Shown here piece after piece: positions 1-64,000 of a stretch of 64,000 nucleotides of DNA. Position 1 is the first letter of the stretch. Every line of letters begins with the position of its first letter. Source of the DNA: Hyaloperonospora brassicae (Eukaryota > Oomycota > Peronosporomycetes > Peronosporales > Peronosporaceae); the NCBI GenBank assembly GCA_947650285.1, contig CANTFL010000748.1, forward strand, positions 62,001 to 126,000, in the 5' to 3' direction. The notes beneath the pieces were generated by a model. It worked only from the letters and a program-made list of their open reading frames with translations. It was not told where the DNA came from and ran no database searches. Made by a program: the position numbers and the translations under genes.

Positions 1-371
1 ACGTCGGTGATGCGAAGACGTCCTTCAACGTATTTGCTTGAAATCCAGAGCGTGTGTGGGAATCAGTACGTGACGACAGCTCCACGTCCGCTTGCTGAGG
101 TGCTCGTGCAATCTCTTCGCGATCAGACGCCGCGTACGTCACCCGGTTCTCCGACGTGCGAGGGCTTTGCACCGAGTGGCCAGTGAGCACTTTGTTACCT
201 TCGGGTAACACCAAAGAAGCCGTAGTCGTCTCTGTCTCGATGCAAAGTGACGCTGTCTTTGTCCCGGCCACGACGTCGTCGTGAGTAGCATCCGTTCTTT
301 CGGTCACATTGAGGGTGTCGGGTAGACGCCTGCGGTGTTGTTCGCTATCGACTGTGGACTGCCGAAACTGC
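1..371 (-). CDS. Unassigned open frame running off the left window edge
   Basis: The minus strand is open for about 120 codons from the window edge back to a TGA near 369-371, with no ATG inside. The translation is rich in Ser, Thr, Asp and Glu and I recognise no domain. The stretch is more GC-rich than the AT-rich DNA that follows. It could be the end of an exon or of a retroelement ORF (the Ser/Thr-rich, acidic composition resembles linker regions of gypsy polyproteins). Start and function are unknown; only the uninterrupted frame is seen. Confidence 0.3.
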
Positions 372-1714
372 ACCAATCACAGTAGTTGACAATAATTGAA
401 ACAGACACAGATCATCAGTTGAGTCGCATTTCGTAGGGGCAATCGCAAGCGGCGAACGAACGTCGTGGCGGCTGTCGCGTCGGTCGGGTTTCCGGCCGCG
501 GCGGTCGACAGCGTGCGCAGCTGAAGGGCCGGGCGCAGGTGCCTTCGGTGGGCGACCGGAAGGCTGTCGTACGTCGTGCTCTGTGTCAACTGCGCCGCTC
601 TTCTGCGCGCTTTGCATTGGGTTTGTGCGGGCGGACGGTCGGTCGCTGCAGTCTTTTCGGTCAACACGTGTACCTATTGGCGACTTCAACACTCGGCAGT
701 GCATCATCAGCTAAGTGCGGTTCGATGGCTCTGGCCGCACTTAAACGGCGTCGTAGCACGAATGACGGACCAGAACGTTTTGCTTGCAGGCAAAGCGACG
801 CTCTTTTCATCAAATGGACTGTTCTACTTTCGTCTGTGCATAGCAGCGTCGCGGGTAAACTTCACGAAGCAAGTGGTGATGCTCTGCTCATATTGGCTGC
901 TATTAGCGATAATAATAGCCAGCACTTACCACCACTCAAGAAAAGACATGTTTGAAGTGGCGAACAAAGTCGTTGGTGTTTATATTGAACTTATGTAGAA
1001 GAGGCTATTAGGAAAGCACCAAATAAACGAAAACAAAAACGCAAATTGACATGAAAGGATAAAGATGGCAGCACTTGAATGAAAAACATAAAAAACACCG
1101 CAGGTGGAACCACAAAATAAACGCCACAGGATGGTAAAAGCAAAGTTATGCTCAACTAGTTACAAAACGCGCTACCATCGTATATTATACGCTTACTCAT
1201 TCACATGCTCGAAATCAATGCATGCAAAGTTAGTCGTTGACATGCGATATAAGCGTCGTAGCAAGTTAATGGAAATGGTTCATTCCCGGCGGTCGAAGGT
1301 GTCAGATCGTTTCCTGTACTCATTAACCAATCAGATTTCATCGTATAACTTGATGCAACGCAAGTGCCTTCGCCAACAAATACGCAAACTCTACGATGCG
1401 AGCATCAGTGTTCTGTATCAGTGCAAAGAGACCGATGTGCTGAGAATGTAGCACAACGATGTTTTATTATATTTTACTACATGTTCAATGTGTACCGAGA
1501 GCACCGATGCGCCTGAAATTGTGTGCTGCACAATATCCTCCAGTGCACAAAGCAATATCGCGTCTATCGTGACAGCATAAATACTCTCATTATAGATCAA
1601 AGCCAACACCACTAGCACAAATAGCAGCTTATTTTTGTGGCGACTTCATCACTACGTCATCATTGCGTCCGCCATCGAATGGCTTTCTGTTGTGTTGAGA
1701 AACAGATCCCGTAA
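372..1714. other. No supported gene
   Basis: Several overlapping open frames of 100-140 codons occur on both strands (for example 576-998 and 1104-1451, plus), but none shows a domain, signal peptide or coding bias I can support. From about 950 onward the DNA is AT-rich. I see no structural RNA or repeat here. Confidence 0.5.
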
Positions 1715-2237
1715 GCAACGTAGGCTTTGGAACTAGTGTTCATCTATTATCTTATAGAAGTCGAACCTTCCTACTGCAATGAAAGTGCTGCCGTCTCCGA
1801 CAGATTTACCGATCGGAGTGGTGCACGTGGTTAACCACGGCCGTTCCGACCGGGAGGTCGAGGGTTCGAGCACGCAGGGGGACATCTCCATCCGCATAGG
1901 TTCAAATCCAAGGCCGCGCCACCGATAGGGTTTAAAATAGGCCGCAGCCGGTACTCAATGTGAAGCAAGTGTGCAAAAGGTACACCACGGAATCGAAAAG
2001 CCTGTAAGTTACTGACCGCAGGTATCTGGGCGGTTAAGGATCAAAAGTAAAACGTCCCCGGGTAGAAATAACTACCCCCACAGATTTCGATCTACTTGCC
2101 TCTGGCGCCCCGCAGTACATTGGGATTACTCACCTTCCTAGACTGGGACTCCAAAACAATTCGTTAGGATTCCTCGCAGAATGTTGTATCACATCACACT
2201 CTTCAACATCCCGTTATGCGTATCATCGAACACAAAG
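1715..2237 (-). repeat. copia-1 3' LTR, interrupted by a SINE
   Basis: It matches 8064-8305 along its length once the SINE and its duplication are removed (243 versus 242 bp). It lies downstream of the RNase H remnant in element orientation, as a 3' LTR should. An alternative right-hand end at the TGTTGAAG-type motif near 2206 is possible, so the boundary is approximate. Confidence 0.6.
1808..2079 (+). mobile_element. tRNA-derived SINE inserted in the copia-1 LTR
   Basis: A 272-bp segment interrupts the LTR and is flanked by the 8-bp direct repeat ACAGATTT (1800-1807 and 2080-2087); the homologous LTR at 8.1 kb lacks it. The first 70 bp look tRNA-like: an A-box-like GTGGTGCACGTGG stretch near 1818 and a B-box-like GGGTTCGAGC near 1863. 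A second GGTTCAAATCC lies near 1899. tRNA-derived SINEs are known in Phytophthora genomes; the assignment here is by internal promoter motifs plus the insertion footprint. Confidence 0.65.
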
Positions 2238-2239
2238 GG

Positions 2240-3200
2240 GTAAATCATAAAAAAGCCTCCCCAGAGGCTAGCCTTGCACACCAATCATACTTGCGAGTCG
2301 GGACAGCTTTCGTTGTTGAGTGCCTTCGTAAAAGCGTCAGCCGTGCAACGGGCAGCCCGTTACATGGAATTGTCACTTTAAAGAAAGTGACAATAAAGAT
2401 TATAAAGTTGAATATACTTTGAACAATATCACCGATAGTGGTGATATTGGTGAAGCGACCAAAGGGTCTGCTCATTGGTTGATATCTTGATGATATCAAC
2501 CCACCAATCGCCGCACGACGCGCGCAATGAGTGGTGACGAGATGTCACCATACACTCAGTTAGATTAACATAATTAAGTCAGGTTGAACAGAGAGACAGT
2601 AAAAAAAGACATAATTATATTAATACAACAGTTTTACTTTTCCCTTATCTACGCTTCCTCGTTTGCCTCGTTTACGTCTGTCGGGCGCACCAAAACCTTG
2701 CGTTAAGTTCTCGCAAGGGTGTGCCCCGTTACAAGCCGGATTCGACTCACCAGCTTTCTTTGAAAACTGAACGCGTCAGCTATACTTCGTGTTGCACAAA
2801 TCGCCATCGCAGTTCGATATGCCGTGCACGTTTCGAATACGTCGGGTAAACAGCCATCACGTACGCACGCTTCGTATCGATCCCAATCTTCATCACCAAA
2901 GGTATGGTCGACAAAATATCGCTTATCACATTCCGTTTACTAATGGCTTCCATTGTTGATTCAGATGCCGCAACATATTCTGCTTCAGCTGTGGAAAACA
3001 CCACAATTTGCTGCTTCTCGCTCGGCCATACAATTGCACCTCCTGATAGCGTGATAAAAACCACTGTGATTTTTCGATTCCCAATATTGAAAGCCCAATC
3101 ACTATCGCGATATCCTTGGATGGTGATTGTCGATGCGTCATGTGTGTTCCGTGTGTAAACAATGCGGTAATCCAATGTACCCGCTGTACATCAAAGTACA
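2240..3200 (-). pseudogene. copia-1 RNase H remnant (split by solo LTR)
   Basis: The minus-strand frame from 3175 to 2780 reads as a Copia RNase H: a GYRDSDWA-like start, then TLSGGAIVWPSEKQQ, then STAEAEYVAASES, all typical of Copia pol C-termini. After the solo LTR the frame resumes with GESNPADAFTKAL, the usual Copia tail. In a live element this domain removes the RNA strand of the RNA:DNA hybrid during reverse transcription. Indels and the LTR insertion have destroyed it. Confidence 0.75.
2344..2733 (+). repeat. Solo LTR of the gypsy C family
   Basis: This 390-bp segment begins TGCAACGGG and ends CCCCGTTACA and is colinear with the reverse complement of the gypsy C LTR at 61182-61569. 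It is flanked by a perfect 5-bp target-site duplication AGCCG (2339-2343 and 2734-2738). It landed inside the copia-1 RNase H frame: the Copia motif ESNP/ADAFTKAL is split exactly at the insertion. A solo LTR is the normal product of LTR-LTR recombination. It keeps several of the family's hairpins, such as GATATC-containing arms. Confidence 0.85.
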
Positions 3201-3339
3201 CAATTTATACATCCGACGTGGGCCTTCGATGGCCTGGTTCTGTTGACCAACCTTGTATGCGAGATCAGGTCGAGTACGCATAGCGATTGACATTAACAAG
3301 TCTAACGCTCCTCGCCAATCAAGGCTCGTATACATGTCT

Positions 3340-3900
3340 TCATCCGCTGATGCTGTTAACAGCTTCTTTCGTGTTTCAGATGCATTGCCAATCGCATGGG
3401 TATTTCAGATCCCAAATTTATTACGAATCTCCTCATCATATTTTGCTGCGTACAATGTATGTCGCTAGCACTGTTCTTGACTTGGACATTCAGACATTCT
3501 GAAAGTACACCGCGATACTTAATTCCATAGATTGATACAGCTTCGCTAATAATAAAATCTGTATTGGCCCCTTGTTTGTAGCACATAGTATGACGTTCAC
3601 TCACATACACGAAAACTAATGTGATCATCATGTCGTCGCCTGTCTTGTAACGTAAACGTGGCTTTGATAACCACCGCCCATAGTCATTTCTCATCATCCA
3701 TCGATCTAGTTTTGTATTCCATTCACGACCAGCCTGACACAGTCCAAACAATTCGATTCGCTCGAGCAAGATATAGCCATTTTGGCGGCATGGGAATCCT
3801 TCGGTTGTCTTCACATACGTCGGTATCTGTGACGGAGCTTTTAAGAAGGCAGTAGTAACGCCCGCGTCGACTTATTCAGACCAAGTTTTGCTGACATCTC
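3340..3900 (-). pseudogene. copia-1 reverse transcriptase remnant
   Basis: The frame 3814-3356 contains an ELFGLCQAGREWNTKLDRW segment corresponding to the conserved Copia LYGLKQAxRxW region, followed by a degraded LVFVYVSE stretch where the YVDD catalytic box should be. The catalytic aspartates are not readable in any frame, so the polymerase is dead. The left part of the domain toward 3200 is broken by frameshifts. Confidence 0.7.
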
Positions 3901-4074
3901 TCATACAGGTCGAAAGATCGACATTCATGTAATTGATGATAACGTTTCCATACAGTCAGTGCTAGATCGTTGCCCGTTGAAAATGCAACTAATCGGACTA
4001 TTAATCGTACAACAGGTTCAGATTGGTCCGGCTTCAAACACCGAACTTACATCGTTTCGAGTAGATTTAGTAGG

Positions 4075-4568
4075 TGTAGCAGAGCTACACAGCTCCTTAA
4101 GTCAGAGGGAGACTGATCGCTCAACGAGCAACTTTGGTTTCAAAAATTTGACTCAGAGAATCAACAAGCTTCTTGATCTTACGGTCCCTGTTCCAGGGGA
4201 CCCAACGATTCAAGAGAATCGCACCACGGAGTGCTCAGGAGCAGCTACCTTCACAGGTATTGATAGCTCCTATCGATCAAAGACGCCTCGTGAGGCACGT
4301 GTCTTAAGTGATCAAAAGGGGAGCTGAACTTTGTTTCGTTTTTTATCTGGAAGAACACCTTACCAAACGTACTTGATCGAAACACTGATGTTGTAATTCA
4401 TACCTCTAAAGGATTTCCTACTTCGATGGCTGACACGCGTCGGCCTTCGACGATCGATACGGTGCTCTAATATTATCTTTAATGGGACTCTGTCCCTTGC
4501 GTTAATCACAAATGGTATGTAACCCACACACGTTGTGTAAGTCACACATGTGGTGTAACCCTGTTACA
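4075..4568 (-). repeat. Solo LTR of the gypsy A/B family
   Basis: This 494-bp segment runs from TGTAGCAGAGCTACAC to CCCTGTTACA in the same orientation as the gypsy B LTRs, with the same order of blocks: the AAGTCAGAGG block, the GACTC/GAGTC repeats, the GGTCCC...GGGACC hairpin and the CACGTGTCTT block. It is flanked by a perfect target-site duplication GTAGG (4070-4074 and 4569-4573). It is more diverged from gypsy A than B is, so it is an older insertion, but younger than copia-1, which it interrupts. Confidence 0.85.
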
Positions 4569-4573
4569 GTAGG

Positions 4574-5479
4574 TGCTGGTACATCAAGAGCTCGGATTCC
4601 TTGAAGCATCTCGTTCTGTCGTAAAGCGTCCATCTATTTAAACGGGGCTGCGTGTCACAAATCTGCTTACTTTAGATGGCACACATCTCGTCCATTCTTC
4701 GTTACCTGGACATCTGTAGCTTTAAATTGGTTGACAGCTTCATCAAGGATACGAGTACAAGTAGCACTTATGCAACGTGACCGTTATATCGTTTTGGATT
4801 TCTTATGATTGAAGAATTCTTAGTCTTAATCTATAAGACGTTTTATCTGAAGCTCCCTCTAATGCTGATGTGGATGTCTCGTCTCGCTCTTGGCGCTTTC
4901 TAGCAAAACGTACCCTTTCTCTACTTCCTTACGCTGCTCAGCTAATCATATCGCCACAATCTCGTCGATCGTTCCCGGTACACTTGGCTCTACCGAACTT
5001 GGACAAATTGATTATAGATGTTCGACTAATATAGCTAGGCGTGCTAGCATTCGGTTGTCCACGCTCTTCATGATTATCTGAAATCGATAGGTACGAATTG
5101 GCACCATTCCCAGTCATTGATGCATTGCCAAGGTCATCTTCATTTTCATCGCCATGATCGTTGACACATATACTGTAATTTATCGCCATTAAAACGTGCT
5201 AACGTAGCAGGTTCAAGTAAAAATCTCGATTCTTTGTCAAAGTCCAATCCGTCTTCGTCGACATTCGATGTCAATGGCATTGTTGATTGATTAACATGGG
5301 CTTGATGTGCAGTACCACTTCCACCCGGTACGAAGGTTATAAAAATACTGAGAGAATTGTTCATAAATGACAAATAAAAAATTTCCACCTGTCTCCGGAA
5401 CGGATGGGTACGGGTCCTTTTTCATTCACGACCTGCGCGAAGGAACCTGGATCGTGAAAAGAATATCGAAAATTGTCCA
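4574..5479 (-). other. copia-1 interior, degraded
   Basis: By position this is the stretch between the Copia integrase and reverse transcriptase. An acidic piece with FVPGGSG and SNVDEDGLDF (5388-5146) fits a degraded integrase-RT linker. No frame is intact. Confidence 0.4.
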
Positions 5480-6130
5480 GGTACTGAGATGAAAGGTAAT
5501 AGTTCGCCGTATCGACTCGTCGATAACCACATCCGGTGCTCATTTGTGTGTATTTTCTGCTGGAATATAAATCATATATCCAGCATTGACGTCTTTGAGG
5601 CCGAGAATAAACGAAATCCCTACACGGCCTGGAACCTGCTGTCGATACGTATCCTTTGTCATATGGACATAGACAATGGCACTAAATGTTTAAACGTGGT
5701 GAATGTCAGGATTTGCTTCAAACATATTTTCAAAAGGTGATCATCCAACAACTACGTTTTAAATGCATTAATGAATGAACCGCATTGTTCATCGCATCGG
5801 GCAAAATAGACTGGAAAGAATAGCTTTCTGTATCAAAGTATTTGTCATACTAGCCAGGTATTGGTGCTGACGCTCCACTGAATTTATGTATGAGATCTTG
5901 AGACCTTCTTACATATACGTAACGCCACGAGACTGATACCACATACCAGATTAGTTGTTGACAAATTCTCCAAGCTAATTAGTTACTATCGCGTGCATTG
6001 GAAGGACTGGTGGTCTTCCATGAGATCCCGATGACTTGCAACGATCGTTTTTCAGCTCGATATACATGCCTTTGTGTCCAGCTGATTGTAGATTTCATCA
6101 ATAACCTATTAGTTGCTGCGTCCATTCGAG
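5480..6130 (-). pseudogene. copia-1 integrase remnant
   Basis: Read on the minus strand in shifting frames, 6060-5480 gives a segment similar to the end of a Copia integrase core (VERQHQYLASMTNTLIQKA) followed by TTFENMFEANPDIHHV and then a GYMIYIPAENT segment that fits the integrase C-terminus. Stops and frameshifts interrupt it repeatedly. Integrase joins element DNA to host DNA; this copy cannot encode one. Confidence 0.6.
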
Positions 6131-7569
6131 TTAACATGTGAGTCGTTACATATTTCGAAAAGAAATTTATGATAACGAGTACTGCAGTGTATCGAGTGCC
6201 ATTATATTAGGCAGAAGCTACAACATTTGTAAAAGAAACTTGAATCGACCTCGTTGTATATCGATCGTTCTTCTTGTAACGCGTTCGTCTTCGCTGATTG
6301 CAAATGTGTCAGGCGTCACATTGTGTCTTTGGACGAGCCAGTACCTCCCTGCCATATACATGTGGATAATCAGCCTAAATTTTCAAGATTTCGATTACAA
6401 GTGCGACCTAATATCGCGTGCCATACTTTCATCGATGCCTATCCATCAGCAGTCTAGTAGTCTTCTAATTCAGACTATAACGTCAAATGTAATGTTTACT
6501 TTTCAACCAGTCGATCTTGTCGAGGTCGAGTGTATATTGGTAAGCGACATGGGTTCAGGAACTTTAAAAGATGTAGAATTCTACATGCCGTCATAAAATC
6601 TATCTTGAATGGTGCAGAAACTCGATGCAATGTATTCAATTCCATGTGAGCGAATCGAATAGCGTTGATACCATATTCTGTTGCTTTCCCCAGAAGACCT
6701 GATATTGTATTTTGCGTCCGGAACGTGTAACATGTCTTTCATAATAAGCACTCCTCTTTATCATGACCTTCGTCACAACTAATACAGTTCCAATACAAGC
6801 CAACACCGAGTAATTTACAGAAAAGAAACTGTATAATCTTGCTTGTGAGTCATCCAGTGCATCATCGACGTCGAAACGTCGAACAGAGCACTTGTGACGT
6901 GCACGTTTGCCCCATTGTTATGGAACTTATAACATATTTTGACGGCAATGGCTAATTCTCACGTGCCATTGACTAAGTGTGGCCTCCTCGTTAATTTTGC
7001 CATCAAAAAAAGACACCGTAGTCAGATTGACTCCAGGCTACAGCTCATTCTTACCATGATCAGTCAAAGATAGGGAGGATAAGATTCCATTGTCACTAGT
7101 GATGTTCCTTATTTCCTCACTGCTTAGTGCAAATATTGCACGTCGTTTTGTTCCTATCATCCTGTCCGATCCGATTTCTTCCGGTCATTTCCTCTCTAAA
7201 TATGCCCCATTTTTTCACAACCGTAACACGTGTGTATTTCTCTTTTTCTTTTATTCCAGTCAGTCTTATACTTTGACATATTCGGCTTAATACCTCTCTT
7301 TTCTTTAACTCAAGTGCCCTCGCTACCACACAACTTTAAATCAATCTCACCAAATTAAACCTGGTATCGAGTGCTAGATATTTCTAATTATCTCTTCCAA
7401 CACTTTGGTATTGTTAGCTGTAACATTCTGCACCGATTTTACGTTTGTATTAATGCGAACTCATCATTTTTTGACGGTATAATCTAAATCACGTACACCA
7501 TAATTGTTGCAAATAGAATTTCTTGACTCGCACCAGCCAATTCAAGATCCGTAATCCTTATATGTCGTA
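6131..7569 (-). other. copia-1 interior: protease and nucleocapsid zone, degraded
   Basis: A Cys/His cluster CISCDEGHDKEEC can be read on the minus strand near 6790-6750 and resembles the CX2CX4HX4C nucleocapsid knuckle with one residue lost. No protease active site is legible. Open frames seen on the plus strand here (such as 6138-6596) are treated as chance. Confidence 0.4.
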
Positions 7570-8000
7570 GAAAATTGACAATGTCCTCAGATACGTTTAT
7601 TTTCTATTTGCCCATCTTATCTTCAACTCTATGCACCTGTGAAACTTGGAAACCGTTGACGTCTAAATTTTATACAGCCTCGTCAATGCATCCATCATGG
7701 TGCTTCCTGATGGCTCTGACAATTAAAATTCTACAAGGTCAGTTGAGTGTAAATTTGAGTAGTCCTGCATATTTTGCGCTCCATCTTAAGTCCGCTTCTA
7801 CTGTACTTCATCAGTCGACAAATATTCTGCCTTGACGCCTTCGCATGCCATTTTCAAGAGTATTTTCATCTTCATTAATATCTCGGACGACACCTTCATT
7901 AATACAAAGTACGTATGCCAAACCTCCCATTCCAGTTTATTGAAGTAACATCCTTGATGGACAATTTTACTTCATCCGTCGTTGTAAACTAGCCCCAAAA
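7570..8000 (-). pseudogene. copia-1 Gag remnant
   Basis: The minus strand carries INWNGRFGIRT, then MKILLKMACEGVKAEY, then MDALTRLY and KFHRCIELKIRW. This is the order found in Copia Gag (UBN2-type) capsid domains. At least four stops interrupt it. It lies directly inside the 5' LTR, as expected. Confidence 0.6.
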
Positions 8001-8063
8001 CGTGCTCGTGAAAGGTCGAATTCGGGCCCAAAACCCTTTTGCCTTGAGCTTCGGCTTCCGTCC

Positions 8064-8305
8064 GCAACGTAGTTTTTGGAACTAGTGTTCTTTTATCATC
8101 TTATAGAAGTCCTACCTTCCTACCACAATGAAAGTACTGTCGTCTCCCACAGATTTCGATCAATTTGTCTATGGGGCTCCACAGTCCATTATGGTTGCTC
8201 ACCGTACTAAACTAGGACCCAAAACAATCCGTTCGGATTCCTAGAAGTCTCTTGTACAACATCACACTCATTAACATCCCCTTATGCGTACCATTGCACG
8301 CAAAG
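8064..8305 (-). repeat. copia-1 5' LTR
   Basis: This 242-bp segment is colinear with 1715-2237 minus its SINE; the shared core includes GGAACTAGTGTTC and TCTTATAGAAGTC. The two copies are substantially diverged, which agrees with an old insertion. The PBS expected on its lower-coordinate side is not recognisable. Confidence 0.6.
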
Positions 8306-9715
8306 ATATACATTGTGCAACACTCTACGCTCTTGCTAATCTGTAAGTATCTTCTGAATAGCTGCATTAGCAGATGCAACAGGGTATAAATCAATAAAAA
8401 CAATACAATATCTTTCAATGAGTCATAACATGATAATTGCTTGATTATGGTATCAACAGAAATCACATTGTATGTCATATCTTTGGCATCTTGCACCCTC
8501 TGGTTTCCGGGTTCATTCGTCGTATGTTTCTGACTTATGGCGTTGTGCCGACGTGAGGGTAAGCGATTTACGCACTAGCTCTGATGTCATTTGAATGGAA
8601 TGATTATTCCAGTAATTTCGAAGGGACTACGATTAGCGAGCGCGTACGGAATCTTGATTCGCGAATGTGGTGGAATGGTGATTCAAGTCACTGAGTATGA
8701 CGATTCGTATCCAAGAAGAATGAAGACAGTTGTAAGGTGAAGACACGATAACATACATTTACCCACGATCCGCAGTCCACTGATTGAGATCGTAGAGAGC
8801 GCCACTGATCGAAATCACCGAGGATGAGAGATGTGAGAATATGTATGGAATGCATTACCATTATTTGATCCTTCATATGATATGGATCAGCTGAAAGGAT
8901 GAAGAAAAAAGGTAAAAGTGCCGGAGACATAAAGATGTGAAAGGAGGAAGAACGGCGATCGCACGATCCGCGTATATGCTCTACAGATTGTGAAGAACGA
9001 TCGCATGATTTAATGTAGACCACATAGGCGTCGTAAATTAAGCAATTAGTGTGCACCGCATAATGAAGGTAGACCACACACCGTGATCGCAATCTGAAAT
9101 TTGTGATTGCGAATCGCGACCTACAATTGGCGATTCGGCTGGTGGTGTATCCGATGTAAAGTACAGTCTAATAATACGATTTTGGTGGACGGTCAACACG
9201 TGGCATGTGATCTTGATATACGGATAGACTTGGTCAAATTTTTGTTAGGTGGGTTTACTTTATTGGCGTTTTAAGAACCTTATAACGCATACGCGTTGTT
9301 CTTTAACCGAAAGGAATATGCTGGCCCCTAGACGTCAATGGATAGCGGTCTTGCTAACAAGCATACTACTCCTAGTTTATTTGTCCATGAGTTTAAGAAC
9401 TTTCATAAAAGGCCAACTGCAAACGGACGCAAAGAACTTGTTCGAATCCGACACAAGATTGCGAGACGGCTCAAGTGGTTGAAGGTATGCAGAACGAGTA
9501 TGTGCTTTATACAAAGCGATCTTAAAGGAAGATCAAGGCTACTAGTAAAGAATCTCTAACCAGTAGACGTCATCAGGTGAGACTCTTTTTCTCTTTTGAC
9601 ATCAATTTACAAAACTGGAAAATTAAGCATCGAATCCAGTTGGCAAGAAGAGTGCAACATGCCCTGCCGACGGATACCCAAGGTGAGGAAGGCATAACCT
9701 GTGTAAACAGAATAT
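8306..9715. repeat. Diverged repeat arm, inverted relative to 18030-18960
   Basis: No gene is supported. From about 8540 the DNA has scattered GATCGC/GCGATC words. Around 9430-9530 it aligns at roughly 70% by eye with the reverse complement of 18230-18350, sharing the block GCGAGACGGCTCAAGTG. The arm stops where copia-2 begins. It may be an LTR or leader of an element I cannot name. Confidence 0.4.
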
Positions 9716-9931
9716 TGTTGAAGGACATCAAGCAAATGCTTCAGTGATATGGTACGAGCAACCATTTGACATTATATTTGCGTCGAGCAGCTATGAAGGA
9801 TTCATTTCATGATTTCTTCTGCATACGAGATTTTACGGAAGCCAAAAGAAGGCAACAAAATCAATGACGATCTTTTTTTTGCATTTAGTAGTGTATCGTC
9901 TGTTGTTACCTTTGTGGATTAACTTCTAAAA
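9716..9931 (+). repeat. copia-2 5' LTR
   Basis: It starts TGTTGAAGGAC and matches the 3' LTR at 14559. The end is set by alignment; a degenerate primer-binding site resembling the initiator-Met tRNA complement (TGGTATCAGAGC, here TATGAATCAGAATATG) follows at about 9935-9950. Confidence 0.7.
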
Positions 9932-9956
9932 TTCTATGAATCAGAATATGCGGCAC

Positions 9957-11260
9957 AAATGGGAGGTGCGCGCAACAGAGCAGATGCAGAAGCAGACTTT
10001 TCTACTGGTCACGAAAAGCTAGTGGACATAAAGATTGTAAAGAGAAGAGAAAGCCGATAGTTTTCCATGCGGTAGACAATGCCACCACTAAGAGTGACAA
10101 TGCTTCAAAACTGCTTATGTCGATGAGAGGGATAAACGGAAGTCTGGATAGGCTCTTGAAGTCACAAACAAGATTAATTAAAGCCAGGGAAGAGCTTGAG
10201 AGACATGGGGACACACCTATGACTCCGCCTATACATTCAAGTTGTATTCTTCGGCCTGGGTAGGGGTACAAGAATGCACATGGACAACTTGAAATGATCC
10301 TTATATGCGCCGGTATACACTCCTAGGAGGTCAATTGAAAGAGAAATTTCGTTTGACGCAAGAAATCCCGAACACAATTGTTAAGCCAAATTGTCCGCTG
10401 TCAACTTTCCCAATGACTTGGGATTTCGTGTATGTTGCCCGAAGTTGAAGGGCATGGAAACATGCAGCATCATGACCCATTTGGGTAGGATTAATCTCAA
10501 AGTCATCTGATTTAAGTTCGATATGCGGATACAAGGTAAAAGAAGCTCTGTATTCGGTCATTTGATGGCCACGGGCTATACGAAGGACTTAATCTCGGAT
10601 TATTGGCAAGGAGGACGAAGGTTGGAGCGACAAATTGTTTTGGCGAGGTCATCTTATAGTTTTAAATGAGGGAATATGTGAAGGTGGATTTTCTTGGCTT
10701 GTATCTATCAGGGAATGCAGAGAGATTATACAACAGACAAGGTTTGATGTTGTGGAGTCATTAACCACTTTGCACTAAGTTGATGAGAAAGCTCTGGAAG
10801 TATTTCGACAATTGTTACGCTGTCCCAAGCGACGAAATTATTCACGCAACGAAGAAGCATTCTGATTGAAGTTGTTCATAACATTATATGTACCTAACGG
10901 CCGTTTCCAAGTTTGAGGCAATGGTGATGACAAATTGGTTCTGGACAATATTGTGCAGTGCCGCTTGATGCAATGCGGATGATTGTGCTAGCCAAGGATG
11001 ATCACACGAGAATGGTTTACTAGGTGTAGATATAACAGCTCGCAAACTTTGCGCAGGCGTATGAGTTGCACAGTGGAAGAGAACGGGAACTATCGGGAGA
11101 GAAAGATTATACGCATGAGAAATTGTCTATTATTTTCTCGATCAAAACCACAAAGAGTCGCGTCAATGCCATTTGTGTCACGAGGTAGGAAATTTGCAGG
11201 CATCTTGCCCTGTACACAAACGCCCAAATGGGACTCGATCGATTTTATAGCTTGCTAAGA
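9957..11260 (+). pseudogene. copia-2 Gag region, degraded
   Basis: By position this is the Gag gene. The plus strand has short open pieces separated by more than ten stops, and no zinc knuckle can be read. No function is left. Confidence 0.45.
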
Positions 11261-11289
11261 ATTAAATTACAACTTGTATTGATGTCTGG

Positions 11290-11502
11290 ATGATAGATAG
11301 CGGATCGAACAGACACCTAGTCAGTGATGAGTCGTGGATTAAAAATGTTAGACTGGGTGAAGGGCTGTGTAAGCAATTCGATGGACAGCTGCTTCATGTT
11401 ATTAAAATGAGCATTGTGACAAATAACGTTCTGGTTCGTGGAGTCGAACGAGTACTATATCTTACGGGTGTATACTTAACTAAATTCGTTATATATACTT
11501 GA
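11290..11502 (+). pseudogene. copia-2 protease remnant
   Basis: The 70-codon frame begins MIDSGSNRHLVSDESW, matching the Copia aspartic protease active-site block (W-I-x-DSG-[AS]-x-x-H-[ML]). Family members continue with a VTLRV...GV.R.VRLTEVYY-like segment, and here GVERVLYLTGVYLT is seen. The catalytic Asp is retained but the domain is truncated by stops on both sides. Confidence 0.7.
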
Positions 11503-11849
11503 ATTTCGAATGAAATATCGGATCGACAAGGTTACGCACTTGAAAACAATAATACACTACGTGTCTGTCAGATAAAGTTGCTAGAGATGTTGCTTGTGAT
11601 TTTCATTTTTTCAGTTGGAAATTTTCTTGTGATGACCTGTAGAGGGATAATGAACGTTGTAGAAACGGTCGAAGCTATTATATCGATCTTGGGTGAAGGC
11701 GCAAGTTTCAACGATGACTCTGGTGTTCACAATGCAGTTTGATGTATTTCACAGACGTTTGGGTTAAAAACACAGCGAAACGATTAAAAAATTGGCAAGT
11801 GATCCTCATTGTGACATTTGGTTAATGTACAAGCGTCGTGAGATTTTAT

Positions 11850-12365
11850 GCAATTGCTTTCAAGGTAAACAAAGTATCAACACACAGCCAAGGCAAGCTG
11901 TGAGCAATACTCACCTATTGATAGGGTAAAATCTGTTATTATACAGACATCAAGGTTCCGATGACTCCGATCGGCCTCTTGAAATAAAAGTATTTGAGCA
12001 ATCTTGTCGATCATAAGAACAATCATTGTCGTGGGCTTCTTGACCTCACGAAGGACGCTGCAGCAAAACAATTTGAAGCTTTTCTGACATTTTTTGACAT
12101 TTTTTTATTTGTAGTGTGTACGTTGTAGCATGGACTCAAGAGGAGAATACGGAAGCGTAAATATATTCTGCAACAAATCTGGCGTTTCAAGACCTCGAAG
12201 CGAAGCAAGATACCAAGCTACCGATGGAAGATATGAGCGCATGCGTATGACCATAATGAATATGGCCCGTTTCATGAAATTTACTTCTTTATTACCATTT
12301 CTTTTCTGGGGTGAAGCAATTGAAGATGCTTCATATATATTAAACCGACCCCTTCTTTTTTGAAT
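11850..12365 (+). pseudogene. copia-2 integrase remnant
   Basis: Several frames together give Copia integrase landmarks: AAKQFEAF near 12060, then a degraded DGGGEY region (EENTEA, 12140), DLEAKQDTKLPMEDM, and NMARFMKFTSLLPFLFWGEAIEDASYILNR at 12259-12350, the typical end of the core. It is broken by multiple stops. Confidence 0.65.
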
Positions 12366-13349
12366 ATTTAGAAAAGATCATCGATCAAAGTGCTGACGAA
12401 CTACACCCCGTCGCTCGGTGAGACTTCATTTGTGTCACTACATATGGTGTGCAGAGATCACAGAAAGAAAATATTTCTTCCGAGAACACATTAAGATATA
12501 TTATCATTGGTTTTGGTGAGTAGATGAAAGGGTCGTGTAACTACCTGCCGAAGGATAAAGTCGAAGTCGTCTCTCAGCATGTGCGAAATATTGCGACACT
12601 GAACATGACAAAAAATCTTATAATTAAGAATTGTATATGCAGAAAGATACTAGTCTAGAAAATGACTCTGCCATTATATAGTTCATGTATGAATTAATTT
12701 AAGATATCAAAAATCGAAGGAAACGACGAGTTGTCAGGACCAATAACAGAAGATGAAGAAAAGAGCTTCGTGGACAAGAAAGAAGAAGCTTGAAAAAGGT
12801 TGACAGCAAAAGACAGAAGTGCAAGACATTATTAAGAAACAGAGCATTTAGAAAATCGAGAGTGTATTTGGAGCGCGGTAACATCTGACACAAACCCCTT
12901 CGATAGTAATATGCGCAGTTATCATAAGGAGGGTTTGATAAGAACAAATTTGGAAGAATTTGCAAGCTCTGAATGACAATAGATTTTACTACATTGCCAA
13001 GGTTTCAGAACATATTCGAGAATCAAAGTCAAAGTCAAAGTCATTTTCAAAACCAAGCGCGGAGTTGATGTGAAGTTGAGCGTATAAAGGCGAGGTTGGT
13101 AATACATAATGGGGAAGGATATTTTATAGTGAATTTCGGAGGTAAATTTGCAGCTGTGTTTGACATGTCCAGCGTAAATTGCTATATGATTCAGCAAGAA
13201 AAAGAGGAGTGCCTGCGTTGCACTGTGATATGCCAAACGCTTACGTAAAAGCGAAAATGAAGGTAAGCTAAATATCTGCATCCGCTTTCTGCAAGAAAAG
13301 GAGATTGACAAAGGCACATAGAAAAAGCCGGGAGTGACAAGTGACACTA

Positions 13350-13900
13350 ACTTGGCGTTGGAGATGAATACAGCATTGTATGGGCTGCAGCAAGCAGGAA
13401 GACTATGAAGTAAATTGCTGCACCATAAAATGGCTGAGATTTGTTTTGATCAAAGTTTCACAATTTGGTGCGTTTTTTTCGATGGACACGCGGCCATATA
13501 TCGATTGTTAGCGTTTACGTGGATGACCTACAGATTGCAGAACTAGTCAACGTTTTGTAGATGTTTTCTTCGACGAATTAATTTCGCTGACATTTAAGAA
13601 CCTAAGAATGGCTGTAAGTTTTTGGTATGCGTATCCAATATGATGGCGAAACTGGGTACTATTGTGATCACCAAATGAGCATGGTGGACATGCTCAAAGA
13701 GCACGACCTTAAAATGAAACTGTTCTAGCGTTCCCATTACTCGAGACTGAAATGAGATGACTGATTATGAATCGTATCTTTACCGGTGTCTAGAGAAGGT
13801 GTTGTGGTGACGAGAAAAAGTTTCCAGATACTTGTTAGAAGTTCATTATGATTTCGCAATGTGACAGGTCAGACATCGCAATTGCTGTGCACTAATCGTC
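13350..13900 (+). pseudogene. copia-2 reverse transcriptase remnant
   Basis: The segment MNTALYGLQQAGRL near 13363-13410 is the conserved Copia LYGLKQAGRxW region; further on, GTIVITK and TDYESYLYRCLEKVLW match the connection toward RNase H. The catalytic YVDD region (about 13510, AFTWMTY) has lost both aspartates by frameshift. The upstream part of the domain (12660-13350) is too degraded to align by eye. Confidence 0.65.
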
Positions 13901-14027
13901 ATGAAGGAACCATCAGTCAACAATTGAGGTTTGCCATTTGGCTAAGGAAATTGCGCGGTACGTGTCAATGGCCAAAGCAATTTAATTACTATTCATGTAG
14001 ATAATTATTGATGTCTATAATTTGTGA

Positions 14028-14450
14028 GTGGTAGAATACAGTGATGCAGATTCTGCTGCTGGCAAGGGTGACAGGAGTTCCGTCAATGGTGGTTTCATTA
14101 CGATTATGGAGATCTCAGTGAGCTTGGTATGCATGAAAAAACAAGGTGGCTTGTCTCTCTCAACTATTGAAGCTGGGTTTACTGTTGAATCTACTAAAGC
14201 TGGTAGAATATTGAGTGTCGCGAACTTTTACAAAAGCTCAACTAGAGGCTTGAGAAAAAAGCCACTGTGGGTAGACAACGATGTAGCTTTAAATCAACTT
14301 TATAACGAGAAAGCATTGACTAAGGCCAACCATATTAATGTTGATAATGTTCGTCATTGACTTTGCGAAGCGTGGAATAATAACCCGAGTATCGAGAGAC
14401 TTCGAGTATGCCAGCGGATAGACTGAAAAAGGCGTTGGCTGGACAAAGAC
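14028..14450 (+). pseudogene. copia-2 RNase H remnant
   Basis: The frame 14028-14360 has YSDADSAAGKGDRSSVNGGF, then KKQGGLSLSTIEAGFT, then LWVDNDVALNQL and KANHINVDNVRH, a nearly complete Copia RNase H order. The sequence past the stop continues as FAKRGIITRVSRDFEYA, the usual C-terminal block. Confidence 0.75.
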
Positions 14451-14558
14451 TGGTTGAACTGCGCCAAATGATCAATTAAAGATTAATCGAGTATCTTTCG
14501 CTGTGACAAAGCAAGGATTAAGTATTTTGGTAGGGACAATGTCGAGGAGGAGGAGGAG

Positions 14559-14777
14559 TGTTGAAAGTCACGCATCACTAGGTTGTTATAGTAATATGGT
14601 ACGAACATCATTTTGACATCATGTTTGCGTCGAGCAGCTGTGAAGGATTTATTTCATGATTTCTTCTGCATATGAGATTTAGTAGAAGCCAAAAGAAGGC
14701 AACAAAATAATGACAAAATCCCTTTTGTATTTAATAGTGTATTGTCTGTCGTTAACCTTTTGAATTGACTTCTGACA
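14559..14777 (+). repeat. copia-2 3' LTR
   Basis: It starts TGTTGAAAGTC directly after a GAGGAGGAGGAGGAG purine tract (second-strand primer) and ends TTCTGACA. It pairs with 9716-9931. Confidence 0.75.
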
Positions 14778-17700
14778 AGAAATCTCTCTGATAGTCGGTC
14801 GTTTGTGTACCAGTGAAGGATCGTGATTTAATTAGCGATTTGGTCAATTTCATTTCACCACATCGTGCCTTAAGATATATTAAGCGGCATATTTAACGCG
14901 CCATACCAATATATTCTTTCCGTATGGTATCACGTATGATAAGTCGACAGTTCGACAGAATTACAATGCATAAGTCTTCTTTCAGTAAACTAAATAAACA
15001 AAACGTGTACTTACCACTAAACGATTACCGGCGCTAACCATCATGTCGTACATAAGCGTCAACGCCCATTTTTTGCTGTAAAATAATTACGGACGGACAG
15101 CGATAACAGGTAATATTTAGTGGACATAAGAAAGACAATGTGGAAGTATTGCGTGAATGTACGTGTGTACATGATCCCGGCAATGTGTATATTTGATCGT
15201 TTATTATGCATCATAAACGTGTTGCTTTACATTTTCTTCATCTTGTAGAGCAATTTGTCATGTTTGATGACTAAGTAACCCCCTTCGTCATACAATCCTG
15301 TATAGATATCGTAGATAGACTTGTCCTTCGATTTTTCGAGGCCACTAAAAATTATGAATTGTAGCTAATGTGATCACCATAATTTCAGACAAATGCCTTT
15401 TAGCAATAGACTTACCGCGACACATCAGTATGCCCCAAAATACCATCGCTTATGTTGCTTGACTGGTCAAGACAAACCTCCTGACATAAATAGCGACATA
15501 TATAACGCGTAAGCTATGGATGCGACACATATGTGTAATATCGCGTTTAACTGTATATGCAGTGCAATAACGTTAAACGAATCATCGAGTAGGTAGAACG
15601 CACCACGTAGGGCAGTATTTTGCTACGACGTCAATCGTCTTTTTTTAAATCATATACATCATTTGATGTTGTCCACCGTGTATCTTATCAAACCTCACTT
15701 TTGACCGCTTCCCAATCTCGTCATCGGAGCTCTGGATTATGACTGTAAACTTGCTTAGTGTGAACAAGAAACATTGACTTGACATATTATTCTGGTACCG
15801 CAGCTGTTCCGATTTACTTATTAGTTCCTACTGCAGCACGATCCTTGCATCATCAACATCACTTGATCCTTCATACGTCTGCTAATACCCTGATCTTGAG
15901 AAGACGTATTACTAGACAAAAGAATTTGACACAATGAGGCAATTTGTATGAACATGATCACGGTCTAGGCAGATATGGCAAGCAAATAATACCAAGTCTG
16001 TCGGCTTTGTAAGTATGACAATCTCTTTGCGGTCCCCATAGCCGATTGCGTTTTGCAGATGGTGGCATCGATAGCGTCTCTCAATTGCTGATAAGATACA
16101 TGCATGCAGAGGCTGCATACTAGACGTAGCCATGGCGAAGACAGGATAAGCTCTGACTTTACCAAGCTGTAGATCATACGTGACATGCGAGGTATTGCAA
16201 GATTAAACGCAGCAACTTCTGTATAATGAATGACTAAGACTAAACTAAACAGAACGAAAACATGAAAACGATAAAGAAAACCCTTCACAGCTTTGGGAAT
16301 GGGCCGAACAAAGCCAGTTGCCTTCCATCAAAGTATATTTCTGTCATCAGCATGAAGATAATAAGATTGGAGTTACTTTACCATCTCATTTTGTGCATGT
16401 TTAGCGATCAAGGTGCTTACGTTCATATCGCTTGACTACGACTCGAATCTAGTCGAATTAGTGTTGCATTCATTTATATAACAATACGATAAGTAACATA
16501 GTAATGAAGGTGGTAATAGACCGCCTTAAACCATTTTGTCTTAACTTGTAAAGTATCGGAAGGAGCAGTACGTCTAAAGGGGCGAAGAGATAGCTATGTA
16601 TGGTTGTTAATTGTATAATCGAGTATATTGGAAACAATTCGGCATTTCTATATACAATGATTTTCGTACTAGATCAAGCGATAAGGAGCTCTGTGATTTG
16701 TACCAAATCTGATGCAAAACTTATTGAGAGCTATCTGCACGTACGACGGTACGCTAGATTTGGAAACGAGACTCACGTCCTAGTCATTGTAATTTTTGCG
16801 TGTCGTTCTATGATTGGTAGCACCATCTGGTCCGTTCATCGATCTCGGAAATGTGCATTATGATACAGCAGTTATGAAATGTCCAAAGTACACGCGTAAA
16901 TGTACTGTCATATAGGTGTAATTCCCTAAATATATTCCAGCGAATGGCTAAGTACGTCGACTATTCAGCCGTCATAGTTAACGCTATGACGATGACAGTA
17001 TCGGACAACGCCCAAAACCATGGTCAGATCTTATCATAATATATAGACGAATCAGTTATGAAAAAGTCTTACAGCAACCGATATTGTCTTCTAAAGTTTG
17101 AAGTGCAGAGAAATATATAACACTACAATATTAACCAATAAGGTTGAAATGTTCGTGTAATGTATTACAGAAGTACGTAGTGCGAATGACCATTAGGTCA
17201 TCTAGAAGACCACTGCATTATAGACTAGAGATCGACAATGTCTTGTGCTGTTGTTGAAAGTGAGGTATGTTGAGGAACGTTTTTGACCAGTAATACGCTA
17301 TCATTTGATTGACATTCTTACTGACTACCATATTCATATTTCAAAAAAGTAAAGGTGGAACAGGGGAAACATCATCCATGCTTTATACTGAAGGAGTTGG
17401 GTCGCGTATGTAGTTGACCGGTGAAAACCTCAACTTTCGCCATTGAGCTTTGGCTCTGCACTCGAGGCATTTCATGCTGAAATGACGGTATGTGTTCGTC
17501 ACCTCAGCATCACACACGATATTTTTGTTGTACGCTTTAATATGGCGGACCATGAATTATCGAGGCACATGCTAAATGAGTATCTGTATTGATATATTAA
17601 ATTCACTAAATTTGGTCGAGCTTGTGATAGAGGAATGGGAAGGTCGGTCTGCCCAGTGTTGAATGAGTGTTTATAGGCAAAAACCTTACCTACATGTAAG

Positions 17701-18029
17701 TTGAACGATTACATCGTATCTTAATGTCAAAAGAGATTTTAATTCAACAGCAGTAGGCACCTTAAAGAAGGAGTCGGTAGATTGATACCAAAGTGGCCGT
17801 CTTATAGATATTTATATATGATGCTTTTGACATCTGTATCAGCCAATTGATCATTTAGGGGGTTAGGGATAAATAAATAATTCGGAGCACGACGTAAAAA
17901 CTCGATTTGCGATCATGGATCCGAAAACAATAATATTAAAAGTATGATGGAGTGGTGATCGCTCTTTTAAGGAGTCGATACCAACTCTCCACTGGCGCAC
18001 GGACGACCGACTAACGTAGGGGTACTCCG
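14778..18029. other. No supported gene; one retroviral-type zinc knuckle on the minus strand
   Basis: The frame 16133-15912 (minus) contains CHICLDRDHVHTNC, an exact C-X2-C-X4-H-X4-C nucleocapsid knuckle, so an old retroelement Gag may lie across 16300-15000 on the minus strand. The overlapping frame 16288-15965 begins with a hydrophobic stretch that could pass for a signal peptide, but I do not trust it. The rest is AT-rich with no recognisable domain. Confidence 0.35.
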
Positions 18030-18960
18030 ATTACATGTTCTTGATAGCCTTTCTCACTTTGTGTACCCGTCGGTGGGGCGGGTTAAACTCTTCCAGGTGG
18101 ACTCGTGTTGATAAAAATTTGACCGCGTTTGCGATAGGGTCGAGGTTTAATCTCGGTGTTGAAATCTTCACTACGCGATCACGATTGACGCAATCGCGTA
18201 GAATTCTTCACGGAATCACTTGTGTGCGTGTAGCGTGCTCGATATGAGGAACCATGGTCTGTAATAGATCGCCTTGTCCAAATGTAGACCTTGATTCGCG
18301 AGCCTTTTGAGCACTTGAGCCGTCTCGCGATCTTGAGTCTACAACCACAAAGGGGTTCCTGCGTCCAGTCGCAGTTGAGGTGTTGCTTGATATTTCTTGA
18401 TCCCTGGCCAAACAATCCAGGGATACAATTGATTAAAGTATGTGACTTTTCCTTGACGTCGGGTGGCCAGTGATTTACCTGGAGGAGAAGTCGACACGTG
18501 TACTTTGAAGCAAATTGAACTATGTTTAATGTAAAATAATCCAACCCAACAACTCTCTCCACATGTCTTGGACAATGCTTGCCACATGTCGCTCTCTTCA
18601 GACGGTAGAGACCTTGTACTTGCGTGGCATACACCTGGTATATTTATCCAATCGCAGTCGCCCTTCTGGTCGCCATTCGTGTGGCGTAACACACACTAGC
18701 TTGATCGCGATCACATACCTGATCACTGATCACGATCTCGGTCACCTCCTTGATCGCAATCGACTTGCTGATCGCGAGTCACATGGTGTGGTACACAATT
18801 TTCCGATCGCGATCGCTTGTCGGGGTCCACACCAACCTGATGGCGATCACATACCTGATCGCCGATCACATACCTGATCGCCGATCACGATCACATCCTA
18901 GATCGCGATCGTCTTGCTGATCGCGGTTTCCTTCTTGATCGAATGATCGCCAACGTAATC
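18030..18960 (-). repeat. Diverged repeat arm, inverted relative to 8540-9690; GATCGCGATC-rich end
   Basis: The reverse complement aligns patchily with 9330-9560. Its outer end (18680-18960) is crowded with self-complementary GATCGCGATC-type words and carries the unit CACATACCTGATCGCCGAT twice in tandem (about 18850-18888) plus variants. Open frames here (18634-18179, minus) have no recognisable domain. The pair of arms brackets copia-2 and 3 kb of other DNA. Confidence 0.4.
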
Positions 18961-20639
18961 TTCCCCATGCCAATAACCCATCTTCAGAACTCTTACCCTT
19001 CTTCCGTCATACTTTAACCGATATTGCAGGTCCCATCCTGTCCGGTCTGATATTTAGTTTTGGCTGACCGTTCAGTGGATGCTATACGACTAGTTGTGGG
19101 ACCGGCTCTGCCAACCGTTAACTGACTCGGATATACCTGGAACGCGATCAGTACCCCTACCGCGAATTTTCGTAGTCGCTTTACCACATAAGTCAGATGA
19201 GTATATGATGTACTCGAGAGGAGAACTTGAACGCAGTTATGTGTGGTTTAATGCATTGCAATTTCAATCAAAGCATAATTTACAGGTATTGCACGCCGTG
19301 CATCGTCACTATTCCTGTTCAAAAGATGTTGATTGTTTCAAAGGCTAAATGTTATCATGGCTATCGACTATAAAAAAGCAACGTATCTGGATGTTTTTTG
19401 TATACAAGTACTAAGAGATTTGTTTGCATAATAAATCATTTATGTGCATTTTACAACAACACATAATAATTACAAGCCGCATGATAGATCTAGTGGGTAG
19501 GAAATTGCCGCGATGCGAGATCAAGTGGTATTACGACTGACGAGGAGAACAGTGTATACAAAACTACTATTTATACTTATTATGGAGAAATATATAAACA
19601 CAAGTTTTACATCTACTAGGAATCGCAGATTACATTGAGCATTGCCTGAAAAGCTCACCGTACGATTTTAACTTTCCAGTTCGTACTTTGATCTATTACA
19701 TGCGTCCATCAAGTTATTGTAATACAACCGATGCAAAGGGCTTACAAGATAAGCACAAATTGCAAGACTTGTAGGAACCCAATGTATCACCTTCGTTATA
19801 CGGCAAGTATTGGTTGCGCGAAAGTCGGAAGTCCGCATCATAACATGTGTCATTGTAACATCTGTTATCATGACATCTCCATCTTTCACCGTACAATTCT
19901 ACTGAGCTACACCACTCAGGCACTTTGTTGTTGAATAAGAGGCGTAAGCGTCAGGAAATCTGGGAGCCGACAATCAAGGCTGTATAGAATTCGATGCAGA
20001 GTATTTAGCTTGTCATCTTAAGTTTGTCTGTACGGTCGAATGTTGTATAATTCAATGATGCGATGTCATTAATAAGATCATCGCAGACCCAATGATTGCC
20101 TGACGTACCAAGTAATATCTCTGCCAATAATCACACCCGAAAATAACGGTCAGGGCTGAGTGAATACACGGGGCGTGGTCTGCACCACCTTCGAAATCGC
20201 TATGTGACAAATTTTGGGATCTAGTTAAGCCCCTTGTACGACTAAGAGGTATATAATTGACACGGTACAGTCCAACTTATACAACCGGTCCTAATATACA
20301 TCTTGTGACAAACTGAGATATTACTAATTACGCATCAAGATCGTTGCGGATAATGTTGTCGAAATTTATATTTACGTCAAACAATTACACGATTGACTTC
20401 GATTGTACATGTCGCGGTACAATCGAAGTCAATTATTTCATGCGATATCCTTAAGAGTGTTGAATCAACTTGACATCTTGTCTTTGTCTCAACAACAGTG
20501 AGCAATTGCGTTCCTGATTGAGTTCATTACTTTATGCGGTCAAGGAGTCCTCTGCGTGCTCATCAATTATGAATTGCCGACTAATAATGTACGAATGAAA
20601 CGACCTGCCAACACGCTTACAAGTGATGTGCTCTAGGCC
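18961..20639. other. No supported gene; one perfect 17-bp inverted repeat
   Basis: AT-rich sequence without recognisable coding domains. A perfect 17-bp stem with an 8-nt loop lies at 20392-20433. Confidence 0.5.
20392..20433. repeat. Perfect 17-bp hairpin
   Basis: ATTGACTTCGATTGTAC (20392-20408) is exactly complementary to 20417-20433, with loop ATGTCGCG. There is no T-run after either side and no gene nearby, so a terminator is not a good reading. It could be a MITE remnant or a small-RNA precursor; neither is shown. Confidence 0.7.
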
Positions 20640-22560
20640 TTATGTCCATTCAAACAGATCAAGACGATCGTTTGGCTTACACGAACGACCTGAGTTGTGG
20701 TTGTGACGTTATTGGCAACCTGCAACAGTGTAGCGATCGTCGAGCACAAATAGAGTCGATTGCGTTGGAGCGCCTTATCGATCCAGAAACGTCCGAAACC
20801 GAAACGTTGCGCGTCTATTGCCCTCGACGCACATTAACTGGTGCGTTGATGGTCCAAAAATTGGTACATCCTGTGTCATCGTTATGATCGGGGTTACAGC
20901 TAACATGTCACTCAAAGCTATGGTCGATTTGAAGCATATAAAAATTTGTTCGTCGCCAATTGCTAGAGAATGGAGAGCTCAAGATCTATCCCTCGCCTTG
21001 CCGCTTAATGAACGCCCAATCGATCTGCTCATAAGCGACTACAGTTATTTACCAAGATTATCTCGTTCCGGGTGAAGCCGATGCCGTCGCACCTCGTTCT
21101 TCCATGTCAAGTTGTTTGGTCCCGCAGCAATCAATCCATACAGCTCTTGACATTTTCATGGTGGCACGCAAAGCTGCGGTTTTGGACAGCAATCTACGTG
21201 GTTACATTGTCCTGTTATCTCGATTGTACCAAGGCATACGACAAGTTGCAGCGTTTGTATCAGCTTTCAGCTATCTCATGGCGTGACTTTTCGCCCCAAT
21301 TAGTACCAGTCGTCGCGGCATTACACCGCGACACGACTTGCCAATTTCTAGTGAATGGGTGCAGCTCAAGTCGCCGTGCAGTAACTTGTTACATTCGGCT
21401 AGGGTGTCCTCTTGCACCGCTTCTCTTTATTCTTGCTCTCGATAGTGTCTGTAATGTAATCCACGAGCGGGAGGGGGTCCGCGTGGTGCCTCTCACAGCG
21501 ATAGGTCAGACAAACGAGTTCAAAGTTTCGGGTTACGCTGACGATACCGCTATCTACCTTTGCCACCGGTCACCGATTGTAACTATTCTCGATGATTTCA
21601 CCAACGTTCCGGATCTCCGGACAAATCGAGGGAAATCAACGGTCATTTAGCTGGACCCTCGTGGGTCAGCTCTGACGCTAGATACTTCTAGCCTCTATCT
21701 GCAGTCTTCCAACGCGTCTTGTCGGAATCTTGGTGTAATGGTGGGACAACAGGATGCGGTTGCAGAAAACGAGAGGAAATTCATCCTTTCTCAATGGAGC
21801 TAGCTTGTACTTGTCCGAACGATGATGCACACGGTGGAACAACTCTCTCGGATTGCCAGTGCCGTTGCGGTGCATGAACCTACCTTCTCATCACGGCGCT
21901 GTTGATCTTCTCTTGCCGTGACAACCCGGTTGCACAACTTGATTATGGAATTTGTATTGGGCGTCCGTGAAGGCAAGAGGTCCCGACCATGGGTCCCTTC
22001 TGAGATGGCTGCACTAACTGTCCAGCAGGGTGGGCTAGCGGTGCCGTGTATTTGGACGGAACTGACGACTATGGCGGTGACAGATGTTGGGCAAAGGACA
22101 TCTGCTGCTTCCTCTTTTTTTACTACTTGGTGACTTCTTATAAGGCTGTCCTGCGTCGGGCCGGCTTACATAAAGTCTTGTTGGATGAAGACACGCTTCC
22201 CAGTTTTTGAACGACTCGCTGGTCCCGGGCCTGGGCTTACCATTTGATCTACCATCGGAGAATATAAGAAAAAGGTCCGTCGGGGAAGCCGTTAACAGCA
22301 GGAGTGGTAACTTAGTGTGCTGCAGAAGCTCGTCTGCCAAAGCCGATCGCACCCTCGCGAGCACGGATTCCCGGGAAATGGGCGGTAGCATTACGCGAAC
22401 AGTGGCTGACCCTTCCATTTGAGGGGTACAACTGAGAGGGTTTCCATTTTTTCTCTGAGCTCGAGCTACATTCAGCCATCAGGGACACCGGCGCTCATAT
22501 CCTGGCTCAGGATATTTGAGAGATCTTGCACAAAGTCATGCCTTGTAATCAGACAATTTC
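20640..22560 (+). mobile_element. LINE retrotransposon fragment (copy 1)
   Basis: The plus strand carries the central and 3' part of a LINE ORF2. A finger-domain piece RPIDLLISDY lies near 21015-21045, the palm domain is at 21072-21650, and a degraded 3' part runs to about 22560. From about 21080 to 22170 it is colinear, at high identity by eye, with the reverse complement of 45790-44665. The endonuclease half is missing, so this looks 5'-truncated. Confidence 0.7.
21072..21650 (+). pseudogene. LINE reverse transcriptase domain
   Basis: The 192-codon frame has LINE RT landmarks in order: DCTKAYDKLQR (motif with the first catalytic Asp), GCPLAPLLFILALD, and YADDTAIYL near residue 153 (the catalytic Y-A-D-D box). 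These residues polymerise cDNA at the nicked target during target-primed reverse transcription. The frame ends at a TAG after KSTVI. Compared with the copy at 45 kb it lacks a short segment just after the YADD box. The start is not real; the frame is an internal piece of ORF2. Confidence 0.75.
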
Positions 22561-22820
22561 TCTCTTTACTCTATGATCACAACAGCCGTGGCAGTGTTGG
22601 CTATGCCATATCATATCATCATATGTATGTGGAAACGGGCACACGCATACAAAAGATAGATATCCCGTCGTGAACGTGCGCGCACATGTCCATACCTGTG
22701 AAAGGAGACTGACGTTATCGGTGAAGAACAACAGCCCTGTCAAGATTTCGGCGCATCTGTATTGGTAGCTAAACCGTGAAACACCTACAGCTTCAATGTT
22801 TGTGCGAGCTCCGTGCACCA

Positions 22821-24614
22821 TCAAACCGCCACTTTCACTTGTCCATTCTGCTCAGCTGAGTTCGGGACACCGTCGTACACGTCCTCGGTACCAAAGTGAG
22901 TGGCCGCGAGTTCAGATGACACCTTCATGTCAAAGGCAGGCATTTCACCCACGCAGGACTTGTCCACGCGTCTGAGGTTTGCGTTGTTTGCAACGTACGA
23001 GATGAGCAATTCCATTCCGCAGTTCTTGCCATCGTCTCCAAACGGTGTTTTCTCAATCGTCACTTCCGGCGAGTAGTCGAATGTAACAAGTTCCTTCTTC
23101 GACGTGTTGAGCGTCTTGAGCAAAGTCCTGGCGTGCTTGATGTGATTCACTGGGTCCAATCGTCCGTGCATCAGTAGCACGCTGGCATGGCCGGGGACCG
23201 TAGCCGGTTCAGCCCAGAACTGATCATGCGGGTATAGGAGGGAATCAGCTTCGTACTGAGCCACTCCTACTTCCTCGCACGCCAGCGACTGCTCTTTCGA
23301 GTATTGACAGTACATGGGGATCGTGCAGGGACTCTTGACGTCCGACATGCTCAAAGTCTCGAAGCGAGTTAGCAGGTCGGTAAAGGTTGGCGTAGGTGTC
23401 TGCCACATTTCGGAAAACACAATCAACATTGATTGCACGTACGAATTGAGCGACTCGCTGTCGTCGAGTGCCGGATCCTTTGCGCGGGAGGCCGCAAAGA
23501 ATGTCGTCAAGACGTCGACGTCGTTGGCATCGCATCGATTGATCCTGTGCACCACTGGTGCGATCATGGATCGCGCGCTTGCGTCCATCAAAAGCCCGCC
23601 CAGTTTGAATCGAAGGCCAGTAGATGGATCTTCCCCAGACGCCTTCGCGACCATCTTAGCGCAAGTCGAGTTTGGATTGCTATCGAACTCTTTAAGGACG
23701 TTGTAGAGCGTGGCGGACAAGCTGGTGGCTTTGAAGTGAGAAGCGCAGCCGCTGTCTTGCGCGCACAGCCTCATAAAACGATCGCCCACGTCACTAAACT
23801 CAGCATCGTGCTCGGTGTAGTAAGACTTCTTGCCCGGTGCGACTGACGAGGCGATAGTGCTGTCCAAAACGTATCCGTTCACGCTCGACGGTTTCAACTG
23901 CATCAGACGCTGGACTGCCAACGTTCCGTAGCCCGAGCCGTATACAATCGTGTCCGCGTCGTTTGTGTGCTTGGCAATGAAGCTGGAAATGTCCATAGCA
24001 GCGCTCGTGGTTGAGAATGAAGCGAGGTTTCCATACTTTTTGTGCAGGTTTTGAGAGCACGCAGGAACCTCCAGGTATATCGCGTCGCCTTCAGGCTGGG
24101 TCTTGATCGTCGGGCTCTCACCTGACTCGCAATGAAGCCGTGTACTGCGTCCACTGCCGCGGACGTCCATCGTGTACACGTTGACTGCTCCTCCCAGACT
24201 CTTGTAAAGCGTCACCATCGACTGCTCCACTACAACATGATGCACAAGTGTCCTCAATTAGTGTCAACCTATATCCGAGTACAACCACAACCTTCCCGTA
24301 CCTGTAGCGGACGCAGCCCCTGAGATGAACCACACGTTCGCGGCGCCATCCGCCTTGACTCCCTTCGCACGCAACCGCTTGACGAAGACGTCGATTGTCG
24401 GCTTTACACCCACCGGTACCTTACAGACACCAGAGTGACACAACGGAGTCTCGTAGGTCACGCACTCGGCTTTGTATTCGCCTTTGCCGGGGAAGCTGTA
24501 CGCCGAGCAAGGTCCCCATCCGGGAAACGAACGACCCAACGTGCTGTTGAGAGCGGCCGAGCCTTGGCCGACCCATCCAGCTGCGAGTGTGCTCAGCGCG
24601 TAATGAAGACGCAT
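22821..24614 (-). CDS. Secreted S33/TAP-like serine protease family protein, probably non-catalytic
   Basis: Joining 24614-24302 and 24229-22821 gives a 573-residue protein (1722 bp, frame kept). Residues 1 to about 20 look like a signal peptide (MRLHYALSTLAAGWVGQGSA), so it is probably secreted; there are many Cys and several NxT sites. The fold is alpha/beta hydrolase: MVTLYKSLGGAVNVYTMD at 109-126, DVRGSGRS at 126-133, ASFSTTSA at 174-181, and LLMHGRLDP at 456-464 carrying the expected catalytic Asp463. From memory of oomycete S33 relatives, the nucleophile box should be GxSYG, but here residues 202-206 are GSGYG, with Gly at the Ser position. The catalytic His expected after the EYATHG-type strand is absent (YSPEVT at 490-495), and the oxyanion GGPG box is GAAS (about 100-103). 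The frame is otherwise intact. It is the only gene here with a host-gene look. I infer a pseudoenzyme. Confidence 0.85.
24230..24301 (-). other. Intron of the S33-family gene (72 bp)
   Basis: On the minus strand the donor is ACAG|GTACGG and the acceptor GTTGTAG|TGGAG, with a branch-like ACTAAT about 30 nt before the acceptor. Splicing joins phase-1 codon halves to give ...SAT-VEQSMVTL..., restoring the family's conserved block. Unspliced, the reading frame stops within the intron. Confidence 0.8.
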
Positions 24615-24645
24615 CGCCACTTGGGACAATGTTGTCGAGACCCGT

Positions 24646-24660
24646 CAAATTGGAATGTTG
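24646..24660 (-). promoter_or_regulatory. Possible oomycete initiator (Inr)-like element
   Basis: About 35-45 bp upstream of the ATG at 24614 the minus strand reads ACATTCCAATTTG, close to the oomycete core-promoter consensus TCATTYYNCAWTTT but with one base missing. The position is typical for oomycete start sites. This is a single degenerate match and is weak evidence. Confidence 0.3.
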
Positions 24661-26517
24661 TTGTTGTGTCCGCACGCCAAAGTGCGGGCCGTGCGTGTGC
24701 CCTGCAGCCGACAGGAACATCGGGTCTCATGTTGAGATGTGCAATGATTGCTTCCTCTCGAACGGAGCCGCGTGGTGGATTGTTAGTTCCCCACGCCCAG
24801 CTGGCCACCGACGGCAAGTGCTGTGCATGCAAAGACGAGGACGCGATTGTAGCATCGCAAGCTCTCGATTTAGGAACACGCTCATTGATGGACTGCCACG
24901 TGGCGAGTACGAAGAAGTCTGGTGGTAGAAGAGGCTGGTGGATCACGATTTAACGACGCGATGAGATGCGGAGGAAACGAGCCAAGCGCTTTAACACACC
25001 AGCTGACGATCGGAATAGCTTCTTGTTGTCACGACGAATGTGACCTCATCTGTAGAGCCATTGGCAGCGCTATCGAGAGAAAGAACAGATAAGGAATGGC
25101 GACAGCTCTCCGGATGTCTGCGTCCCAGCGTCGGTTCAACCAAGAGTCCACTCGCGTTGCACTGACCGATTTGGCGCTGCAAACCTAAAATGCGTTCCTC
25201 ACTCGCCTTGCTACTCCCCCTGACGTTCAAGCGCGTGTATCGACACACTGCTTATACTGAGTTGCATGCTGGTAAGCGATCAACATGTACTAAGCCGCAT
25301 GGACACGCAGGTCATTCATTGACCATGAACTCAGCCACTGCTCCGACATTTTGCAGAGTTCTATTTACAACGGCCATCATTCTGATTGGTGAGACCGACG
25401 CCTCTCGATGTCATACGCTACATCGCGTGTGACATCGAGCGATTTCACATCAGTGCGATGAAGAGACATGTAAACGTGCTACAGATGGAGCAGCAGATGT
25501 CTTTTCTTCTTAGACGAGCAGAATGAGTGTTTATTGATCTTCGCTATGACGACGTCCTTTCTGCGACTGCTGCTCTGTGTCGATGCATTCGGGTCACGAG
25601 CGACATGACAAAGCGCCACGGAAGTGCTTCCTTGTGTTTTCCATGAATCGCTTCAGGCGTGTCGCTGTAAACAAATTGACTTCGCCATTGTATTCATCAA
25701 GGCACGATGCATCTTGCTTACCAATTTGGGCTCAAGTGCAACAACCGTGCGACAGAGTTCACCGATGAGTTGACACGGCGACTTCTTACGCTGGGCGGGA
25801 AGTCCCTCAGCGCTAATCCTCAGCTGTATAAAAGTGCCTTATGCCCGCTGTATTCGCCACAGGAGGCAAGATAGAGTGCGAACTGGAGAGAAGAGGCAAG
25901 ACATGCTCGAGATTTTAGGCCACGCAACCGCAACCTCAAACACCCGTCATTCGCACTTGTTTTGCTCGATTGCTTTCGCCTACGAGTCACCGGTTTGTTT
26001 TCGGTAAATGAAAATTCCGAATCCCGCGACGAGCACTTGCCCAGAACGTGATAACGTCCGTTCGCTCAGTACCGGAGGTACATGGCACGAGCGAAGATGG
26101 CGCTTTATCAGCCTGTTAGAAGCGCTGCTTATCTTCTCTTCTGACCCCTCGGCCTTGCATGCATCCGGGGCTATGTTACAGGTGGCATGTGCTACTAGTG
26201 GAGTGCCTCTCCCAAGTAGCCCGACGTTTTGGACCCGCCGAATGAGCCAGCAAAGAGGAGAACGATGTGTTCAACGTAGAAGACCCATGCAAAGCTCCTT
26301 ACAAGCATGGTAAGATCGTTACAAGTACTTCATGCGCAGCCTAATCCGCTTCCTCCACTACGCAATGTATAATTCTACAGGAAAGATCGCCGTTTAAGAA
26401 TTAGCTCACGGTCGACGAATACTTTTGTGTTATTCGTCCTATCGATATTCTGTGCCCCCCCTCGCAGTAAGTAACTAAATATCAAAGTTCGTGTATAGAT
26501 GATTAGTGAGTTAAAAG
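24661..26517. other. Intergenic region upstream of the S33-family gene
   Basis: No coding domain is supported on either strand; the open frames here lack recognisable motifs. A 10-bp perfect inverted repeat CTCGATGTCA / TGACATCGAG with a 16-nt loop lies at 25404-25439. The region ends at an RNase H-like retroelement remnant. Confidence 0.5.
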
Positions 26518-26919
26518 GTGAGGTATATTTATGTACGCGAACGACCTGCTATATCCTGTCGCTTGGTAACAAAGTTGCCGCAACGTAGACTACCTTATGG
26601 GATAGGTAGTACTAGTCCAACAGCAGAGCGCCTACGCGCAGACTCTTGTCTCGAGTCGATTTGGTCCATCGGGGCCCAGTATGACGTGTTGATCGACGTG
26701 AGCGGCCTCCAGCCAGTGGTTGACATCATTGTCGAGAAAAGCCGTAGCCTCCTTGGCAACACATTGTTCTGATGAAGCGTGCACTTGAATAGAAGATCCC
26801 GTGTCCATAGCGATATTCGCGAGTCGATCCGCCATTTATTGTATGTGCGGTAATGATGCTCCCAGCTGAAGACATCGACGTCGATAAAGATGATGCGTGA
26901 TTGTCGAAATAATTGCATC
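26518..26919 (-). pseudogene. RNase H-like retroelement gene, 3' half (split by gypsy A)
   Basis: Reading minus in two frames, this continues the gene at 35302-34741: FSWEHHYRTYN then MADRLANIAMDT and FLDNDVNHWLEA. This order (HHYRAxNKMADxxAN, then a DVHHWL-like end) belongs to the RNase H domain encoded by retroelements common in oomycetes. One frameshift separates the two pieces. The 5-bp AAGTG duplication at its boundary shows that gypsy A inserted here. Confidence 0.6.
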
Positions 26920-26924
26920 AAGTG
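26920..26924 (+). repeat. Target-site duplication of gypsy A (left)
   Basis: AAGTG, identical to 34736-34740 immediately after the 3' LTR. Confidence 0.9.
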
Positions 26925-27451
26925 TGTAACGGGGTTACACGTCGGCTGGTAGCCGACGATAGGTGTGGGGCACACACGAGAGGGGGGTACCCTATAAGGT
27001 AATCTTAGAACACAGTGAGCGTATCAATTGTTGAAGACTGGTGTCTGTCATCAATTGATTGCAAGATCTTTTAAGAGGTTATTTAGGGCAGGTTAAATAC
27101 GTTGTTCTAAGGTGTTCTTTTAGGTTAAATGAAGAAATAAAATTCAGTTCCCATTTTGATCAACAAAAGACACGTGCCTCTCTCAGGCGTCTTGCGATCG
27201 TAAGGAAGTAGCAACGCCTTGTTAAGGCAGCTACTCCTTGTGCACTTAGTGCATTCGATTCTTTGAATCGTTTGGTCCCCCTGGAACAGGGACCGTAAGC
27301 TCTTTGAGCTGTTGACTCTCTGAGTCGGGTTCTCTTAACCTTCTTTAAGCTCTCTGAGCTGTTGACTCTCTGAGTCGGGTACTTTGAACCAAAGTTGCTC
27401 ATTGAGCGTAAAGTCTTCCTCTGACTTAAGGAGCTGTGTAGCTCCGCCACA
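26925..27451 (+). repeat. gypsy A 5' LTR
   Basis: It runs TGTAACGGGG...CTCCGCCACA. The second half (27170-27451) is a run of small perfect inverted repeats, for example GCCTTGTTAAGGC, GATTCTTTGAATC, AGCTCTTTGAGCT, GACTCTCTGAGTC (twice), CTTTGAACCAAAG and GAGCTGTGTAGCTC, plus GGTCCC...GGGACC. Confidence 0.95.
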
Positions 27452-27453
27452 CT

Positions 27454-27471
27454 TGGTAGCACTCGTAGTCA
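27454..27471 (+). promoter_or_regulatory. Primer-binding site of gypsy A
   Basis: TGGTAGCACTCGTAGTC starts two bases after the LTR. It begins TGG, the complement of a tRNA CCA tail. The same site follows the 5' LTRs of gypsy B (43031-43015, minus) and of the decayed gypsy at 56833. I cannot name the tRNA. Confidence 0.7.
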
Positions 27472-27510
27472 ATCTACACCTGAGTCGGTAACGACAGATC
27501 CTCTGCGAGG

Positions 27511-28545
27511 ATGGAGCAATCCACACCCCTCTCTGAGGCTCAAAAGGTCGCGCTTGATAAGCTGACCGCGGCCGTAGGCTCTGAGTATGTATAGTTTCTA
27601 GCTGCACAGGGTCCCGATGTGCTCAATGCACGAGTCGAGGCCTTTACGCAGTATGAAACGGCCCTGTTGGGCCAGGTTCAAAACCAAGTAGCGTCGGCTA
27701 TGCCGACACGCTACGTGGCTATGCCACCAGAAGAGGCTAAGCCTCGTCTCCTTCGGGTAGATGTTAAACTTTACTCCGGGAAGGAGGGGGAGAACTTGAC
27801 CCTCTGGATTCGTGAGATTGAGATGGCCATGGACTCTGGTCTCATCTCACTAGAGAACCAGCGGGTCTCTTTGGCCATCTCTAAGCTCGATGGTAGAGCT
27901 AGAGAGTGGGCTTTGACGTGTGGCACGTCGGTCAATTTGGCATTTCCCACGTGGGAATCGCTCAAGTTAGACCTCATGCGAGTTTCCTCGCCGCCTAACC
28001 AGGCCAATCGCGTGCGCTCACGCTTTTTGTCTACCCGTCAGGGTAAGAGCGAGTTAACGAACTATGTCCAAGAGTTGAGAACTCTAATGGCTGCTATGCA
28101 GTCTGACCCTCTCCCTGAGACTGTCTACGTGACAGTCTTCATGGAAGGTCTCCGAACTGGCGTGGCCAGAACCGAGGTTTTTCGGGTTCATCCCTCTACC
28201 TTCGAGGAAGCTGTGAGCGTCGCTCAAAATGCTGAGCACAACTTCAAGTCGGCCAGACTTGGTTGGAATGGGTACAACCCCAGCTTTGCGAGGGCGGCCT
28301 CTGCGAGGGCTTCGGCTTACTGTAAGCCAGAACCGATGGATCTCAGCCATGCTGAAGATGAAGGCGAAGCGGAGCTTCATGTTGCGGAGCAACGACAGGA
28401 CGTGAGGCGCTGTTACACGTGCGGAAGCACTAAACACTTGCGTCCCACTTGTCCCTTGCGTAAGCAACAACCGACTCCTATGAGTCGAAACCCCAGCCTC
28501 AACCAGAAACCTGGTATGGCACGGGGAAACGTCGACACCCAGTAG
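27511..28545 (+). pseudogene. gypsy A Gag (capsid and nucleocapsid), TAG at codon 28
   Basis: From ATG 27511 the frame runs 345 codons but has TAG at 27592-27594 (codon 28); it is open after that. The capsid part matches Retrotrans_gag domains (LTLWIREIEMAM, AFPTWESLK, FLSTRQGKSELTNYVQELRTL, VFMEGLRTG). A nucleocapsid knuckle CYTCGSTKHLRPTC (C-X2-C-X4-H-X4-C) lies at 28411-28452. Gag packages the RNA in a virus-like particle. Gypsy B has the same TAG. The first in-frame ATG after the stop lies about 90 codons in from the ATG at 27511, so either Gag is lost, or the stop is read through, or the first 27 codons act as a leader peptide. The frame ends at TAG 28543-28545 inside the frameshift hairpin. 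Confidence 0.85.
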
Positions 28546-29420
28546 GCGCGGGGCGCCCTACTGGGGTAGAACTAAGTTCTGTCACATCTCTACGAGGTAG
28601 AGTGAAACAGGGCTTAGCCCCAATTAGCGCTGTGCCAGCCAGCACAGAGCGTGGATACAAGCCTGGCTTGTTAGTCGCCGAGGCGAAAGTTAAAGGCTTT
28701 GAGAAGCCGTGGTCGATTTTAATCGATTCAGGAGCATCATGTAACTATGCTCGACGTCGTTCCCTTGAGGGAAGTCAGCGATACGCTGAAGCGCTCAAAG
28801 CGCACGAAGGTGATTCGATCACCGTTCGTTTAGCGACTGGTAGTCGCGTCACGGTGCCTAAAGTTCCGTTGAATTTAGGTGTGAAGTTTTTGGACTTTGA
28901 CAGCATTGAACGTTGTCTCGTCCTCGATTTGGATTCGAGATATGATCTCATCCTGGGTATGGCTTGGCTTGAACGCCATGAGCCATGGATTGATTGGAGG
29001 TCTAAGACCTTAGTCGCCACGCGCAATGTTTCTAGCGAAGCTTTGGAGAGTCATGAACCCACCTTTGCTAGGCAACAAAAGCGCTATTGGCGCGAGCCAT
29101 TGACGGAAGATGTCAATGTGCTGGACATTGGTATGTCAGAGTTATTTAACTCGAATGTCGATGACATAAATATTGAGCGGAGCTCTTCTAACGCGTTTGG
29201 AGAGAGTTATACTCCGTTGAGTGATACTCGTTGTGATACTGAGTCACTGCATGCGTCAAGCATGGTTGGTCTAGGGCCGAAACATCAAGAATGTAATTCC
29301 TCTGATGTAAGTGCGGTGGCACGTGAAATTACACAGAGTGAGGGCGGCCGAGGTGGCACCTCACTGAATGTCGGTAATGACATTGTTGGCGAGAAGCCAG
29401 TGTTCAGGGCTAGGCCCTAA
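28464..29420 (+). pseudogene. gypsy A Pol, protease part
   Basis: The pol frame (-1 relative to gag) is open from 28464. It contains the retropepsin active site LIDSGAS (catalytic Asp at about 28725) and the C-terminal DLILGMAWLERHEPWIDW block, a complete protease by family standard. This enzyme cleaves the Gag-Pol polyprotein. The frame ends at 29420 because a 118-bp tandem duplication (29311 versus 29429, with a 2-bp loss) shifts it; the frame then resumes one register over at 29368. Confidence 0.85.
28524..28565 (+). promoter_or_regulatory. -1 ribosomal frameshift signal at the gag-pol junction
   Basis: GGGAAAC at 28524-28530 is a canonical X-XXY-YYZ slippery site in the Gag frame (G GGA AAC). 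A 7-nt spacer follows (28531-28537), then a 28-nt GC-rich hairpin at 28538-28565 with 9 outer pairs (CCCAGTAGG/CCTACTGGG with one bulge) and 3 inner pairs. The Gag stop lies in the 5' arm. A -1 shift enters the protease frame, which is open from 28464. Gypsy B has an identical arrangement (41961-41920). Confidence 0.8.
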
Positions 29421-29546
29421 TGCTATAAGTGCGGTGGCACGTGAAATTACACAGAGTGAGGGCGGCCGAGGTGGCACCTCACTGAATGTCGGTAATGACA
29501 TTGTTGGCGAGAAGCCAGAGTGTTCAGGGCTAGGCCCGAATGCTGT
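29311..29546 (+). repeat. 118-bp tandem duplication private to gypsy A
   Basis: The block starting GTGCGGTGGCACGTG occurs at 29311 and again at 29429. The first copy lacks two bases (GCCAGTG versus GCCAGAGTG). Gypsy B has a single copy. The net shift is +1, so it breaks pol downstream of the protease. Confidence 0.9.
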
Positions 29547-30153
29547 ACGTGAAGTGGTCCGTGTAAATCCACTGGGTGAAGTGTTTGAGTTACGTAACAC
29601 TTCACCAGATGTCGCTCAAGACATGATCTCTCGTATAGAGCGTGCTAAGATAAACAGCAATCACGGGGACCCTACTGTCCCGGCCTCTAAGAGGCGTAAG
29701 GTTTCTTTGAGGAAACTATCGAAGCGTAGGGTGGTGACTGTTAAGCGCCCAACGTTTAAGAAGTCACGAAGTGATAATAGTAATAATACATTGTATACAC
29801 TTGTCAATGGATTGACTGGCCAGATCGATGGCAATATTAGTCTTGAGACTCTTCCATCCGTAGATAAAATCTTTGAGCTAGACGAGATGTCTGACGGCGA
29901 ATTTAACCAAGCCTTGCAGGCAGGAGAATTCTCCGAGTTAGTGGTCATTCGGCCTGATATTGAGTTGAACTCATCCTCGTTATTGGACGAGTCTGTCCTT
30001 GAGGACACAAAGGCGGCATTGGATGCCCGTAGTGGATCCTCGATCCTTAAGGATCCTCTTGATCCGTTCTATCCTTTGGTAAAGGAATTTCAAGACGTGG
30101 TGTGTCACAACCCACCGTCCGTCTTAAATCCCGATAGAGATGTACGTCATTAA
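29368..30153 (+). pseudogene. gypsy A Pol, protease-RT linker
   Basis: The frame is open for about 260 codons of low-similarity linker that is rich in Ser, Asn and Arg/Lys and includes a basic [15 protein letters not shown] segment (nuclear-localisation-like). It ends at TAA 30151-30153, immediately before the conserved IDLVPGTKYCV start of RT. Gypsy B has the same TAA (40452-40450), where family logic expects a Glu codon (GAA). Confidence 0.75.
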
Positions 30154-30990
30154 ATTGACTTGGTTCCTGGAACTAAATACTGCGTAACACGGCAGTGGCC
30201 TTTGCCCAAGGAACAGTGTGACGTCATAGACGACTTCTTTCGTGCAAAGCACGCGGCGGGGATGGTTCGTGAGAGCAAATCTCCCCATTCCACACCGACC
30301 TTCTGTGTCAAAAAGCCCAACGGGAAGTGGCACATTGTTCATGCTTACAATAAGCTTAATGTGGCCACCATCCCGGCTCAGACACCAATTCCGAGGAAGG
30401 ATGTTCTTCAGAACAATATGGTGGGATGTACAATGTACAGTGCGCTAGACTTAGTCGATGGTTATTACCAGCTTCTCATGCGAGAAAGCGATATTCCGCT
30501 GACAGCGGTCAGCACTCCAAGCGGTATGCTCTGGGAGTGGCTCGTTATGCCGCAAGGGCTATCAAATGCCCCGGCTACATTCAACCGTCTTGTGACACAA
30601 TTGTTTAGACCTCACAGAGGTTATGCACAGACGTACTTTGATGACATCTTTGTCCATAGTCGTGCTATGAACGGTCGGTCAGATGTGGATAATCACATTG
30701 ACCATTTACGAGCGGTGCTCGAGTGCATGCGCACGAATAAGTTGTACGCCAACGCGTCTAAGTGCATTTTTGGTGCAGAAGAGATTCCCTTTTTAGGGTG
30801 CTTTATTGGTAAGCAAGGCCTTAGAGCGGATCCCGCAAAGGTAAAAGCCATAGTTGATTGGCCGGTTCCAAAGAACCAAAAGGACTTAAGTAAGTGGCTT
30901 GGTCTCGCCAATTACTTACACAAGTACAGTGCGAATTACGCAGACATAGCTCGGCCATTGACCAATATCCTTAAAAAGGATGTGGAATGA
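30154..30990 (+). pseudogene. gypsy A Pol, reverse transcriptase
   Basis: All RT blocks are present: FCVKKPNGKWH, YNKLN, SALDLVDGYYQ, LVMPQGLSNAPATFNR, and the catalytic YFDD at 30634-30645 followed by IFVHS, then FLGCFI. The domain itself has no lesion. It ends at TGA 30988-30990, where the family has a Trp codon (KDVE-W-CW). Gypsy B shares the TGA (39291-39289). RT copies element RNA into cDNA in the particle. Confidence 0.85.
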
Positions 30991-31293
30991 TGCTGGACTA
31001 GCACTGAGCATGATGCTTTTCAAGCAGTCAAGGAGAGTCTCCTACATGCGCCCATATTGGCTTTGCCTGACCCTGATCGATCTTTAAGTGTCGTCTGTGA
31101 CGCATATGACTTTGCCATAGGCAGCGCTCTGTTACAAACAGATGATGATGGGCGGGAACGCGTTATTGCGTTTGAGTCCCGACAGCTAAAAGCTGCGGAG
31201 AAAAACTATCTTGTTCATGACAAAGAGCTGCTTGCAATGAAGTATGCTCTCGTCAAATTCAGAGTTCATCTTCTTGGCTCTAAGCCGTTGTGA
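30991..31293 (+). pseudogene. gypsy A Pol, RNase H
   Basis: The same frame resumes after the TGA. LSVVCDAYDFAIGSALLQ, VIAFESRQLKAAEKNY and KELLAMKYAL are the standard gypsy RNase H blocks with the first Asp and Glu residues. At about 31285 a single base is missing (SKP-L-stop instead of SKPF-VIDTDHASL), so the end of RNase H continues one register over. Gypsy B carries the identical deletion. Confidence 0.8.
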
Positions 31294-33281
31294 TCGATAC
31301 AGATCATGCGTCACTACGCACTGCGAACCAGTCGCCTCACCTCTCTCAGAGAATGGCTCGTTGGCTTTCCTTCTTTGCCGAGTACAACTTCGAGGTGAAG
31401 TATAAGCCGGGCAAGCAAAATGCTTTGGCGGATGCGTTGTCACGCAGGCCTGACTATGAGCTTGCTCATGTTACGACTCTGTCGTCACCGGTCACTGACC
31501 TAATCCGCACGGCGTATGTCAAGGATGAACATTGTGTAGCTCTGCTACGTGCTCTAGGGAGCGAGGAGTTTAAGGACTCGGACATAGAATTGTCGTCACG
31601 GTTACGTGCGAGGTTACATCGATATTCCATCGATCAAGGCCTGTTGTGCTATAGCACGGATGTGGAGGATACCCCTCGCATCGTTGTCCCTCATGATGAG
31701 GAGTTGAAGTATCGGATCCTCTATGAGGCACATGATACTGCGTTGAGTGATCATCTCGGTCGTGAAAAGACCTACGGCTCTGTGAGCCAATGCTATTGGT
31801 GGCCCAAACTATACAAATGGGTGAGCACCTATGTACGTACGTGTGAAACGTGTCAACGGGTGAAACCCTCACCACATGCGGCAGCGCCGCTGGCTAGTTT
31901 GCCTATACCCAAAGGGTGTTGGGAGTCCATCAGTATGGACTTCCTGTTCGGTTTACCGAAGTATTCGTATGGAAATACGGGTATTGTGGTCTTTGTTGAC
32001 CGTTTGAGCAAGATGGCTCATTTAGGGGCGGTGCCAGACACCATTGATGGTGAAGGTAAAGCGACGCTGTTTATCGATCGCGTGTTTCGACAACACGGTC
32101 TGCCGTTGGCAATTGTCTCTGATCGAGATCCCCGCTTCACTGGGAAGTTTTGGAAATCTATCTTCAAAGTGCTCGGCACACGTTTGGACATGTCCACAGC
32201 GGATCATCCGCAGACCGATGGTCAAACGGAGAGCATCAATTGTGCCATTGGTGACATCTTGCGTAGTGTTTGCGCTGAAACACCTAAGCGTTGGAGCTCG
32301 ATGCTCCCTGTCGTTGAGTTTGCGTTGAATAACGCTGTGCATGACTCCACCGGCTACACCCCGTTCTACGTGAACGGTCTCACACACCCTCGCGTTTCGT
32401 TAACGCTACCACTACGTGGTTCAGGGCTTGGTGGGGGAGGAGTTGCCGATCGGCTTGCTGATATCAGCCCTGCTACTGTTCAAAACCAGGTAAGCGAGTT
32501 TCTCGCAACGCGATTGAACGTCTTACGACATGTGCGTGACGCACTGGCTGATAGCCAAGACAAACAGAAGGAACAAGCAGATGCCAAAGGCAGAGGTTGT
32601 ATTGAACGTTATGAGGTCGGAGACCAAGTTCTACTCAATGCTAAAAACCTACCTACAAATGTAGTATCCGCCGTCTTCAAGACGAAGTTGCGCCCGCGCT
32701 TCATTGGACCCTTTACGGTCGTCGCAAAGAAGGGACTTGCGTATACGCTCAACCTTCCGCGCAAACTGCGCACACACCCCGTGTTCTACGTTGGCATGCT
32801 TAAGCCGTATCGGGATCCGTCCCACGTGAACTTGAAGGCGCTTGCGCCGGGTAGGTTGGCTTTGCCATCGGGTGCTGAATCCGTATCAGGAGGTCAAGCT
32901 GAGCCTCCATCCGGGCTTGGCCCAACTCCAACGCCCGAACACGGGCTCGCATTGCGTCGAACGCACTCTGGGTCTGACCCAACGTCTCACGGAGACCACT
33001 CAGCTCGAGAAGCACCTTCTCGTGCTCCTCCTTCGGTATACCGACCACCTCCGACGCTGCTCGATGAGCAAGGGAACCGCCAATTCCATGTGGAACGACT
33101 CCTGAAACGACGTCGTCGTCAGGGTCAATACCAGTATCTGGTGAAGTGGCGAGGGTACCCGGAGTCGGAGAACTCGTGGGAGTTTGAGACACCCCTTCGG
33201 CAGGATTGCCCATACGCCGTTGATGCTTTTGAACATCGTGGCAGGGGTCATCCTTCGACCGATATCGCTTCCCACCAATAG
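31290..33281 (+). pseudogene. gypsy A Pol, RNase H end, integrase and chromodomain
   Basis: A 663-codon uninterrupted frame. It opens with the end of RNase H (TDHASLRT) and ADALSRRPDY, then the HHCC zinc-binding region (HDTALSDHLG, CETCQR), then the DDE core: Asp in SMDF, Asp in SDRDPRF and Glu in QTES (32229-32231). An SH3-like C-terminal part and a Pro/Ser-rich linker (about 32850-33070) follow, then a chromodomain (FHVERLLKRR, YLVKWRGYPESENSWE; about 33070-33240). Chromodomains steer integration to particular histone marks. The last 482 bp overlap an antisense ORF. This part could still make an integrase if expressed. Confidence 0.9.
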
Positions 33282-34101
33282 TGGTGGAGGCAGGTGGGTA
33301 GTTTGGTACCGCTTGACCAACTCCCACTTCCCTCGGCACAGCCGGAGCATAGCGTGTGCGAGTTCGCAATTGGCCTCTGGCCTTAAGCTTGGCATGGTCA
33401 TACCGAAGCTTTCGTTCTAGAAGAACATCTGCCACATTGGCACTTGCTCTGAGAGCTAGCATGCTGCTGAGGTGACGTTTCCGGTGCACCTAGCGAGCAA
33501 AAGCGTTGTCTTCTTCCTCCGGAGATTCGCCTGCGAATAAGAGGATGGGTATACCCTTCATCGGTGGAACCGGTGCACCCCGTGCTTGCGTGTCAAGTCG
33601 CAACTTGTATTGACTTAGAGTCGTCAAGTGGGGTTGCAGGTACCTCTCACGAAGTGCCTGTCGGCTCGCCACTTCATCAGAAGATGTCGGCTCAGCGCCA
33701 ATGGCCCACGTTGCCAGGGAATGACCTGTCGTTTGGCGTATACGCTCTTCCACATTGAGTGGCGTGAACTGATAGCCACGACGACCCTCAAGGTCTGCAG
33801 CAAGCTGCATACGGCGCTGAGCGCTCTCCTCTTGTTGGATTACCAACTCTTGTTGCTCATCGAGCGGGTTGGTGATGATGTGTTCACCTGCATCTGTTGC
33901 ATGATGCTGGGTTTCTAACGCGGCGGTCTCACTACGCTCGGCAAATGGGTTTGGTGCAGTATGAGGCGATGCCTCTTGCACTGGTGAGTTGGACATTGTC
34001 CGTTCTTCACCACGGACATCGGTATCACTACCATAGTCCTCCTCCACATTAATGCCGAGGTAAGAAGAGAGAGTCGGGGACTCGTAAGGTGGCGATGCCA
34101 T
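32800..34101 (-). CDS. Antisense coiled-coil ORF of gypsy A (one in-frame TAG)
   Basis: From ATG 34101 (context ACCATGG), 108 bp inside the 3' LTR, the minus strand is open for 434 codons except for TAG at 33492-33490 (codon 204), which gypsy B shares. The N-terminal part is acidic (NVEEDYGSDTDVRGEE), the middle has a QFTPLNVEERIRQTTG-like block, and the C-terminal third has a strongly heptad-like stretch (EEHEKVLLELSGLRETL through RVRALELGQARMEAQL) that I read as a coiled coil at about 33040-32890. The last 482 bp lie opposite pol's linker and chromodomain. No relationship to Gag, Env or other known retroelement proteins is visible. Expression would need an antisense promoter in or near the 3' LTR. 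Confidence 0.6.
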
Positions 34102-34199
34102 GGTGTTTCGTGTTTTGCAAACCGTGAGGTTAGAGTGCACACACACCGTCCTCTTCGAGGAAAAGTTCGATTGACGTTTTGTGGTAACGTCATTCTGGT

Positions 34200-34208
34200 G
34201 AGGGAGGG
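34200..34208 (+). promoter_or_regulatory. Polypurine tract of gypsy A
   Basis: GAGGGAGGG abuts the 3' LTR and would prime plus-strand DNA synthesis. Confidence 0.75.
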
Positions 34209-34735
34209 TGTAACGGGGTTACACGTCGGCTGGTAGCCGACAATAGGTGTGGGGCACACACGAGAGGGGGGTACCCTATAAGGTAATATTAGAACACAGT
34301 GAGCGTATCAATTGTTGAAGACTGGTGTCTGTCATCAATTGATTGCAAGATCTTTTAAGAGGTTATTTAGGGCAGGTTAAATACGTTGTTCTAAGGTGTT
34401 CTTTTAGGTTAAATGAAGAAATAAAATTCAGTTCCCATTTTGATCAACAAAAGACACGTGCCTCTCTCAGGCGTCTTGCGATCGTAAGGAAGTAGCAACG
34501 CCTTGTTAAGGCAGCTACTCCTTGTGCACTCAGTGCGTTTGATTCTTTGAATCGTTTGGTCCCCCTGGAACAGGGACCGTAAGCTCTTTGAGCTGTTGAC
34601 TCTCTGAGTCGGGTTCTCTTAACCTTCTTTAAGCTCTCTGAGCTGTTGACTCTCTGAGTCGGGTACTTTGAACCAAAGTTGCTCATTGAGCGTAAAGTCT
34701 TCCTCTGACTTAAGGAGCTGTGTAGCTCCGCCACA
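34209..34735 (+). repeat. gypsy A 3' LTR
   Basis: 527 bp, differing from the 5' LTR at five positions, three of them in and beside the GTGCACTYAGTGC hairpin. It is followed by the AAGTG target duplication. Confidence 0.95.
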
Positions 34736-34740
34736 AAGTG
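34736..34740 (+). repeat. Target-site duplication of gypsy A (right)
   Basis: AAGTG, identical to 26920-26924. Confidence 0.9.
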
Positions 34741-35302
34741 AGGCTTTCGTAAAGGGTGTACGAAAGGGTGTCAAGTCCAAACTTGCGAAAGCACTATCTC
34801 ACTGTCCCCAATGATATGCAGAGGTGAATAGCTGATGGCCTTCGCTTGTTGAAGACCGTGCACGAGCCCCCAATATCCTGCAATATTGTAAGAGGTATTT
34901 GGCGGAGCATATGCCATGTTTGATACCCACAGACCACAAGCAGAGTGCCCATAAACTGATGTTGCACGAAATGGACCCAGCGCCGTCCGGAACTGGAATT
35001 CCTCGATATCGTCTGTTAAAAAAGAGAAGGTACAGTATTTAGGGCATCGTTCAATGGGCATCATCTGCAATGATGGCCGGTCGGCAAAGCAAAGGAGAGT
35101 TTTAGCCAATGATGACCGTACTTGCGCAAAAATATGCCCTCTCCTCCAATGTCAGGCGGGTGTGTTGACTCACAAAATCGTCAAACTGACCTTCGAAAGA
35201 TGAACTTGGTCCTGGCTGCGTGTGGCTCCTGAGCCAAAAGCGGAACGTCCATGCGGTGGAGGCTCTCGCCTCAGATGGAATGAAATGTAGAAGATACGAC
35301 AA
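34741..35302 (-). pseudogene. RNase H-like retroelement gene, 5' half (split by gypsy A)
   Basis: Two minus-strand frames (35302-35102 and 35109-34771) carry VYGHSACGLWVSNMAYA, then YNIAGYWGLVHGLQQAKA and PLHIIGDSEIVLSQ. This matches the RNase H layout with the YWGLVHGL helix and the GDS catalytic Asp motif. The remaining helix and HHYRTYN end lie on the other side of gypsy A at 26919-26518. Frameshifts suggest the gene was already decaying. Confidence 0.6.
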
Positions 35303-35534
35303 ATTGCCACAGTTGGCGAGCTGCAGGAAAAATTACAGCCTGAGATTTTGACGAATTAGCTGCTGGCTAAAGCGATTACCGAACAATATCCCAGACATGT
35401 TGAGAGATCCCCGAGAGGTCCAAGCAAAACACCCAGATGTTTAAATCCACAGTTTCGATAGCGCATAGCCATCTCCACCGATCAAGTAGTTACGCTTAGT
35501 GGCGACACGATATAGGATAAGTCTAGAGATTTGG
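35303..35534. other. Short spacer between gypsy A flank and gypsy B
   Basis: Nothing recognisable; ends with the CTGGT duplication of gypsy B (35535-35539). Confidence 0.5.
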
Positions 35535-35539
35535 CTGGT
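35535..35539 (-). repeat. Target-site duplication of gypsy B (left)
   Basis: CTGGT, identical to 43615-43619. Confidence 0.9.
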
Positions 35540-36071
35540 TGTAGCGGAGCTACACATCTCCTTAAGTCAGAGGAAGACTTAACGCTCAATGAAAAACTTT
35601 GGTTCTACGAACCCCACTCAAAGAGTCAACAGATCCGAGTGCTAAGATTTGGTTCAAAGCACCCGACTCAAAGAGTCAACAAGCTCAGAGAGCTTACGGT
35701 CCCTGTTCCAGGGGGACCAAACGATTAAAAGAATCAAACGCACTGAGTGCACAAGGAGTAGCTGCCTTAACAAGGCGTTGCTATCTCCTCAACGATCACA
35801 AGACGCATCAAAGAGGCACGTGTCTATCCGATAAAAAAGGGGAACTGAATGTTATTTCTTCTTTTAACCTAAAATAACACTTAAGAACAAAGTAATTAAC
35901 CTTCTCGCTAATGTCCTAAATATTCCTCTCAAAAGATCTCGTAATCAATGGTTGACAGACATCAGGCTTCAACAATTGATACTGTGTTCTATTATCACTT
36001 TAAAGGGTGTCCCATCCCTTGTGTGCACCACACCCATTGTCGACTATCAGTCGACGTCTAATTCCATTACA
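35540..36071 (-). repeat. gypsy B 3' LTR
   Basis: 532 bp; at the element's end (low coordinates) because B runs on the minus strand. It has one fewer GACTCAAAGAGTC-containing unit than the 5' LTR. The purine-rich GTCAGGGTGAG on the minus strand just above 36071 is its polypurine tract. Confidence 0.9.
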
Positions 36072-36180
36072 CTCACCCTGACCAGACTGACATTACCACA
36101 AAACGTCAATCGAATTCTTTCCTCGAAGAAAACGGTGTGTGTGCGCTTCAACCTTCACGGTTTGCAAAACACGAAACACC

Positions 36181-37482
36181 ATGTCATCGCCACCCGATGC
36201 GCCCTCGACTCTCTCTTCGTACATCGGCCTTGATGTGGAGGTGGATTATGGTAGCGATAACGATATCCATGGTGAAGAGAGGAAAATGTCCGGCTCACCA
36301 GTGAAAGAGGCACCGCCTCATATTGCACCGAACATATTTGCCGAGCTTGGCGAAGCCAACGCACCATCGGCGCCAAATCAAACACCCATCGTGGGCGATG
36401 CCATCATCGCCAATCCGCTCGATGAGCAACAACAGTTGGCTTTTTAACAAGAGGAGAGCCCTTAGCGCTGTCAGCAGCTTTCTGCAACCCTTGAGGGTCG
36501 TCGTGGCTATCTGTTCACACCACTCAATGTGGAAGAGCGTATACACCAAACGACAGGTCGTTCTTTGGCAACGTGGGCCATTGGCGCTGAGCCTACATTG
36601 TCTGATGAGGTGGCGAGGAGACAAGCACTTCGTGAGAGGTACCTTTAACCCCACTTGACGACTCTAAGTCAATACAAGTTGCGACTTGACACGCAAGCAC
36701 GGGGTGCACCGGTTCCACCGATGAAGGGTATACCCATCCTCTTATTCGCAGGCGAATCTCAGGAGGAAGAAGACAACGCTTTTGTTCGCTAGGTGCATCG
36801 GAAACGACACCTCAGCAGCGTGTTAGCTCTCAGATCAAGTGCCGATGTGGCAGATGTTCTTCTAGAACGAAAGCTTCGGTATGATTACGCCAAGCTTAAG
36901 GCCAGAGGCCAGTTGCGAACTCGCACACGCCATGCTCCGGCTACGCCGACTGATGTGGGTGTTGGTCAAGCGGTACCCAACTACCCACCTGCCTCCACCA
37001 CTATTGGTGAGAAGCGCTCTCGGTAGAGGGATGACCCCTGCCACGATGTTCAAAAACATCAACGGCGTATGGGCAATCCTGCCGAAGGGGTGTCTCAAAC
37101 TCCCACGAGTTCTCCGACTCCGGTTACCCTCGCCACTTCACCAGATACTATTATTGACCCTGACGACGACGTCGTTTCAGGAGTCGCTCCACATGGAACT
37201 GGCGGTTCCCTTGCTCATCGAGCAGCGTCGGAGGTGGTCGGTATACCGAAGGAGGAGCACGAGAAGGTGCTTCTCGAGCTGAGTGGTCTCCGTGAGACGT
37301 TGGGTCAGACCCAGAGTGCGTTCGACGCAATGCGAGCCCGTGTTCGGGCGTTGGAGTTGGGCCAAGCCCGGATGGAGGCTCAGCTTGACCTCCTGACACG
37401 GATTCAGCAACCGATGGCAAGGTCAACCTACCCGGCGCAAACGCCTCCAAGTTCACTTGGGACGGATCCCGATACTACTTAA
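36181..37482 (+). pseudogene. Antisense coiled-coil ORF of gypsy B, five in-frame stops
   Basis: From ATG 36181 (context ACCATGT) the frame has exactly the same length as in gypsy A (1,302 bp) with no net indel. Stops lie at 36445, 36463, 36646, 36790 (shared with A) and 37024. The part opposite pol (37069-37482), which encodes the coiled coil, is still open. In the same stretch the sense chromodomain frame has acquired two adjacent stops (near 37149) that are only a missense change in the antisense frame. Confidence 0.6.
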
Positions 37483-38927
37483 GCAAACTAACGTAGAACA
37501 CGGGGTGTGTGCGCAGTTTGCGTGGAAGGTTGAGCGTATACGCAAGTCCCTTCTTGGCGACGACCGTAAATGGTCCAATGAAGCGCGGGCGCAACTTTGG
37601 CTTGAAGACAGCAGACACTACATTTGTAGGTAGGTTTTTAGCATTGAGTAGAACTTGGTCTCCGACCTCATAACGTTCAATACAACCTCTGCCTTTAGCA
37701 TCAGCTTGTTCCTTCTGTTTGTCTTGGCTATCAGCCAGTGCGTCACGCACATGTCGTAAGACATTCAATCGCGTTGCGAGAAACTCGCTTACCTGTTTTG
37801 AACAGTAGCAGGGCTGATATCAGCAAGCCGATCGGCAACTCCTCCCCATCAAGCCCTGAACCACGTAGCGGTAGCGTTAACGGAACGCGAGGGTGTGTGA
37901 GACCATTCACATAACACGATGTGTAGCCGTTGGAGGCATGCACGGCGTTATTCAACGCAAACTCAACGACAGGGAGCATCGAACTCCAATGCTTTGACGT
38001 TTCAGCGCAAACAATGCGCAAGATGTCACCGATGATGCGATTCACTCGCTTGGTTTGACCATCAGTCTGCGGATGATCCGCTGTGGACATGTCCAATCGT
38101 GTGACAAGCACATTGAAGACGGACTTCCAAAACTTCCCAGTGAAGCGAGGATCTCTATCCGAGCTAATTGCCAGTAGCAAACCATGTTGTCGAAACACCC
38201 GATTTATAAACAGCATAGCTGTACCCTCACCATCAACGGTATCTGGCGCCGCCGCTAAATGATCCATCTTGCTGAAACGGTCAACAAAGACCACAATACC
38301 CGTATTTCCATACGAATACTTCGGTAATCCGAACAGGAAGTCCATACTGATGGACTCCCAACACCCTTTGGGTATAGGCAAACTAGCCAGCGGCGCTGCC
38401 GCATGTGGTGAGGGTTTCACCCGTTGACACGTTTCACACGTACGCACATATGTGCTCAGCCATTTGTATAGTTTGGGCCACCAATAGCATTGGCTAACTG
38501 AGCCGTAGGTCTTTTCACGACCGAGATGATCACTCAACGCAGTATCATGTGCCTCATAGAGGATCCGATACTTCAACTCCTCATCATGAGGGACAACGAT
38601 GCGAGGGGTATCCTCCACATTTGTGCGATAGCACAACAGGCCTTGATAGATAAAATATCGATGTAACCTCGCACGTAATCGTGCCGACAATTCAATGTCC
38701 GAGTCCTTAAACTCCTCGCTCCCTAGAGCACGTAGCAGAGCTACAAAAATTTTATCTTTGACATACGCCGTGCGGATTAGGTCAGTGACCGACGACGACA
38801 GAATCTTAACATGAGCAAGCTCATAGTCAGGCCTGCGTGACAACGCATCAGCCAAAGCATTCTGCTTCCCCGGGTTATACTTCACCTCGAAGTTGTACTC
38901 GGCAAAGAAGGAAAGCCAACGAGCCAT
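37070..38927 (-). pseudogene. gypsy B Pol, integrase and chromodomain
   Basis: It is colinear with gypsy A integrase. The HHCC region and the first two catalytic Asp residues are present, but the DDE glutamate is Lys (QTKRVN; codon at 38051-38049, AAG for GAG). A 1-bp loss in a G-run near 37847 shifts the frame, and stops at the start of the chromodomain (YQ to two stops near 37149) truncate it. This integrase would be inactive even if translated. Confidence 0.85.
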
Positions 38928-38999
38928 TCTCTGAGAGAGGTGAGGCGACTAGGTTGCAGTGCGTAGTGACGCATGATCTGTATCGATCACAACGGCTTA

Positions 39000-40449
39000 G
39001 AGCCAAGAAGATGAACTCTGAATTTGACGAGAGCATACTTCATTGCAAGCAGCTCTTTGTCATGAACAGGATAGTTTTTTCTGCAGACTTCAGCTGACGG
39101 GACTCAAATGCAATGACGCGTTCCCGTCCATCATTATCTGTCTGTAACAAAGCGCTGACTATGGCAAAGTCAGATGCGTCACAGACGACACTTAAAGATC
39201 GATCAGGGTCAGGCAAAGCCAAGATTGGCGCATAAAGGAGACTCTCCTTTACTGCTTGAAAAGCATCATGCTCGGTGCTAGTCCAGCATCATTCCACATC
39301 CTTTTTAAGGATATTGGTCAATGGCCGAGCCATATCTGCGTAATGCGCACTGTATTTGTGCAAGTAGTTGGCAAGGCCAAGCCACTTACGTAAGTCCTTT
39401 TGGTTCTTTGGAACCGGCCAATCAACTATGGCTTTTACCTTTGCGGGATCCGCTCTAAGGCCTTGCTTACGAATGAAGCAACCTAAAAAGGGAATCTCTT
39501 CTGCACCAAAAATGCACTTAGACGCGTTGGCGTACAACTTATTCGTGCGCATGCACTCGAGCACTGCTCGTAAATGGTCAATGTGATTGCCCACATCTGA
39601 CCGACAGTTCATAGCACAACTATGGGCAAAGGTGTAATCAAAGTACGTATGTGCATATCCTCGGTGAGGTCTGAACAATTGTGTCACAAGACGGTTGAAT
39701 GTAGCCGGTGAATTTGAAAACCCTTGCGAAATAACTAGCTACTCCCAGAGATTTAGACCGTGTGACCCCTCAGATCACCCGGGGGTGATCTGCGAGTACC
39801 GCGGCTCCGATTGAACTCGCGAGGGACCCACACCCCTCATTACACTATGGGGCTTTTTGGCTAGTAGGGCCTTCAGCCCATCCAACTATCACACACCCTT
39901 CGGTGCGGGTTGGCAGGGCGGCCACCCATTGGGCATTTGCTCGTTATACTTTATTAGCCTATCTCCGGCGCCATGTAATCGAACCCCCCTCCAGGATATC
40001 GATCCAGTTACCTCCCGTTCTAGCTCCAGTGGTCTACCACTCGGCCACTGGAGTCGGTGGAGCTACTCCCAGAGCATACCGCTTGGATTGCTGACCGCTG
40101 TCAGCGGAATATCGCTTTCTAGCATGATAAGCTGGTAATAACCATCGACTAAGTCGAGAGCACTGTACATTTTACATCTCACCTTATTGTTCTGAAGAAC
40201 ATACTTCCTCGGAATTGATGTCTGAGCCGGGATGGTGGCCGCATTAAGCTTATTGTAAGCATGAACAATGTGCCACTTCCCGTTGGGCTTTTTGACACAG
40301 AAGGTCGGTGTGGAATGGGGAGATTTGCTCTCACGAACCATTCTTGCCGCGTGCTTTGCACGAAAGAAGTCGTCAATGAAGTCACAATGTTCCTTCGGTA
40401 AAGGCCACTGCCGTGTTACGCAGTATTTAGTTCCAGGAACCAAGTCAAT
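39000..40449 (-). pseudogene. gypsy B Pol, reverse transcriptase and RNase H, interrupted by a SINE
   Basis: RT blocks match gypsy A (FCVKKPNGKWH, SALDLVDGYYQ; then after the SINE AHTYFDYTFAHS), where the catalytic YFDD has become YFDY. The TGA at 39291-39289 and the 1-bp deletion at the end of RNase H are shared with A. The SINE at 39751-40060 lies between the PSGML and MPQG regions. Confidence 0.85.
39737..40074 (-). mobile_element. tRNA-derived SINE inserted in gypsy B
   Basis: A 310-bp insert (39751-40060) is flanked by the 14-bp duplication AGCTACTCCCAGAG (39737-39750 and 40061-40074) and is absent from gypsy A. On the minus strand its head has a near-perfect A box TGGCCGAGTGG and a B box GGTTCGATTAC about 70 bp further on. 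The body has two strong hairpins, including GATCACCC/GGGTGATC near 39773. It differs from the SINE at 1808-2079, so two SINE families are present. Confidence 0.75.
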
Positions 40450-42036
40450 TTAATGACGTACATCTCTATCGGGATTTAAGACGGACGGTGGGTTGTGACA
40501 CACCACGTCTTGAAATTCCTTTACCAAAGGATAGAACGGATCAAGAGGATCCTTAAGGATCGAAGATCCACTACGGGCATCCAATGACGCCTTTGTGTCC
40601 TCAAGGATAGACTCGTCCAATAACGAGGATGAGTTCAACTCAATATCCGGTCGAATGACCACTAACCCGGATAATTCTCCTGCCTATAAGGCTTGGTTAA
40701 ATTCGCCGTCAGACATTTCGTGTAGGTCAAACAGGGTATCCAAAGATGGAAGAGTCTCAAGACTAATGTTGCCATCAACATGGCCAGTCAATTCATTGAC
40801 AAGTGTATATAGCGTATTATTACTATTATCACTTCGTGACTTCTTAGACGTTGGGCGTTTACCAGTTGCCACCCTACGCTTCGATAGTTTCCTCAAAGAA
40901 ACCTTACGCCTCTTAGAGGCCGGGACAGTAGGGTCCCCGTGATTGCTGTTTATCTTAGCACGCTCTATACGAGAGATCATGTCTTGAGCGACATCTGGTG
41001 AAGTGTTACGTAACTCAAACACTTCACCCAGTGGATTTACACGGACCACTTCACGTACAGCATTCGGGCCTAGCCCTGAACACTCTGGCTTCTCGCCAAC
41101 AATGTCATTACCGACATTCAGTGAGGTGCCACCTCGGCCGCCCTCACTCTGTGTAATTTCACGTGCCACCCCACTCACATCAGAGAAATTACATTCTTGA
41201 TGTCTCGGCCCTGTGCCAGCCATGCCTGCAGCATGCAGTGACTCAGTATCACAACGAGTATCACTCAACGGAGTATAACCCTCCACATATACGGTGAAAG
41301 AGCTCCGCTCAATATGGATGTCATTTACATTGTAGTTAATTAACTCTGACATACCAATGTTCAGCACATTGTCATCTTCCGTCAATGGCTCGCGCCAATA
41401 GCGCTTTTGTTACCTAGCAAAGGTGGGTTCATGACTCTCCAAAGCTTCGCTAGAAACATTGCGCGTGGCGACTAAGGTATTAGACCTCTAATCAATACAT
41501 TGCTCATGGCGTTCAAGCCAAGCAATAACCAGGATGAGATCGTATCGCGAATCCAAATCGAGGACGAGACAACGTTCAATGCTGTCAAAGTCCAAAAACT
41601 TCACACCTAAGTTCAACGGAACTTTAGGCACCGTGACGCGACTACCAGTCGCTAAACGAACGGTGATTGAATCACCTTCGTGCGCTTTGAGCGCTTCAGC
41701 GTATCGCTTACTTCCCTCAAGGGAACGACGTCAAACATAATTGCATGATGCTCCGGAGTCGATAAGGATCGACCAATGCTTCTCAAAGCCTTTAACTTTC
41801 GCCTCGGCGACTAACAAGCCAGGCTTGTATCCACGCTCTGTGCCGGTGGGTACATAGCTCGGTGGGGCTAAGCCTTGTTTCACTCTACCTCGTAGAGAAG
41901 CAACAGAACTCAGTTCTACCCCAGTAGGGCGCCCCGCGCCTACTGGGTGTCGACGTTTCCCCGTGCCATACCAGGTTTCTGGTTGTAGCTGGGGTTCCGA
42001 ACCATAAGAGTCGGTTGTTGCTTGCGCAAAGGACAA
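40450..42036 (-). pseudogene. gypsy B Pol, protease and linker
   Basis: The protease active site IDSGASCNY is readable but is followed at once by TGA (CGA in gypsy A). The linker frame 41385-40684 aligns with A without A's tandem duplication and ends at TAG 40686-40684 (CAG in A). The final TAA 40452-40450 is the one shared with A. Confidence 0.85.
41920..41961 (-). promoter_or_regulatory. -1 frameshift signal of gypsy B
   Basis: On the minus strand GGGAAAC (41961-41955), a 7-nt spacer and the 28-nt hairpin (41947-41920) are base-for-base identical to gypsy A, although the surrounding gag and pol frames carry stops. Confidence 0.8.
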
Positions 42037-42974
42037 GTGGGACGCAAGTGTTTAGTGCTTCCGCACATATAACAGCGTTTCACGTCCTGTCGTTGCTCCG
42101 CAACATGAAGCTACGTTTCACCTTCATCTTCAGCATAGCTGAGATCCATCTGTTCTGGCTTACAGTAAGATGAGGTGCTCGCAGAGGTTGCCCTCGCATA
42201 GCTTGGGTTGTACCCATTCCAACCAAGTCTGGTCGACTTGAGGTTGTGCTCAGCATTTTGAGCGATACTAACAGCCTCCTCAAAAGTCGAGGGATGGACC
42301 CGAAACAACTCGGTCCTTGCAACGCCATTACGAAGACCTTCCATAAAGACAGTCACATAGACTGTCTCGGGGAGAGGGTCACACTGCATAGCAGCCATCA
42401 GAGTTCTCAACTCTAGGACATAGTCCGTTAGCTCATTCTTACACTGACGGGTAGACAAAAAGCGTGAGCGCACGCGATTGGCCTGGTTAGGCGGCGAGGA
42501 AACTCGCAAAATGTCTAACTTGAGCGAATCTCATGTTGGAAACGCCAAGTCGACCGACGTGTCACACGTCAGAGCCCACTCACTAGCTCTTCCATCGAGC
42601 TTGGAGATGGCCAGCGAGACCCGCTGATACTCCAGTGAGATAAGGCCAGAGTTCATGACCATCTCAATCTCACAGATCCAGAGGGTCAGGTTTTCCCCCT
42701 CCTTCCCGGAGTAATGTTTAACGTCCACCCGAAGGAGACGAGGCTCAGCCTCTTCGTTTGGCATCGCCACGTAGCTTGTTGGCATAGCCGACGCTACTTG
42801 GTTTTGAACCTGCTCTAAAAGAGCCGTTTCATACTGCATGAAGGTCTCGACTCGTGCATTGAGCACATCGGGACCTTGTGCAGCTAGAAACTATACATAC
42901 TCAGAGCCTACGGCCGCGTTCAGCTTATCAAGCGCGACCTTTTGGGCCTCATAGAGGGGTGTGGATTGCTCCAT
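41940..42974 (-). pseudogene. gypsy B Gag
   Basis: From ATG 42974 the frame is as long as in gypsy A. It has the shared TAG at codon 28 (42893-42891), a TGA near 42535 (TGG in A) and a TAG near 42115 (GAG in A). The CCHC knuckle CYMCGSTKHLRPTC is intact. Confidence 0.85.
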
Positions 42975-43014
42975 CCTCACAGCGGATCAGTCGTTACCGA
43001 CTCAGGCGTATATT

Positions 43015-43031
43015 GACTACAAGTGCTACCA
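43015..43031 (-). promoter_or_regulatory. Primer-binding site of gypsy B
   Basis: On the minus strand TGGTAGCACTTGTAGTC, one base different from gypsy A. Confidence 0.7.
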
Positions 43032-43033
43032 AG

Positions 43034-43614
43034 TGTAGCGGAGCTACACAGCTCCTTAAGTCAGAGGAAGACTTAACGCTCAATGAGCAACTTTGGTTCT
43101 ACGAACACGACTGAAAGAGTCAACATCTCTACGAGCAACTTTGGTTCTACGAACCCGACTCAAAGAGTCAACAGCTCCACGTGCTAAGATTTGGTTCAAA
43201 GTACCCGACTCAAAGAGTCAACAAGCTCAGAGAGCTTACGGTCCCTGTTCCAGGGGGACCAAACGATTAAAAGAATCAAACGCACTGAGTGCACAAGGAG
43301 TAGCTGCCTTAACAAGGCGTTGCTACTTCCTTACGATCGCAAGACGCCTCAGAGAGGCACGTGTCTTTTGTTGATCAAAATGCGAACTGAATTTTATTTC
43401 TTCTTTTAACCTAAAAGAAAACCTTAGAACAAAGTAAATAACCTCCTCACTTATGTCCTAAATAAACAAATTAAAAGATCTCGTAATCAATGATTGACAG
43501 ACATCAGTCTTCAACAATTGATACTTGTGTTCTAATATTACTTTAAAGGGTATCCCATCCCTTGTGTGTACCACACCTATTGTCGACTACCAGTCGACGT
43601 GTAACCCCGTAACA
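43034..43614 (-). repeat. gypsy B 5' LTR
   Basis: 581 bp. It holds three units with the palindrome GACTC-AAA-GAGTC (one unit degenerate), against two in the 3' LTR, which accounts for the length difference of about 50 bp. Confidence 0.9.
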
Positions 43615-44639
43615 CTGGTCATGGCTGGAATAACCGCTGCACACTCATGTGCGGGGCACGACAAATTTGGGTATCCCGATTCCAGAGCGAAAAGCTGTTG
43701 CTCTTCGGAAGATACAGCGTCTGAGCGTTGGTTAGAAGAGAGCTCGCATCTGCCGGATATTTCTCTAAGTAAACAACGGTGTAACTTATGTAATCGCGTA
43801 AAAATCCGTCTTTGCCTCACGTTGACCGATATGTCCAGTTTCTTCAGCACGACGGTGCCGGAAGATAACCTGTTTCAATTTGCGTCGGGTGGGAGCCATC
43901 GTCTACGTCCAACCGGCATGTTTACCACGCTCGTGAGCGCAGGATGCACGCCAAAGTGGAAATGTGTCCCAATAGATACAGATGTGGCTACATCTTATGC
44001 CGATATCGAAATGACTGATGTTATATCGCATTCCATGCCTGATCGAAATATGGTAGACACGGACCGGCACTTTTGAGGATCCATTCATGAAATAGGTGTA
44101 CTTTCGTTGAGAACGCAATCATAAAACCCATTTCAAGTGCCCGAAACATCAGCGAGGGGAAATGTACAAAAGGGCGAAGCAACAGCAACCAAAATTCCGC
44201 GGCTTCGCCACAGATTGGGATGCCATGTCACGCGTAGGCGAAAACAAGACAATTCCACATAAATGGTTGCCGAAGACACTGTGTCGCCAATGCAAGAATT
44301 TTTAACCTCGCAAATTTACCCCCGATTAAGTAATAAGTCTATCCCCGTCGATCCCTCAGCCAATACATATCCTGGAGCGTAGCTTGCACCTGTCACCTGT
44401 GTTCAAAATGCCCCGATGCCGCTTCTTCAGCTCTCATTCCATCCCGTAGCTTGTCATCAAGTACCCGGTGAACATCAATTGTGACACTGACTTCGTCCAA
44501 ATCTTCGACCTTAGATCTGTAATTAAACGAGATGACTCTTCGTCATGCCCTTTTGCTCTCACCTTGACCAGCATGTCGAGCCGCTGAAAGTCCAACCATT
44601 ATGAAGCCGATTAACCATAGTGTCTCTCAATATCTAGGG
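43615..44639. other. Spacer between gypsy B and LINE copy 2
   Basis: It starts with the right-hand CTGGT duplication (43615-43619). An open frame on the plus strand (to 44076) has no recognisable domain. I see no gene. Confidence 0.5.
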
Positions 44640-45162
44640 TAGTTAGCTTTAGTTCAACAAGGCGTGATGTCAGCCGACCCGACGCAGGACAGCCTTATAA
44701 GAAGTCACCAATGGGTAAAAAGAGAGGAAGCAGCAGATGTCCATTGTCCAACATCTGTCGCCGCCATAGTCATCAGTTCCGTTCAACTACACGGCACTGC
44801 TAGCCCACCCTGCTGGACAGTTAGTGCAGCCATCTCAGAAGGGACCCATGGTCGGGACCTCTTGCCTTCACGGACGCCCAATACAAATTTCATAATCAAG
44901 TTTTGCAACCGGGTTGTCACGGCAAGAGAAGATCAACAGTGCCGTGCTAAGAAGGTAGGTTCGGGCACCGCAACGGCACTGGCAATCCTGGAGAGTTGTT
45001 CAACCATGTGCGTCTTCGTTCGGACAAGTACAAGCTAGCTCCATAGAGAACAAATGAATTTGTTCTCGTTTTCTGCAACCGCATCCTGTTGTCCCACCAT
45101 CACACCAAGATACCGACAAGACGCGTTGTAAGATTGCAGAGAGAGGCTGGAAGTATCTAGCG

Positions 45163-46160
45163 TCAGAGTTGACCCACGAGGAATAGCTCAATGACCATCG
45201 ATTTCCCTCGATTTGTCCGGAGATCCGAAACGTTGGTGAAATCATCGAGAATAGTTACAATCGATGAAACCGCAGACCGATGGCAAAGGTAGATAGCGGT
45301 ATCGTCAGCGTAACCCGAAACTTTGAACTCGTTTGTCTGACCTATCGCTGTGAGAGGCACCACGCGGACCCCCTCCCGCTCGTGGATTACATTACAGACA
45401 CTATCGAGAGCAAGAATAAAGAGAAGCGGTGCAAGAGGACACCCTAGCCGAATGTCACAAGTTACTGCACGGCGACTTAAGCTGCACCCATTCACTAGAA
45501 ATTGGCAAGTCGTGTCGCGGTGTAATGCTGCGACGACTGGTACTAATTGGGGCAAAAAGTCACGCCATGAGATAGCCGAAAGCTGATACAAACGCTGCAA
45601 TTTGTCGTATGCCTTGGTACAATCGAGATAACAGGACAAGGTAACCATGTAGATTGCTGTCCAAAACCGCAGCTTTGCGTGCCACCATGATAAATGTCAA
45701 GAGCCGTATGGATTGATTGCTGCGAGACCAAACACCGTAACATGGAAGAACGAGGTGCGACGACATCGGCTGCACCTGGAACAAGAGATTCTTGGTTTAT
45801 AGCTGTATTCGCTGTTTATTTGCGCGATCGTGTGATTATGGAGCGGCAAATTGGAGGCCGGAGATATCTTCAAACACTGAATATTCGCTTTACCGAAGGA
45901 CGTCGGAACACGCTATAATTGAGCCACTTGGTGGACAAAGCATCGAGAATAGGCACAGGCGCGTTTGCTATATCTCTGTAAAACGCGTTCTTAATTTCAT
46001 CCAGTTCTGCGGCTTTCCCACGTTTAGGCATCTTCAAAGACTCACTTATATCGTCGGTAGAAATGTCCGAAGTCATAGTAGAGTCATCAAGCCCGTCCGG
46101 ACAGGTGGGCCTGGCAAAAATTGCTGCGTTCGCGTCGGGCCGATCAAAAGAATGAGTCAT
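45163..46160 (-). pseudogene. LINE copy 2 reverse transcriptase
   Basis: The finger region (PKRGKAAELDEIKNAFYRD) is in the frame 46160-45870; after a frameshift, DCTKAYDKLQR, GCPLAPLLFILALD and YADDTAIYL follow in 45648-45163. The Y-A-D-D catalytic box is intact. Relative to copy 1 it has a few extra residues after the box (CHRSAVSSIVT), probably the ancestral form. Confidence 0.8.
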
Positions 46161-46599
46161 AATACGCCTTCAGACGTCGGTCATTTTTATCAGCAGATTC
46201 CTGAAACCAATTAGACCCGTATGAAGCTTTGTCACCCAGTATAACAATAGCGTTGTCTTGAAATTTAGTCGACACCTGAGTGTAGAAATGTCGAGACGTC
46301 TCTCCTGAAGAGTAGTTGTGCTGAACGAGGAGACGCTCTTTATTGGGTATCTCGCATAATCGTCGACGCTCCACAACATTACGCCGAATCTCTCAAGATT
46401 TATAGACGGGGCTAGATGTTCCCACACCCCTCTTGGTTACGCGCTAGTAATGAATTGGCAAACGCGCCTCCAATCTTGCTGCATCCAGTCGGTCATAGAG
46501 GCGGCTGAGACACTGTCCATAGCTTCTCGTCAGATGTAGGCGAGCGTGTTTGTTTGTCACCAAAAGGACCTTGCGGAATATGATCCCTCAGTCTACCTA

Positions 46600-47450
46600 C
46601 CAGTCGACCAACCTACAGGCTGTATCATATTCTGACGTCGGACATGATTTTTTTGTAAACTTCAAGCTGTGCCAGCGCAATAAACTCAATTATTGTGCTT
46701 ATCGCGGTCTTGTGAGCACATCCGGATACAGTATATACTCTCCTCGTTTTACGTACTCGCACGATGTGACGTGGCTCTCTAATCCGGATACTTACTTCAT
46801 TGTGGTCAGCATCTGGACCAGGCACCGACATGTCGACTTATCGAATCCAATCAGCATGTAGAGAACTCACATAACACCGATCAAGTCGTGAATTGGCGAG
46901 CCGTCTCCCGGCAACGTATCGAAAATGGTGTAAGTCGACGCCATAATAGCGTGTATGGACCTTTCCTCTACTGCTATCTCCATGGCATTCTCGAGAATTT
47001 CGCTAAGCTGTGCCTGATCGAGAAGCCATCTGAGCGCCATTGATTCATGCCATCTTGATAGCGATTGAAAAGAACGATCAAGTCGCGGAGTAATCGAGCA
47101 GTTGAAGTCCCCAACTTGAAACAGGGCTCTTCATATCCCAAAAGGATATGTAGAAGTCGATCAAAAAGAGCTTCTCGGGAAGTCTTACCACTTGAGGCGT
47201 AAAGTTAGCCACACGAACGGGATCGTCTAGAACATCGATTTGAACAGCCATCCACTGCGATGTCCAAATTTCTTCGTGCCACGGATCCAATTCCGTAATT
47301 TAAGAGTACGGGGAAAATAGGATAGCCACGCCCCCTCGGGGGTGCTCGGGCTCGGTCCACAGTGTTGTTCCGGGAATTTATACAAATCCCAGAGTGGATT
47401 TTTACAGCTGGTCCAGGGTTGCCCAAAATCCAACAGTGTTCAGCGTTTCT
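46600..47450 (-). pseudogene. LINE copy 2 endonuclease
   Basis: Shifting frames give WHEEIWTSQWMAVQI and VANFTPQVV early, then DRSFQSLSRWHESMALRWLL, and finally SVPGPDADHNEVSIRIR, which contains the SDH-type catalytic end of exonuclease-endonuclease-phosphatase enzymes. These nick target DNA to prime reverse transcription. Confidence 0.65.
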
Positions 47451-50400
47451 TGTAGTAAAACCAAGTGAAGAGAAACCCGTGTTTAGGCTTTCGAAATTGA
47501 GTAAACCACTTTACGCAGCGTTATGAATGATACGGGAATTCCTCGACGTTCTGCGAATGGAGACCGATGCTGTTTTCGGGAGGCCGCCGGGAAGTCTTCA
47601 ACATAAGTCAACGACGATGTCGGGGAAGCCTCCCGTGTGTGTCGGGGTGAAACTGAAGAAATCCCAGTCCCATCCATCGGACGGTGCCTACCTGTTTCAT
47701 CAGACAAGAAGGAAGTTAAATTGCACTCCGTAAATAGTCAGTTTTTGGCGTAGCCGAGATGCCCTCAGTACTGAGCGTCCAGCAGCTGACAACTCGGGCG
47801 ATCAAGTCAAGTGCCGGTTGCCAGTTGGCCGATTTGCAGATAATTTTGGCAGCAGCGATGTGCACCTCTTTAGATAGAGTGGTACAGCACATCTTTGCTG
47901 TGCGACATCACCACGTTCGTCGTAACCTCAACCCGGGCGAGCTGTAGAATTAATATGCACAAGACATTAATCACTCCCCAATGTTTCAGTCAGCAAGCGG
48001 TTAGACAACAGTCGCACTCAGCAAATCGGTCTGGAGTTTACTGAAACGTCGCCAACGTTGGATATCGTCAGTCTTCTCCATCGAAATTGACCTGTTTGGA
48101 CATCTGCCGTCGCGTCCACAACCGTGCACAGCTCTCGAAGTACCACATCGGCGTGTTCAGTGTGTTGCCGGATCACAACCTCTTCATATTCGTTGTTAAT
48201 GACATATTCGAATGATCGCAGATTGTCACTTGTCATTGAGGCGAGGTAAGCAACTGGATAAGGCAGGTCACAGACAATTGCCGTCATGTCCAACGCACAC
48301 GAAGTATCACGCGTTTTTGCCTTATGTTCCAAATAGTATCGCGGGCGGTGGGTAATCAATGGCTTTGTGCTGTCGGATTAGTTCCGAATTGCAGCTCTGT
48401 TTAAGAAATTTATTTCGTGCTCTCCGGCACGGCTGCAGACGCGGTATTCGAGACCTTGCGCTCTCTCGTTGCGCGCAAATCTGAGAGTAATCAGCATGAG
48501 ATCGTAAATGATCCATCGGTGATCGGAAATCCACTTAGACATCCTTAGGCGTCCTGGAAGGCAATAGATGGACGTTGAAGCAGTGATGGTTTTGTGTGGG
48601 TCTTCTTTTATGATGTACGAGGACTTAAGTTCTTCTCCAAATTCCTTATCGAGCTCCACTGAAAGAGGAACACTAGCGGCGCAGGGTGACGAGTAACCGC
48701 TCCACCAGCCAGATCATTTATGGGCATGGTGTTTACCAGCGTAAGCTTACTTCCCGCCATAGTAGTGTAGAAATTTGGAGTGTGCTGCTCGTCCGAATCT
48801 TAAGAAGCACGGATTTGTGATGTAGGGATTAATTGGAAAATACCGATATGCTTAGACAAGCTGAGGAGCCGGTGGTCGAACTCGAGGTCATCGAAATGGA
48901 AGTCGTCGAGCTCAAGGTCGTCGACGATAGAGCATACTGCAGAGCGCAAGAAGATCGACGAATATACATTACATTAAGTTTACGTATAAGGGAAGACGAG
49001 GAGAACAGAGGACCACTCAACGATTCGGCGACAGGAAAAGAGATAAACCAATAGAGTGCAGAATTTTTAATTCCAAGACACGCGTAACCTTATGGTAAGT
49101 CCCTGCGTGGGCTAGATTATGCCTGCCGTTGAATCTCGAGAGGCATAGATTGTAGAGGTATCGAATGATAGCGCCAAGAGTTAGGAATACCCTGGTTGGG
49201 CAGCGCTTGCTACTAGCAAAAGAAGGAGACTAGTCGTCGACGAGCCGGTAAACCAAGTAAAGGGAACGTTGTGAGTCTTGTCAAGTGACAAGCCGGTGAC
49301 CTAATAGACGGCACCTCTGAAAGTCTTGTCGAACGACAAGCCGGTGGTACTCAGGCGAGAGCACCGATAATCTTCGAGTCGGGGGTACACTGCGCCCGGT
49401 GACCTGTCAAAACGCGTAAGCGTCGGCTTCCACCCTTTGGTGTGAAGTCACAGGAAGAGATGGGTTTAAAGTCTGCTGAGCTCAGGCAGGCCTCTAGAGG
49501 AATTGGTTGTAAGGAATTGGTTGGGCAAGAGCCACAACTGAACCCCGAAGGGGCGAATTGGGTAGGGATGCTTCCTAAAGTACGAGCCCGTTACGCCGGC
49601 TAAGCTCGGCAATTGTTGTGTTAGTACGTTGAGGCTGTTATAATAAAGAATTAATTAACTACTATACCACAGATGCGGCACGGCTGGAGCTGGCACCAAG
49701 TCAGAAGGTGGCTCTGAGGAGGCGCTTGGCATGCCACGTTCGCGGCGAGTATACGAGGGCAGCAATCCTTAATTTGTAGCGCGGCCCCGCTCCCGGGTCC
49801 GTTTCGCCAGCTTCATAGGTAATTTGCCTGGTAGAGTCGCAGCGTTCAAGACCTCTGGGTCGCTCGTTGGATTCGTATTCATTATAATCTTGGCCAATCG
49901 GCGTGTCAATGTTATACTTTGTTCGTTACTTTCGTCTCTTCCACCTTTGCGCGGTTTGCCGCAGCACTGGCGGTACGATACTCGTAGTCCACCCACATAA
50001 GTTTTTTTATTTTTGTTAGAGAAAGAAAAATGATTCCCATCAACAATTTTCTCATGAGCAATAGTCACTTCGAGCGTATGAAAATGAGCCTCAGTAATCA
50101 CCCTCGCGTAGTTGCAGCAGCCCGCTTAGTCTCCACGGCTGCCGAATTGAGTACGTCGACAGCTAGTCGGGCGTTCGCTACTTGTGACCTATCCAACGCA
50201 AGGATCCTTTGCGATGCCTGCGATGTCAGCGAAAATTCAGCAGACGTGTCCGGTTGAGGAGAGGCCGCTGGGACCGGGAACCACATCCCAACGACTCCTC
50301 CAGTTTACGAATTGCCCGCTTGCACTGAACATTTGCCTTAATAGAAGCGGTAGATGCTGGTTTAGATTGAACTGCGGCTGATTTGCCTTTCAGTTGAGTC

Positions 50401-50480
50401 ATTGCCTTAGTCGGGTGAGGGGTCTGCTTGTTAAATTTGATCGTGTTCGCTGCGCTGTACTGGGGAGGAGGCGTCGGCAT
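47451..50480 (-). other. Possible LINE 5' region / ORF1 remnants
   Basis: Open pieces on the minus strand (48359-48018, 48659-48378, 50101-49769, 50480-50226) lie directly upstream of LINE copy 2. The last is Pro/Lys/Gln-rich with an AIRKLEESLG helix, as in some LINE ORF1 proteins. None has a domain I can name. Plus-strand open frames here are treated as shadows. Confidence 0.3.
49274..49346 (+). repeat. Tandem hairpin repeat, 48-bp period
   Basis: AGTCTTGTC-NNNN-GACAAGCCGGTG occurs at 49274-49298 and 49322-49346. Each has a 6-bp stem CTTGTC/GACAAG with loops AAGT and GAAC. Confidence 0.65.
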
Positions 50481-53400
50481 CGCTTGATGCGACTTTCCAG
50501 CCCCAGAAGTAGTGATCGACTGCGGATCTCGTACCGAAGTCTTAGAAGAACCGAACGAAAGCTCATATTAAGCCACCGTGGGACACGAAGCCCGCTTTTT
50601 ATTGTGTATGCCAGGTTCAAACCAACCGGTAGTATTTTGATCAGAGGTACGAAAAGAAGTACCACCGGATGACCTTCCGCCGGCAATGAAAGATGAGGCT
50701 GTTCGATCCCCCAATTGCTGGGTTCGGGTAGGTACCTGCAAAGCCGAATTCAACAGGGGGTCCCGCCTCAATCCGCCTTTAACTACGCTGTGGTCTCCGC
50801 CGGGTATCTTCCATCCTCGTGACGTGCCAAAGGCGGCCTGCAACGTCGAGTTGGGTGAAAGGCAACTCACTGACGTGTTGAGACGCCGGTGTTATACGCG
50901 AGGGCTCGCGGTGGTTCTCCAGCTGAGAGGTGTCTTTGCGCCCACCGCACTTGGAGCTCGATAGATAGGGAGAGTAGCAAGAAAACAGGTAACGCGTTGG
51001 AAGTGCCGAAACTGTTGGAGGAAGGAGATAGCCGTGGTGGAAGATGAGACATGCATAACCAGATTGAGTTGTTTGGAATAGGCAATCGTGATGAAAGTAA
51101 CTTTAAAAAAGCTGGATATATACGCCTCCGAGACGTGGTAGCACCCGCGAGTAACGGATGTCACCTCACAGGACACACTAGACACCAAAATAGCTTGAAT
51201 CGATCTGGCCGCCACACCATTGACGATAACTTGGACTTAATAGTGCAATATAATGCAATCGGTCGACGAGATAGGCATCGAGAGAAGAAGTAACGTCGCG
51301 CTCCATAGTTGCAGGACACAAAATATGGGGGTCGTTTCCCGCTATATAAAATTGACTTTGCATGCCAGCTCGCAGCAGCTGCTTATTTTTGCATGATGAA
51401 CATGAGTCGTCTTATTGTGGCGTCGTAACTGATACGCTTGTCACACTTCACCGGTTCCCAGCTCAGATCATCGGATTCCGTCTCCTCTTCACGACGTTTT
51501 ATGAGTTGTATAATCAATTCTCCGAGATTTACTGATGCATATAAACGTACGGAAGTACGATTGCAATTATCTTTTCTTCCAGGTACGCTATTAAAAATAC
51601 AAGCATGTCACCCGCGTAGCCAGCGAGTGTGTGCAGACCAGAAAACCAGGCAGAGACGGAAGTATAATGTCCCAATCGTCCAAGCTACAAGTGCCTCTTC
51701 CTCCGAGCACAATGATGGACGCCGATCATCATCCTTCTTATTTAACCATGTCCTAGTGGTAGGGCGGATCAGGACCGCCCTACAATCATGCAATGCATCC
51801 GAATCTACATCACCGGAGTCATTCTTGTTGCACGGCCCAACTCGACCACCTCGACTCAAGATAACAACTGGGCGGTCGAAGTTGTTTGAAATGTGGCTAT
51901 TTAAGTCATCCGAAACGGTGGGAGAACTGCATTAGAGCCCGGGCCGGTCAATTTGGCGGCGTTATGGTGGCAAAAGTTGCCGAATTATGGTAGTCAAAAG
52001 TCGTCAAAAACCGTTCGGCAACTTCAATCAAAACTCGTTGATATAATGCGTACGGACTCGACGGTTTAAATTGTTTAAGACGGGATTATTGCCGAGTCCG
52101 CTGACCGAAGCCGAGTACGAAAGACACCCATGAAGTCTTAAGTACGAGGTCCGGACCCTCTGTATCGTTTCATTCCTCACTGACTGCGGGGCGCATAATT
52201 TGGAGCCTACCCCCGCCGCTATCCCACCCCGGATCCTAAATCGGTGAATGGCACGAGAGGCTCCTGTACTTGCGCGTCGGTCCTCTCAATCGGGGAAATC
52301 TCAGACCAGTGTATGTCGCTGCCGTCGGCTGTGCGCGTGCGTTGGTGAACCCTCTCTTGTGTCAAGATTATGCGTCTGCGTACAAGGTCGTAGATCTGGA
52401 AGTAGATAATATTTGACGAATATAATCACAACTCCGACAAACATATATTCATTTTATCTCAGTATGCGATAGCGGCTCAATAGGAGATTGCCATATGCAT
52501 ATAGCCAATACGTAATCCATCACTTCGCAGTCTCAGCGACTTATACTATTAGGGGTAAGGCAATTTCATTCCAACAGCATCCCGAGATCTGTTTTCAAAA
52601 CACGGTCAAACATATATTTAATCTCCACACAAATGCCTAGTCCGAGGCACACTATGTTGCATATTGTAAATGATCTCGACAAAGTTGACACCTTCATAGT
52701 TTATTAACTGTTCAACTCAATATTATTATATTGGAGGCATACACCACTGCATTGTAGCCTACACGACAATATTGAATTATCGAGTTTATTTTGAAATTAA
52801 ATTGAGAAAAAGTTCTGATTAAGTCTGCGCAATAAACAAAGGCAAGGTCATAGCTGAATTAGAGCGAATATAACATTTAATTAACGATCGTACACTTCAA
52901 AAACAAAACAGCACAGGAGCATGAGCATTTAAGTCCTTCGTGCCATCCAATACTAAGTCGTGCACACCCCCAGCAGTAAACATCTTCATACGATTCCCCC
53001 GTTGGTGTCCCTCAAAGTAAAACGGTTACACAAGTGTATCCTAAGCAATCCATCTGGTGCGTGATTCGTCCATGATATGAAGAAGTTCGCCATGCTACTC
53101 GCTTACCTCAAGGACGATAATCGATAATTTATAGCTATAAACGCTGGTTCTCCTATTATGATCAATAACAAAGTGACTGATCGGGTTCTTTGTTTCACAA
53201 CGATCAATTGATTACACATATATCTCGAGATGACGCGCACTGTGGAGTGGCACTGCATGACAAGAGTGAAGGTTAACTAGTAGAGGAAGCTGCATCATAT
53301 ACGAAAGGTGATCTTCTATTGCTTTTTATACACACATACATGACTGCCATACCTTTAATAGACTACCACGACGCTGCACTTGTGTGCCCAATGTAGCCAA

Positions 53401-53819
53401 TTTTCGGCCGGGCGTCTAAAAAATCGATTTTTCTCAAACATCGTCCAAATCTAGCGCCAACAATTTCGAACTCATACAGCAACATCGAATGGAAAGACTT
53501 CCAACAGAAAATTGTGGCGTACAAGGATTCTCTTGCAACCAATGGTATCACAGCCTCATATCCACTTTTCTAAAAACAAAAACATATTGCGCATAGTGTA
53601 ATACATCATAAATATCATTTATTACAAATTATGTATCTAGCAAGGACAAGCAGGCTACTGTCTATGTAAGTGCATCATATAGCAACGTCGGCATTTATTC
53701 TAGTCATTATACGTCTCGAAGCAAAAAATGAGCGGTAGAAGCATTTCTAATCAATCCACTTTCTTCGTCTCAAAAAGCGTCTTTCTGCTTCGTATCTAGT
53801 CATAGGTATTAAAAGAGAT
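50481..53819. other. No supported gene
   Basis: One plus-strand frame of 165 codons (51438-51935) has no recognisable domain. Two hairpins stand out: GTAGGGCGG/CCGCCCTAC at 51758-51782 and GTTGCCGAA/TTCGGCAAC around 51975-52025. From 52400 the DNA is AT-rich and featureless. Confidence 0.5.
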
Positions 53820-54110
53820 AAAGAAACAAAACAGCAACAAAAACGTCAGAATGTACCAAATACAGAGAAACAACTTCTTCATCAATCACATCAGCAACAA
53901 CAGCGACAACATCAGCAACACACACACAATAGCTTCAGACTGTATATGAGATAGAATAAGAAACAGCAACAACAAGATCAACAACTTCAGAAAATATAGC
54001 GTCGGACTGCACACAAAAATTAAACTTAAATAGCAACAATATCACCGGCATGCACTTGGAATGGAAGCAGAACAGCAACAATAACGTCAGACTGCACCTG
54101 CTAGCACTTC
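53820..54110 (+). repeat. Degenerate CAGCAACAA repeat
   Basis: The words AACAGCAACAA and ACGTCAGACTGCAC recur with drift at about 53830, 53900, 53965, 54000 and 54070. Several intervals are near 70 bp, suggesting an old tandem array. Confidence 0.55.
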
Positions 54111-56394
54111 GACTGTCAATAATTTTACATACTTACGGCGCTCGTATATTCTTCGTCGCTCAGTGGGTCAATTAACAAACGCAATGGCGCTGCATCCTAT
54201 AATTGGACTATGTAACGAAATACCTCACACCTCCTTGCCTGTTAAATAGTCTCATACGTAAGAATGAAAGCATCAGACCGTTTAAATTACCCTTTAGCCG
54301 CACCTCAGTATCCCAGACGCCATTATATACTACGGGAAGGGCTCCCGTATTTGTGCAGTATTATTTCTCTTTCTGTAGCACCATCTAGCAAAGATATTGC
54401 CTCGCCTGCTCCAATTCAATGTCTTGTAGTAAGTGCCAAACAGTCTAAACATTATCCAATGAGTAGGTAAATAATGACTAATTTTATAACTCCCTTAAGA
54501 GTGACCTTTTTTTGATACTTGACTTCACTTGTTTGTCCTAGTCTTTGTCGGAATCGAAAACGTGTCGGAATCTGCATGGTATGGGTTTGTAGTCATCTAA
54601 ATGCCGCAGAGAATGTTCCACAATGACGCATTGTTTTACCTTTTATCCATTGCGCGTCACTGCTGAGGTCAGAGTGTAGCAAGCCACGACTGCAACGGAA
54701 CCAAGTGTGCCTTAAGTTTACGTATACAAGACCATTATTTACCATCTCGTTGGATTAGATTTATCATTAGTTTGTTCACTATCTCTAGTAATGCCGACGT
54801 AACGTTTCGATCCGATATAAAATAACGGTACGAGCGGTAAGATGAGTTAACAGTGCCAGTAGGGTCAGATGTTTTATAGTGGTGAATACGGTAAGAGTGG
54901 TCTCATATCCAGTAGTATCATCAGGCTATAAGATAGCAATTTGGTTTTTCGAACTAAGGAACCATCTATAAATTTGCTTTTCTTTTGCCATCATGCAAGA
55001 CACACACAACCATCCAACTCAGACCGCCTTATTTCGACTATTGTTCTGTAACAAGGACCGCCAGGTATATCTTCATTACAATGCAGAAAAATACGTCCAG
55101 GTCGTCATTATCAGTCCTGATCAGTAAAACATAGAAGCCTCCAAAATGCGAACAGACACGTTTTTTTCGTAGTAGTTTCGGACGCATATACGGGCTTGAA
55201 GCGATGAACAGCTATTTTGTGCCACACCGCTACGTCCTGGTGTAGTTACGGGGCCATACCGTTGGGTTATGAGAATTTCAAGTTTAGGCAGCATGCCGAG
55301 TTGCGGCGAAACAGGTCCGTTTCTGCCATGCTGGTAGACCCGACAAAGGCTCGGGTATGTTGGTTATAGTTGCTTAGTCACTGGAAGAGTGCTCGGGATC
55401 CTCATTACTTAATGTCGACGTATTCAGGAATATACAAATCACTAAGCTTTGAATATACCGCGAAGCTGCAGCAGTGGCTTTGCCCACATTTTCAAGATGG
55501 CATAGTGGCCGGAGATATGTGGAGGACGGTTTAGATAATCACAAGCACAATGTGTAGAGCACACTAATACAACGATTGTGAAGATGCCTTGTTCCGGGGC
55601 ATGCAGACCACGCCACCTGAAATGGTGTATCGCTTTTGGGCGATGATTAACTTTACCAGCTCTTTGCTATGGCAATTCGTGAGCCTAAGGCGTCACCTCA
55701 GTCTTTTACAGAGCTCAATTTAGCCTGACTCGAAACATTACAATGGCTCCCCGTGGACCGTCACAACCTCTTGAGATCAATAACGGATATCAGCCGGAAT
55801 GCGCGCTGCTTTCTACTACGTTAGCATATATACGACGTCTTGTACTTGCCCTCGGGTAATAGACAGTCCTAAATTTCTTTCGGATCAGCACTGTGCAATA
55901 GCTATGTGCTAAGGATATTTTGAGCGACATGGCATGAATCGAGAGGTGTGAATAGAAGTGTAATAATGGCTGCAGCGATTTAAAATTGTAGATACGTTTA
56001 GATACGTTACCAGCATGGTCGGGGATCCGACGCGGAGGTACAAGGACCATGTGCAATATGAGACCAGTATAGCCCGACAATACGGATTGTCGTTATCTAT
56101 AATCTCTATCCCAGCACAACCTCCGAAATTACACGAGGATCTGGCGCACCTAACTAGACTCGGGACATCTTATACAACCTTCAGCCATGATGCTTAAATA
56201 TGCATTGCTAGATATCTCCATGAGATCATCATGTAGTACAACATTGGCAAATTATGCTGTACAAAGAAATAGTGTAACTGTCCCAGAGTATGTTTAGAGC
56301 TACCGCGTCGTCTCTTTGGTACCATCTTCATCTTTTTGACTGACCGTGACCCCGAGGTTCATGGTGTCAAACTCTTTACAGGTGATCTATAATG
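54111..56394. other. No supported gene
   Basis: AT-rich sequence. Short open frames only, none with a recognisable motif. Confidence 0.5.
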
Positions 56395-56830
56395 CGGTGA
56401 GCCTGTTACGTACTATCATTACTTGTGAAAGCATGATAATATAGAAAATTGGGTCTAAGATTATCAGCACAATATCACTCAGCTCGTTGGTATTGTTGCT
56501 GTGACCTTAGGGTCTAATCATTGGTTTATATACAATTATATCCACCCACCAATCGCTGCTAGACGCGCGCAATGGGTGGTGAGTAGACGTCACTATACGT
56601 GCTTTGGTATTAGTATAGTTAAGCTAGGGCTACTTAGCCAAGACGCATTTAGGAATTAAATATATTCATACAGATTTTCTTTTCGTTCACTACATTTAGC
56701 TGTCTAGTAATAATGATTCCTTTTAGCGCTTCCATTGTACGCTAGTTCATTAGGGCACTAGTTCTCACCGCAGCCATTGAAAGCATGCAGCGCACTGTCG
56801 TCAGTGTGTAGACTCCAGTGTTCTCTTAAA
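56395..56830 (+). repeat. Degraded LTR related to the gypsy C family
   Basis: The blocks CCTGTTACG, CAATATCAC, AGGGTCTAATCATTGG, CCACCAATCGCTGC, GACGCGCGCAATG and GGTGAGTAGACGTCAC appear in the order of the gypsy C LTR. The last 100 bp no longer align. Confidence 0.6.
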
Positions 56831-56832
56831 AT

Positions 56833-56850
56833 TGGTAGCACTTCGTAGTC
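56833..56850 (+). promoter_or_regulatory. Primer-binding site of gypsy D
   Basis: TGGTAGCACTTCGTAGTC matches the sites of gypsy A and B with one or two changes, in the right place before a gag remnant. Confidence 0.55.
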
Positions 56851-57129
56851 GTTCTAAGAAACGCAACTTTCTCGCCCAAAACGAATGTGTTGGACGATAA
56901 TAGGAGATAGCTTTCACGCCACGCGTAAAAGCTACTCTAATCTGAGTGATCTCGAATAAAACGCGGTCGAACGGATGAGTGTAAGTGTGGGTGAGAATGC
57001 TGTTTGTGTACGCTGTTGGGACAGACAGGGACCAGCAGCATTCCTCCGTCGCCAAATTCATACAACATGAACTTGACGAGGCGCGGAAAAGGTAACATCG
57101 TCTCACCAGCACGATTCGTGACAGGCAGA

Positions 57130-58010
57130 GCTGTTAAAAGAACAATTTGCTCAACAGTTTGAGCTATGAATTCAACAGCAGGATCAGTCTACTGTTCCCG
57201 GACTGACGCATGTACGTCGACTTGAAACATGTAATTTTGATCTGTTTGAGAAAAGAAAAGTCGAGGAAGACTCCCTGTTTATATGATTAGTCAAACGAGA
57301 CGTAGACATAAAGGCTCGTCGTATTGACGAAAAGTTATGGTAGCTTACGTTTGCCTAATTCCACTTGGCAGATCATATCATAACTTGGGCCTTAGCGCTC
57401 AAGACGCACGACCCAGATGCGTTTGGTTTGTTACAAGTATTTGATACCCGGCTCGGGTAAACGATTCAGCCGAAACGGGTTGGTGTTAGGTCTCGATCGG
57501 AGCCCCAGCCAAGGAAAGTGTGATGTGCACGCTTAATACCAACATGTACGACTCCTCGCGAGTTGTAAAACATCCAAATTGGTTTATAAACACACGTCGA
57601 TGACTGGGTTCATGCAGGGTATCGCAGTCGGTCCCATCAGGAACCACCTGTTTCGCCTCGAACTGTATAAGATGAATCAAGCGATCTTAGCTGCAAAGCA
57701 AAAAGTCTTTGGTGTGAGCCAGACTCTAACTAGTTTAAAATGTTGTCGTTCACCTAGTGACAAGATTTCGGGGCCCGGAAACCTATGTACATCTCTTACA
57801 TCGAGAGCTAGAATCCCTTCCCTTTGATCAAGAAGCGTTCGCAGAGGTGCAATCGCGTTTAGAAGTTAGGTCACTACGTCTACGAGTGTAGAGCCCCACG
57901 CGCAGTGGCTCGCGACACTGAGCGGAATGATCGACCGTCTACCAAAAAGGGCAGCGGGGACCTAGGTCCGAAGATATTACGAAGTCGCAGCAGCGAGGCG
58001 GGCCGTCAAA
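57130..58010 (+). pseudogene. gypsy D Gag remnant
   Basis: Pieces such as DLFEKRKVEEDSLF, HIITWALALKTHDPDAF and FMQGIAVGPIRNHLFRLELYKMNQAI match the order of gypsy capsid domains (compare VFMEGLRTGVARTEVFRV in gypsy A). Stops are frequent. Confidence 0.55.
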
Positions 58011-58199
58011 ATAGATCGTGTTCATCAGGGGCGGAGCGACCTACTGATATAGCAATCTCACGAGAAATTGAAAATCTCTTGACAAAGTTTCATAGATACA
58101 TAATCATTGTGCGTTTCTGCACCTGGTGATGAGGAATCTTTCATCACCTTGAACTTGGAAGTGAAAAAGGATTTGTCACTTCGTGCCTTAGTCGACTAT

Positions 58200-58500
58200 G
58201 AGGCGTCACGAAAATCTGCCCGGCGCCGGTCGGTAGACGATCGTAGGCTCAAGCTCGTTGAATTAGGCATACCTCCAACATAGATGACGGTGCGTCTTTC
58301 CACAGGCGCATCAAAAACCGTTGAGAAACGTCGAGTCGGAATCCACTAAACGTTGGAAGACGAACGTGCGATGATGAAATCATCGTACTGGACCTGGATA
58401 ACAAGTTCGACGTCATCCTGAGTATACCTTGGCTCAGAAGGGACGAGCCAAGGGTGCGCTGGCAGCTTCGATCCGTTAAGATTCCTGCCACTTGCTAATC
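58200..58500 (+). pseudogene. gypsy D protease remnant
   Basis: A DDGASFHRR piece, where DSGAS is expected, is followed by VLDLDNKFDVILSIPWLRRDEPRVRW, the retropepsin C-terminal block of this group. Confidence 0.65.
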
Positions 58501-59329
58501 AGATGGATATCGTATAAACGTCTTGAAGCGTCCACAAGCGTGTGGATGACCTGATAATGAGTGTGATGGCCTCACTTGCGGTACGGTCGCTAGCATGACT
58601 GCACAAAACTTCAGTGTAGATGATCACTACACTGTGAGCAAGCTTCCGGCGTCTGTGTGTAAACAAAAGCAGCGCTAAAGGTCCATCACTCTAATAAGGA
58701 GGGTGAACCAGGAAATAGATGAATGCTTAGCGTTCAGCATCCAAGGAAGAATAAATCGGTTGTCCAGGAGCGGCAACTAGGTTATCTTAGGGCGACTAAA
58801 GAGTCTACCGCAGAGGATCTGGTTCCGGTAGTGCGACCACAACCATAAGCTGATCAGGAAATAAGTCCTCACGTACTTATAAAAAAATTCCTCAAGCATC
58901 ATTTTCTAAGGAATCAATCCATCAGCATCCTATTTTAATAAGTTCCCAGGAAGAAGCCGAGACATTAAATGTATTGGTTAGTGATAGATCAATCGTTGGC
59001 ACTTACACGCTTGATATGATTGAACCTCCGAAGTTGAATTCATGTTGCAAACGTTAGTATCGTAACGTATCTTACAAGATCTGCGTAGTGGAAAGGTCAA
59101 GCAGATCTGCGTACTTGTCACAGAGGATGAGTATGAAACCAATATTGGGTCGGCAATAGTTCTTTGCTGAGAATGAAAGGGTTCTCAGCAGCTCATTGAT
59201 GAACGAAAGTGTCCTCGATGAGAGTACTCGGATTAAGATATATCAATCCTGGAAGTTGCTTCAGGAAATTTCGTTGTAGAAGAATTGATCGAATTCAAAG
59301 ATGTATTCTATGAAACCGCACCATACGAT

Positions 59330-59800
59330 TTTCTAAGGAAAAGTCATCCGACATGAAATCGAGCTCAAAACGGTTTGATGTACTGTGTCATGAAGCAGAG
59401 ACCATTTCCTCGAAACAAGTATCAGCGATCGACAAGTTCGATGCCGATCGCTTCGCAGCGGGCCATGTGAGGGAATCAACATTCTCGCATCTCTCCGACC
59501 TTCTGTGTGCGTAAAATCATATAATGGTCGTGGATAGTGCACGCATTCAACAATTTGAAAGTTGCACCGGTGCCGCCTCAACCGCCGATACCGAGAAAGG
59601 ACTCTATCATTGGTATGTCAAAAAGTACCATATTTTCGTCCCGGATACGACGAATTTTTTCTATCAGATCCTCATGCATGAACGGGACATCCCGTAGACA
59701 ATAGTATACAACCCATTGGTATGCTCTGGCAGGAGGTAGTGGTTTTACAGGGGATAAACAATGCGAATAGTGAGGGTATTATGTGCGCTGTATTTATATG
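59330..59800 (+). pseudogene. gypsy D reverse transcriptase remnant (N-terminal part)
   Basis: It reads RHEIELKTV, CTVMKQRPFPRNK, SPTFCVRK, VHAFNNLKVAPVPPQPPIPRKDS and NFFYQILMHERDIP, matching the start of gypsy RT up to the YQLLMRESDIP block. Several stops interrupt it. It keeps HEIEL where gypsy A and B have TAA, which supports reading that TAA as a lesion. Confidence 0.65.
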
Positions 59801-61176
59801 GAACATTAGTATGCGTTTAGATGTGAGCCACTCACTCCCTTCATTCTGTAAATGCCCAGCTTGTTCCGTAACATTAAAGATAGGAAGAACGCTTCGAACC
59901 TAGGACCAAAAACACAAAACAATCGCTTCATGTAACGTAGATACAGTAGATACAGTGTGAAAGAGCTCCAAAGCTCGCAAAAAATCGTCAATTTTCCGAT
60001 AGTCAGACATTTTGGATGCGAAGAATTGCGAAATTGATACACAAACTACATCATATTATATTCGAATAGAAGTGACTCTGTCAAGTCACGTCTATTTGCG
60101 ACTGAGATCATTTACTGCATTACCGACTGCTATCTTCCTATTACGTTCTGCGTCGATCACATTGGCCGATTTGATGATTGCCTTCTGGTAAACTTTGTTT
60201 TGTCCAGCATCCGCTGAAGCTAAGTGCAAATGCGGAAGGGCGATATATGGTAGAAATTTGACCTCACATCGAGATCATCGAAGGAGATCGTGTCTGATTG
60301 CTACTATGGTAGTTGTTTTTTCTTCCTTACCCGCAAGCTGTCATTTATCTCCCACAATGTGGTGCTTGTATAACCTTCTGCACAAAAGATACTGGCATCT
60401 AATACGTCTAGAGTAACGCATACTAAATCGAATCAAACGCGTGCGACCTGGCGCACTCAATTCCTGCATTACTATGATACAAATTGGATTACCCATCTGC
60501 AGATGTTGTTAATTGTATGCCTACTTGCAAAAAGTAGCTGAATAGAACTGATGCACTACTAGCTGATCCCAGCAGGCATTCCTCACCACCTGCAAATCTG
60601 CCGCCGACCTACTCGCAATCATCTTATTCATCGTCTATATTAAACATGTACACTAGCAATAATGTAAGCAAATTTGATCGTTACGGTCATTATAAATGCA
60701 CTTTAGGATCAGTTCGTGTAGTGAAAAGGGAATGGTAAGTAAATCTAAGTATCCCCGGTCGAAGCTTACAGTTCTGTGCAATCAATGGCGATGTCTCTAT
60801 ACCAGGAGACGCGCCTCCGACTCCAACTAGAACCATAGAGTCCTTGGACCGCCGGGAACTCTTATGGAGGCCTCGACGACGTCGTCTTTCCAACATGCAC
60901 ACTACTATTCACAAAATGATTTGGCTGTCTTTGTACGACTAGAGAGAGAGGCTGAGTTTAAAAAGCGACCTTAAATGGCCAATTATGGCTTCCACTTTGC
61001 CATAAAACGCAAAACATTACGTTCGTTCGCCAGCATAAGCTGTACACCGACCAGTGTGTATTCGAAGCTAGAGAAAGCCAATTTGTGGGTGCATCGTCGA
61101 AAAACACGGCGTATATCTTGATATAGAGGTATCAAGGCGAGGAACGAATGACCAATGCTAGAAGTTGATCGTCTTG
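59801..61176. other. No supported gene
   Basis: No domain is recognisable on either strand; ends at the gypsy C insertion point (flank GTCTG at 61177-61181). Confidence 0.5.
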
Positions 61177-61181
61177 GTCTG

Positions 61182-61569
61182 TGTAACGGGGCACACCCTT
61201 GCGTAACTTAACGCAAGGGATTTGGGTGCCCCGACGGACGTACACGTGGCGAGCGAGGAAGCGTAGGTAGGGTAAAAGTAGAACTGTTATATTAATAAAT
61301 TAAGTCTTTAAACTACTGTCTCTTCGTTTGACTTAATTCAATTATGCTAATATAACTGCATGTATGGTGACGTCTCGTCACCACTCATTGCGCGCGTCTT
61401 GCGGCGATTGGTGGGTTGATATCATCACGATATCAACCAATGAACAGACCCTTTGGTCGACCCTTCAATATCACCACTTTGGTGATATTGTTTAAAGAAT
61501 ATCCATCTTATATTCTTTATTGTCACTTTCCTTAAGTGACAATATCATGTAACGGGCTGCCCCGTTACA
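61182..61569 (-). repeat. gypsy C 3' LTR (388 bp)
   Basis: It runs TGTAACGGGGC...GCCCCGTTACA. It contains six perfect inverted repeats of 8-11 bp, including CCTTGCGT/ACGCAAGG, GTTGATATC/GATATCAAC, CAATATCACC/GGTGATATTG, AAAGAATAT/ATATTCTTT and TATTGTCACTT/AAGTGACAATA. Related copies lie at 2344-2733 and 56395-56830. Confidence 0.9.
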
Positions 61570-61584
61570 TCACCCCCCCTTAAC
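61570..61584 (-). promoter_or_regulatory. Polypurine tract of gypsy C
   Basis: The minus strand reads AAGGGGGGGTGA directly before the 3' LTR. Confidence 0.8.
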
Positions 61585-61699
61585 TGATAGTCACCGTGTG
61601 ACTATCGAAATATGGAGGCCACCCGTTGGCCACCATTGGGACAGGGAGCACTTGTTTGGTCCGTTCCACTCACTTTCCGCTTGACCTCGCATAGTTAAC

Positions 61700-63303
61700 A
61701 TGTCTATGCGAGGTGACTCAAGACCCACACAGCCTGGTGCTGTGCAAGCCTCTGCGGCAGACGCTTCGTCGTCTGCCGCCCCTTCCTCGCCTGCACAACA
61801 GGTGCTGCAGGTGCACGCGGTATCACGCCGCGTGCGCACGATGACCCCGATGTGGAGGTCATCTACTCTGGCGAGTCAGACGTGTCTGACTCGGGCAATG
61901 CTCCAGAGGCGTCTCGCTCACCGGCGACGCCTCAGTATTCGCCAAGGCCACTGCCGAACGAACGGACTCGTGATTCGCATCACAGTCTGTTCGGCAGTGA
62001 TGACGATGATCAGGGTGGTGAGTTCTATTCTTCACCACCGCCGGCTCGTGCGTCTTCGCACGAGCGTGATGACGATGGCGCGAGCCGTCGTCAATCTGGG
62101 AGCCGTGGTACCGACAAGGGTACCACTGTGAAGCGTGATGAGTTGAAGCCGTGGCGTTTGCCCGAACAACTCATCAATAGCCTGTCTCACGAGACAGGCC
62201 AACACCATCGAATACCCTTATTCGATGCGACTGAGCTTCACGGCTTGGATCCCAGCGCGAAGAACTTTCGCGCTGAAGAAGACTTTTATCTCGATGTCTT
62301 CCTTAGACATCGATGGTACAATAGCAACCAAAAGCGTGACAAAACATCGCTTATGGCTGCGTGGAACGCGTTCGTCCAAAACGTAAAGAATTTTGGACGA
62401 GAAGGGTGGCTCAAGAAACTTGAGGCAACACGCCTCAGGTTCGAACGGCGAACGCCAACCGGTGCTAGGTACCAATTGCATTGTTTATCGAGTGAGGCAG
62501 GCATTCCTTGCCTCACATGGGGAGACCCTTGTGCGAGTTGTGTTGACAACTCGCAGCGTGCACATAGGGATGTGTACTCCCTAAATTCGCCCTGGGGAAG
62601 GGCACATCTCTCGGACGAGATGCGTGACGCGATTGCAAACTTGCAATCCGTCTACAAGCGCCTAGGGCGCGTGTTTACCGATGGGCCACAGGACTCATCG
62701 GATGGGTCTCGTCATACTGGTGGACGAGACCTTCAACATCCATTAATAGCTGAGAGCGGGGCTCCCAGCTGTTCCAAGAGGGTGGATACCCCCGCCACTG
62801 GGCGAGGTAGCTCATCCTTGATCCTGAATCGTCACGGTGATTCAAGATACGCTCCACTAGAAAGCGTTGATCACCGTGAGCATCCACCAAAGGATGTGGT
62901 GGAGGAGGAAAGACCTCCTCCAGAACCCCAGGCCCACCATCTCGACCCTTACGAGATGGATCGCGCAATCGATGAATTGCGCGATGACTTGAAGCACGAG
63001 CGCGACCGACGCTACGCTTTGACCGACATCGTGCGGAAGAACCGCAAGGGTCACGAGGCTGATCGGGCGAGGGATCGCGCCGATTATGCCACGGCGCAGC
63101 TTCAGGTCGAGCGGGATGTCCGCTCCCTTTTCGGCGAGCTGGCGACAGCTCGCGGAGAGATAACTCGGTTGAATACCGAGGTATCATATCTGCGCGACCA
63201 GACGGATCGTCTGGAGCGCGAACGCAAGAACTTGATGGATGTTCTTGAACGTGGGGGCTATCTTCATCGGAAGAAGAAGGCTCGTACTGACAGTACGACC
63301 TAA
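61700..63303 (+). CDS. Antisense coiled-coil ORF of gypsy C
   Basis: The main frame is open from 61717 to TAA 63303 (about 528 codons). An ATG at 61700 (or 61709) opens a Ser/Ala-rich frame one register over, so a single indel near 61800 would give a protein of about 535 residues. It has an acidic N-terminal part (DPDVEVIYSGESDVSDSG, resembling DVEVDYGSDND in gypsy B) and a central domain with EDFYLDVFLRHRWYN, REGWLKKLEATRLRFERR and a Cys cluster CLTWGDPCASC. A long charged coiled coil covers about 62950-63260 (AIDELRDDLKHERDRR through DQTDRLERERKNLMDVLE), with a basic tail. The last 629 bp are opposite pol. Function unknown; no known retroelement family is recognised. Confidence 0.6.
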
Positions 63304-63907
63304 GCCTCCCCACGTAAAACGTAGGATGCGTGCGCATCCTACGTGGCAATTCGAGTGTGTATGCATTGCCCTTGCGATGCAATACTCGAAATGGCCCAAT
63401 GTATTTCGGCAGTAGTTTACTACTGCCGACACTAGTGACTGCATGTCCAGGTAGGTTTACCGTTGACAGTAGTACTAGGTCATTAACCTTAAATGAAAGA
63501 ACATTTGCTCTTCCATTCTTGTCTGCGTTCCGTTTCTGACGGTCCACCGCATTTGCGATGGAGTCCTGAACGAAACGGACTACCGCTTCTCGAGTCAGCA
63601 GGAAGTTCTCTGCTGACTCTTTGTTTTGTCTAGCAGTGCGCTTCGTGCGCACTGCTAAGAGATTGCTCTCTTCTTCAGCGAGGTTGTCTTCTTCCTCGCT
63701 GGCATAATCGTTGGCGATGCTGAATATACCAGCATCGTCATCATCATCCGAATCAATAATAGCGTCTTCGCTATTATTGAGATGATCTTCTTCATCGATG
63801 TCGACTTGATCGACATCGGCATCATACGTGACGACGTTTGCGTCGACACGTGATGAGCAAGAGCCAAAACGGTTTTTGCTCGAGCGAGTCCCTCCCCCCT
63901 TATCCAA
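62675..63907 (-). CDS. gypsy C Pol, integrase C-terminus and chromodomain
   Basis: A 410-codon open frame. It begins in an unusual Asp-rich segment (SEDAIIDSDDDDDAG, EEEDNLAEEESN), then the integrase C-terminal part (KNGRANVLSFKVNDLVLLS, LLPKYIGPFRVLHRKGNAYTLELP, MRTHPTFYVGRL), a long Pro/Arg/Ser-rich linker, and a chromodomain (FLVERILNHRDDSGS, YLAQWRGYPPSWNSWEP; about 62860-62700). Upstream (63990-63900) the integrase continues in another register (HASTQHTPFYVNGLRHPRVP). A frameshift therefore lies at the G-run near 63893. Confidence 0.85.
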   Translation of the reverse strand: MDKGGGTRSSKNRFGSCSSRVDANVVTYDADVDQVDIDEEDHLNNSEDAIIDSDDDDDAGIFSIANDYASEEEDNLAEEESNLLAVRTKRTARQNKESAENFLLTREAVVRFVQDSIANAVDRQKRNADKNGRANVLSFKVNDLVLLSTVNLPGHAVTSVGSSKLLPKYIGPFRVLHRKGNAYTLELPRRMRTHPTFYVGRLRSYCQYEPSSSDEDSPHVQEHPSSSCVRAPDDPSGRADMIPRYSTELSLRELSPARRKGSGHPARPEAAPWHNRRDPSPDQPRDPCGSSARCRSKRSVGRARASSHRAIHRLRDPSRKGRDGGPGVLEEVFPPPPHPLVDAHGDQRFLVERILNHRDDSGSRMSYLAQWRGYPPSWNSWEPRSQLLMDVEGLVHQYDETHPMSPVAHR

Positions 63908-64000
63908 GAGTCACACCCTAGAAGGGTGGGCACACGTGGATGGCGTAGGCCATTCACGTAAAACGGTGTGTGCTGTGTTGAAGCATGCACCGAATTATTG

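Follow-up and report, generated by a model that had tools for sequence, protein, structure and literature searches.

HBZ and APH of HTLVs and ASP of HIV-1 are retroviral antisense proteins. Retroviral antisense genes are described as lying on the minus strand and being read from the 3′ LTR, and HBZ as having an activation domain at its N-terminus and, at its C-terminus, a bZIP able to pair with further factors (PMC10186651). Most members of the plant Retand lineage of Ty3/gypsy elements (Retand, RIRE2 and Grande) carry antisense ORFs in the region that separates pol from the 3′ LTR, and a regulatory role has been proposed for these ORFs (PMC11963269). The Retand elements are presented as non-chromoviruses with a pol-3′ LTR region of 2.9-6.6 kb and mostly TRP28 proteins, and the word 'overlap' is absent from the main text of that paper (PMC11963269). 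The open-access literature searched yielded no paper that deals with antisense genes in gypsy elements of oomycetes, and the available text of PMC6264045 is silent on them.

The window (the whole stretch of 64,000 nucleotides from Hyaloperonospora brassicae that was analyzed) belongs to a genome of 100.6 Mb. The features of its elements A, B and C are as follows.

26921..27451, + strand: 5′ LTR of element A, 531 bp, 98.87% identity to 34205-34735.
31290..33281, + strand: pol ORF of element A, with integrase zinc finger, rve core, SH3_Tf2-1 and chromodomain.
32619..32813, + strand: SH3_Tf2-1 domain of A pol (pol ORF residues 444-508).
32814..33083, + strand: SH3-chromodomain linker of A pol, facing the antisense coiled coil.
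33084..33239, + strand: chromodomain of A pol (pol ORF residues 599-650).
32800..34101, - strand: antisense gene of element A, 433 codons, with one in-frame stop in this copy (33492-33490).
33367..33867, - strand: residues 79-245 of antisense protein A, predicted to fold into a core, beyond pol.
32875..33033, - strand: predicted C-terminal coiled-coil helix of antisense protein A (residues 357-409), facing the pol linker.
34205..34735, + strand: 3′ LTR of element A, 98.87% identity to 26921-27451.
About 35540-36072 and 43034-43615: LTRs of element B.
36181..37482, + strand: antisense gene of element B, an older copy with five in-frame stops and without frameshift.
61700..63303, + strand: antisense gene of element C, 534 codons when intact, with a 1-nt deletion in the window copy.
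62675..63907, - strand: part of the pol ORF of element C, with SH3 at 63481-63293, the linker, and the chromodomain at 62860-62708.
62947..63255, + strand: helix of antisense protein C predicted to be a coiled coil (residues 417-519 in intact copies), facing the pol linker.

By its features (LTRs, Ty3 capsid/gag, protease, RT and integrase, then a chromodomain), element A is a Ty3/gypsy chromovirus, and element B is a relative. In this copy of A, gag, protease and RT lie upstream of the pol ORF at 31290..33281, in separate frames. Pfam matches above the cut-offs were PF03732, PF19259, PF08284, PF00078, PF17921 and PF00385, and the rve core (PF00665) was below its cut-off in the window copy.

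Long reading frames antisense to the 3′ end of pol are present in A, B and C, as the first-pass annotation had proposed. They end, also as proposed, in the integrase-chromodomain part, where the frame crosses the chromodomain and the linker and stops at the end of SH3_Tf2-1. Two details had to be corrected: the start had been placed inside the 3′ LTR, which is wrong for A, where the ATG at 34101 is 104 bp internal of the LTR; and none of the frames, taken as open, is intact in the window, given the single stop in A, the five in B and the deletion in C. The last of these, near the antisense start of the window C copy (L001), leaves an open frame at 61852-63303. Unbroken forms of 433 aa (A) and 534 aa (C) are found at other loci of the genome. 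In A, 820 of 1302 nt are antisense-only and 482 nt overlap pol; in C, 976 of 1605 nt are antisense-only and 629 nt overlap pol. In both, the overlap makes up the C-terminal 37-39% of the antisense ORF, from the SH3 end to the chromodomain, and the antisense-only remainder extends from the pol stop toward the 3′ LTR. The double-coded SH3-chromodomain linker comprises about 90 residues in A and 144 in C.

When compared with the Retand elements, the oomycete elements likewise place an antisense ORF after pol and ahead of the 3′ LTR, here intact in part of the copies and partly overlapping pol; unlike them, they have a chromodomain, and the gene overlaps pol in one register. The TRP28 domain (PF04195) had no match in any of the five antisense proteins searched, a search in which the HMMER filters may drop weak matches. 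As with HBZ, APH and ASP, the gene lies on the minus strand; in contrast to theirs, it faces the integrase linker and the chromodomain, and the bZIP family was absent among the Pfam matches of the same five proteins. The elements share with chromoviruses the LTRs, gag, protease, RT and an integrase that carries SH3 and a chromodomain, but add an antisense gene and a double-coded SH3-chromodomain linker. The oomycete gene would work like the Retand antisense ORFs and HBZ and is a member of neither group. The earlier statement that nothing of this kind is standard in Ty3/gypsy elements was too strong, since the Retand ORFs as described are a precedent (PMC11963269). What is new here is an antisense gene in oomycete chromoviruses that overlaps pol, antisense accessory ORFs being already known from Retand. 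This further, distant occurrence in stramenopile chromoviruses, besides those in some retroviruses and in a plant lineage, suggests that LTR elements have repeatedly arrived at accessory genes on the minus strand.

We consider that the ORF is very probably (roughly 0.9) a genuine, selected antisense accessory gene of an oomycete chromodomain Ty3/gypsy group, as judged from its preservation, distribution and pattern of substitution. Among copies chosen by their pol, which were the best 30 of 150 matches for A and 14 hand-picked of 150 for C, the antisense ORF was fully intact in 19/30 and 3/14, respectively. Among copies chosen by their antisense sequence it was fully intact in 14/20 (A) and 7/8 (C).

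One 1-nt deletion opposite the linker is common to four of the 14 pol-chosen C copies (L075, L076, L078 and L079). For two members of this subfamily, the antisense ORF measures 487 and 483 aa and the pol frame ends early, presumably leaving the chromodomain out of frame. The gag-pol open frames of the four copies are 998, 1605, 1605 and 513 aa, respectively, and 1666 aa in some other copies. A 1605-aa frame also occurs in further copies, so the deletion variant may have spread. The subfamily suggests that the end of the antisense gene is dispensable in some spreading C copies, perhaps helped in trans.

The arrangement is not confined to A and C. Four other loci were taken from the 150 SH3 matches listed, three because their pol frame was long and open; the antisense ORF was intact in D (459 aa), A′ (433 aa) and E (478 aa), and broken in a C-like one. 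A, A′, C, D and E each have an antisense ORF in the interval from pol to the 3′ LTR (a presumed one for D and E), and a chromodomain was found in the host elements A, C, D and E. The antisense ORFs of D and E overlap pol further (840 and 1098 nt), and their cores share 42% identity over 181 aa. The D core region has 130 genomic matches, and a frame of 457-465 aa is open in 21 of the best 22. The register described earlier, in which position 3 of the pol codon faces position 2 of the antisense codon, was recovered in A and C and likewise in D and E, and the antisense stop site is identical across these four families as well. Downstream of element E (L084, 2157-2758), two + strand ORFs look by eye like the start of the C antisense gene, which suggests a nested or adjacent C-type element.

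In the AlphaFold model of antisense protein A, residues 79-245 form a core (pLDDT blocks mostly 80-94), and residues 357-409 form a long helix near the C-terminus (blocks 88-97 from residue 361). For protein C, a helical core at about 178-321 (blocks 50-91) and a helix at 417-519 (blocks 88-97 from residue 421) were predicted. The whole-model mean pLDDT was 66 (A) and 60 (C), with a pTM of 0.37 each and much of the rest below 50. A coiled coil opposite the pol linker, as had been suggested for both families, is thus consistent with the long C-terminal helices predicted there in A and C. Heptad a/d hydrophobicity exceeded that of shuffled sequences in 5/5 antisense proteins (P 0.000-0.017). No Pfam family was above its cut-off for the five proteins (searched at E<=1 for A and C and at E<=0.1 for A′, D and E), the best weak match being the leucine-zipper family PF14389 on the C coiled coil (E 0.0028, 18.4 bits vs. 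a cut-off of 32.2). A fold search of the antisense proteins gave nothing at E<=0.001.

Homology was not detected between the A and C cores or between the A and D/E cores. A W-AF / CxxC pattern thought to be common to the C and D/E cores was not supported: the BLASTP E value was 0.17, and a profile match (probability 69%) lay only opposite the chromodomain. Because the cores are not detectably homologous, one shared function for the A, C and D/E proteins is an assumption.

Protein searches returned 95 relatives of the A antisense protein, the named ones from Peronospora, Hyaloperonospora, Phytophthora and Nothophytophthora, and 51 of the C protein, where the names are from Peronospora and Hyaloperonospora. 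Over 43% of its length, the C protein is matched at 100% identity by a Hyaloperonospora brassicae record (P0124). In an alignment of 21 A-type sequences, 12 residues are invariant, all within the antisense-only core. Identity to the reference copy L010 among downy-mildew/ENA sequences was 0.51 in the N-terminus, 0.70 in the core, 0.67 opposite the chromodomain and 0.59 opposite the linker and coiled coil; among Phytophthora-type sequences it was 0.26, 0.39, 0.52 and 0.31, respectively. In the latter, the chromodomain-facing part is more similar than the core, a pattern that pol constraint alone would give there. The terminal stretch of a P. cactorum protein (P0091) resembles, by eye only, the C antisense sequence past its stop, which hints at the same pol overlap in that relative. 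Among viral contigs, 93 pattern matches to A-type relative DNA were obtained and none was confirmed.

Two Hyaloperonospora arabidopsidis records named 'RxLR effector candidates' (P0130 and P0131) are 64% identical to the C antisense protein over 42% and 38% of it, respectively, and are probably transposon-derived annotations. Annotators are warned that A-type proteins are mostly 'uncharacterised' in public databases and that these two are C-type.

What the protein may do is suggested by analogy. The gene lies opposite gag-pol, from pol to the 3′ LTR, and its 3′ part also covers the integrase linker and the chromodomain. By comparison with HBZ and Retand, it would be read on the minus strand, starting from the 3′ LTR, and yield a nuclear, self-associating protein. 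Such a protein might tune the transcription or the RNA of its own element, like the antisense regulator HBZ, with an RNA-factor-like action as the alternative for the RS-rich D and E versions. In the overlap, the need to encode a coiled coil would shape an otherwise loose integrase linker. A role as a transcriptional regulator is put forward tentatively, at somewhat less than even odds. A rival on function only is a real protein that acts in handling RNA (its packaging or export) or shields the element from silencing by the host rather than controlling transcription; this is possible but less likely than not. The sense and antisense transcripts could pair into dsRNA, hairpins abound in C-, D- and E-type sequences, and the D and E proteins have an Arg/Ser-rich stretch with 27 and 25 RS/SR dipeptides; but there are only 4 such dipeptides in A and 8 in C, and no RNA-binding domain reaches its Pfam cut-off.

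A captured gene, carried as a passive passenger or serving the host rather than the element, would account for proteins with no Pfam match above cut-off and for cores that differ among element families, as separate captures would give. This reading is improbable, however, given a stop position and register common to A, C, D and E, an A-type protein in four genera, and constraint on the variants shared among transposed copies.

This last evidence came from comparison of copies, for which the antisense-only part permits a clean coding test. The alignment comprised 62 sequences (40 A after merging 59, and 22 C), with antisense-chosen and pol-chosen copies together. In the antisense-only part, synonymous excess was assessed by a permutation test that held base-change type and CpG context constant. 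Intact, hand-chosen reference copies were paired with others chosen for divergence and few frameshifts (L010 vs. 7 of 39 other A copies, and L002 vs. 5 of 21 other C copies).

In the antisense-only part of the reference copies, the gene frame is free of stops, against 4-16 (A) and 6-24 (C) in the other five frames. A synonymous excess was observed in 7/7 A pairs (P from 0/2000 to 0.007, w 0.49-0.62) and in 5/5 C pairs (P from 0/2000 to 0.0225, w 0.28-0.53), the pairs not being independent. Two control frames on the same strand gave w 0.92-2.72 in the same pairs, without synonymous excess. Between A and A′ (L083), both with intact ORFs, 272 of 819 antisense-only sites differ, with w 0.47 (0/4000 shuffles) and one stop-creating change in this part where 8.5 were expected (P 0.0018).

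When variants were divided by their occurrence, single-copy variants, presumably acquired mostly post-insertion, were near neutral: w was 1.08 (P 0.70) in A and 0.82 (P 0.10) in C. Shared variants, defined as present in at least two copies without a tree-based count, were constrained, with w 0.66 (P 0.005) in A and w 0.48 (0/4000) in C. Since the shared variants are constrained and the single-copy ones near neutral, selection appears to act during element replication.

These sequence comparisons indicate that the antisense frame is under purifying selection in the antisense-only part, with w about 0.3-0.65 and controls mostly >1. Stops and indels placed as sense constraint alone would place them, which the first-pass annotation had named as an outcome against the gene, were not what was found in this part, which is free of pol constraint.

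C-type elements are saturated with perfect short hairpins, coding regions included (L002, L081 and window 61000-64000). The stems are 6-12 bp long and the commonest total span is 23 nt. There were 49 hairpins in 4449 nt vs. a shuffle mean of 1.3, and 34 in window 61000-64000 vs. a shuffle mean of 1.1. The C pol has 19 in 1494 nt vs. 0.86 under synonymous shuffling, and the upstream 3407 nt has 44 vs. 1.65. Single-copy variants in the C antisense gene occur at 0.211 per site in stems and 0.202 in the rest, but shared variants are 4.6-fold scarcer in stems (0.032 per site) than in the rest (0.147). This difference between shared and single-copy variants suggests that, in the course of replication, the C hairpins are important or undergo correction. 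D and E are also hairpin-enriched, with 17 each in 2801 nt vs. 0.4 and 1.4 in a rough mono-nucleotide shuffle. Hairpins are few in the A family (0-1 per coding region tested).

Conservation of the region through RNA or DNA structure, or through a noncoding antisense RNA, instead of a protein would fit the hairpin richness of C-type elements and the conserved stems among shared variants. We regard this as very improbable, and hairpins were rejected as the cause of the coding signal: in C the frame-specific synonymous excess of the shared variants remained when the stem sites were removed (w 0.46, 0/4000), and the A family has one hairpin in 819 antisense-only nt yet the same coding signal. Antisense-only singletons outside stems lean toward constraint (w 0.75, P 0.056).

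The overlap offers many natural replicates of double-coded genes. The proposal that the antisense protein dictates the linker is supported by the shared variants of C and is suggestive only in A. In the C linker, shared variants gave w 0.41 (P 0.0035) for the antisense frame conditional on pol, and w 0.79 (P 0.31) for pol conditional on the antisense frame. Without hairpin stems, w was 0.45 (P 0.014) for the former and 0.68 (P 0.17) for the latter. Singletons in the C linker lean toward pol constraint (P 0.015-0.024). That C linker variation is limited by the antisense frame rather than by pol is thus supported by the pattern of shared variants.

Antisense constraint was not significant for shared variants of the A linker (w 0.91, P 0.35), and the A vs. 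A′ linker gave w 0.69 (P 0.08). Over the whole overlap, P for antisense constraint was 0.0097-0.19 in six of the seven A pairs, and such constraint was absent in the remaining one (L054, P 0.99), as it was in the A vs. A′ chromodomain stretch (w 3.39). Divergence between A and A′ was 33% (272/819) in the antisense-only part, 17% (47/270) in the linker and 10% (15/153) in the chromodomain. The lower divergence of the linker is what constraint from two frames would give.

After synonymous shuffling of pol, the overlap was open in the true antisense phase with P 0.033 (A), 0.0074 (C) and 0.0064 (D), and in 0/5000 shuffles in the actual phase of E. A chance ORF, open merely through base composition and pol constraint, keeps almost no probability: the A overlap part could by itself be open by chance at the P given above, but 820/1302 nt (A) and 976/1605 nt (C) lie beyond pol with a coding signal there, antisense-only w is about 0.3-0.65 vs. 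>1 for the control frames in most tests, and A-type homologues with 12 invariant core residues across 21 sequences occur in four genera.

Beyond a selected accessory gene in A and C, we lean toward a clade-wide antisense system in oomycete chromodomain retrotransposons. It would have (i) at least three mutually unrecognisable proteins (A-, C- and D/E-type); (ii) a common stop position, register and C-terminal coiled coil (the core being modelled in A and C only); and (iii) double coding that shapes the linker, which in C would become a triple code with hairpins kept through the replication cycle.

The LTRs of A contain short dyads (window 27296-27390 and 34580-34674; L010 900-1200, by eye). 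Many are 13 nt long with a C-A[A/G]A-G centre and varying matched arms, and they lie partly in two 50-bp tandem units; the RNA fold z was -7.2. Elsewhere in the window, at 22821-24257 (- strand), a 478-aa ORF matches an alpha/beta hydrolase (PF00561) and is apparently a host gene among the elements.
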